Below, piece by piece: positions 1 through 35,902 of a stretch of 35,902 bases of DNA (the first letter of the stretch is position 1; every line of letters begins with the position of its first letter). The notes under the pieces were generated by a model. It saw nothing but the letters and a program-made list of their open reading frames with translations. It searched no databases and was not told the origin of the DNA. The stretch is from positions 1 through 35,902 of IMG/VR virus record IMGVR_UViG_3300030385_001836; one strand, given 5' to 3'. The stretch comes from a virus. The position numbers and the translations under genes were made by a program.

Positions 1-100
1 AATATCCCATTATTACCTACATTGAACCGCTTTCTCGCTTTGTACACATCTGCATACCTATACCTACATTGATTACACAAACACACATTTAATGTCAACA
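1..100. repeat. Terminal direct repeat, left copy
   Basis: These 100 bases recur at 35803-35902. The copies are identical for 98 bases, differ at base 99 (C here, T in the right copy) and agree at base 100. The likely explanation is an assembler overlap from a circular or circularly permuted molecule. A real short terminal redundancy is the alternative. The repeat contains two ACCTACATTGA motifs (15-25 and 62-72) that belong to the motif cluster of the junction region. Confidence 0.9.
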
Positions 101-422
101 CCTACACTATCTGAGAGCTTCGACAATCGTTTCTAAGCTGTTTTTGTGTTTTTGACCTATTACTATTCGCCCCAACTTTAAACCCCACCACAGCCATCGT
201 CAGAGTGTGTGCAATGTATGCAAAGGTGCGAGTACAACTTACATCAAATAAGCTGTTTTTTCTATTGACTACACTTTCGATCTGGTAGCGTGTAGGTTTC
301 TATCCTACCTTTAACTACATGATATTATTATGTTTTCTTGCTCTTTTATCTTGACTAGGTATATGATGCCCTATATACTCTTCATGTGGTCACTTATGGC
401 CATTAAAACAAGGATGAAAACT
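101..422. other. Non-coding leader region left of the early genes
   Basis: I find no convincing gene here. The stretch holds an ACCTACA motif at 100-106, a TGTAGGT at 291-297 inside an inverted repeat GTAGG(292-296)/CCTAC(304-308), and two copies of TAAGCTGTTTTT (134-145 and 249-260), each followed shortly by TTGAC. It ends in a weak hairpin (387-402) and the first copy of the AAAACAAGGATGA leader. In the circular molecule it continues from 35487-35902, so it is part of the divergent control and possible origin region. Confidence 0.6.
134..270 (+). promoter_or_regulatory. Duplicated TAAGCTGTTTTT...TTGAC element, possible early promoters
   Basis: TAAGCTGTTTTT occurs at 134-145 and 249-260, followed by TTGACC (152-157) and TTGACT (265-270), which resemble sigma70 -35 boxes. 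Good -10 boxes at the usual spacing are not obvious: TTTAAA lies at 177-182 with a 19-base spacer, and nothing near consensus follows the second copy. The upstream repeat might bind an activator. This is the only plausible place for promoters of the rightward early genes, but the assignment is weak. Confidence 0.3.
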
Positions 423-425
423 ATG
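387..425 (+). promoter_or_regulatory. Leader cassette 1 (weak hairpin plus AGGATGA ribosome binding site)
   Basis: A 5-bp stem, TGGTC (387-391) with GGCCA (398-402), precedes AAAACAAGGATGA and the ATG at 423. The AAGGA lies 8 bases before the ATG. The same arrangement recurs before other early genes. Confidence 0.45.
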
Positions 426-608
426 ACGTTACCAGCATATAGGCCAAGCGATGTGATCCATTGTGGCAGAACATTAAGTATTGAGGAGGCGCGCATGTAT
501 ATTCGCATGTGTGAATGGCGCGATAGAGCTATTGCCCTTTCAGGTAAGTATATAACGAAACGCCAGAACAACGCCCTTAAACTGGACCTTGATATTTTAA
601 GCAAATAA
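423..608 (+). CDS. Small early protein, unknown function (61 aa)
   Basis: I do not recognise this protein. It is 61 residues, soluble-looking, with no membrane segment. The middle is helical and rich in Arg and Glu (TLSIEEARMYIRMCEWRDR) and the C-terminus is basic then leucine-rich. The reading frame stays open back to 330, but I place the start at 423 because AAGGA sits 8 bases upstream in a leader shared with other early genes. The upstream residues would be hydrophobic and poorly protein-like. It is the first gene of the rightward array, and its 3' end is followed at once by a hairpin leader for the next gene. Early small genes in this position often act on the host, but nothing in the sequence shows that. 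Confidence 0.55.
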   Translation: MTLPAYRPSDVIHCGRTLSIEEARMYIRMCEWRDRAIALSGKYITKRQNNALKLDLDILSK

Positions 609-618
609 AGCCAACAAT

Positions 619-662
619 GGGCCAGTTTAAAAGCTGGCCCACCAAAACAGGATGAACACATG
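619..662 (+). promoter_or_regulatory. Leader cassette 2 (GGGCCAG hairpin plus AGGATGA)
   Basis: A 7-bp perfect stem, GGGCCAG (619-625) with CTGGCCC (634-640), is followed by ACCAAAACAGGATGA and the ATG at 660. There is no T-run after the stem, so it is unlikely to be a classical terminator. It may stabilise or help process the downstream message. The 12-nt mini-frame starting at the ATG inside AGGATGA ends in TGA, which overlaps the real start. Confidence 0.6.
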
Positions 663-986
663 AATAATGATGATACTAAAAGCAGATATGAATTCCTAGT
701 CAATCAAGCCTCTAACCGTCTGCGCAGCAACCTGTGCAACTCACCAGAGCGTAGCGTCAGAAAGTCAATGCTAAAGGATGCGGCCCAGCGGGTTAGCATC
801 CAATGCGACCCAAAATACACCTATACCGAGGCCCTGTGCCCGGATGGGAAGTTTTGTATTGATGGTATTATTGCTAGCGCCGTTGTGCGCAATAATTATC
901 TTTATGGAAACCAAGGCCGTTCAGTTCGGGCGATTAAGGGCTACGACCGTATTAAGGGCGATCGATATATCTATTTAAACAAATAA
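660..986 (+). CDS. Small early protein, unknown function (108 aa)
   Basis: I do not recognise this protein. It is a soluble-looking protein of 108 residues with four cysteines in the first two thirds (within SNLCNSP, IQCDP, EALCPDG and KFCIDG), so metal binding is possible but not a recognisable finger. The start follows AGGA by about 8 bases in the shared leader. The 3' end and intergenic sequence (AATAAAGCAAACAATCGGG) closely resemble those after the preceding gene (AATAAAGCCAACAATGGGC). This suggests the two gene-plus-leader units arose by duplication of the linker or were inserted at the same kind of sequence. Confidence 0.7.
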   Translation: MNNDDTKSRYEFLVNQASNRLRSNLCNSPERSVRKSMLKDAAQRVSIQCDPKYTYTEALCPDGKFCIDGIIASAVVRNNYLYGNQGRSVRAIKGYDRIKGDRYIYLNK

Positions 987-997
987 AGCAAACAATC

Positions 998-1044
998 GGG
1001 CTGGCCTTCGGGCTGGCCCACTAAAACAAGGATGAATTATCATG
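998..1044 (+). promoter_or_regulatory. Leader cassette 3 (UUCG hairpin plus AGGATGA)
   Basis: GGGCTGGCC (998-1006), TTCG (1007-1010) and GGCTGGCCC (1011-1019) form a 9-bp stem with two G-U pairs closed by a stable UUCG tetraloop. ACTAAAACAAGGATGA and the ATG at 1042 follow. The two G-U pairs make it a good hairpin only on the rightward RNA, which supports an RNA-level role. Confidence 0.65.
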
Positions 1045-1317
1045 CAAACAATTACCACCAAGTACCTAGGCCCAACTAACACCAAAGGCAGCCGTATTAA
1101 GGCCACACATAGTGGCAAGTCCCTATCAATCACATTGTCTTATGATTATGGCTTAGAAGTAGATGAAAACCACATGCAAGCAGCAATGGCTCTGCGTGAT
1201 AGGCTTGGCTGGAAGAATCAGTTTTATGGTGGCTCTAATCAATCCGGTGATGGGTACGTGTTCGTTATACCCGACCGAGGAATGACCATACCAGCAAACC
1301 CTAAAGAGGATAAGTAA
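1042..1317 (+). CDS. Conserved phage/plasmid-type small hypothetical protein (91 aa)
   Basis: The opening (ITTKYLGPTNTKGSRIKA) followed by a beta-strand segment and a helix ending in a GW pair is a pattern I associate with small hypothetical proteins often seen in environmental phages and mobile elements. Their function is not established. The protein is 91 residues, soluble, with a Gly/Ser-rich loop before the final strand (GDGYVFVIP). The start is fixed by the AAGGATGA leader. The next gene begins one base after the stop, so the two are translationally close. Confidence 0.8.
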   Translation: MQTITTKYLGPTNTKGSRIKATHSGKSLSITLSYDYGLEVDENHMQAAMALRDRLGWKNQFYGGSNQSGDGYVFVIPDRGMTIPANPKEDK

Positions 1318-1318
1318 C

Positions 1319-1675
1319 ATGCCAAAATTCACACCAAAGACCTACACACACCAAGATCTAGCAGCGATTGAGGAAACATATGAGCTTGAAAGCATCACTG
1401 AGCAATGCCACTTTTTTTATCAGTTGAGTGATGATGAGGCGGGTTGGCTAGATTGGATCGGCGATCGATACTCAATAGCTACCTATTTACGGGACAATCT
1501 ACAGCCGGAGGAGGATCCAAACGATCCAAAGGTTGTCGAGATCGATGTGATGGAAATCGCAAGGTGCTTGGCTGAGGATAGCGTCGATAGAGCGCCTTGC
1601 TTAAGTGAGGACACGCAACTGCAAAGGCTTATCTGGTTTATAGGGCCAGATGAAGACTGGTGCGATAATGTTTAA
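1319..1675 (+). CDS. Acidic small protein, unknown function (118 aa)
   Basis: I do not recognise this protein. It is strongly acidic, rich in Asp and Glu, with aromatic residues scattered through helices, and has no membrane segment. Strongly acidic small phage proteins are sometimes DNA mimics or inhibitors of host nucleic-acid enzymes, but that is only an inference from composition. GAGGA lies about 9 bases upstream of the ATG. The start is next to the stop of the preceding gene. The 3' end is followed by a short gap and the leader of the next gene. Confidence 0.7.
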   Translation: MPKFTPKTYTHQDLAAIEETYELESITEQCHFFYQLSDDEAGWLDWIGDRYSIATYLRDNLQPEEDPNDPKVVEIDVMEIARCLAEDSVDRAPCLSEDTQLQRLIWFIGPDEDWCDNV

Positions 1676-1730
1676 GGCAAAAATATCAGAATTTAATCAC
1701 ACCAACCAACAACAAAAAAGGATGAAGACA

Positions 1731-2261
1731 ATGGATGAGAAAATGAAAGATCGGACAGATCGATGGGCAGAAATAGACAAACGATTTCTAGAAACCGAAC
1801 TCGAATGCCTCGGCCTAGAGGAGGGTGCCACGGCAAACGAAATAAAGATCAAAAAACTTGAGTCGGAGATCAAATATCTTAAAGACTCGACACCACAGGA
1901 AACACTAGAAGAGACTATCACAGAGCGATTAGGTGACAATTGGGTGGACTATATGGACAGCAAGGGACTAAAACGCGATCCAGATGGCCTATGTCCAGCA
2001 GAGCTTGAAACCGCTTTTATTGGTCTTGTCGAGGGTTTGAGAAAATTCTTTAAAGAGAACAAAATTGACGCTGGCTTTACCCATCATTCGTCGAAAAGCC
2101 GAGAGCTAACAGTTGATCCCACACCTAACGATCTTGAGATGGGCGTGGGCGTACTGTCAATATCACCCCTGCAATGGGAGCTTATGATTGCGATCACGCA
2201 ATATATTGAAGGCCACGTTATAGACTCAGAAGAAATTGTTTACCTAGCCGAAGAAAGATAA
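1731..2261 (+). CDS. Early protein with N-terminal coiled coil, unknown function (176 aa)
   Basis: I do not recognise this protein. Residues 1-60 are highly charged and helical, likely a coiled coil. Residues 60-176 look globular, with a segment resembling a folded domain around GVGVLSISPLQWELMIAITQY. I place the start at 1731, where AAAAAAGGATGAAGACA gives the same leader used by other genes here. The frame stays open upstream to 1650, where it would overlap the preceding gene, but that part has no ribosome binding site. Confidence 0.65.
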   Translation: MDEKMKDRTDRWAEIDKRFLETELECLGLEEGATANEIKIKKLESEIKYLKDSTPQETLEETITERLGDNWVDYMDSKGLKRDPDGLCPAELETAFIGLVEGLRKFFKENKIDAGFTHHSSKSRELTVDPTPNDLEMGVGVLSISPLQWELMIAITQYIEGHVIDSEEIVYLAEER

Positions 2262-2271
2262 GGAGAAAATT

Positions 2272-2559
2272 ATGGACACCTTCGGAATAGGAACAGCATT
2301 TACGAAACTTAGATCTTACGCGCGAGCATTGGAGCGAATAACGGAGCGGGAAGCTACAGAATGCACCTTGCCACCGCTGAAAGATTACAGTGGAAGCAAG
2401 GAGCTGTGGAGAATCCAGGACGAACTCTTAAACCAAGAGAACCCAGATATTGAGGAGCTGGAGCGAATAACGGAGATGATCAGGAACCCACCATTACAGC
2501 CAACAATGGGCGGCGCTATCTGGCATCTCTTACAGATAACAGAATATAGAGATATCTAG
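2272..2559 (+). CDS. Small early protein, unknown function (95 aa)
   Basis: I do not recognise this protein. It is mainly helical and acidic, with no membrane segment. The phrase LERITE occurs twice (near residues 20 and 63), each followed by an acidic or basic helix, which hints at a small internal duplication. The start has a clear AAGGAG 6 bases upstream. A strong hairpin leader follows the stop at 2559. Confidence 0.7.
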   Translation: MDTFGIGTAFTKLRSYARALERITEREATECTLPPLKDYSGSKELWRIQDELLNQENPDIEELERITEMIRNPPLQPTMGGAIWHLLQITEYRDI

Positions 2560-2568
2560 CAGAAACAA

Positions 2569-2610
2569 GGGGAGCCTGGCGGCTCCCCCACTAAAAAGGA
2601 TGAGACAATG
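2569..2610 (+). promoter_or_regulatory. Leader cassette 5 (GGGGAGCC hairpin plus AGGATGA)
   Basis: An 8-bp perfect stem, GGGGAGCC (2569-2576) with GGCTCCCC (2581-2588), loop TGGC, is followed by CACTAAAAAGGATGA and the ATG at 2608. It matches the cassettes at 619-662 and 998-1044 in layout while the stem sequence differs. The layout, not the stem sequence, therefore appears conserved. Confidence 0.65.
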
Positions 2611-2694
2611 GAACAATACAGCGATCTATTCAATCAGTTTATACTTGAGCTATTAAGAGTTAAGAACAAAAAGAAAACTAAGGAGAAGAAGTAA
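2608..2694 (+). CDS. Microprotein, 28 aa, coupled to the next gene
   Basis: This frame encodes 28 residues: an amphipathic helix (MEQYSDLFNQFILELLRV) and a lysine-rich tail. Its ATG sits 9 bases after AGGA in the repeated leader, and its stop overlaps the next start as TAATG. Its last codons (AAGGAGAAGAAG) supply the ribosome binding site of the next gene, and the same tail sequence recurs at the end of that gene. It may be a true microprotein or a translated leader that delivers ribosomes to the next gene. Confidence 0.5.
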   Translation: MEQYSDLFNQFILELLRVKNKKKTKEKK

Positions 2695-2912
2695 TGGGTG
2701 AGGAAAAAATACGGATTCTCAACATTGAGCCGGATTTTGTTGGGCTGTGGAAATATTTTATGCACATGAAACAAACCAACATCGAGAGCTTTAAGAACGC
2801 CTTCCCTGATGGGGAAGATGACAAGGAGTGGACAAAAATTAAGAGGCTTGGCGAGGCAGGATGCCACTCCGTTCAAGAATACGTAGACCAACAACAAAAG
2901 GAGAAGAAGTAA
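2694..2912 (+). CDS. Small early protein, unknown function (72 aa)
   Basis: I do not recognise this protein. It is soluble, mixed-charge and helical, and ends in a lysine-rich tail. AAGGAG precedes the ATG by 8 bases. The start overlaps the stop of the 28-aa frame (TAATG) and its own stop overlaps the next start in the same way. The 18 bases AAGGAGAAGAAGTAATGG at its 3' end repeat those at 2680-2697, so this stop-RBS-start junction exists in two copies. Confidence 0.7.
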   Translation: MGEEKIRILNIEPDFVGLWKYFMHMKQTNIESFKNAFPDGEDDKEWTKIKRLGEAGCHSVQEYVDQQQKEKK

Positions 2913-3319
2913 TGGAACTAACAAATAAAAAAGACAGCTATAATCTTGGTGGTAGAAGATACCCTTGGCGCATTGACGTTTATCAGGACGATATGAAGCA
3001 CGTCAAAATGGATAGGGAATGGGGAGCTTGGAAGCATCACCTTGGCGAAGAGTTCCGCTCGATTCTCGTCAAACACAACGCCGATTTAGAGGAGGATATA
3101 GAGATGTATTTTCAACTACAAGACCTATGGTTAATGGCTAACAGAGCTTTGCCAGATGCACGAATAAAGTGGGTTCACGCAGAAGGCGCAAGCGAGCGTG
3201 GGGATGGTCGCGTATGGCTAGACCTAGACAGGGCAGCCGAAGCAATCAAAACGGCAGACATCTATATCGCAATCGAACGCATCAAGGAAGCGATCGAAGA
3301 AGGGACTTATGAGCTATGA
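2912..3319 (+). CDS. Early protein, unknown function (135 aa)
   Basis: I do not recognise this protein. It is soluble with many Trp, Asp and Glu residues, and the C-terminal 35 residues form a likely amphipathic helix pair (DLDRAAEAIKTADIYIAIER). The frame remains open upstream to 2861, but the start at 2912 has AAGGAG 8 bases upstream and a TAATG overlap with the preceding gene. The stop overlaps the next start as ATGA. Confidence 0.75.
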   Translation: MELTNKKDSYNLGGRRYPWRIDVYQDDMKHVKMDREWGAWKHHLGEEFRSILVKHNADLEEDIEMYFQLQDLWLMANRALPDARIKWVHAEGASERGDGRVWLDLDRAAEAIKTADIYIAIERIKEAIEEGTYEL

Positions 3320-3606
3320 GCAAACAATTTAGAGAACAGGAACTTAAAGACGAGCTAAATAGCTTTGATCAGGTCTATGTAGTGGACGATGACATAGAAG
3401 ACCTGACCGGAGCAGAATACCGTGAGCGATGTAGGGATAGGTGGATTGTAAACAGAAGGGAGATAGTTATGCATAGCCTTATAATTTGTCAGACCGCTCT
3501 GATAGGTTTGGGTGATGCGATGGAGGCACTCGGCCACACAGTAGACAGTCCGGCGGAGTTAGCAATGGCGCTCGACCGGCTAATAGAAGAGTACAAAAGA
3601 CTGTGA
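3316..3606 (+). CDS. Small early protein, unknown function (96 aa)
   Basis: I do not recognise this protein. The N-terminal 40 residues are acidic (VVDDDIEDL) and the C-terminal half is a helical bundle with a moderately hydrophobic helix (MHSLIICQTALIGLGDAMEAL) that is probably buried rather than membrane-spanning. The start overlaps the previous gene by 4 bases (ATGA). Confidence 0.7.
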   Translation: MSKQFREQELKDELNSFDQVYVVDDDIEDLTGAEYRERCRDRWIVNRREIVMHSLIICQTALIGLGDAMEALGHTVDSPAELAMALDRLIEEYKRL

Positions 3607-3665
3607 TTAACGTGATATGTGTAGTGATTCTCTTGGCTATGTTGTTGATAATGTTGCGCACGTAA
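3603..3665 (+). CDS. Possible 20-aa membrane microprotein
   Basis: A GTG start overlapping the previous stop (GTGA) opens a 20-codon frame coding almost only hydrophobic residues (INVICVVILLAMLLIML) followed by Arg-Thr. It fills the gap between two well-supported genes and has the length of one membrane helix. Small single-helix phage peptides exist, but 20-codon hydrophobic frames can occur by chance in T-rich DNA, and the upstream ribosome binding site is weak. Confidence 0.3.
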   Translation: MINVICVVILLAMLLIMLRT

Positions 3666-3692
3666 GATAGAAAGTAACGGGGTAAGAAAATT

Positions 3693-4670
3693 ATGTTAAC
3701 TCAATCATCATTAAACTTGTACCGGGCTTGTCCCCGTCGCTTTAGGTGGCGCTATGTAGACGGGTGGAGAGACACAACTCTCTACCCAGAGCTAGAAGTA
3801 GGCACGCTTGTACATCTAGGCCTAGAACTATTCTGGACTGGCCATTCTTGGAGCGATACCAAGCGCAAGCTAATCAATGACAGAGTAGCCTTCTTTCATT
3901 CCGGCGAGGGCCTAGTGCGCTTTGCTCAGATACTGGCGTACGTGGAAGGATACTTTAAGACCTACGATCTCAATGACTGGGAGACTCTTGGAGTCGAAGA
4001 GGTCTTTGACGTAGAGATCCAAGGCATTCCTTTCTCTGGGAAGCTGGACGCAAGAGCAAGACGCAAGAGCGATGGAAGACAATTCCTGATCGAACACAAG
4101 ACCAGTGCTAATCCTAACGAAAACTACTGGCGCAAGCTGGCGAATGGGATGGATGCGCAACTGGTTCTTTATAGTGAGGCCGTAAGGATAATGACGGGAG
4201 AGGATTGCAGTATCCTTTACGATGTAATCACCAAACACAAGAGCGGCCCAACCTACAGGCTAGTGGATGGAAAGATACCCAAGCCACGCAAGCGCAAAGT
4301 CGAGAGCGATGAAGACTTTAGCCAGCGCAAGGCCGACTTGATGGAGACGCTGGAAGAGTACCAGCAAAGACTCGCGCAGGTTTATGGGTCTACAGGAGAG
4401 AACTATCTACGCCAGATAATAACCTGCACCGCCCAAGAGCATAAAGATGCACTTGATGACTTGATATTTGTAGCGCGTCAGGTAGAGGCCAGTAAGAAAG
4501 AGAATCGCTTTCCCCGTAGTTCAAGCAACTGCTACAGCTACGGACGGATGTGTGAGTATTTTAACATATGCACTGGAGCAGACACCCCCGAAACATCGGG
4601 ACATCTTAATAAGGAGATAGACCTGCATCCAGAGCTAAAAAAAGAGGAGAAAACTGATGAGCCGTTTTGA
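3693..4670 (+). CDS. Cas4/AddB-like PD-(D/E)XK exonuclease with Fe-S cysteines
   Basis: The protein has the PD-(D/E)XK nuclease layout of the Cas4/RecB family (PDDEXK_1). H41 lies in a GTLVH motif, D119 in GKLDAR, and E134 and K136 in LIEHKTS. Four cysteines typical of a 4Fe-4S cluster are present: C13 in RACPRRF and C280, C287 and C293 near the C-terminus. Phage members process DNA ends to single strands for recombination or replication. The stop overlaps the next gene, a Sak4-like recombinase, by 14 bases, and an SSB-like gene follows, so this is an end-resection plus annealing module. The length (325 aa) fits phage family members. Confidence 0.88.
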   Translation: MLTQSSLNLYRACPRRFRWRYVDGWRDTTLYPELEVGTLVHLGLELFWTGHSWSDTKRKLINDRVAFFHSGEGLVRFAQILAYVEGYFKTYDLNDWETLGVEEVFDVEIQGIPFSGKLDARARRKSDGRQFLIEHKTSANPNENYWRKLANGMDAQLVLYSEAVRIMTGEDCSILYDVITKHKSGPTYRLVDGKIPKPRKRKVESDEDFSQRKADLMETLEEYQQRLAQVYGSTGENYLRQIITCTAQEHKDALDDLIFVARQVEASKKENRFPRSSSNCYSYGRMCEYFNICTGADTPETSGHLNKEIDLHPELKKEEKTDEPF

Positions 4671-5613
4671 TATCAGAATGGTACAGGCGGAAGTACCACC
4701 GCCAAGACTATTACTTTACGGAGACCCCGGAGTAGGCAAGACCACCTTCGCAGCATCGGGGGTAGATCCGATCATCATTGCTACGGAGTCCGGCGCTCAA
4801 GGGGTAGACGTTTATCGCCTACCTAATGAAGGCGTATGTAATGACTGGGGAGAACTAATAGAGTGCGTTGATGTACTCATAAACGGAGAGCATGACCGCA
4901 GAACGGTGGCAGTTGATACTGTTAATCAAGCGGTCACACTGTGCGAAGAGTACGTGTGCAAGCGCGACTTTGGTGGAGTTTGGAACCCTACCAGAGGCCA
5001 AGAGGGATTTAATAGCTATGGCAAAGGTAACTTTGCAGTGGCTCAAGAGATAAAGAAGCTTCTCAACAGACTAGACAAGCTCCAGAACCAAGGAGTTATG
5101 GTTATTCTATGCGCTCACACTGGGCAGCATAAAGTCGCTAACGCTTTAGGCTCAGACTATACAGCTTTTGGTGCAGATGTACCGAAGCAAAGCTGGGCTG
5201 TTCTATCTTCTTGGGCTGACCAAATAGCACACGCCACTAGCGTAGTTAGAACGGTTAGCAGGGAAGGGGAGAAAACCAAGGCCATAAGCGGCGGCAGTGA
5301 GAGGTGGATGATCTTTGAACCAGAGCCAGGGCGGATTGTTAAATCCCGCGCAGGATATGAGATGCCACCAAAAGTACTCTTTGATTATTCATCCTATAGC
5401 GCAGCCCTTAAGACGGATGTAGTGGGTGAGTTAATAGGGAGAGCCGTTGAGTTGTACCAGCAGGTGGGCAGTGATGACCAAAAGATTGTAGCAGATAAAT
5501 TAGGACTACCTAAAAAGAAATCGTTTAGTGCGGAAGCTTTCAGTGGTCTTGGAAAACAAAAACTTGATTCATTAGTTAATTGGCTGATGAGCAAAAGAAT
5601 TGAGGAAAACTAA
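4657..5613 (+). CDS. Sak4-like RecA-fold ATPase, single-strand annealing/recombination
   Basis: A Walker A motif, GDPGVGKTT, sits at residues 22-30 after a short N-terminal strand. A Walker B-like strand ends at D87 (RTVAVDTVN), and a further strand with LCAHTGQHK lies near residue 150. This is the architecture of phage-type AAA/RecA-core proteins called Sak4, which bind single-stranded DNA and help recombination together with a phage SSB. At 318 residues it is somewhat longer than minimal Sak4. Its overlap with the Cas4-like nuclease and its position before the SSB-like gene support the assignment. A generic AAA_24 ATP-binding annotation would describe the same protein. Confidence 0.85.
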   Translation: MSRFDIRMVQAEVPPPRLLLYGDPGVGKTTFAASGVDPIIIATESGAQGVDVYRLPNEGVCNDWGELIECVDVLINGEHDRRTVAVDTVNQAVTLCEEYVCKRDFGGVWNPTRGQEGFNSYGKGNFAVAQEIKKLLNRLDKLQNQGVMVILCAHTGQHKVANALGSDYTAFGADVPKQSWAVLSSWADQIAHATSVVRTVSREGEKTKAISGGSERWMIFEPEPGRIVKSRAGYEMPPKVLFDYSSYSAALKTDVVGELIGRAVELYQQVGSDDQKIVADKLGLPKKKSFSAEAFSGLGKQKLDSLVNWLMSKRIEEN

Positions 5614-5614
5614 A

Positions 5615-6061
5615 ATGGGAAACTTAGACTATCCAAAGGGATTTGACGCAAAGGGTGAAATTATGAGTACTGGAGAACAGTTCATATTTCCAGATGGAGA
5701 GTATGATTATACCGTCATAGAGGCCGAGGCAGTGACGTACTCCACTGGCAAGGAAGGGATCAATTTAACTCTGGAAGGGGTTTACAACTCTGGAAAAACC
5801 TTTAAGTGCTATGAGAGGGTCTTTTTTACCCTTCCGGCTAAGCCAAGGTACGAGGCCTTTTTAGTCTCTATTGGCTTAGATCCTGCCAACAAGCCCAGTG
5901 ATACCCAAGATATTATTGGGATGACTGGACGAGGAGCATTTATAGGGGATCCTGACAAAGAGAACCAGTGGCCAAAAGTACGTTTCTACATTACGGCCCA
6001 AGTGAACGGAGGAAAAGGTTGGAGCAGCAAAGGGAATGAAGCGAGTGATGCTCCCTTCTAG
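5615..6061 (+). CDS. DUF669-like single-strand DNA-binding protein
   Basis: The protein is 148 residues and beta-rich, with a pattern (FPDGEYDYTVIEAE...INLTLEG) typical of the DUF669 family, whose members act as phage SSBs beside Sak4-like recombinases. The last residues are acidic and end in DAPF, like the C-terminal tails of SSBs that contact partner proteins. The start chosen has GAGG 10 bases upstream and lies just after the ATPase stop. A further in-frame start lies at 5600 but overlaps the previous gene and has no good site. The family call comes from pattern and neighbours. Confidence 0.75.
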   Translation: MGNLDYPKGFDAKGEIMSTGEQFIFPDGEYDYTVIEAEAVTYSTGKEGINLTLEGVYNSGKTFKCYERVFFTLPAKPRYEAFLVSIGLDPANKPSDTQDIIGMTGRGAFIGDPDKENQWPKVRFYITAQVNGGKGWSSKGNEASDAPF

Positions 6062-6064
6062 GTG

Positions 6065-6394
6065 ATGGACTTTGAAGTTTACTATCAACCCGAGCAAGAC
6101 CACGATGAACCGAAGACAATACTGGAATTCAGTGCAGACAGTTTTGAAGAGGCGATTAGGTATGCCGAACAAAACGTTTCTTCGGATGGTAGAGCGTGGA
6201 TCCTTCAGCGCCGGGGGGGAGACAAGATCCTCCCCGGTCAACGGGAAGAACTACTTGCCAACGTCAGGTGCGGCAAGGCAAGATTTAAGAAGAGAAAGAA
6301 GCGTGGCGCAAAAAGGGATAAAACAGAGGCTGATAGGGATCGAGGATCGGATGAACAATTCGAACGCCTTTTGGCTGAGCTTTCGGAGGATTGA
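6065..6394 (+). CDS. Unknown protein with basic C-terminus (109 aa)
   Basis: I do not recognise this protein. Residues 1-60 look like a compact alpha/beta domain (FEVYYQPE, then a helix SFEEAIRYAEQ). Residues 75-100 are strongly basic (KARFKKRKKRGAKRDK), suggesting nucleic-acid contact. The start may be ATG 6065 or the GTG at 6062; the sequence is TAG GTG ATG directly after the SSB stop, so coupling is likely. The 3' end overlaps the next gene by 44 bases. Confidence 0.6.
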   Translation: MDFEVYYQPEQDHDEPKTILEFSADSFEEAIRYAEQNVSSDGRAWILQRRGGDKILPGQREELLANVRCGKARFKKRKKRGAKRDKTEADRDRGSDEQFERLLAELSED

Positions 6395-6647
6395 TACGGG
6401 GGTCCGTATTGAGGGTGAGAAGCGATCTCTGTTGCAGATTCTTGTCGATGGGAGAGACGCTGAATTCACTGAAGATCTTCAAGCCTTTCTCAAGAATGCA
6501 GCCGGGGACATGCTTTTCCTTTTACGCGCTTACAGGACTCTACGCACACAACTGGCAGAAGAAAGAAAAGAAGCAAAGACAATTTTAAGAGAGCTGCGGG
6601 ATGAGCTTGAGCAGCTAAAGACAAAGGGTGCTGGGAAAGGACAATAA
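6351..6647 (+). CDS. Helical coiled-coil protein, unknown function (98 aa)
   Basis: I do not recognise this protein. Residues 50-98 form a long Lys/Glu-rich helix (EERKEAKTILRELRDELEQ) that should make a coiled coil. The same frame is open back to 6072, but the upstream part reads like a shadow of the overlapping gene. ATG 6351 has GAGG 5 bases upstream, so I start there. The stop codon lies inside a hairpin (6633-6674). Confidence 0.6.
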   Translation: MNNSNAFWLSFRRIDTGVRIEGEKRSLLQILVDGRDAEFTEDLQAFLKNAAGDMLFLLRAYRTLRTQLAEERKEAKTILRELRDELEQLKTKGAGKGQ

Positions 6648-6674
6648 TCAGCTCTTACCCCGCTGACCTTTCCC
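6633..6674 (+). terminator. Stem-loop over the stop codon and intergenic gap
   Basis: GGGAAAGG (6633-6640) pairs with CCTTTCCC (6667-6674), and inside it TCAGC (6648-6652) pairs with GCTGA (6662-6666). The 3' sides are contiguous and the 5' sides are separated by a 7-base bulge that contains the TAA stop of the preceding gene. No clear T-run follows. It may be a weak terminator, an mRNA-stability element, or a structure that separates the recombination from the replication genes. Confidence 0.4.
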
Positions 6675-6695
6675 GGTGCTTTAATGGAGGTAACA

Positions 6696-7289
6696 ATGTG
6701 TCAAGATTTTGACGAAATAGAGCAGACCCTAAACAAGGCTATCGCCTTGCTCCGAAGGGTGCAGCTAGAAATAAATCAAAAGAAAGAAAGTAAGATAAAG
6801 AAAGAAAAGGATTTGTTGAGAACGACAGAAGAGAACAAAGTTGATGTGGGAGACACTAATACATGTGCCCACATATTCTATATCATAAATCATTATCAGA
6901 AATACCATCCAAAGTCTATGCGTTCTGTGAAAAAAAATTCAGGTATCTACAAAAAGATCGAAGGGCGCTTAATCGAAGGCTATTCTGTCGAGGAAATATG
7001 TAAGGCTATTGACGGACAACACGCCTCTCCGTTTCACTTAGGTGAGAATAAATCCCGTACCGAATATCTCCAGTTGGAGTTGGTGGTTAGGTCCGGGCAG
7101 AAGGTGGACATGTTCATGTCTATTTTTGACAAGCCGAAAGAGAGTCTCGTAAAACCAAAGACTCGCCGTACGATCAACGCGGCGCAGGAATGGTTGAGGG
7201 ATGACGAAGACCTGCAGGGTATGCAAGACAGTCAAGGAAGTGTCGGAGTTCAATCGGAACCCCTCCAGAAAAGACGGGCGGCGAAGTGA
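6696..7289 (+). CDS. Replisome-organiser-like protein (phage replication initiator C-terminal type)
   Basis: Residues 1-50 are helical and lysine-rich. Residues 55-145 contain a pattern (IYKKIEGRLIEGYSVEEICKAI, a His/Phe loop, then TEYLQLELVVRSGQKVDMFM) like the conserved C-terminal domain of phage replisome-organiser proteins (Phg_2220_C type). These bind the origin and recruit the helicase loader. The start at 6696 has GGAGG 5 bases upstream. The recognised winged-helix N-terminal domain of larger initiators is missing, so this is a short form. A small winged-helix gene at 7827 and a loader-like gene at 8077 follow, which supports a replication role. The 3' end overlaps the HNH gene by 89 bases. 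Confidence 0.6.
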   Translation: MCQDFDEIEQTLNKAIALLRRVQLEINQKKESKIKKEKDLLRTTEENKVDVGDTNTCAHIFYIINHYQKYHPKSMRSVKKNSGIYKKIEGRLIEGYSVEEICKAIDGQHASPFHLGENKSRTEYLQLELVVRSGQKVDMFMSIFDKPKESLVKPKTRRTINAAQEWLRDDEDLQGMQDSQGSVGVQSEPLQKRRAAK

Positions 7290-7620
7290 GTGTGCTAAAT
7301 GCACAAGAATATCTCGGCGAAAGCATTGGCGAGAAAACAAGGAGGCAAAGCGTGAACAAGTACGAGAGTGGCGCAGAAAAAACCCAGAGAAGAGAGCAGC
7401 ACAAAGAGCAGTTGCCTTCGCCGTCGAGTTCGGCTTTCTCACTAGACCAACAACATGCGAATTGTGTGGAATCACTTGCCGACCAGATGGGCATCACGAC
7501 AGCTATGAAAAAAAAGACTTCCTCACCGTACGTTGGGTGTGTAGAGGGTGTCACAACAGAATACACGCTCAGAAGCGCAAGAAGCGCTGTGAGCAATCAC
7601 AAACAAAGGAAATGGGGTAA
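7201..7620 (+). CDS. HNH-type zinc-binding endonuclease-like protein (139 aa)
   Basis: The N-terminus carries a four-cysteine zinc motif (CRVCKTVKEVSEF...ECAKC, residues 5-34). A basic helix follows (RRKHWRENKEAKREQVREW). The C-terminal third has CELCG, then GHHDSYE, then WVCRGCHNRIH, the layout of small HNH-fold phage proteins. Family members may nick DNA in packaging, recombination or homing. Many are free-standing and mobile. Its start lies 89 bases inside the preceding replication gene, which may mean it invaded there. The overlap and the lack of a well-spaced ribosome binding site leave the exact start open. Confidence 0.8.
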   Translation: MTKTCRVCKTVKEVSEFNRNPSRKDGRRSECAKCTRISRRKHWRENKEAKREQVREWRRKNPEKRAAQRAVAFAVEFGFLTRPTTCELCGITCRPDGHHDSYEKKDFLTVRWVCRGCHNRIHAQKRKKRCEQSQTKEMG

Positions 7621-7623
7621 GCT

Positions 7624-7824
7624 ATGGAACAACATCAAAAACAAGGCAGGAGACAACTCACAGAGCCTCAGGGACATCTGCTTGATATCCCTATTAATAA
7701 CATCGGGTTGCGTGATGTACTTGCGCTCGTCTATCTCGTCAAGGGTCCGGCGGGTACGTTGACTAATCCGGGAACCGCATACGACTGGGCCGATCGTTTG
7801 CTATACTACAGGGAGGAGGGGTGA
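7624..7824 (+). CDS. Small protein, unknown function (66 aa)
   Basis: I do not recognise this protein. It is short and soluble, with a helix resembling a buried core (LRDVLALVYLVKG) and an aromatic C-terminus (YDWADRLLYYREEG). GGGGTAAGCT precedes the ATG. The stop overlaps the start region of the next, winged-helix gene. The position inside the replication module suggests a DNA-replication accessory, but nothing in the protein shows it. Confidence 0.6.
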   Translation: MEQHQKQGRRQLTEPQGHLLDIPINNIGLRDVLALVYLVKGPAGTLTNPGTAYDWADRLLYYREEG

Positions 7825-7826
7825 AG

Positions 7827-8072
7827 ATGACCCAAGAGGGGATGGACATATATCATAAGTACCGACCGTTTTACGGACGCGATACCGCAACCGTTTTAAT
7901 GACTCTGGTAGATAGCGGCTCCGGGATGACGGCAGCCGAGTTGTGTTCTTGTATGAGCATGACAAACAGTAAGCTGGTTAAATCTCTGGCCGTCCTAATG
8001 GGCGCAGATCTGGTCAGCGAGATTTCTTACAATGATGAACCAATGTACAAGTTTAACAAATTTAAGGGGTAA
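7827..8072 (+). CDS. Small winged-helix/MarR-like DNA-binding protein (81 aa)
   Basis: The protein is mostly a single helix-turn-helix unit: a helix with GRDTATVLMTLV, then MTAAELCSCMSMTNSKLVKSL as helix-turn-recognition helix, then a wing (LVSEISYNDEPMYKF). Such proteins regulate transcription or help initiate replication. It lies between the replisome-organiser-like and helicase-loader-like genes, so binding at the origin is one plausible role. The start is ATG 7827 with GGAGG upstream; a GTG at 7821 overlapping the previous stop is also possible. Confidence 0.65.
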   Translation: MTQEGMDIYHKYRPFYGRDTATVLMTLVDSGSGMTAAELCSCMSMTNSKLVKSLAVLMGADLVSEISYNDEPMYKFNKFKG

Positions 8073-8076
8073 CAAA

Positions 8077-8811
8077 ATGAATAAGGATGACAAGGCACAA
8101 TTTCTACAAATATTAACTGGACTCTCGGACCTGTACGGGTCTGAGTTATCTAAGGTATCAATCACTTTATACTGGGAGGCACTGAAAGATCATAGGATAG
8201 ATCTTATTTCCGTGGCCGCGTCCGAACACGTTAAGCATTCACAGTGGATGCCCAAGCCTTCACAGTTCTTGGACGTGCTAACCAAGAGCGATATGAACCC
8301 GGAGGAACGCGCCACACTAGCGTGGGGGTGTGTGTCCCGAGCGGCGAAGAGCATCGGGGGGTATGCCTGTGTGAACTTTGACGACCCTATAATTAATGCA
8401 ACCATTCGCAATCAAGGAGGGTGGTCAAGAATCTGTACCCAGCCAGCAGAACACTTTGAGTCTTTTATTCGTAGGCAGTTCATCGCTGACTATGTAGTTC
8501 TATGCGGAGCCAACCTAAGCCCGGAGGCTCTCCTACCATTACAGGGTACGTTTGACAAAGATAACCCGCGACAGATAAAGACCGGGCTACCGCCGGGTCC
8601 GGGACACAAATTGCTGGACGAGGTGAAAGAAAAGCAGAAGCTACTCGCAGCAGAGTATAAAGGTAACCCTAAAGAGAATCTCGCAAAAGTACGTGGAATC
8701 ATTGACACAGCTCTGGCAGAGACAAGCCCGCCTTCGCAAGAAGATGTCCTTCAGGAAAGATCGTCTGAAGAAGTACTCCAAAGAGAGCAGGCGTCTAACT
8801 CATCAACTTGA
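8077..8811 (+). CDS. Helicase-loader-like replication protein (244 aa)
   Basis: Residues 5-75 have the shape of the phage helicase loader/inhibitor domain (G39P-like and DUF6475-like): two helices, then LYWEALKDHRIDLISVAAS, then HVKHSQWMPKPSQFLDVL. The middle resembles a Trp-rich helical segment (GGWSRICTQPAEHFESFIRRQF). The C-terminal 60 residues are charged and probably disordered. Family members load the replicative helicase onto origin DNA. No helicase or primase is visible in this genome, so the partner would be host DnaB. AAGGGG lies 8 bases upstream of the chosen ATG; the frame extends to 8032 but overlaps the previous gene. Confidence 0.65.
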   Translation: MNKDDKAQFLQILTGLSDLYGSELSKVSITLYWEALKDHRIDLISVAASEHVKHSQWMPKPSQFLDVLTKSDMNPEERATLAWGCVSRAAKSIGGYACVNFDDPIINATIRNQGGWSRICTQPAEHFESFIRRQFIADYVVLCGANLSPEALLPLQGTFDKDNPRQIKTGLPPGPGHKLLDEVKEKQKLLAAEYKGNPKENLAKVRGIIDTALAETSPPSQEDVLQERSSEEVLQREQASNSST

Positions 8812-8989
8812 GAGAGTTAACCACCAGCTTACCAAAATGAGAATCTTTGCCATTTTAGACGCAAAGGCACTTAAGGAGTTACAATATGAGATCGATATCC
8901 TTAACCGAAAATGGGCTAAGCATGAGACCGCTCTACGAAACAAAGAAAGACTTGCAAAACGAAAAACTATTCACGAGGAAATACTCTAA
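8744..8989 (+). CDS. Basic coiled-coil protein, unknown function (81 aa)
   Basis: The protein is almost entirely a charged coiled coil (THQLERVNHQLTKM, then LKELQYEIDILNRKW) with a basic C-terminus. I do not recognise a family. The frame opens with GTG 8693, but ATG 8744 shortens the overlap with the loader gene to 68 bases; neither start has a good ribosome binding site. The region after 8811 is otherwise empty and codes well in this frame. The 3' end overlaps the next nuclease gene by about 100 bases. Confidence 0.5.
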   Translation: MSFRKDRLKKYSKESRRLTHQLERVNHQLTKMRIFAILDAKALKELQYEIDILNRKWAKHETALRNKERLAKRKTIHEEIL

Positions 8990-9341
8990 GCAATATGACT
9001 TTTATAAGCTACCCATTAGCTACAGGCTGGACTTTGCCGTATGTAAAAAAGGAACAAAGGAAATTTCAGGATGGGTTGAGTTCAAAAGAAGACACCACAA
9101 ATTTGGACACTACCCTACCGCGCTCTTCTCTCTGGGGAAGATAATGCACGGTCTCCATATGGCCGACAGCACTGGGCTCCCGTTTTTTATTGCCGTGATG
9201 TGGGATGACGAGGTGCGTTGGATGCGCGTTGACATGAACAAGGCGAGTATTCTATGGGGAGCGCGAACGGCGAAGACGCGGGACAGTGCAGACATTGAGC
9301 CAGCCGCCCACTTTCCCATTGAGCATTTTGTGAGGTTCTAG
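8886..9341 (+). CDS. PD-(D/E)XK nuclease-like protein (151 aa)
   Basis: A D-(n)-E-X-K core is visible: YRLDFAV, then about 10 residues later GWVEFKRR, with an upstream helix containing a family-like opening PLYETKKDLQNE. The C-terminal half is alpha/beta with a strand FFIAVMWDD. This is the layout of small VRR-NUC-like phage nucleases or resolvases. ATG 8886 has AAGGAG 7 bases upstream. A start at 8922 would put the conserved PLYETKKDL close to the N-terminus and is an equally good choice. The stop overlaps the GTG of the lipoprotein gene by one base. Confidence 0.65.
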   Translation: MRSISLTENGLSMRPLYETKKDLQNEKLFTRKYSKQYDFYKLPISYRLDFAVCKKGTKEISGWVEFKRRHHKFGHYPTALFSLGKIMHGLHMADSTGLPFFIAVMWDDEVRWMRVDMNKASILWGARTAKTRDSADIEPAAHFPIEHFVRF

Positions 9342-9562
9342 TGAAAAGATTTTTGGTGATCCTTGTTCTGGTTATTATTGTACGATTCTTTATCCTCGGC
9401 TGTGGTCATACACCTATCTATGATGGTAAGACTTTCTATAACGCTGATCTAAAATGTAGCAGCGAGTTGAAAGGAAGACCGGATGAGTGGTGCAAGAAGC
9501 AGAAACAAAGGTCACAATTACGAGCGAGAGTTGGTCCACCTATTCAGGAGCTGGTTCCCTAA
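9341..9562 (+). CDS. Small phage-encoded lipoprotein (73 aa)
   Basis: The N-terminus is Lys-Arg followed by a hydrophobic stretch and a lipobox ILGC, with the lipidated cysteine at residue 21. The mature part is about 50 residues with three cysteines and basic residues. It should be exported, cut by signal peptidase II and anchored in a membrane. Phage lipoproteins of this size can block superinfection, and Rz1-type spanins also have this form, but here it lies among replication nucleases, far from the lysis genes. The start is GTG at 9341 in a TAGTG overlap. The 3' end overlaps the resolvase-like gene by 80 bases. Confidence 0.65.
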   Translation: MKRFLVILVLVIIVRFFILGCGHTPIYDGKTFYNADLKCSSELKGRPDEWCKKQKQRSQLRARVGPPIQELVP

Positions 9563-9875
9563 CTTCACCATCAAGCGAGGTCTCGGACAGACACGAGACA
9601 ACCGGGAGTGCCCGGACGTTGAGATGCCATACGTCTGGGTTGAAGCCAAGCGCGGCAAGAAGACCAACATCAAAGCAGCATTGAAGCAAGCACTGGAGGC
9701 CAAGGATGAACGGGTGGCCATAGCCATCTGCCGCGACGACAGGGAAGACCCGACGGCTACCGTTCTCCTCTCCGACTTCATGCCTATGTTAAACCTATGG
9801 ATTAAATCTAAACTAAAAGGAGAAGACAATGACATTGGAAGAAGCAGTAGGGAAGAGACTGGAAGAGTACTATGA
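9483..9875 (+). CDS. Holliday-junction resolvase-like PD-(D/E)XK nuclease (130 aa)
   Basis: The sequence shows the Hjc/phage resolvase pattern: SRNKGHNYERELV (helix with the first acidic residue), then CPDVEMPYVWVEAKRG giving the catalytic D-(n)-E-X-K, then a helix with basic residues (KAALKQALEAK) and a strand (VAIAICRDD). Such enzymes cut branched recombination or replication intermediates before packaging. GGAAG lies about 5 bases upstream of the ATG. The 3' end overlaps the next gene by 47 bases. Confidence 0.75.
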   Translation: MSGARSRNKGHNYERELVHLFRSWFPNFTIKRGLGQTRDNRECPDVEMPYVWVEAKRGKKTNIKAALKQALEAKDERVAIAICRDDREDPTATVLLSDFMPMLNLWIKSKLKGEDNDIGRSSREETGRVL

Positions 9876-10209
9876 TAATTTTGAGGATGAGAAGTATTTA
9901 GAAGAGGGAGCTTTTAAGGCCGACAAGAATTGGGCGTTAGGGTTCACTCCAGAATATTGCCAAGAGAATTGGGAATGGTTTTTAAAGGAAGTCGTACCTT
10001 ACCTTCCTTCGGCTGTTAATTTGGCAGAAGAAAATCGGGAGAAGGGGGTGAAAGCAAAGACTGGCAGGTACATTGATCCTGATGAAGATCAACTCACCTT
10101 TCGCGCCTTCCGTCAATCTCAGTGGGCAATGGTGTATGGAATTATGGATTGGGTAGAGGAGCAGTCTGTGGATTTTGAAAAAATGCTCAAACGAGAAATA
10201 ACTAACTGA
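9829..10209 (+). CDS. Last rightward gene, unknown function (126 aa)
   Basis: I do not recognise this protein. It is acidic and rich in aromatic residues (NWEWFLKEVVPYLP, QWAMVYGIMDWVEE), probably a compact helical fold without membrane segments. AAGGAG lies 8 bases upstream of the ATG, so translation is well supported even though the start lies inside the resolvase gene. It ends the rightward array; the leftward array begins past a stem-loop at 10223-10261. Confidence 0.7.
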   Translation: MTLEEAVGKRLEEYYDNFEDEKYLEEGAFKADKNWALGFTPEYCQENWEWFLKEVVPYLPSAVNLAEENREKGVKAKTGRYIDPDEDQLTFRAFRQSQWAMVYGIMDWVEEQSVDFEKMLKREITN

Positions 10210-10222
10210 AAATAATTTGGCC

Positions 10223-10261
10223 GCTTGGGGCAAAACTGGATGAGAGTAAAAATCCCCAAGC
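10223..10261. terminator. Inverted repeat between the converging gene arrays
   Basis: GCTTGGGG (10223-10230) and CCCCAAGC (10254-10261) are perfect 8-bp complements with a 23-base loop, and outer GGC/GCC bases extend the stem with small bulges. It lies just after the last rightward stop and just past the amidase stop, where a bidirectional terminator would be expected. There is no good T-run on either side, so the function is an inference from position. Confidence 0.45.
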
Positions 10262-10332
10262 AGCCAGAAGGTAACAAACATAAGTTCGTCAATTCAGTTA
10301 TACACCGTCCAATGAAATGCCGCAAGATATAA
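10240..10332 (+). CDS. Possible 30-aa frame after a degenerate leader
   Basis: The bases AAAACTGGATGA resemble the AAAACAAGGATGA leader of the early genes. The ATG inside opens a 30-codon basic frame (MRVKIPKQPEGNKHK...) ending at 10332, inside the 3' end of the amidase gene on the other strand. It may be a remnant of an early gene cassette or chance. The ribosome binding site is weak. Confidence 0.2.
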   Translation: MRVKIPKQPEGNKHKFVNSVIHRPMKCRKI

Positions 10333-10963
10333 GCATCTCTTTTATCTCGTCCTTGGTGTGGTCCCTCATTTTCCCTCGTAATTTATCCAGCACCGCCTCC
10401 CTAAATTGCTCCATCCGAAGGTAGACCCCCGGACATCTCTTCATTGGGTCTTTAGTGGCTCCGGGCAGCTCAGTATGACCCCAGATATCTATTGACCCCA
10501 GATGCAGACTGAGGAGGCAGCAGAGCTGGTACAGGGCACTTTTCTGGTAGGGTGTAGGGTGCTTGTGATTGAAGTCTCCGCGCAGAGCTATGGCGATACT
10601 CTTGGAATTCCACCGACGTGCGTGGGCACCGCATTCGTCTAAACAAAGTGCCTGTTCAGTCTTGTCAAAGTCGATAATGAGGTGGTACGGGTTCGCGCCT
10701 CCGGTAAGGCCGAGCCGGGGATGCGTCTGGAACCATCGGCAAACGTGAAGGGCGAAGCTATGACTTTTATCTGTATGTGCATGTTCTGTATTGCAATAAT
10801 GGCAATCATTCACTCTGCAATCTAAATCTGGACCTATCCGGTGGACTACAATCTTTTCCGGGCGCAATAGGGCCTTATAGCGCCCGTCATCCACAGCACG
10901 AATTTGATTGACAACGTGTAAGTCGAACAGATCCATCTCCTCCCCATTAGGTAAAATAACCAT
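10298..10963 (-). CDS. N-acetylmuramoyl-L-alanine amidase, endolysin (Amidase_2 type)
   Basis: The Amidase_2 pattern is clear: KIVVHRIGP near residue 41 (first zinc histidine), PYHLIIDFDK, then SIAIALRGDF, then IWGHTELPG and KRCPG holding the later zinc ligands. The enzyme cuts between MurNAc and the stem peptide to lyse the host. I start at 10963, 16 bases after the stop of the upstream -1-frame reading frame. No good ribosome binding site is present, so coupling is likely. The frame stays open to 11164 and would add a positively charged, hydrophobic N-terminus (residues LAEWIYSWITAICAYL) like a signal-anchor, but its codons look like a shadow of the overlapping frame. The holin lies just upstream. 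Confidence 0.85.
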   Translation of the reverse strand: MVILPNGEEMDLFDLHVVNQIRAVDDGRYKALLRPEKIVVHRIGPDLDCRVNDCHYCNTEHAHTDKSHSFALHVCRWFQTHPRLGLTGGANPYHLIIDFDKTEQALCLDECGAHARRWNSKSIAIALRGDFNHKHPTPYQKSALYQLCCLLSLHLGSIDIWGHTELPGATKDPMKRCPGVYLRMEQFREAVLDKLRGKMRDHTKDEIKEMLISCGISLDGV

Positions 10964-10979
10964 AGGAAGGGCGGGTTCG

Positions 10980-11177
10980 TCAAAAATCCCAGCGGATTCC
11001 TCCACTGGCGGCGTAACCTTTATCGGAGGCCCAAGCCTCGGCGGTCGCGGAGAGGTTCCGCGCAATACGGTGTAGGTACCGGGCACCGACAAGTAGGCGC
11101 ATATCGCGGTAATCCACGAGTAGATCCACTCGGCCAAGCTTCTCAGGAAGAGCCTCCGCTTCATCCAGCGCAGCCAC
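10980..11177 (-). CDS. -1-frame reading frame between holin and amidase, possible holin extension
   Basis: This frame encodes about 65 residues that read like a real protein (ALDEAEALPEKLGRVDLLVD, then RYLHRIARNLSATAEAWASD), with G-rich first codon positions. Its only early start is a GTG at 11177 without a ribosome binding site. The frame is open further back across the holin stop to a slippery A AAA AAG at 11198-11192, so it may be made only as a -1 frameshift extension of the holin. I do not recognise a family. The alternatives are a separately translated gene coupled to the holin stop, or an A-run sequencing error that split a single 161-aa protein. Confidence 0.5.
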   Translation of the reverse strand: MAALDEAEALPEKLGRVDLLVDYRDMRLLVGARYLHRIARNLSATAEAWASDKGYAASGGIRWDF

Positions 11178-11185
11178 GATCTGAC

Positions 11186-11464
11186 TTAGGACTTTTTTGT
11201 TTTTTTGGGCCCTTCGTGGAGGATAGTGAGTGCCTGTGCATCAACTGCAAGCTGCTGTGCCTTAAGCTTTGTGCGCGATGCACCATACCCAAGAGACGCG
11301 AGACAAGTACCTGCGACCCCCAATATAGCAAGTGTGAGAGGACTCTCGACATACCCACTATTTTGCACCACTTCTACGATTGCCGCCAAAATTGGCAAGA
11401 CGATACTGGTAATGATGGCTACTTTCGCCAGCTTATGTTCCGAAGTATTTTTCCCGTCTTTCAT
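11186..11464 (-). CDS. Holin, two membrane segments (92 aa)
   Basis: Two hydrophobic segments lie at about residues 12-33 (AKVAIITSIVLPILAAIVEV) and 42-61 (LTLAILGVAGTCLASLGYG), with a charged N-terminus and a basic C-terminal tail, the form of a class II holin. It would form inner-membrane holes that release the endolysin coded next. I start at ATG 11464; a TTG at 11476 overlapping the previous stop is possible. The last codons (AAA AAA ACA AAA AAG TCC TAA) contain a dnaX-type frameshift heptamer, which may give a longer second product. Confidence 0.75.
   Translation of the reverse strand: MKDGKNTSEHKLAKVAIITSIVLPILAAIVEVVQNSGYVESPLTLAILGVAGTCLASLGYGASRTKLKAQQLAVDAQALTILHEGPKKTKKS
11192..11215 (-). 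promoter_or_regulatory. Candidate -1 programmed frameshift site
   Basis: In the holin frame the heptamer A AAA AAG spans 11198-11192, the same slippery sequence used in E. coli dnaX. A Shine-Dalgarno-like GAAGGG lies at 11215-11210, 11 bases upstream; in dnaX a similar element about 10 bases upstream stimulates shifting. The stop follows two codons later, and the -1 frame stays open for 70 codons. A strong downstream stem-loop is not obvious; only short CTTC/GAAG pairings are visible. Confidence 0.5.
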
Positions 11465-11468
11465 ATAT

Positions 11469-11747
11469 TTATCCAATCGCTATACCGTGACGCTTCGCAT
11501 AGGCTTTTGCCTTCTTCTTGATGCCGCCCGGATTAGGAGCATTATGAGCGTACGCCATAGCAGCAATAATGCGCGGCTTGCTGGGTTTGCCGTTCTTGGA
11601 AAGTGGAAATGTTTGCTTCGGCGCACCCCCAGCAGTGCCGGCGAAAGTATCCTTGAGGGAATACTTGCCCGCGTTAGATCCACCTTCCATCTCCCTTGCC
11701 TTTTTAAGGTATGCCTTGGATAGCTTCTTTGCTTTCTTCTTTGCCAC
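11469..11747 (-). CDS. Basic protein, unknown function (92 aa)
   Basis: The protein is strongly basic at both ends (AKKKAKKLSKAYLKKAREM and GIKKKAKAYAKRHG) with a Gly/Pro-rich middle. I start at GTG 11747, which has GGGAG 6 bases upstream and follows the previous stop by one base; the open frame before it overlaps the upstream gene and lacks a site. Small basic proteins at this end of the virion array may bind packaged DNA or be minor virion parts, which is inference only. The holin starts 4 bases after its stop. Confidence 0.6.
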   Translation of the reverse strand: MAKKKAKKLSKAYLKKAREMEGGSNAGKYSLKDTFAGTAGGAPKQTFPLSKNGKPSKPRIIAAMAYAHNAPNPGGIKKKAKAYAKRHGIAIG

Positions 11748-11748
11748 T

Positions 11749-11952
11749 TTATTCTCCCTTGTTGCTGTCGGACTTACGTCCTTCTGGTGTTGCATCTAAC
11801 TGAGTCAGTTGCTCCTTTAAGCTTGCTCCCTTAGAACCAAATCCAACAGACTTGTAAACCTCACTGTGTGAAGGATTCCCCTTCAGCTTAGGCCACTTTG
11901 CTACTGTAGATTTGGGTGCCTTTGGTATCCCTATGTCTTGTGGCTTTCCCAT
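11749..11952 (-). CDS. Small Lys/Pro-rich protein, unknown function (67 aa)
   Basis: I do not recognise this protein. It has a Pro/Lys-rich N-terminus (IPKAPKSTVAKWPKLKG) and a charged C-terminus, likely extended or disordered. The ATG at 11952 overlaps the previous stop as TAATG and has GGAAG 6 bases upstream. An in-frame ATG at 11964 lies inside the upstream gene. Confidence 0.6.
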   Translation of the reverse strand: MGKPQDIGIPKAPKSTVAKWPKLKGNPSHSEVYKSVGFGSKGASLKEQLTQLDATPEGRKSDSNKGE

Positions 11953-12110
11953 TATTTCTTCCATTTCTTTGTTGGGGTGTCAGCCGTCCATCCCTTTGGA
12001 TATATCACTGTTCCACCTGTTTGTTTCGCATAGTCCTGTGCTTGCTTCATGCCCGCCGCAGTGTAGGCGAAGTGCTTTTCATTTCCTTCTTTGTTTTTTA
12101 CTGCGGGCAT
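11952..12110 (-). CDS. Small protein, 52 aa, in the TAATG relay
   Basis: A 52-residue frame begins at ATG 12110 with AGAGGAG about 7 bases upstream and ends in a TAATG overlap with the next gene. The sequence is protein-like: a lysine-rich start, a helix (FAYTAAGMKQAQDYAKQTGG), a short strand (VIYPKG) and a Trp/Lys tail. I do not recognise a family. It fills exactly the gap between two coupled genes, so it is very likely real despite its size. Confidence 0.7.
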   Translation of the reverse strand: MPAVKNKEGNEKHFAYTAAGMKQAQDYAKQTGGTVIYPKGWTADTPTKKWKK

Positions 12111-12442
12111 TATTTTCTCCTCTTAACCTTAAGGGATTTTCTGCTTCTCTCCTTGGCCGCAGCCGTCTTCGCTCGTTTCTTTCTTTTGGATGGAGAATCA
12201 GGCTTGGGTGCTGGCATTCCTGTCGGACTAAATATAAGTTGTGAACCCAATGCCGTCTTGTGCCAGCGAGTATCTCCCATTCCCGGAATCCTCACATTGT
12301 CAGACTTCCAAGTCATAGAAGACATACCAGAGGAGCGAGGCTTACTCAGACTGACACCCTTAAGGCCTCCCCTTTTCTGGGTAGCCTTTACAGACTTGGC
12401 TAGTCTTGGCCCTAGATTTACTAATTTCTTTTTCTTCGCCAT
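12110..12442 (-). CDS. Highly basic protein, unknown function (110 aa)
   Basis: The N-terminal 30 residues and the C-terminal 30 residues are Lys/Arg-rich (PSKRKKRAKTAAAKERSRK), flanking a core with Trp and Gly (MTWKSDNVRIPGMGDTRWHK). It probably contacts nucleic acid or is packed in the virion, but I do not recognise a family. GAGGAG precedes the ATG, and both its start and its stop are TAATG overlaps. Confidence 0.65.
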   Translation of the reverse strand: MAKKKKLVNLGPRLAKSVKATQKRGGLKGVSLSKPRSSGMSSMTWKSDNVRIPGMGDTRWHKTALGSQLIFSPTGMPAPKPDSPSKRKKRAKTAAAKERSRKSLKVKRRK

Positions 12443-12672
12443 TACTCACTCCTCAAAATATGATCTAGTATTAGTTTAACATCATCGTGTATATCTGCCT
12501 GTCTTACTTCCATAGATCTTAGTCGGCTGTCTAGCTCTTGGTGGGTTCCCGCATGAACGGACTTCTCCACAAACTTGTAGCCAGTGCTGCAAGGTGACGC
12601 GACTGCCATAAAGGAAGCCGTACTCACCATAACCGCCAGTATCTTTCCCCACGATGCAAACCACTCAGGCAT
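12442..12672 (-). CDS. Single-pass membrane protein with coiled-coil tail, possible lysis accessory (76 aa)
   Basis: Residues 5-27 form one hydrophobic segment (WGKILAVMVSTASFMAVAS) followed by an exposed helical tail (LDSRLRSMEVRQADIHDDVK) that should coil. This form fits a second holin-like or spanin-like protein. A cysteine at residue 28 follows ASP rather than a proper lipobox, so lipidation is unlikely. It precedes the relay of small genes that leads to the holin and endolysin. Its stop overlaps the next start as TAATG. Confidence 0.55.
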   Translation of the reverse strand: MPEWFASWGKILAVMVSTASFMAVASPCSTGYKFVEKSVHAGTHQELDSRLRSMEVRQADIHDDVKLILDHILRSE

Positions 12673-12676
12673 GACA

Positions 12677-13129
12677 TTACCTACCTATTCCCCCATCAAC
12701 GGCAATTACGACCTTCAGGGTTAGGGTGTCAGTAGTGGCTGCCGTTCCCGTGGCAGTTAGGCGAGCAAATCGAGCGTTCACTGGGATGTCGAAATAATAA
12801 GTAACATTTCCAGAAACAGTTTTACTGTAGGAAGCATTCCCTAATGTATGAAGAGGCGGAACTGAGTCATCACTCATCTGCTCATCATAAAAGGTAGTGC
12901 CATCATCACTCTGCTCCAGCGTCAGGACTACATCCGTAGCGGCAATTCGAGTAAGGTCGGCCAAGACAGTAATACGATCTTTACCCCTTACCGAAAAGAT
13001 ATTTGAAGTTGGGCCTGCCGATAAATCCCCATCGGTCATTATATCTATAATAGATTGTGCCCGGTAGTCTGCGCCCTTATAGGGGAGCGAGGGGGTTGGT
13101 GAGTTTGTTAAGCTTGCTGTACTAGACAT
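12677..13129 (-). CDS. Beta-rich virion protein, possible decoration or tail accessory (150 aa)
   Basis: After an extended Pro/Ser-rich N-terminus the protein is a run of beta-strands (RITVLADLTRIAATDVVLTL, VTYYFDIPVNARFARLTATG) ending in a Gly tail, resembling a jelly-roll or carbohydrate-binding-like sandwich as seen in capsid- or tail-associated proteins. AGGAG lies upstream of the ATG. It follows the internal virion genes. The exact family is not clear to me. Confidence 0.6.
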   Translation of the reverse strand: MSSTASLTNSPTPSLPYKGADYRAQSIIDIMTDGDLSAGPTSNIFSVRGKDRITVLADLTRIAATDVVLTLEQSDDGTTFYDEQMSDDSVPPLHTLGNASYSKTVSGNVTYYFDIPVNARFARLTATGTAATTDTLTLKVVIAVDGGIGR

Positions 13130-13150
13130 TGTTGTCTCCTTATAGTGTGC

Positions 13151-13837
13151 CTATTTCCAAGGCTTGGGCTGCTGGGCAACCAGTTGTGGGCCTGTTCTTT
13201 CCCTTGCGGGAATACCCTTTAATTGTTTCATTCCTGTCATAGTCGGCTTGACTACTCCACCCTCCTTTTGGGGTTGTGGTTCATCAGCCAAAGCCTCCCC
13301 GGCAATGACCTGCTGCAATGGCAGAACAAAGCTAGGATCTAAAACCGGGTCTGTATCTATTCCAAGTGCCATAGCTAAACTTACCTTAGCATTGAAGGGC
13401 ATATCAAGATTATCTGCATCTCCAAGGCGCTCTAGAAACTTAGTGCGAAATTCCCCAGACAATTCAGGCCATACCTTATTAAAGGCTGCCGTCATCCCTC
13501 TGGTCACATCTCCGCGTTCAACGGCTTCAAAGTATTCTCTAGGGTCATACGCCACGTCATAGTTCCTATTCCACTCAGCCATCGCTGTCTCCGGTGGAAG
13601 AATCTCTCTAGAGAACGGCCCTTTCTTTTCAAAAGTAGTGGGCATTATTTCCTTTAAATACATTGTCGTATTAAAAGATCTTTGAACAAGGGTTGCCGCG
13701 AAGGTTGGAGAAGATTCGCTTAAGGTGTTTACCTCTGTCTGAATCGCTTCTCCGGCCAGTTCCGGGTTGTCCAGCGCAAGATTAATCTCATCCCTTCGCT
13801 TTCGGAATTGCTCAGTTAATTTGTTGAACTTAACCAT
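13151..13837 (-). CDS. Virion-associated protein downstream of the largest ejection protein (228 aa)
   Basis: The N-terminal half is helical with a segment (SESSPTFAATLVQRSFNTTM) of a type I associate with the C-terminal domains of large phage internal proteins. The C-terminal 60 residues are Pro/Gln/Lys-rich and likely disordered. The start overlaps the stop of the 1091-aa gene as TAATG. It may be a separately translated tail part of the same functional unit. I do not recognise a specific family. Confidence 0.6.
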   Translation of the reverse strand: MVKFNKLTEQFRKRRDEINLALDNPELAGEAIQTEVNTLSESSPTFAATLVQRSFNTTMYLKEIMPTTFEKKGPFSREILPPETAMAEWNRNYDVAYDPREYFEAVERGDVTRGMTAAFNKVWPELSGEFRTKFLERLGDADNLDMPFNAKVSLAMALGIDTDPVLDPSFVLPLQQVIAGEALADEPQPQKEGGVVKPTMTGMKQLKGIPARERTGPQLVAQQPKPWK

Positions 13838-16800
13838 TATTCTTTTTTCCCTTCAGGGACGATCGCCTCCACCCCAACAAGGTAAGACTGATATCGGGCA
13901 GTCTTAAAGAATAAGTCTTTCTTGGAAAATAAAGAGTCTATTGCATCATCCATAGACTTCTCTGTAGAGGCAGCGGTACGCTTAAATCCTGTCTTCACCT
14001 TACTGGATTTCGCTATCTGAGCTATAATCTGTTCCCCATAGGCGTTAACAAATTGCAGACCAAGACCACCAGTGAGGTAGGCCATCGCATGAGGGCTTAT
14101 GTGTCCTGTACCCATCCCTATAAGGGTTCCCCATATCCAAGGGTTTCTGGCCTGAATGCGAGTGGCGACTTTCTTTCTCATTCTATCCTTGGCGAAGTTG
14201 GTCATGTCTACCATTACACCATACATCTTGTTCGCGGTATTCCATTCAGCCACATGAGTCAGCGCCTCATCCCTTATTCTCCCCTGTGTTGCTGCATCCA
14301 TACCCGGAATATAATCAGGATGGTTTCTCACAAAAACCACTGCAAGCTTTTCATCTATTTCTTGTTTTACTAACTGGCGCAATTTTCTCATTTCCCCCGC
14401 AGCGCCCGTCTCCCAATTCTTTCCCCAGTTTATATTTCGATCTATTGTCTGCTTAAGATTATTAGCTTCTTTGAATCCGGATACCTGCAATCCATCCATC
14501 CTGTCGGCCTGAGTCATCAGCACCTCAAAGGCCTCTCGTTCGCTCTCTTGTGTTAGACCTTTTTTCTTAAGCTCTCTGGCGGTCTGTCTCATTTGTGCAG
14601 CTACCTTACGGTAATCAATATTCCACTGAGGTGTTGGAAGTTCTGCCTGAAAGAGTGGGGGAGCCTCCTCCTTGAGAATCTTTTTGATTTCTGCCAACCT
14701 TCCCTTATCTTGTCTCCCCAGCTCTCTTAGGATCCCGATAGCCGTTTGCTGTTCACTGGCTATAGCCGTATCCACCGTAGCTAGTCTCTGCTTCATAATG
14801 GCAGCAGGACTTACCAAAGATCGCTGGTGCTGGAATAGTTTTAAATGCTCCGGCTCCGCGTAGGCCGAAAAATTGATGTAGGTATCTGGCACTGGAGGGG
14901 GAGCCTTGGGAACTTTCATCCCCTTTTTAAGAAGAATCTCCTGATAGCCGCCCACGCCACCTTCTCCATACATTGCCTTGTTTTTATGTCTTGCTATTAA
15001 ATTGCGTACATCCTTGGCATCCAACTCCGCTTTTCTGATTAGCAGAGTCAAATCGTCGAGAGTGTATTCTGCTCCTTGGACAATATACTTCGCACCCGGC
15101 CCGACCGCCGATAGCGGCCCATCGAGCATAGACTGACGAGCATCAAGGGCCAGCTTGTCTAAGGCGTTAGCCTCTTCAACCATACTCACCCTTTTGCCGT
15201 GATAAAGGCGTGAATACGCATTGCGCTTCACACCAATCTCTTGGCGAAGATTCTCTTTGATTGCCTTAACCGCTTCTTTGTCCTCTCCCGTAGCTTTCTT
15301 TGCGAGAGTAGCTTCAGCCTTAAGGAATGCCGTCTCCTGTTTGGCGTAAGCTTTCTGGGCAGCTAGAATGGCATCCTCCAAGGGAAGAAGCTCCCTAGCC
15401 TCACCGCCAAGCTGGGCCACGAGGTCTGCGCCACTCTTTATCTCTTGAGTGGTTACGCCATTAAGCATCCGGCGCTCTATCGTCCCATCTGGCTTAAGGA
15501 TAAGACCCATCTTCGCCCATACGGATGCGCTTAACTTAGTCTCTCTCAGGGCATCAAAGGCTTCGGCTAAGTGACCAGCACTTTCTCCCGTATGGAGTTC
15601 CTCCCCCCTACGGAGCAGCATCGCCTTTAGTGACTTAGCCCTCTTGTCCATTACCCTTTTCATTGCCTTGGCAGATTCAAGCTCATGCACGTGCTGGAGC
15701 TGCGCGACAGTCAGTATGCCCCCCTCATCTCCAAGGTCTCTCATTCTCTGATTATATGCACCGAGTACTTCCTCGTATTGCCTATATTGAGCTAACTTCT
15801 CCGCATCGATTCTTCCCATCTCCTTAAGAACTGCATCCTGTCCGTCTGCGGCCTTCATGTATCCATCGAGCTTGTCGAGCAAGTAAACCTGAGCATCGCC
15901 AAAGGCATCGGCAAATTCTTGTTGTGTTTTAAATCGAAGCTTCGTGCCGAATCCTTGAATGGGTGTGCTAACTGCCTTCAGGCGAGAACCCGAAAAGTGT
16001 CTTTGAACTTCTCCCCAGAAATCATCATCCATCATTATCTCGCCTACCCTTTCGTAGGCTTGTTGCGTGGTTAGTTCTCCGGGTATAAAAGAAGTACCTT
16101 CCGAAGCGGCTTCAGCCGCCATCAATCTTGAAATTTTCTCCTCTAATTGCTTGCCCTGAGATTCGGTCATATCGAGAGCCGACTTCATTGCCGCTACTTT
16201 AGGGGAGGCAAAGGGGAACTGTCTGACTATTCTTTCCCCCAGCGTAAGGGTACCCATCTCGCCGGGTAGCTGTCTTTGTCTCATAGACCGCAACGTGCCG
16301 CTCCCAACAGCCGCGCCCAAGATACCACCAAGGGCCATTGTTGTGCCCACCGCTGATGCAGCTTGCTCCATAGTCAAGGGGTTGTCCTCCAGTGACTGAC
16401 CAAAGGTTACAGCCCCGACCGCATAAGGCATTGATTCGACCGCAGTGGCCACCGTGTGAGACAATCGATTAGCCATAAAGGTTTTAACTTTATTGTCCTT
16501 GACCATTGGCTGCATTATCTTTTGCGTCCAGCGGCCAACCCTTGCTCCAGTCTCGGCGGCAACGCGAGGCCCAGCGCCAAGTGTTCTGGCCACCTTCATC
16601 GTTTTTGTTACGGGTATAAGACTACGGCCAAGGGTTCCGGCTGTTTTGGTAAGAAGAGCCCCGCCCACACCCACAACGGCCCTTCCGACAGGGCCCCCAT
16701 ACAGTAGCGACCCAACAATTCCACCAACCTCTGCAATGCCAGACATCCAAGGGTACTCTTCTTTGAGAGCCTTCGCCTGTTCCTTTCCTCCTGCCAAGGT

Positions 16801-17112
16801 GAGCATGTAGTCAGACAGGCTAAAGGACAGTCCTCGTGCAGCTCCCGCCGCTACAGCAGACAACGCGCCACTTCCGCTCGTAACAAACTCGCGCTGCTTT
16901 CGCATTTCTGGAGAGTCATAAATGATCCCCGGAACAGCCAAGGCTTCTCTGAACTTCTCTACGGGAATATCGTAAGATTCCCCGGCCCCTGTGCGAACCC
17001 CGATACTTTCCCCCACGGCTTGGTGCGACCCAGAAAGAATTAAATCGCGTACCGCTGCATCCTCGACGGTTTCGATTCCACCGCTGGCTACATTTAGGAG
17101 GTTAACCGCCAT
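13837..17112 (-). CDS. Large internal virion/ejection protein (1091 aa)
   Basis: The protein is very large and helical. Residues 90-260 hold several Gly/Ala-rich hydrophobic segments (GALSAVAAGAARGLSFSLSD, GGIVGSLLYGGPVGRAVVG, GTTMALGGILGAAVGSG), the type seen in DNA-ejection proteins that insert in the host envelope. Residues 450-900 are charged coiled coil, and residues 1000-1035 contain another Gly-rich hydrophobic patch. No peptidoglycan-cutting motif is evident. Together with the 656-aa and 204-aa proteins it should make up the core complex ejected before DNA in short-tailed phages. ATG 17112 overlaps the preceding gene by 11 bases. Confidence 0.72.
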   Translation of the reverse strand: MAVNLLNVASGGIETVEDAAVRDLILSGSHQAVGESIGVRTGAGESYDIPVEKFREALAVPGIIYDSPEMRKQREFVTSGSGALSAVAAGAARGLSFSLSDYMLTLAGGKEQAKALKEEYPWMSGIAEVGGIVGSLLYGGPVGRAVVGVGGALLTKTAGTLGRSLIPVTKTMKVARTLGAGPRVAAETGARVGRWTQKIMQPMVKDNKVKTFMANRLSHTVATAVESMPYAVGAVTFGQSLEDNPLTMEQAASAVGTTMALGGILGAAVGSGTLRSMRQRQLPGEMGTLTLGERIVRQFPFASPKVAAMKSALDMTESQGKQLEEKISRLMAAEAASEGTSFIPGELTTQQAYERVGEIMMDDDFWGEVQRHFSGSRLKAVSTPIQGFGTKLRFKTQQEFADAFGDAQVYLLDKLDGYMKAADGQDAVLKEMGRIDAEKLAQYRQYEEVLGAYNQRMRDLGDEGGILTVAQLQHVHELESAKAMKRVMDKRAKSLKAMLLRRGEELHTGESAGHLAEAFDALRETKLSASVWAKMGLILKPDGTIERRMLNGVTTQEIKSGADLVAQLGGEARELLPLEDAILAAQKAYAKQETAFLKAEATLAKKATGEDKEAVKAIKENLRQEIGVKRNAYSRLYHGKRVSMVEEANALDKLALDARQSMLDGPLSAVGPGAKYIVQGAEYTLDDLTLLIRKAELDAKDVRNLIARHKNKAMYGEGGVGGYQEILLKKGMKVPKAPPPVPDTYINFSAYAEPEHLKLFQHQRSLVSPAAIMKQRLATVDTAIASEQQTAIGILRELGRQDKGRLAEIKKILKEEAPPLFQAELPTPQWNIDYRKVAAQMRQTARELKKKGLTQESEREAFEVLMTQADRMDGLQVSGFKEANNLKQTIDRNINWGKNWETGAAGEMRKLRQLVKQEIDEKLAVVFVRNHPDYIPGMDAATQGRIRDEALTHVAEWNTANKMYGVMVDMTNFAKDRMRKKVATRIQARNPWIWGTLIGMGTGHISPHAMAYLTGGLGLQFVNAYGEQIIAQIAKSSKVKTGFKRTAASTEKSMDDAIDSLFSKKDLFFKTARYQSYLVGVEAIVPEGKKE

Positions 17113-19072
17113 TATCGACTTTCGTCCCGATCGATCCTAAGTATTCACCCGCAGTTGCGGCAGCCGCGCCCGGAGTAATTTCGTGAGGAGCCGCAGAGAT
17201 ATATTTATTTACTAGATTAGAAAAATTCTTCGCTCCACCCTTCTGTTTTAGGACGGTAAAGAAGGCACCCTTTTGCTCTGGCGTAAGGGCCTTTAATCCC
17301 GACTCGCCCAATTCTCCGAACTGACTTTCTAGTTCATCACCCAAAGCTGTAAGCTGGGCGAATGCCTTCGGGTCTCCCATCGCCGCTCTTCCAGCAGCCT
17401 CCACCATAGCCTCAACAGCGGCGAAGTCGGCCATCGCCAATTCCTCATTATCCAAGACACCGGGGAAGAGAACTTCCAACTTCTTCCAATCAAAATCAGA
17501 AGGCCGAGATCCCTGTAGGGCTTTAACAACTTGAGCCAATGTATTCGTTCTCTTGTTTAGGTAGACGGAAACCTCTGGCGGCATTCCACCGGTCATCCTT
17601 ACCATATCCCGGATAAACCCGGTCTCCTTGGCGAGATAACCCATCCATCGATCTCCCCAACTACTTTCTTTCCTCATAACAACAAAAGCCTGTTTGAGCT
17701 GCCCAACACTGCCCTTCATACTCCTGTAGTCGGACATCGCCTTTCGTACAGATTCGGGAGTCTTCTGACCCTTATCCAGAAGGCCAGCCATCCTCGCCTG
17801 AAGCTCCAGTGACTTTACCTGCATTGCAGTATTATAGGTGCGGTATTGCCCTTTATATGCGTCTCCTTCTAGCTTGGCAGCAATCTCCAATATTTTGGCT
17901 TGCTGGTTCATGTCAGTTGTCAATTGAGCTATTGTCTTTAACTCACTCACCACTAGATTCTGTCTATCCACCTTAGCCATCGAGAGCATAGCTTGGGTTT
18001 GCTCATTCGTTAAATCCATATTTTTAAGACGCTGCTCTTGCTCCTTATACTGGCGCTCAACATCCCTATCTATGAGCCTGTTGAAGGCCTCCAACGCCGG
18101 GTTTGTTCCGCCAGCCAATCCGGTTCCGATAGATCCTAAAACAATAGCTAGTTGAGCGTAAACTAAATCAGAACCCTTTATTCCACCGGACAAGTCTGCG
18201 TTAAAATTTTCTACTGCGTCTGTTCTGGCTTTATTGAACGTCTTTTGAGCTTCATACTTGATCCAAGAATCAGCGGCCATCCTAACCTTTTCGCCAGTTT
18301 CCTCATCAACTTTCTCAATAAGCTTCCCCTCTTCCATAAGAGTGTCTAATCTTCCTTGCGCCTTACCCTTCCTTAGTGCTTCAGGAGACTCGCCGTAGAG
18401 TTTCTGAATTCCTGTCGAGAATTTGGAAGAAAGTCCAGTCAGTCCCTGCTGGGCGCTTTTAGGCAGACCACCCCCTGAGCCATACGTGCCCTCCTTGAGT
18501 TCCCTCATTATTCGGTCTGCATCAGATTCCTGCTGGCCCGCCTCCGCCATAGCTCGCTGCTCAAGCATTTCCATATAAGACAACGGGATGCCCTCTTGTC
18601 CGGCAATGGGCTGTCCCTCCATTCCAGACCTAAGATCCTGAACAGACTCCTGATAAGGGGATGTCTCCCCTATTTGGGTTCTCTCCGCGATGGGAAGAGC
18701 AGCCTCCTGTTCCTTGAGGAGTTCTAGTCTAGCCCTGTCGGATGGGGAAAGAGCAGACACAAACCTTTCCTGCTCCACCTCCTTCTTTGCTAGGGCCGTA
18801 TCTTCAGCCTCAAACTCCTTGTCTGCAATAATCTTTAACATTCCTTCATAGCTGGGATTTTCCCAAGGCCATCGGGGATCGTGATATATTCCTTCCTTGC
18901 TCCTTAGTTTCTCAGGAGAGATACCAAATTCTTTTGAAAAAGCTTCCGCTACATTTATGCGACTGGCCTTATCGCCAACTCGATTGATATCAAAACGATC
19001 GAGTATGTCCTGCGCCCTCTGGTACCGTGAATATTCTCCCCCTGATGCTTCTTCTCTACCGGTATATGCCAT
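17102..19072 (-). CDS. Internal virion/ejection protein (656 aa)
   Basis: The N-terminal 200 residues are charged and low-complexity. Residues 270-330 contain a hydrophobic Gly-rich segment (AQLAIVLGSIGTGLAGGTNP). Residues 330-470 are a long coiled coil (VERQYKEQEQRLKNMDLTNE). The C-terminal part is helical. This layout resembles internal or DNA-transfer proteins of podovirus-like phages. AAGGAG lies upstream of the ATG. It sits between the 204-aa and the 1091-aa proteins, in the usual order of three ejection proteins. Confidence 0.68.
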   Translation of the reverse strand: MAYTGREEASGGEYSRYQRAQDILDRFDINRVGDKASRINVAEAFSKEFGISPEKLRSKEGIYHDPRWPWENPSYEGMLKIIADKEFEAEDTALAKKEVEQERFVSALSPSDRARLELLKEQEAALPIAERTQIGETSPYQESVQDLRSGMEGQPIAGQEGIPLSYMEMLEQRAMAEAGQQESDADRIMRELKEGTYGSGGGLPKSAQQGLTGLSSKFSTGIQKLYGESPEALRKGKAQGRLDTLMEEGKLIEKVDEETGEKVRMAADSWIKYEAQKTFNKARTDAVENFNADLSGGIKGSDLVYAQLAIVLGSIGTGLAGGTNPALEAFNRLIDRDVERQYKEQEQRLKNMDLTNEQTQAMLSMAKVDRQNLVVSELKTIAQLTTDMNQQAKILEIAAKLEGDAYKGQYRTYNTAMQVKSLELQARMAGLLDKGQKTPESVRKAMSDYRSMKGSVGQLKQAFVVMRKESSWGDRWMGYLAKETGFIRDMVRMTGGMPPEVSVYLNKRTNTLAQVVKALQGSRPSDFDWKKLEVLFPGVLDNEELAMADFAAVEAMVEAAGRAAMGDPKAFAQLTALGDELESQFGELGESGLKALTPEQKGAFFTVLKQKGGAKNFSNLVNKYISAAPHEITPGAAAATAGEYLGSIGTKVDNGG

Positions 19073-19082
19073 TATTTTCTCC

Positions 19083-19697
19083 TTATCCTGCGGCGAAGCC
19101 TTTAATGGCGGCGCTACTAATGCCCTTCATTACTTCACCGTATAGCTTGTCTCTTTGTGCTTGTTGGGCAAGATCGAACGCCTGCTGCCTACCGGCCATA
19201 CCGCCCCCTATACCCGCCAGAGCCCCGGCTGATTCCTGTCGGGCAAGTTCGTTTAGTCTCGTGAAGTCGCTCATCGCTCTGGCCTCTGCTCCTTCTTGAC
19301 CTTCGCCAATAAGTTTAAGGGCTAATGCAGGATTAACTCCTTGCGTAGAGCCAATACCTGCGGCTTGTTTTTTAAGCAAATCATTAAGGGCTAATTTAAA
19401 CTGCTCGTTTCCCTGAATATTCTCCCCCGACAGAACACCTTGATGGAATCCCGAGGCAGCTCCCAGTTCCTTCTGACCAGCGTCACCGGGTTCGTTCTGC
19501 CCTCCTCTAAAGTATTTCCATAAAGCTCCTAGGCCCATCATTGCCGGCATTGCATAAGGAGGCACAGATCCCATCCCAGAGCCCTGCGAATCAGACCCTA
19601 AACCGCTCATTGGATCTGAGGTAACCGGATCCGGGGTGTATGGACTGTTCATCGGTGAGCCTCCACCCATACCTGCTTGACCATTTGAATATGCCAT
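19083..19697 (-). CDS. Small Gly/Met-rich internal virion protein (204 aa)
   Basis: The first 55 residues are Gly/Pro/Ser/Met-rich and probably disordered. The rest is helical and alanine-rich (FTRLNELARQESAGALAGIG), ending in a weak hydrophobic amphipathic tail. It is the first and smallest of three likely ejection proteins downstream of the tail hub, like the smallest transfer protein of other short-tailed phages. The similarity is of composition and order only. AGGAG lies upstream of the ATG. Confidence 0.6.
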   Translation of the reverse strand: MAYSNGQAGMGGGSPMNSPYTPDPVTSDPMSGLGSDSQGSGMGSVPPYAMPAMMGLGALWKYFRGGQNEPGDAGQKELGAASGFHQGVLSGENIQGNEQFKLALNDLLKKQAAGIGSTQGVNPALALKLIGEGQEGAEARAMSDFTRLNELARQESAGALAGIGGGMAGRQQAFDLAQQAQRDKLYGEVMKGISSAAIKGFAAG

Positions 19698-19706
19698 AAT
19701 AATCTC

Positions 19707-22700
19707 CTATACAGTCTTTCTTGTGGGCAGTTTAAACTGACCTTTTTTAACACCAATATACAACGTAAGGTTCTTTAAGCTAAAATTTGTAGCTATACTG
19801 GCATCATATACTCCAGATAATTCTGCGGTATCTTTTATGCTTAATTTAATACTTTCGCACTTTTGGATATGTGGCTTATGTCTCCACTGATATACGTCAT
19901 CACCGGGCCAGCCATATGGACCACACGTAGAAACTCCATAGAGACCACATGCTGGATCTCCATAAGGATGAAGTCCCAAGATATCCGATCCGTCCACCGT
20001 AAATGTTTCAACGGGATCATTGTTGTAATCTCGGAAAATAGACACATTTACATCATGCGCGTCAGTTTGTTCACCCAGTAAGCTTAACCAATTACACCTT
20101 TGGAAACCTTTTATTCCGGCCAGTTTGATCCACGCAGTTTCTACATCAAGAAAAATAGGCTCTGTTACATCTAAGTATGAATTTCTGTTTTGTACCCATA
20201 TACCCTTAGAGCCATCAACCCGAGCCATCACAAACTTATCTTTCCAGACTGTCGAACTCACTGAAGTATGATTGGTAAATCTCGACCACTGTTGGAACCA
20301 GTAGTTGTATACTAGCGCCTCACCGTTTTCTAATATGAATCTAATTTCATTATCAAAGCCGACATTGCTTGCGTGAATGACTTCCAAGTTGTTGCTGTCT
20401 TCGACAGGAGCGCCTATGTATTTAAAAACAAGGCTACGGTCTAAGAGGTAAATTCCTCCATCCGTTCCTCTAAAAACAATTCCATATATGGTGTTGATAA
20501 TTGTCTTGTCGCTTATGGCTCCGTGGCTACTAGATATGAGGGTAGGTCTACTGTAGGTTGAATTAGATCCGGTATCAGTTGGTCCCTCCCCATACATGCG
20601 ATAAACCTTATCTTCTTTAAAAATAATAAGATTACCATCCAGTGAGTTTAATCCGGTAATATCGCCGCCTTCTGGAGGGATATCTATGGTTAATAATTCA
20701 GAGAACTCTACACTGGTATTGGGCCTCTTTATTTTGGAGTAATAAATGACATTCGGATTGTCTAGGCCCGATCCAAATATGCGACCGTCATGATCTGTCA
20801 TGACATTCATCGAGGGAGGGGGTACATTGGAAAGTATGGCACCCGTGGTATAAAGTATTTCATTTCCTATAATGTCTGCATCATCAAGAATATCGATAAA
20901 CTCAACAATCTCTCCAAGAACATTAGGGTTTAAATGACGATTCGCGTCTTGAGGGTCTGAAGGTGCAATAGGGTTTACCGGCGGGGTTAGGCGGCTAACA
21001 CGATAATAGACATCTTGACCATCCTCTGTGCGGTAAACAGCAATAGAGATATCGTGGGGATTTTTTCCCGTAACCGTTGGACCCAATATTGAAAGCTCGG
21101 TTCCCGATGCTGTTGTTGGGTCCACATCTGTTACCGCAAAAGCAGACGGCTCTGAACGATGTATATTCCCATTGTCATCAATCCACTCATAGATGACTCT
21201 GTATTTCCATCTAGTGCCTCCTTCGCTGGATATTTCCGTGATCACAGGAGGTAAGTGAAAGTTATTCTCTACAATTACATTGTTATCGAATACAGAAAGA
21301 TATCCCCCGTTGATATATAGATCTGAAGAGAAGCTCAGGAAATCAGGAGTGACGTAGCCATCGGCCAAACTCATAGTCAACTTTCTTACGCGACCATCTC
21401 CTGATATCTCACCGTCCTCTACCTTCGCCTGAATGCGCTCTATGGTGGATAGGGTTATGGTGTCATAGGCTCCATCGGTAATTGATTGAGTTACTAATGG
21501 AGAGCTTCGGGGAGAGGACCACATAAATTCTGGAGAAATGTCTCTCAGGCTTACTGGTGGACCCGCTATATAGTCCCGCCACTTGCTGTTCCAAGGCACC
21601 GAGAGGATTCCCGGAGGTGGATAGGACATAACCATATTAAAGAATACGCCCCACTGTTCCACCCCTGCGGCACCGGAAGAATATTTGCAAATAATGTTTT
21701 GGTCACCTCCCTCCGCATAAATAAAGTTGGTATGAAGACTTTCTTCATCAGGGGTTACGGCAATAGCCATTCCATATTTCTGTGAGTCCGTGGTTCCCAC
21801 TGGATCTTTATAATAAATAAATGGAGTACTAATGACCGACATTCGCTGGGGAATCTGTAATTTTGATATAGACCATCCGGGATCTCCCGGTGAACCCGTA
21901 CTAGCGTTTTCATCTAATTCATAAATCTGAAGCTGAGAAGTTGTAGTATAAATGTTATTTCGGTCTATACCTATTATATTGGTTTCGTCTATAGGATTGT
22001 AATCCGACCAAGGCCGTCGAGCATTGTCAAAGAGTGGCACATCGATTTTAGGGGACACTACACTCATGAGTCCGGAGGGGGATATTTCATAATTCCTAAA
22101 CCGACAATCATTGTTTGGAATTGCGGTATGAAACTCCCACCACCACACCCTCCACATCGTGGCGTACTGTGTAGGAGGAATAAGGCGTTTTTCTGTTACC
22201 TGTCCCACGCATATAAAATTAACTTGTGCGGTTGCGCTCGGGGTTGGAACGGGTGCGCCGTTGGTGGCGCTTACGTCTTCATAATCGGCAATGCTGGAGG
22301 TGCTAACTCGGATGGTATAGATACGCGCCATTTGGATGGCACTAACCACTACCACAAAATAGTCATCTGCAAGTTGGGGTTGGCCCAAGGCCTTCTTTGG
22401 GGCCTTCACATCATAAGAGCAATAACTATGGTCATTTAAACCGGCGGGTGGGTGATGAAAGGAAAAATTATTATAATCGGCAAGATCAAATTTTATAAGG
22501 TATCTTTCTTCAGGAAAAGCACTAGGTTGATAGGTAAGCTCATAGCGACCCAAGTCCAGACCGAACATAATCAGTTCGGGATATTCGTTAACACCAGTAC
22601 CAGAGGCGAGTGGTAGCCCTATGTTGGGTACGAGACCACTTTCCACAGGGGTATTATATCTGTTCCGAACCATAAACAGAAAGAACTTGCCATCCTTCTC

Positions 22701-23285
22701 AACTATCGAAGGCTCGGTATATTGATGAGCGCCATTCGCGCCGCCTAAATCTACATCCGTATAGCTTCCACCCACGAGCTGAAGGTTTACATCATAGGTT
22801 ATAAATAGGGTTGTCCCGGATGCTTTATCAATAACCTTATAGCCCACGACGTGGGAAGATCCTTCAAAAATTATGACCTGAATATTCTGACTCTCTGCGG
22901 TTGCGCTGCGAATAATATCATAATCACATCCAACTAGATCATCCTTAGAGAGCTTACACGCCCGATAGAAACCGCCAGATTGAGTCCAGAGTTCCCTATC
23001 CTCGCCATATGAAATAATTCGTGTGGATTCAGATGCAGTTAATTGATCGTTATGGCTGTGAACACCTATAACTCCCCTTAACGGACGAATAGGCTTTAAC
23101 CCACCGGGGTCAATGACCATCTTGGAAAGAACATCATATCCATCGCGCTTATCAACACGACCAGCCTGATTATAAACCCCATCCTTTACCTTGAGAACAG
23201 ACCCGTCAGCCAATAGATCGGGATCGACAGCCTCGCTAAGACCTTTTCCAAAATCATAGGATATGTTTTTTTTCTCCAAGGGCAT
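19707..23285 (-). CDS. Large tail hub/nozzle protein, beta-propeller-like (1192 aa)
   Basis: The N-terminus (KGLSEAVDPDLLADGSVL, then VYNQAGRVDKRDGYD) is typical of tail hub or stabilisation proteins of podoviruses, such as the P22 gp10-like and T7 tail tubular B-like families, which begin by listing a default parameter and then a naming loop. The rest is beta-strand-rich with repeated Gly/Asp turns, and the middle shows a fibronectin-like segment (WKYRVIYEWIDDNGNIHRSE). The C-terminal 150 residues are rich in Gly, Cys and Tyr (GDPACGLYGVSTCGPYGWPG). It is longer than P22 gp10, so extra domains are likely. The ATG has a weak GGGAAG site. Confidence 0.68.
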   Translation of the reverse strand: MPLEKKNISYDFGKGLSEAVDPDLLADGSVLKVKDGVYNQAGRVDKRDGYDVLSKMVIDPGGLKPIRPLRGVIGVHSHNDQLTASESTRIISYGEDRELWTQSGGFYRACKLSKDDLVGCDYDIIRSATAESQNIQVIIFEGSSHVVGYKVIDKASGTTLFITYDVNLQLVGGSYTDVDLGGANGAHQYTEPSIVEKDGKFFLFMVRNRYNTPVESGLVPNIGLPLASGTGVNEYPELIMFGLDLGRYELTYQPSAFPEERYLIKFDLADYNNFSFHHPPAGLNDHSYCSYDVKAPKKALGQPQLADDYFVVVVSAIQMARIYTIRVSTSSIADYEDVSATNGAPVPTPSATAQVNFICVGQVTEKRLIPPTQYATMWRVWWWEFHTAIPNNDCRFRNYEISPSGLMSVVSPKIDVPLFDNARRPWSDYNPIDETNIIGIDRNNIYTTTSQLQIYELDENASTGSPGDPGWSISKLQIPQRMSVISTPFIYYKDPVGTTDSQKYGMAIAVTPDEESLHTNFIYAEGGDQNIICKYSSGAAGVEQWGVFFNMVMSYPPPGILSVPWNSKWRDYIAGPPVSLRDISPEFMWSSPRSSPLVTQSITDGAYDTITLSTIERIQAKVEDGEISGDGRVRKLTMSLADGYVTPDFLSFSSDLYINGGYLSVFDNNVIVENNFHLPPVITEISSEGGTRWKYRVIYEWIDDNGNIHRSEPSAFAVTDVDPTTASGTELSILGPTVTGKNPHDISIAVYRTEDGQDVYYRVSRLTPPVNPIAPSDPQDANRHLNPNVLGEIVEFIDILDDADIIGNEILYTTGAILSNVPPPSMNVMTDHDGRIFGSGLDNPNVIYYSKIKRPNTSVEFSELLTIDIPPEGGDITGLNSLDGNLIIFKEDKVYRMYGEGPTDTGSNSTYSRPTLISSSHGAISDKTIINTIYGIVFRGTDGGIYLLDRSLVFKYIGAPVEDSNNLEVIHASNVGFDNEIRFILENGEALVYNYWFQQWSRFTNHTSVSSTVWKDKFVMARVDGSKGIWVQNRNSYLDVTEPIFLDVETAWIKLAGIKGFQRCNWLSLLGEQTDAHDVNVSIFRDYNNDPVETFTVDGSDILGLHPYGDPACGLYGVSTCGPYGWPGDDVYQWRHKPHIQKCESIKLSIKDTAELSGVYDASIATNFSLKNLTLYIGVKKGQFKLPTRKTV

Positions 23286-23291
23286 TCGATC

Positions 23292-23504
23292 TTATCTTCC
23301 CGGCACATCTTCGGCTGTTTTTCTCTCTGTCTCCAGCTCTAGAATAATCTGGTCTAATGTCTTGGAACCGTCTAGACTCTCGATTAGAAGGTCACCCCCC
23401 TTGCGTAGATCTCCATCGGCTACGGAATAAGCCATATGCGCGTACAGGCTCCCGTCAGAATTCTTGTGAATCTTTAAATGATTTAATGATAATTCTCTAG
23501 CCAT
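23292..23504 (-). CDS. Small virion-operon protein, unknown function (70 aa)
   Basis: I do not recognise this protein. It is a short alpha/beta protein with an N-terminal strand-helix and a charged C-terminal helix (LDQIILELETERKT). AGGAG lies 7 bases upstream of the ATG. It lies between the fibre and tail hub genes; a chaperone or connector role is possible but not shown. Confidence 0.65.
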   Translation of the reverse strand: MARELSLNHLKIHKNSDGSLYAHMAYSVADGDLRKGGDLLIESLDGSKTLDQIILELETERKTAEDVPGR

Positions 23505-23513
23505 AATATTCTC

Positions 23514-25913
23514 CTATGGTACGACCGTAGGAAATCCTACGACCACTATGCTAAAACAACAATCGACTTTCGCTCCACCGGCCTGATTGAGTGATATTTC
23601 TATTTCCTCGGCGCTGGCCAATGACTGTCGTGCGCTACCCACGTTCGCGTCCCCACCTGTGACGCTTTGCTCGGCGGTTACAATATAACACGCATCGTAA
23701 TCTCCGTATGCGGTGCCGGGAGCGGTGGTATTTGTTCTAGGCGGGATAAGAAGGCTCATGCGAAGCACCCCGGTAGCGTCCTGTTCAACCGTAGTACCAA
23801 AATTCCACCTATTAGAGCCAACGCTATACTCGGTGCCGGCACCACCGAGAGGGTTCCATAAGACCCTTGCTCTTGCCATTATTATGCTTTGCATATTCAG
23901 AATGGCTCGGCTGCTATCGTAACAATTAATGTTTGGGTCAGAGGCAAATCCGGCCTGAGAGGTTAGCTCTCGAGGGTCCACCTCCTCGTTGTCGAATCCT
24001 ATGGCTCCCGTTTTAATACCAGCGCCCCCAGATGCCTCTCTCTGGGTTTGTACGGCTGCTGCCGGATCTCCAACCCTTAACAATATATTCTTGTCACCGT
24101 TATTTTGAATTAAGAAAACTCCGGGGTCCGCTAGCGCCGCATTGTCGCTTCGATGTATCCTCGCATCAAAATCATGCCCCCCAAGTTCTGTGGTGAAATC
24201 CACAAAGGAGGCAGCCCCCGCCCCGGCTGGATCCCTGTTCAAGCCAATCTCTATGCCACAAGGCTGCGAAAGAGCGCCACTACCTAGAATAATCTTCTTG
24301 GCTGCCGGACCACCATTTACATATAGTTCACCGTAAAGAGTAGTGGTCTGTGCCGAACTTATAGCTAGGGCCTTAAAAGGCGCTATCGCGTCCCCTGTCC
24401 AGATTTCAAAATCGCCGGCGCCTCTCTGCATTATTCGAGCTACACCATCATCAGTTTGGTATCGAACTATTCTCAAGCCCCACTGGCTGTAGTCTCCCGC
24501 AGGGAGAGAGGATATAAAATTTAGGTGGCACTGACCATCCTGTGACCTTAACGGGGCAATTTGGAGATAGGCAGGTGTATTATCTATTCCGAAGGCCATA
24601 TCAAGTTTGAATCCTTTTGATGCGACCCAGTTGGTAGCCGTATTTCCCATAACTATATTTTGTGAATCATCAATCTGGATGCCTATTGCTGCCGCTGGCC
24701 CGGTGCGGAGGGTCATGTTCCCGGTACCCTTTTGCTCTATACGGAACTCGTCATTGAGGGATCCGCCGCGAGACATTTTCATAAGAAGAGTGCCTAATCC
24801 CAAACCATTGTACCAACTCCACGTTAAGGTATTGGACAATCCCCCGCGCAACGCAAATTCAGAAAGAGGAGTCCCGTTGGCAATATGAATATCAACATCG
24901 CCGCCGCCTTTAAGCTTTATCCCATCATAGAATCTAGCATTTCTATGATCGTAGCTTCCGCTTATGAATAGATCTGTAGTTGTTGCGGCAGCGCGAGGAT
25001 TTCCCCAGTAAGCGATGACTCCATCCCCGGTGGTTAACTGAGGTGTTGTGGCCGATACCGCATCCTTCCAGTAAGAGAGAGCCGGTAGGGGAGGATTAAG
25101 AGCATACGCAGTAAGATCTAAATGCTCGGGTCCATCAGTCGGGTCACCAGAAGGAGCTGCGAGATTCCCCTGAACTCGGAATCCATCCTGAGTTGCAGAC
25201 GCGCCCTCGGGAGCAACCTCCGCGGCCCATAGATCGGGGTAGGCGTAGCTTGCGGGGTTGGGAGCCGCGATTGAGGCAAGGTGGCCAAGGCGCACACTTC
25301 CGACGCCAGATCCCGCCTCAGTGGCAAGTCCCAATACAGTTGCACTCCAAGTCCACGACACAATCGAGGAATTAGCCACCCCAGCGCAGGTTAAGAGAGT
25401 GTCCCTCCCTGCAAGGTTGTCAGAGCCAAAATCATAAACTTTGAAGGTAGATTCGTATTTGGCATATCCAGCGTTGGGTGCCAAGGAGTCGTAATCATCT
25501 TGAAAGCCATATCTTCGGCCCAAACCTGTAGGCGCTCCACCATCAGTGAGCTGTATCAAGGTGCCAGCCCCATCCCTGTACCATAAATCGGTTAGGTCAG
25601 TCATGAGCGTTAGGGTGTCAGTATCGAAAGGCCCACCAGAGGCAACTGGTGTTAGCTGGTTAAGTCGAATTGAGCGCAGGTTTACAGAGCGATTATAGTC
25701 TCCAAAGGTTGGGCTTATAGGATCTATATCTTGAAAGTTTAAGTCTCCGTTTACATTTATACCCACAAGGCCAAAGGTCTTTACGAATATACCCTTTCCT
25801 GCGCTATGGTCATGCTCTTCTACTAGGGGTACAAGTGCATCGTTTAGCATTGTGGCCCAAGTTGTTCCGGGAGTAATCCCAACTTGTGGTAAAGTTAATC
25901 CCATCGAACCCAT
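23514..25913 (-). CDS. Tail fibre/spike-like virion protein (799 aa)
   Basis: The protein is long and beta-rich, with many short repeating Gly/Asp/Ser segments and no membrane segment. The N-terminal 60 residues, including VEEHDHSAGKGIFVKT, look like the attachment domain of a fibre (DHS-G loops are frequent there). The middle has repeated strand-turn units such as RIEQKGTGNMTLRTG. The C-terminus is a beta domain ending in VVVGFPTVVP. It probably binds the host surface. No pectin-lyase or peptidase motif is clear. AGGAG lies 6 bases upstream of the ATG. A head-fibre identity is the alternative. Confidence 0.65.
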   Translation of the reverse strand: MGSMGLTLPQVGITPGTTWATMLNDALVPLVEEHDHSAGKGIFVKTFGLVGINVNGDLNFQDIDPISPTFGDYNRSVNLRSIRLNQLTPVASGGPFDTDTLTLMTDLTDLWYRDGAGTLIQLTDGGAPTGLGRRYGFQDDYDSLAPNAGYAKYESTFKVYDFGSDNLAGRDTLLTCAGVANSSIVSWTWSATVLGLATEAGSGVGSVRLGHLASIAAPNPASYAYPDLWAAEVAPEGASATQDGFRVQGNLAAPSGDPTDGPEHLDLTAYALNPPLPALSYWKDAVSATTPQLTTGDGVIAYWGNPRAAATTTDLFISGSYDHRNARFYDGIKLKGGGDVDIHIANGTPLSEFALRGGLSNTLTWSWYNGLGLGTLLMKMSRGGSLNDEFRIEQKGTGNMTLRTGPAAAIGIQIDDSQNIVMGNTATNWVASKGFKLDMAFGIDNTPAYLQIAPLRSQDGQCHLNFISSLPAGDYSQWGLRIVRYQTDDGVARIMQRGAGDFEIWTGDAIAPFKALAISSAQTTTLYGELYVNGGPAAKKIILGSGALSQPCGIEIGLNRDPAGAGAASFVDFTTELGGHDFDARIHRSDNAALADPGVFLIQNNGDKNILLRVGDPAAAVQTQREASGGAGIKTGAIGFDNEEVDPRELTSQAGFASDPNINCYDSSRAILNMQSIIMARARVLWNPLGGAGTEYSVGSNRWNFGTTVEQDATGVLRMSLLIPPRTNTTAPGTAYGDYDACYIVTAEQSVTGGDANVGSARQSLASAEEIEISLNQAGGAKVDCCFSIVVVGFPTVVP

Positions 25914-25922
25914 AATAATCTC

Positions 25923-26258
25923 CTAAAAAACCCAAAGTGAAATAGTGGCTCTAGCGCCCGCTGAACCCATTCCCTGAAGGGGTATGGTTAAAGTTTTATT
26001 GGCGGTCACGGTGTCATCATAATATGCAGAGTATAAAAATCCCGATATGGGGGTATTGTTTACTATCATAAAACCCTTCCACGCCCTTCCCAGAGTATGA
26101 TCTACCTTTACAGTGCTCCCCTGTCTAATTGCGATTCCCGTAAGGAGAACGCCCTGTACTATCTCGGATGAAAAAGACTGCTTGGAAACTGACTCTAAAT
26201 TCGACTGCATTTGTTGAAGGTCAAAGTCATCAGATTGTTGTCGCTGAAACTGGGACAT
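25923..26258 (-). CDS. Small virion-operon protein, possible neck or head completion protein (111 aa)
   Basis: The N-terminus is Gln-rich and helical (DFDLQQMQSNLESVSKQ) and residues 45-111 are beta-rich (VKVDHTLGRAWKGFMIV, KTLTIPLQGMGSAGARATIS). I do not recognise a family. It is coupled to the adaptor gene by a TAATG overlap, so I start at 26258 rather than at an ATG 12 bases upstream. Position after the adaptor and before the fibre suggests a neck role. Confidence 0.6.
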   Translation of the reverse strand: MSQFQRQQSDDFDLQQMQSNLESVSKQSFSSEIVQGVLLTGIAIRQGSTVKVDHTLGRAWKGFMIVNNTPISGFLYSAYYDDTVTANKTLTIPLQGMGSAGARATISLWVF

Positions 26259-26962
26259 TACCACCACCATTCTGACTGTGCCGTGTTAACATACGTTACC
26301 CTATCCGCATTTCCAACATCTCTTGTTTTGGCTACATCGTTTATTCGCTTGAGCTGAATGGCCTTTTCCGTAAGGAGCGGCTGTATGTCGCTCTCTTCTT
26401 TCTGTAGGCATTTTATGGCAGCAGTAATAACGGCGTACTCTTCCCATCCATTATTAAGGTAAGGTAGGAAGTTATTTATTTGATCTGCATCCAAGACCAT
26501 TGGCTCATATTGGGGTATATACCAGATGCTTACGGTTCCGGCGATTCCCGTAGTGGGGAAGAAGTAGATCTTATTCCCACGTACCGAATACCTATATGGG
26601 GTTACTGTTACATCCCAAGGAGCATTGGGCATCGTCCAGAAGTTTCTCTCGCTGAACATGAAGCGCTTTAAGGCAATGGCTCGACTTCCCACCTTCAAGT
26701 CGATTCCCAGTATTTTCATAAAGTCAGTTATTCCAAAGTCGGTAACAATATCATATTCAGAAGTGCCGCCAAGTAACTGCTGGTTAGGCCGCTCCTGAAC
26801 GACATATTCTTCATATTGTGTAATAAATAAATCGTTTAACTCAGATAGGCCATCATTGAGGTAGGTGATTATTTCATCATTAGAGACAAATAGGGTATTT
26901 TCCATATCGGCTCTTTGACGAACCCGATCCCTCATCTGCAATAACGTAGTTGTATTAGCCAT
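26258..26962 (-). CDS. Head-tail adaptor protein, gp4/tail-tubular-A-like (234 aa)
   Basis: The N-terminal 50 residues form helices (LLQMRDRVRQRADMENTLFV, then IITYLNDGLSELNDLF) typical of podovirus adaptor proteins that dock under the portal. The middle is beta-rich (YSVRGNKIYFFPTTGIAGTV, then WYIPQYEPM) and the C-terminus ends in helices with a charged tail. Order after portal and capsid and before the tail hub supports this. The start lies next to a strong GC hairpin in the preceding gap. Confidence 0.72.
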   Translation of the reverse strand: MANTTTLLQMRDRVRQRADMENTLFVSNDEIITYLNDGLSELNDLFITQYEEYVVQERPNQQLLGGTSEYDIVTDFGITDFMKILGIDLKVGSRAIALKRFMFSERNFWTMPNAPWDVTVTPYRYSVRGNKIYFFPTTGIAGTVSIWYIPQYEPMVLDADQINNFLPYLNNGWEEYAVITAAIKCLQKEESDIQPLLTEKAIQLKRINDVAKTRDVGNADRVTYVNTAQSEWWW

Positions 26963-26980
26963 CAGGCCCTCCGTTTATAT

Positions 26981-26998
26981 GGGGGGCTTTCGCCCCCC
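26981..26998 (-). terminator. GNRA hairpin after the decoration-like gene
   Basis: Read on the minus strand, GGGGGGC and GCCCCCC form a 7-bp stem closed by a GAAA tetraloop, directly between the decoration-like gene and the adaptor gene. There is no T-run after it. It probably protects upstream mRNA ends or partly terminates transcription after the abundant capsid transcripts. Confidence 0.55.
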
Positions 26999-27004
26999 AC
27001 AGTT

Positions 27005-27391
27005 CTACTGAACCGAAGAGTTCCGGAGAACCAATGTAAAAAATACTATATCGCCAGCAACCAATGCTCCCTTTGCTCCTGCACCATCAATATTTTGAAG
27101 TATGACGGTTGGGGTTGTGGTATTTGTCACATCCTCACTCAAGAGTGTCTGATACTCGATACCTGTGCCTGTTATGCTATTGGTAGTGCAAGATAAAAGA
27201 CCAACATAATTATCCTGAAGAGTAATTACAATTTCACCGGCAGTGCCATTACTGGCCGCTGAAAACCCAATCCCCTCGGTATTTGCAAAATCAAAATTAT
27301 CGGGGTCAGCTCCGGATGCTAATAATTGTCCTGATATAACTTTAACTTCTTTATTTAAGGCTTGAACATTATCAAAAGTTCTATTTGCCAT
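27005..27391 (-). CDS. Capsid decoration-like or major-virion-associated protein (128 aa)
   Basis: After a helical N-terminus (VQALNKEVKVISGQLL) the protein is beta-rich, with segments such as EIVITLQDNYVGLLSC and TTTPTVILQN, and ends in a strand. The size and its place directly downstream of the major capsid gene fit a capsid decoration protein, but no family is certain. I start at ATG 27391, which has AAGGAG 7 bases upstream; the open frame before it runs through a hairpin. Confidence 0.6.
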   Translation of the reverse strand: MANRTFDNVQALNKEVKVISGQLLASGADPDNFDFANTEGIGFSAASNGTAGEIVITLQDNYVGLLSCTTNSITGTGIEYQTLLSEDVTNTTTPTVILQNIDGAGAKGALVAGDIVFFTLVLRNSSVQ

Positions 27392-27410
27392 TTCTTTCTC
27401 CTTACGCGGA

Positions 27411-27434
27411 AGGGGGAGCGTTCCCACTCCCCCT
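27411..27434 (-). terminator. Strong hairpin just after the major capsid gene
   Basis: AGGGGGAG and CTCCCCCT pair with an 8-base loop. On the minus strand the hairpin starts 10 bases after the capsid stop and lies before the ribosome binding site of the next gene. No T-run follows, so it may stabilise the capsid mRNA 3' end more than end transcription. Confidence 0.55.
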
Positions 27435-27444
27435 AATAATTAAA

Positions 27445-28749
27445 CTATAAAGCTACGCGGCAATTCCAACCGGGAGCGTTACAAGCCATATTTGCATAAT
27501 AACCAATTCTGACTTCAACAGCGTCAGCAGCAGCCATACGTAACATACGGTTGCCGTCTTGCATTAAGATCTTGGGTGCGCCACCAATACTATTGAGGCT
27601 CCAAGTGTCTAACTGCAATAAATACGCAGCGTCAGCAGGACAGTTAAGGTCTGGAATAACTTTCATTGTTCCATAAGGTGCATGAAGCTCCAATGCGCGG
27701 AAACCAACTCCCGCTGGGCCTTCAACATCTACATAGATGACCTTAGATCCAAGAGACTTCACCAAATCCGAAAAGTTGGAAAAGCTCATAAAGCAATGGT
27801 CAGGTCTACCACCCTCACGCCCGATTAAAGAAGCACCCCCAATAAGGGCCTCCTCTAAAGGAAGTGCAGCGCCATTAAAGCGAACACCACCCAATCGGGT
27901 AGGATCGCTACTTCGGTCAACACCAAAGAATGCAGCCGCACCGGGATTCGCCGAAGGAACCCAAGCATCAATTCCAGCCACCTTAAGGCCGGAAGCAGCG
28001 CCATTCTGTGCATCACCTAAGACAAACAGGCGATCGCTAACGGCACCACCGGCACCATTAACAAAAATTGCCGTCCAACTAGCCGCAACGGCAGTAGGAT
28101 CTACAACTGTGATTGTTCCAGCATCTCTATCTACCGCAGTAATGACCGCGATATTCGCTGCCGTTCCAGCATAGATAGCACCGCTTGCCGCAGTAGCCGT
28201 TGCATTCGCCACTAAGGCCATACCCACTTCAAAGTGAGTAATGTCTTCTGGATTTGCCAGTTGAAGTGGCCCAAGAGTACCAACGGCAGCAGTCGCAGAA
28301 AGCTGTCCGATAGCTCCAGTTCCATCTCCATACATAGCAACAGCCAAAGAACGCGAACAAGAGTGTAAAGCTCCGTCGATTTCTGTGGTTGCCGCTCTCA
28401 TAAATGCATCTGCATTAGAAGCAGAAGCATCAATCATCTGACCACTAATTTGAGCGATCGAATAATCAGTGATTCGACTAATGAAGAACTGAACAATTTT
28501 ACTTGATTGATACTGTAGGGACGCAGGAGCTGCCTGTAATGTAACAGGAGCCTGTGCGTCTGCAAAGGTTGCACTTCTGTTCTGGGGGTTTCCGTTAATG
28601 ACCGGGATGGGCATTCCGTCACCACCAAATTTCTCGTACTTTTCTATTAGTGCAAGTAAGGGGTTATTTTTATAGACAAGGTTTTTTACGACCAAAGGTT
28701 TGTAATGCTCTTTCAAGGCAGCTTGAAAGGACGCAAAATTTAAAGGCAT
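27445..28749 (-). CDS. Major capsid protein, HK97 fold type (434 aa)
   Basis: The gene follows a scaffold-like gene and has the size and composition of a major capsid protein: low Cys, Ala/Gly-rich, an N-terminal helix (FASFQAALKEHYKPLV), a spine-helix-like region with LHSCSRSLAVAMYGDG, and a C-terminal A-domain pattern (LHAPYGTMKVIPDLNCP, then LDTWSLNSIGGAPKILMQDG). It forms the icosahedral shell. The ribosome binding site AGGAGA 5 bases before the ATG may be sequestered by a stem-loop (28755-28774). Confidence 0.85.
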   Translation of the reverse strand: MPLNFASFQAALKEHYKPLVVKNLVYKNNPLLALIEKYEKFGGDGMPIPVINGNPQNRSATFADAQAPVTLQAAPASLQYQSSKIVQFFISRITDYSIAQISGQMIDASASNADAFMRAATTEIDGALHSCSRSLAVAMYGDGTGAIGQLSATAAVGTLGPLQLANPEDITHFEVGMALVANATATAASGAIYAGTAANIAVITAVDRDAGTITVVDPTAVAASWTAIFVNGAGGAVSDRLFVLGDAQNGAASGLKVAGIDAWVPSANPGAAAFFGVDRSSDPTRLGGVRFNGAALPLEEALIGGASLIGREGGRPDHCFMSFSNFSDLVKSLGSKVIYVDVEGPAGVGFRALELHAPYGTMKVIPDLNCPADAAYLLQLDTWSLNSIGGAPKILMQDGNRMLRMAAADAVEVRIGYYANMACNAPGWNCRVAL

Positions 28750-28754
28750 TTTCT

Positions 28755-28774
28755 TCTCCTAAAATTAAAGGAGA
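28755..28774 (-). promoter_or_regulatory. Stem-loop that would hide the capsid ribosome binding site
   Basis: On the minus strand TCTCCT (28774-28769) pairs with AGGAGA (28760-28755), loop TTAATTTT. The second arm is the ribosome binding site of the capsid gene, so opening the stem would be needed for initiation. Coupling to translation of the scaffold gene upstream is the likely way to open it. Confidence 0.4.
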
Positions 28775-28786
28775 TATTTCTATCCC

Positions 28787-29779
28787 CTACTCATTAAATT
28801 GTAGTAGTCTGGCCGAACGAGCAATGCGCTCTCGCTTATCCATATTAAGGATATCTGTATCCTTCTCTACGGACGGCTGCGCGGTCATACTGTTAGTGAG
28901 TGTCTTAGGAGCTGCTGCAATGACTTTACCATTCCCCTTAGCTGGCTGTGGGGAGTCATCCGTTTGACGCTTCTCATATCCAAACTCATTGGCTAGCGCC
29001 TCTGAGGAGTAAAACTTCTTAGCTACACCCCGCAGATTTTTCGTAACGAGCTTACAAGCGTCATTGACATCAAGCTGCTGTCCTGTGTCTTTGTAAAAAT
29101 CTTCTGCTTCCCGCAGTACGCTCTCATACGAATCTGTATGTTTAATGAGTTCATAGTTACTATTATTATCAACAAAGTCTCTGATTTGTCCAATAAAATG
29201 ATTCTGTTGTGTTTCTTGTTCTTTTAAATCTAATCTTTGAACTAAATCCTTATTTTGTTGCTCTAATAAATTAAGTCGTTGTTCTTGTAAAGATAAATGA
29301 TGTTCAGCGGTTGGCTTCTCTCCAATGTTGAGTTGCTGTTGCGCTAGATCTTCAAACTTTAATCCGCTTTCCTTGATAAACTCTAAAGGATTATCCCTTT
29401 TTAGTCTCTCCATCTTCTCAAAGGTACTTACCTTTGTGCGGTATTCGTCCAACTCGTTCGTGGTGTTGAGCCTTAACTTCTCCTCCTTGGCCTTCGCCCT
29501 AAACTCAGTAAGTCGAGTTTCTAGTTCCTCGGCGGTCTCTTCCGTCTTTACCTCAGCCTCGTCCGTTTGTGCCTCAACCTCCCCTGAAGATTCTTCTGGT
29601 GCAGCCTCGACTACCTCGTCTTGCGCTTGTTTAGACTCCATACCCGGCTCTACTGAATAATCTGGAATAGAATCATTATCATCTGCTGCAAAGCTTTCAG
29701 GCATTACATATTCTTCTACTACTTCTTCTTGAGCTTCCACTTCTTGCTGTGGTGCGTCTTGTACTTCTGCTTCAGACAT
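28787..29779 (-). CDS. Capsid scaffold protein (330 aa)
   Basis: The protein has an acidic, low-complexity N-terminus (about residues 1-90, rich in Glu, Gln and Val) followed by coiled coil (residues 90-220, e.g. LSLQEQRLNLLEQQNKDLVQ), and ends in a basic segment. This acid-then-coil form, together with the position between portal and major capsid genes, is typical of scaffolding proteins that direct procapsid assembly and then leave. AAGGAG precedes the ATG. Confidence 0.75.
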   Translation of the reverse strand: MSEAEVQDAPQQEVEAQEEVVEEYVMPESFAADDNDSIPDYSVEPGMESKQAQDEVVEAAPEESSGEVEAQTDEAEVKTEETAEELETRLTEFRAKAKEEKLRLNTTNELDEYRTKVSTFEKMERLKRDNPLEFIKESGLKFEDLAQQQLNIGEKPTAEHHLSLQEQRLNLLEQQNKDLVQRLDLKEQETQQNHFIGQIRDFVDNNSNYELIKHTDSYESVLREAEDFYKDTGQQLDVNDACKLVTKNLRGVAKKFYSSEALANEFGYEKRQTDDSPQPAKGNGKVIAAAPKTLTNSMTAQPSVEKDTDILNMDKRERIARSARLLQFNE

Positions 29780-29806
29780 TATTTACTCCTTGTTAATTAA
29801 TTGCTG

Positions 29807-31711
29807 TTACGCAGCGCCACCAAGCTGTTCTGCTGTAGGTGTTTGCGTAGCCATTGCTAAATCAGTTGGGTTAAGGCTGGCCCCTTGAGCCATTGCCGCC
29901 TCCTCCGCTTGAGGGGCCAGTGCTGGACCCATTGCTTGGGGTTGGGGCATCTCTTCGGGAGGGGGTGCCAAAAGCGCCATTGCATCCGAAATAAATCGCC
30001 TACATAAATCTAAACGATCGTCCGGTGCGCCTTCTGTCTTAGCCTTCAGATAAGCGGAGTTAATTGTTTTAATTGCCAGTGGCAAATTAGTAAACGGCTC
30101 TGGTGAGACGTACACGCCTTTGTCTATGAGCAACTCAATAATCATATTGATATCATTCCGCTCTGCATTCTGGAGATCTTGAACTTCCTTTAGATCTGGA
30201 AACTCTAAGAGGGAGAGACCGTCTTCACGGCTTATTAGTCCGGCAGTCATCATCTCTTGAATGGTCTGCAACCTTCCCGCTGGCGTAGCCGGGAGCATAG
30301 AAACAGGCCACATCTGCATGACGTACTTGTCCTCTTCAAGATCGATATCTTTCCAATCAATCTGCTCTACTAAAGACCTATTGAAAGAACGTACTTTAAA
30401 GGCTCCAGTCTTCATGTAGATATCTCGCGCTGTTTCGATCATAATCTTTGCCGCATCCAAGTACATCTTCTCGTGGTCCTTGGCAAAGCTCATGAATCTC
30501 TCCGATTCAATATCGTGATACTCGCGCAAAGCTCGTCCTGAGTCGATTCCAGAAGGCTTCTTCGCGGAAGCACTGAGCTGAGATACTCCCACAATCTCGT
30601 AGGCCCTCTGGTAGAGTCTGTCGAGATGGGTGAACATTTCAGGACCAACCGCTTGAGCAGTACGGTATTCTGGCATTGTCCCAGAATAGGTAATAATACC
30701 CCCAATTTCGTTATTTAGATGGCTCTTAGAGACTTTTGACCCAGCCTCAATGAACACTTTAGGCACTGAAACGAGGTCCATTGCGACCCTAATCGTGTTC
30801 AATAGGCGATTAATTTGGATCTGAAGACCCGTAAGCTGCTCGGCTATACCCTGACCGAAGTACCCCAAAGAGCGATTACTCCACTCCAGCTTTACAAATG
30901 GAAAGTATGATTTCTCATAGGGTTCGTCCGAAAGGACAGCATTGTCTACAGAAATTACGTGCCTACCGTCATTCCCATCTACAGAGCTGGGGAGATGCCA
31001 CGCCTCAATAACAGCCACTTGGTCGGAAGTCTTGGCGAGGTCATATCCCTCGTTCAAGGTCTCTTCCCATTCCTCATCTCGGCTGGCCATACGAATGAAC
31101 TTTTCCTTCTCTGGGAATTGGGCCACTAAGACCTCGCGAGTCACCACCTTGCGCTGAAACATTTGACGTGGCGCGTTGAACAAGGCTTCCCGGTCATCCA
31201 CCATAATCTCTTCCGGGAATACTCTCTCGCACTTTATTTTTCCCTCTTCTTCAAAGATCTTCATAAATCCCGTTCCGAAGATACACGCATCCCTGACTAC
31301 CGCATCGCCCACCTGATAGGCTTCGGTTTCATAGAACATTCCCTGAAGAAAGCGATTTAAGAGCTTGGCCTTCCGCTGCATAGAGAAATCCCCGCCAGTT
31401 GTGAGAAAAGTAGCTCTTGGTCTATTTTTGATGATTTTAGATACGATTGTAGAGACCATCGAGTGGACAATGTTCAGGGTGACCTTGTTGGCTGCCTCGC
31501 CGGGTGCTGAGGTTGGGACGCGGGCATACCATCCACCGCTAAGACCCACCAAGGGCGAGTTGCCATAGAGACGGAGATTTCGAAGGTTGGCCTGTGTGCG
31601 ATAAGACTGAGCCTCCCGAATGAAATTAACGGTATCAAAGATTACTGAGAAGAGACGCTTTTTAGACGTTTTCCACCAGAACGCATCTGGGTCTGTTGTG
31701 TACTTTGCCAT
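29807..31711 (-). CDS. Portal protein (634 aa)
   Basis: The protein matches the podovirus portal pattern: an N-terminal helix region, a long alpha/beta segment (SLGYFGQGIAEQLTGLQIQI, with the RLLNTIRV helix following), and a tail with Pro/Glu/Ala-rich low complexity. A dodecamer at one capsid vertex docks the terminase and the tail adaptor. The length (634) is usual for podoviral portals. Its start is in a TAATG overlap with the preceding basic gene, and the scaffold gene follows. Confidence 0.85.
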   Translation of the reverse strand: MAKYTTDPDAFWWKTSKKRLFSVIFDTVNFIREAQSYRTQANLRNLRLYGNSPLVGLSGGWYARVPTSAPGEAANKVTLNIVHSMVSTIVSKIIKNRPRATFLTTGGDFSMQRKAKLLNRFLQGMFYETEAYQVGDAVVRDACIFGTGFMKIFEEEGKIKCERVFPEEIMVDDREALFNAPRQMFQRKVVTREVLVAQFPEKEKFIRMASRDEEWEETLNEGYDLAKTSDQVAVIEAWHLPSSVDGNDGRHVISVDNAVLSDEPYEKSYFPFVKLEWSNRSLGYFGQGIAEQLTGLQIQINRLLNTIRVAMDLVSVPKVFIEAGSKVSKSHLNNEIGGIITYSGTMPEYRTAQAVGPEMFTHLDRLYQRAYEIVGVSQLSASAKKPSGIDSGRALREYHDIESERFMSFAKDHEKMYLDAAKIMIETARDIYMKTGAFKVRSFNRSLVEQIDWKDIDLEEDKYVMQMWPVSMLPATPAGRLQTIQEMMTAGLISREDGLSLLEFPDLKEVQDLQNAERNDINMIIELLIDKGVYVSPEPFTNLPLAIKTINSAYLKAKTEGAPDDRLDLCRRFISDAMALLAPPPEEMPQPQAMGPALAPQAEEAAMAQGASLNPTDLAMATQTPTAEQLGGAA

Positions 31712-32004
31712 TACTTCACCTTCTTCTTGGGGGATTTAGACTTCTGCCTTTTTTTCAGGGCATTAATTCTTTTATAGTCTGGATTGGACTTATTTTGCTC
31801 ATACCTTAGTGTCGGGCCGATGGCCTTAGCGGTAATCTTGGAAACGGGTCTAGATGATTTGGCCGGAGGGTATTCGCCAAACAGTACACTCGTCGCATGT
31901 CTAACTGCTGCTCGTGCCTTTTGTACTGGTTTCTTCTCTAGCTTCGGATACAGCGGTTTCTTTTTCCTGCTACTGCCGCCGGTCTTGCCTGTAGTCTTTG
32001 CCAT
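31711..32004 (-). CDS. Highly basic small protein, unknown function (97 aa)
   Basis: The protein is Lys/Arg/Pro/Ser-rich throughout (SSRKKKPLYPKLEKKPVQK, ending in KKRQKSKSPKKKVK). It is likely to be a nucleic-acid-contacting, partly disordered virion or packaging protein; I do not recognise a family. AGGAG precedes the ATG, and its stop overlaps the portal start (TAATG). Confidence 0.6.
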   Translation of the reverse strand: MAKTTGKTGGSSRKKKPLYPKLEKKPVQKARAAVRHATSVLFGEYPPAKSSRPVSKITAKAIGPTLRYEQNKSNPDYKRINALKKRQKSKSPKKKVK

Positions 32005-32013
32005 TTAATTCTC

Positions 32014-32217
32014 CTATTCAGATGAGTAAAAAAGTAAGTCATCTTGCGACAACTCCTTAGAGTCTGTAACAACTAGATCATCAAGATCGTCATGTCGAAT
32101 CATTTTCTCAGGCAAGAACTTAACTTTCACATCAAATCCTTCACGCGTGAATTCAAACTCTCCAACCCCGCATCCCCTCATCATCTCTACAAATTGTTTT
32201 AGTTCATTTGGGTTCAT
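32014..32217 (-). CDS. Small acidic protein with AccB-like N-terminus, unknown function (67 aa)
   Basis: The N-terminal part (ELKQFVEMMRGCGVGEFEFT) resembles the start of bacterial biotin carboxyl carrier protein (a helix, then a strand with Glu/Arg), but the protein lacks the biotinyl domain. I start at ATG 32217, which has GGAG 8 bases upstream and overlaps the terminase stop (ATGA). The C-terminus is acidic. This may be a coincidental similarity. Confidence 0.5.
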   Translation of the reverse strand: MNPNELKQFVEMMRGCGVGEFEFTREGFDVKVKFLPEKMIRHDDLDDLVVTDSKELSQDDLLFYSSE

Positions 32218-33695
32218 TGTAAATTCTCCGTTTCCCACCAATCATCTGGGTCATCAACTTTTTCAAGTCTTTGTAATTCTTCTTCTTCCATCTTCGCGCA
32301 CTCATCGGTGAACCACTGGTTCGTCCCGTATTTTGGCGCTCTGACCAATTCTTCACTACAATAGTGTCTTGACTCACGCCAAGCATAAAGAAAGGCATCA
32401 GACAGATGGTTCTCACAACGTTCGCTTTCCTTCTGGCGTTTTTCATCCCATTGCAGCAGTCTCCACTCGTCCTCCAAGCCGCTACCTTTCGGCAGCTTAA
32501 TGAATCCGGAGGCCAGATCAGAATTAAGAAGCTCAATGTAAGCGAATTTGTCATATTTGGATGCGGCAGTGATGGGAAGCTGGTAGCGAATACGAAACTC
32601 CTCCGCAATGCTCTTGCCAAGGCCGCCCGTATCGACAACGATTTTGATAAATTCATAAATGTTCGTCAGCTCACGAATATGCTGCGCGATTTCTGTCGGT
32701 ATCATATGACTGGCCTTAAATTCATCGATCAAATAGAGAAAGGGAAGGTCTCGACTGAATGCTACGACAGTGAATGCCGTTGCATCCTCGAAACCCAAGT
32801 CAACACCAAGGATGTACTCGAAGTCGAAATCATTAACGGGGAGGGTATCGTAAATATTTTTGTCTTCACTCATTCGGTAGACAAGAGAATCTGCGCTGCG
32901 AACCCATTGGCCGCACCACTCGCGCATAAAGACAGGATGGTCACTGTCCCATCCCCTGCGCCCCATCCGTTGATCTAACCAGTCTTTTGCGTGAGGAATA
33001 TGGGGGTTGTCCATAATCGTCCAAGCGTGATTAGAGTAATCACTGTCTTCCATCGTTGTCATCCGAAAGAAAATCCCGGAGCAGTGGGCGTTCGGCGTTC
33101 CGATCATACACAGTGTTCCATCGCAATCGATGAGGGTAGGCTCTAGGGCTTCTTCGACCAGCTCATCCATATGTCGGCCAAAAGACGCACACTCATCAAG
33201 AACAACGAGGCGAAAAGCAGATCCTCTAAGTTTATCGACATCGGCTGAATCATTAGCTCCTGTTAAATAGATTACGCTGCCATTTGGAAAGGTGCAAAAA
33301 AGCTCTGAGTTATTAAAGTGAAGACCCAGAGAATACTGGTCATTAAGCTGTTTGATCTTGGGCCACATAACTCTCTTGGCGTTTGAGCGCGTAAGGGCGA
33401 TATATGCGGCTTCAGAGCCGGGATACTCTACCATTTCTTTTAATAAATATACTGCTGCTGCATGAGTCTTCCCGGCTCGTCTTGAGCAGAGTGCTGTTTT
33501 TAGTTTAGATGGATCTGCAATAAAGTCAATTTGGTGCTGGAAGCAATCCTTGAAGAACTGGGTAGAGCGTTCTGTGTGGGTCATATCCTTCGCTATCGGC
33601 GGGAGATCTCCGAAGCGCTTGGTGTATTCCTTCAAGACCGTTCTGGCCTTCAGGACATTCATGCCGCTAGTTGTCTTCTTTGTATTTTTTGTCAT
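32214..33695 (-). CDS. terL: Large terminase subunit, ATPase and nuclease (493 aa)
   Basis: All diagnostic motifs of TerL are visible. The Walker A-like CSRRAGKT is at residues 70-77. Walker B LVVLDE is at 163-168 (D167, E168). The coupling motif region GTPN is near 199. The C-terminal nuclease has D299 in ILGVDLGFEDATA, D355 in VVDTGG and D433 in NHLSDAFLYAW. It packages DNA into procapsids. The length is close to the family norm. The start may instead be ATG 33662, four bases after the stop of the overlapping 51-codon gene; neither start has a strong ribosome binding site. Confidence 0.93.
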   Translation of the reverse strand: MTKNTKKTTSGMNVLKARTVLKEYTKRFGDLPPIAKDMTHTERSTQFFKDCFQHQIDFIADPSKLKTALCSRRAGKTHAAAVYLLKEMVEYPGSEAAYIALTRSNAKRVMWPKIKQLNDQYSLGLHFNNSELFCTFPNGSVIYLTGANDSADVDKLRGSAFRLVVLDECASFGRHMDELVEEALEPTLIDCDGTLCMIGTPNAHCSGIFFRMTTMEDSDYSNHAWTIMDNPHIPHAKDWLDQRMGRRGWDSDHPVFMREWCGQWVRSADSLVYRMSEDKNIYDTLPVNDFDFEYILGVDLGFEDATAFTVVAFSRDLPFLYLIDEFKASHMIPTEIAQHIRELTNIYEFIKIVVDTGGLGKSIAEEFRIRYQLPITAASKYDKFAYIELLNSDLASGFIKLPKGSGLEDEWRLLQWDEKRQKESERCENHLSDAFLYAWRESRHYCSEELVRAPKYGTNQWFTDECAKMEEEELQRLEKVDDPDDWWETENLQ

Positions 33696-33822
33696 CTTCA
33701 GGTGTCTTTATCGGCACATACACTGGCCCATCTTCCCAGTTAAAGAATTTATCCCACGGAAGCTCGACCCTTCTTCTTGGTTCCCTTGCTTCCCTTACTC
33801 TCTGTAAACGCTTTCGCCACAT
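33667..33822 (-). CDS. Hidden 51-aa gene overlapping the terminase start
   Basis: A frame from ATG 33822 to the TAG at 33667 encodes 51 residues with an Arg-rich helix (MWRKRLQRVREAREPRRRVE) and a Trp/Pro/acidic end (LPWDKFFNWEDGPVYVPIK). It overlaps the preceding gene by 74 bases and the terminase start by 29. The part between 33696 and 33748 is unused by other frames and codes well. A GGGGGTGAAG sequence lies upstream of the ATG. I do not recognise a family. Confidence 0.45.
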   Translation of the reverse strand: MWRKRLQRVREAREPRRRVELPWDKFFNWEDGPVYVPIKTPEDDKKYKEDN

Positions 33823-34057
33823 TTGGATCTTCACCCCCAAACTCGACTATAGCTGGTTCCTTCTCTGTTTCAAAAAAAGATACGTTAGAAAGAGGAGCTA
33901 CGGTTGTTATGTTCTCGCTATAGATAAATACGAAGTTCTCATAAAGCTTCATGTACTCGATGGGCGGGTTTGAACTGTTTATCCTGATAAAGGTCTCTGG
34001 CCTCTTAGACGATATTGCTACAGGCTCGAAAAATCTTATTGCTTTTAAGTTAATCAT
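33749..34057 (-). CDS. Small protein with lysine-rich tail, unknown function (102 aa)
   Basis: I do not recognise this protein. The core is beta-strand-rich (FVFIYSENITTVAPLSNVSF) with a charged C-terminal tail (SKGSKGTKKKGRASVG). GAGGTGAC lies before the ATG. The start overlaps the acetyltransferase by 8 bases. It precedes the terminase and overlaps a hidden 51-codon frame at its 3' end. Confidence 0.6.
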   Translation of the reverse strand: MINLKAIRFFEPVAISSKRPETFIRINSSNPPIEYMKLYENFVFIYSENITTVAPLSNVSFFETEKEPAIVEFGGEDPNVAKAFTESKGSKGTKKKGRASVG

Positions 34058-34517
34058 TTGTCACCTCAATTTGAATGTTGTGTAAAATGTAGGGGTTGTA
34101 TAACACCTTTTTACCCCCAATCCTCAAGGGCTTTGCTGCAAAAAAATGTGATGTCACCACTTCCTTCTCTGGCTCCCACCCCAACTGCTCTAAAAGCATT
34201 TTGCCAATTCCAAACCCACGAAACTTTTTCTTCACGTACGCATAATGCACCAGCGGCCACTCATGTTCCTCACCGCAGATGAAGCCATACATGACACTCA
34301 AGTCGCTTGCGTCACATGCCACATATAAATCTGCCTTAGTAATAAGCTCGTCGATGATGCGCCTATGATTAGAAAAGAAGATCGCCTTTGGAACTCCCGC
34401 AGCGAAAGCGGAATGGCAATGCTGGTGAAGCCAAGAACTATATACAAAAGGGATATCTGGTTGGATGGCCTCCCTGATCCTTATCGGAAGTTCTTCCTTC
34501 TCCGCGCTGCTACTCAT
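34050..34517 (-). CDS. GNAT-type N-acetyltransferase (155 aa)
   Basis: The GNAT motif A is visible at residues 91-108: HYAYVKKKF then RGFGIGKML, the acetyl-CoA pyrophosphate-binding loop (R/Q-x-x-G-x-G/A). An N-terminal strand-helix (IRIREAIQPDIPFVYSSWL) and a following strand (YVACDA...YGFICG) match the family order. It should transfer an acetyl group to an amine; the substrate is unknown. GGAGG precedes the ATG. A GNAT inside a terminase block is unusual; modification of host or phage proteins is one possibility. Confidence 0.75.
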   Translation of the reverse strand: MSSSAEKEELPIRIREAIQPDIPFVYSSWLHQHCHSAFAAGVPKAIFFSNHRRIIDELITKADLYVACDASDLSVMYGFICGEEHEWPLVHYAYVKKKFRGFGIGKMLLEQLGWEPEKEVVTSHFFAAKPLRIGGKKVLYNPYILHNIQIEVTND

Positions 34518-34905
34518 GCAACGCCTCCGGCGGCTGGTGAGGGACAGAATCCCAAAGCAAGTGCCATACTTTTTGATTTAGTTTCCAGAACAAAATCATA
34601 GCTTTCGTTGCACTTTCAGTTAGGTGTTCGTTGTTAAGCTTTACTGTATCCTCTGCTATGGCCATATCTCCGTACCCAATTCCTTCCCAGAGAATATGCC
34701 AGACTTCATGCAAAAAGCTTTGTCTGGCACATTCATCAGAGAGTGTTCCATCAATCGTCAGTTTGTGAGCCTCAAAATCGACATGAGCAAAACATTCATT
34801 GTCTTTCCCGTCCATTACTGGGTGTTCGATTAAGATATCAAATACTGCCCAACCTGCATTTACTTGCATGTTAGTTTTCCGTAGTTGCTGGAAAAAATCA
34901 CTCAT
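34510..34905 (-). CDS. HExxH metallopeptidase-like protein (131 aa)
   Basis: The sequence FLHEVWHILWEGIG at residues 65-78 carries the zinc-protease motif HExxH (H66, E67, H70). The N-terminal part is beta-rich (VFDILIEHP, ECFAHVDFEAHKLTID). This is like ImmA/IrrE-type peptidase-fold proteins, some of which cut repressors, but the family is not certain. An acidic ligand further along, as in E89 to E93, could be the third zinc ligand. ATG overlaps the previous stop. It sits just upstream of the GNAT gene. Confidence 0.6.
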   Translation of the reverse strand: MSDFFQQLRKTNMQVNAGWAVFDILIEHPVMDGKDNECFAHVDFEAHKLTIDGTLSDECARQSFLHEVWHILWEGIGYGDMAIAEDTVKLNNEHLTESATKAMILFWKLNQKVWHLLWDSVPHQPPEALHE

Positions 34906-35317
34906 CTACTTCTTCGGCCTTCATCAAATGAAGAGCCTTTTTAACTTCGCCGCGTAACTCAGTATCACTCAGGCGGTCTATCCGAGTCCTCTTCTCCATA
35001 TCTCCCTCCAAGGTGGAGAGAGTTTTGAGAAGATTTCCCATCCGCATGAAATGCTTTGAGTCATCAGGGCGAAGCGTAGATAGAGACCCAGATGCCTGTC
35101 CGATGAGCTTGGCTATTTCAAGCTGACATACAGACATAGCATCGGCCACTAGGGCCTGCGTGTTCGGCAGGATGCGCATTGCGCTGACCTGATTCCTCGC
35201 AGCCCTTAGAAACCCGTCGGATTCTTTCCTCTCCTGCCTGCGCAGGTCTGAGGCCTCAAATGCCGGACGGTCTTCAAGCGGCGTTAACTTGTTCTGGGTT
35301 TTCTTCTTTATCTGCAC
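34898..35317 (-). CDS. Putative small terminase subunit or DNA-recognition protein (139 aa)
   Basis: The protein is helical and charged, with a basic N-terminus (KKKTQNKLTP) and long helices (ALVADAMSVCQLEIAKLIGQ, HFMRMGNLLKTLSTLEGDM). Small terminase subunits are small helical DNA-binding oligomers coded upstream of TerL, and this is the best candidate by position. A helix-turn-helix is not obvious, so I am unsure. The GTG start has GGAG 7 bases upstream. It overlaps the preceding gene by 44 bases. Confidence 0.4.
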   Translation of the reverse strand: MQIKKKTQNKLTPLEDRPAFEASDLRRQERKESDGFLRAARNQVSAMRILPNTQALVADAMSVCQLEIAKLIGQASGSLSTLRPDDSKHFMRMGNLLKTLSTLEGDMEKRTRIDRLSDTELRGEVKKALHLMKAEEVDE

Positions 35318-35486
35318 TGACTGGCTCCAGTTGTGATACTACCATCATTCCAATTTCCAACCCATCAATCTGAATTTTGATCTGAGATTTTTGGCCTTGA
35401 AGGTTCATAAGTTGTTGCTCTACATGACCTAATTGAGTACATAGGTCTGTGTACTTTTTTCTAATCTGTTCTTGTTCATCTGACAT
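35274..35486 (-). CDS. Small coiled-coil protein, first leftward gene (70 aa)
   Basis: The protein is a charged helix pair (EQIRKKYTDLCTQLGHVEQQ, QGQKSQIKIQIDGLEIGMMV) with an acidic C-terminus, likely a coiled coil. I do not recognise a family. AAGGAG lies 6 bases upstream of the ATG. It is the first well-supported gene of the leftward array, next to the non-coding junction. Confidence 0.7.
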   Translation of the reverse strand: MSDEQEQIRKKYTDLCTQLGHVEQQLMNLQGQKSQIKIQIDGLEIGMMVVSQLEPVSADKEENPEQVNAA

Positions 35487-35802
35487 GAAATTCTCCTTTA
35501 TGGGTAACTAAATAAAAGACCCCACCCCATTATGAGGAGAGTCGTAAAAAATATCAGTGAGGGGTATGTGTCCGTATTCAAGAGTTGAGGGGGGGTGTAG
35601 GGGGATGTAGGTATTTTTTTAACTTGATAACGATTCGCAGTATCAGGATCATCTTGAGAATAGTTCTCATTATCAGCTTTATCTTGATAATAGTTCTCAT
35701 TATTAGTTTGATCTTGAGAACGATACGCATAACTATTATTATATAGGTCTGCATGTAGGCATATGTGCGATAAGCAGGAGCTATTGTAGGTATATGTCGT
35801 TA
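35487..35802. other. Non-coding junction with repeats, candidate origin
   Basis: This stretch between the leftward genes and the terminal repeat has no strong coding signal except a doubtful minus-strand frame. It is AT-rich with G-runs near 35588-35605, holds four 30-bp tandem repeats (35623-35742) and TGTAGGG/TGTAGGT/TGTAGGC motifs at 35596, 35606, 35754 and 35785. In the circular molecule it lies between divergent operons, where a phage origin, promoters and operators are expected. No clear sigma70 promoter for the leftward genes is evident. Confidence 0.6.
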
Positions 35803-35812
35803 AATATCCCAT
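35498..35812 (-). CDS. Doubtful 104-aa frame with 10-residue repeats and C-terminal membrane segment
   Basis: A frame from ATG 35812 reads through the 30-bp repeats, giving a 10-residue repeat of type NENYxQD (about residues 26-65), and ends in a hydrophobic stretch (SLIFFTTLLIMGWGLLF). It ends 11 bases before the first leftward gene, and TAGGTAATA precedes its ATG. The repeats may be coding, but they also look like a DNA-level array with dyads, so I give this frame low weight. Confidence 0.25.
   Translation of the reverse strand: MGYLTTYTYNSSCLSHICLHADLYNNSYAYRSQDQTNNENYYQDKADNENYSQDDPDTANRYQVKKIPTSPYTPPQLLNTDTYPSLIFFTTLLIMGWGLLFSYP
35623..35742. repeat. Four 30-bp tandem repeats with internal dyads
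   Basis: Units start at 35623, 35653, 35683 and 35713, each opening CTTGAKAAYRRTWCKCA. In unit 2 the arms TGAGAA and TTCTCA (35655-35669) form a perfect 6-bp dyad with a 3-base spacer; other units keep imperfect versions, and the spacers contain TTATCA/TGATAA pairs across units. Regular spacing of three helical turns puts all dyads on the same face of DNA, as in operator or origin arrays. Confidence 0.8.
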
Positions 35813-35902
35813 TATTACCTACATTGAACCGCTTTCTCGCTTTGTACACATCTGCATACCTATACCTACATTGATTACACAAACACACATTTAATGTCAA
35901 TA
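35803..35902. repeat. Terminal direct repeat, right copy
   Basis: This is the second copy of window bases 1-100, identical for 98 bases, with T in place of C at base 99. It most likely marks the overlap left by assembling a circular or circularly permuted genome, which would make the unique genome about 35.8 kb. Confidence 0.9.

Follow-up and report, generated by a model that had tools for sequence, protein, structure and literature searches.

Frameshifting into the -1 frame at the heptamer A_AAA_AAG is textbook molecular biology. It is one of the three heptamers most prone to shifting in E. coli (PMC4066793), and in the dnaX gene of that organism (tau/gamma) it is accompanied by a Shine-Dalgarno (SD)-like sequence upstream (PMC3711429, PMC4066793). 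Among phages, -1 slippage is employed by tail-chaperone and capsid genes (PMC7881722, PMC3091744, PMC6316719): for the chaperones of lambda (G/GT) and P2 (E/E+E'), and for T7 10A/10B, slippage near the end of the gene gives a minor form extended at its C terminus (PMC3091744, PMC7881722). Two forms of a small membrane protein are also made from single lysis genes, as in the holins S105/S107 of lambda and 24.1/24.1* and 26/26* of SPP1, but these differ at the N terminus through the use of two start codons (PMC6316719, PMC3091744). The lysis gene L of MS2, whose expression is tied to an overlapping frame, was once ascribed to frameshifting and afterwards to the ending of translation on the overlapping gene, and it has a start of its own (titles cited in PMC5009743). 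A search of the open-access literature gave no report of a frameshift in a holin or lysis gene, an absence that is weak evidence; as far as that literature shows, the slippage mechanism and two-form holins made from dual starts are known, and recoding in a lysis-cassette gene would be new.

The locus considered here lies in a stretch of 35,902 nucleotides (IMG/VR record IMGVR_UViG_3300030385_001836, positions 1 to 35,902; the whole of it is called the window), which also encodes a terminase, portal, major head protein, internal virion protein, exonuclease and Sak4-like gene, and therefore belongs to a tailed phage, podovirus-like by gene content. On the minus strand, a gene for a 92-aa protein (11464..11186, from ATG at 11464 to the stop TAA at 11188-11186) stands directly upstream of an Amidase_2 endolysin gene, whose core occupies 10298..10963 on the same strand with a likely start at about 10963 (PF01510, E 6e-10; above the gathering score, at 40 bits against 26 in the window and 46.7 in L028, one of the relatives described below). 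The 92-aa protein has hydrophobic segments at aa 15-33 (KD 2.63) and aa 43-61 (KD 1.61). Searches of Pfam and PHROGs with the proteins of both clades discussed below placed it in no family and returned only weak non-holin matches, and for this reason we call it holin-like. The initial annotation had called it a holin; as a small protein with at least one transmembrane (TM) segment (two are predicted) next to an endolysin gene it suits that name, and it is a predicted holin by its position and TM segments. Upstream of this gene, at 12442-12672 (minus strand), is encoded another candidate lysis protein, of 76 aa, which has a single TM segment near its N terminus (KD 1.67), a possible coiled coil and no match in a PHROGs search.

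Read directly from the minus strand, the last codons of the holin-like frame are ACA AAA AAG TCC TAA, which places A AAA AAG at 11198-11192 in the register for -1 slippage, as the initial annotation had it; every coordinate that it gave was exact. From GTC (11192-11190) the -1 frame then stays open over 70 codons, as far as TGA (10982-10980), giving an extension at 10980..11192 (minus strand; VLSQIVAALDEAEALPEKLGRVDLL...GGIRWDF*), and the predicted products of 161 aa (91+70, shifted) and 92 aa (unshifted) agree with what had been claimed. Heptamer, register and an upstream SD-like sequence are all as in E. coli dnaX, whose shifted product is, however, the shorter one and whose site is followed by a hairpin; at the present locus slippage would lengthen the protein, and the sequence behind the site shows no hairpin that convinces. 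The SD-like sequence of the window, GAAGGG (11215-11210, minus strand), does lie 11 nt upstream of the heptamer, but its proposed role as a stimulator fared less well, since it is not among the SD motifs proven to stimulate slippage (listed in PMC4066793). By the test of a stimulatory SD motif 6-17 nt upstream, a listed motif (AGGA, GGAG or GGNGG) was found 11-13 nt before the heptamer in all eight relatives, and so in eight of nine sequences with the window included; the relatives have GAAGGA, AGGAG, GGGAG or GGGGG in place of GAAGGG. The anti-SD energy upstream of the heptamer is -4.5 in the window and -5.7 to -9.9 in the relatives, values equalled at 1-22% of background positions. RNA folding downstream of the slip site gave z values of 0.39, -0.80, -0.53 and -2.28 in clade 1, and with both clades folded there was no convincing hairpin at the usual position and no structure common to the two; a stem in three clade 2 sequences begins well beyond the usual 4-10 nt from the slip site. 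A downstream stimulatory structure is not always present in prokaryotes (PMC4066793), and the P2 E/E+E' site is without a hairpin (PMC3091744, PMC7881722).

Taken singly, the window sequence could owe its heptamer and open -1 frame to chance: AAAAAAG is not rare by itself, occurring 16 times in the window against 10.3 expected, and a 66-codon stretch is open in a given alternative frame of real genes of this window in about 2-3% of cases. What lifts the arrangement above chance is its conservation in eight relatives, together with purifying selection in the -1 frame. An amidase scan yielded three close relatives (L001, L002 and L003; 83-90% identity), which with the window make up clade 1 (four sequences), and an amidase-motif pattern and profile scan yielded a second clade (L027, L028, L032, L033 and L042; amidase identity 48-58%). 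All are IMG/VR records. A further second-clade member, L030, is without the site and so falls outside the eight site-spanning relatives; L027 and L033 are the same over the -1 extension, which leaves eight distinct extension sequences among the nine. Among named phages, nothing matched the amidase and no hit to the clade 2 long form was credible; genome scans found nothing.

Whether heptamer, register and -1 frame are conserved in related phages was the question posed by the initial annotation, and A_AAA_AAG is kept in the -1 register, with an open -1 frame behind it, in all nine sequences, although between the clades the holin-like proteins have only 37-40% identity. It had also named a single uninterrupted frame in homologues, or loss of the -1 frame in relatives, as findings that would count against it, and each was seen in none of the eight. 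The heptamer is 0-1 codons from the 0-frame stop in every relative: in clade 2 the stop TAG follows directly, and in clade 1 one codon intervenes before TAA or TGA (TCC TAA, TCC TGA), so that three kinds of stop context accompany an invariant heptamer. The A run is 6 long in clade 1 and 7 in clade 2. The -1 frame has 70 codons in clade 1 and 73 in clade 2, with the same end point in 9/9, and finishes in every site-spanning sequence with a Gly-Gly motif and a final aromatic residue. The two clades also share sequence just before their diverged holin-like genes: upstream of 4701 (plus strand) in L002 of clade 1 and of 6499 (minus strand) in L028 of clade 2 there is a common gene end and ribosome binding site, GTTACAGACGTAGG...TATAAGGAGAAAACATG, as if the lysis module had been swapped as a unit.

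That the -1 frame codes for protein under purifying selection follows from its pattern of change. Clade 1 substitutions fall at -1 codon positions 1, 2 and 3 in proportions of 12.4, 4.2 and 19.4%; by the chi-square test, the distribution of variable columns over these positions has p 0.0036 in clade 1 (16/5/23) and p 0.077 in clade 2 (31/23/41). For the -1 frame, pairwise dN/dS lies between 0.16 and 0.27 in clade 1 and between 0.31 and 0.53 in clade 2; frame 0, by comparison, gives 0.47-1.02, and in the third frame most values exceed 1. The counting behind these values is simple and takes no account of the overlap, so that they rank the frames rather than give the exact strength of selection. 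The constrained frame is thus the -1 frame and not the overlapping frame 0, and frame 0 as the sole coding frame is ruled out by the codon-position pattern and dN/dS. Between clades the tails are 15-23% identical and recognisably homologous only in their last 13 columns; a common function for them is assumed here. An identical block of about 41 nt at -1 codons about 40-53 in L028 and L042, which are divergent elsewhere, extends over synonymous positions of that frame; recombination, an RNA element and constraint from a second frame are candidate readings of it.

The 70-aa tail has no TM segment by hydropathy and no family match, and the best hit of a fold search (E 3.5) amounts to no match. 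AlphaFold models of it, based on few sequences, are helical and of low confidence (pLDDT 63 and 51), and, by a topology drawn from the sequence, the tail is predicted to lie on the cytoplasmic side of the membrane. An outer-membrane beta-signal at its C terminus (GGIRWDF, GGLKFTW; one Pfam Phage_OMP match, E 0.12) was considered and is not supported, because the models give low-confidence helices and the C terminus is predicted to be cytoplasmic.

How might ribosomes enter the -1 frame? We favour, with a probability of roughly 0.8, a dnaX-type -1 frameshift at the end of the holin-like gene, giving a short and a long protein; the conserved heptamer, register and -1 frame, with the selection on that frame, support this reading of the initial annotation, and slippage from the holin-like frame would be the simplest route. 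The same products could come from RNA polymerase slipping on the A run, so that mRNAs with an extra A were read through into the long protein, and the runs of 6 or 7 A offer it a place; but programmed transcriptional realignment has been described for A runs of more than 7 (PMC3711429), and both the AAG that ends the run in codon register and SD motifs at a spacing that acts on ribosomes make this improbable. Another reading dispenses with fusion and makes of the -1 frame a separate small gene, reached by reinitiation after the holin-like stop. Clade 1 does have a GTG at -1 codon 6 (11177 in the window), kept in 4/4 sequences about 9 nt past the 0-frame stop, though with an SD energy of -0.4 to -2.2 kcal/mol, in effect no real SD. 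In clade 2, which has the same layout, there is no ATG, GTG or TTG in the first 68 of 73 codons, and ahead of the slip the -1 frame is open for only 13-25 codons; in this clade 2 departs from MS2 L with its own start. Independent initiation is therefore nearly excluded, and was rejected on the strength of clade 2, in line with the earlier claim that the -1 frame has no ribosome binding site of its own. Since a separate gene would also leave the invariant in-register heptamer unexplained, we consider it quite improbable.

What the initial annotation left unmentioned is that frame 0 between the holin-like stop and the amidase (10964..11164, minus strand, in the window) is also open in 9/9 sequences, is joined to the Amidase_2 frame and overlaps the -1 extension. 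This sets the locus apart from the tail chaperones and T7 10A/10B, as does the gene concerned, which encodes a two-TM protein beside an endolysin where theirs serve tail assembly or the capsid. Given the -1 protein and random synonymous codons, frame 0 is open in 0.4-8% of trials (P 0.004-0.08 per sequence); comparable windows are open across real genes of these phages in 0-3.6% of cases; and the probability of its staying open along the observed divergence is 0.12-0.31 per pair, the three estimates not being independent of one another. Together they suggest that stops are kept out of frame 0, although its amino acids are little constrained. Might the overlapping frame be the real one, encoding from ATG 11164 a membrane-anchored, N-terminally extended amidase, with the open -1 frame as a by-product? 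The ATG is conserved in clade 1, and an opening in all nine sequences is unlikely by chance. However, second codon positions of frame 0 are its most variable (21%), its dN/dS is as given above, no segment exceeds the hydropathy cut-off used, the SD is weak (-1.5) and clade 2 has no ATG matching 11164; nor was selection for a signal anchor seen in frame 0, the hydrophobicity of which is not above a codon-shuffled null in clade 1 and marginal in clade 2. We judge this reading very improbable. An assembly error in the A run, splitting one 161-aa gene, can be set aside almost entirely: homopolymers are error-prone, but the same break occurs in nine contigs (eight of them from other IMG/VR records) with three stop contexts, and no uninterrupted homologue was found among the recovered relatives.

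The probable start of the amidase core lies 10-16 nt past the -1 stop, where an in-frame ATG or GTG stands in 9/9 sequences (with a weak SD or none); amidase homology between the clades begins nearby, near aa 74-80 of the ORF. In the window this likely start is an ATG 16 nt beyond the -1 stop, at about 10963; L002 and L003 have GTG. The next in-frame ATG, at 10936, has an SD-like GGGGAG that is strong in clade 1, though only 3 nt away, and with it amidase translation in clade 1 may not need coupling. In both clades, and in each of the nine sequences, the Gly-Gly codons a little ahead of the -1 stop read GGAGGA; this is a perfect SD core and might hold ribosomes for a restart on the amidase. 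The -1 frame of clade 1 ends TTT TGA C (10979-10985, minus strand, in the window), a type of context known from the RF2 +1 site, from which a +1 slip would lead into the amidase frame. Fusion of the tail into the amidase by this means was set aside; the context is seen only in clade 1, clade 2 ending in TGG TGA or TGG TAG. About 1.8 kb beyond the intact amidase gene on the L001 contig (G011), a short ORF (L026; 2874-2945, plus strand) repeats the last 24 amidase residues and is 58% identical there to the protein of the window.

Under the dnaX-type frameshift, ribosomes on the holin-like gene would reach A_AAA_AAG just ahead of the stop, and most would terminate to give the 92-aa protein. A fraction, restrained by the upstream SD-like contact, would slip to -1 and append a soluble 70-aa tail, predicted to lie on the cytoplasmic side, to give the 161-aa protein. 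The two forms, unlike those of the lambda and SPP1 holins, would thus differ at the C terminus, through recoding. Both forms would carry both TM segments, and the long form is therefore expected to co-assemble with the short at a fixed ratio in one membrane assembly. Its likeliest function would be to pace hole formation, a suggestion that we hold tentatively and at rather less than even odds. Translational coupling is suggested by the start codon 10-16 nt after the -1 stop in 9/9 sequences: slippage might also feed translation of the endolysin, as shifted ribosomes would end just short of its start, and this we consider plausible without thinking it probable. A broader and more doubtful proposal makes of the slip site a ratio switch for the whole lysis cassette, setting both the proportion of short to long holin-like protein and the dose of endolysin, while a second open frame over the same DNA would be kept for an amidase with an N-terminal extension; were it true, three or four lysis products would come under the control of a single heptamer.

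When lysis occurs depends both on how much endolysin is supplied and on the ratio of holin forms. Recoding at a conserved site placed as here would offer a further means of setting that ratio, beside the use of two start codons, and, if the frameshift is real, annotation pipelines overlook the long form and put the amidase start in the wrong place in this group of uncultured viruses.
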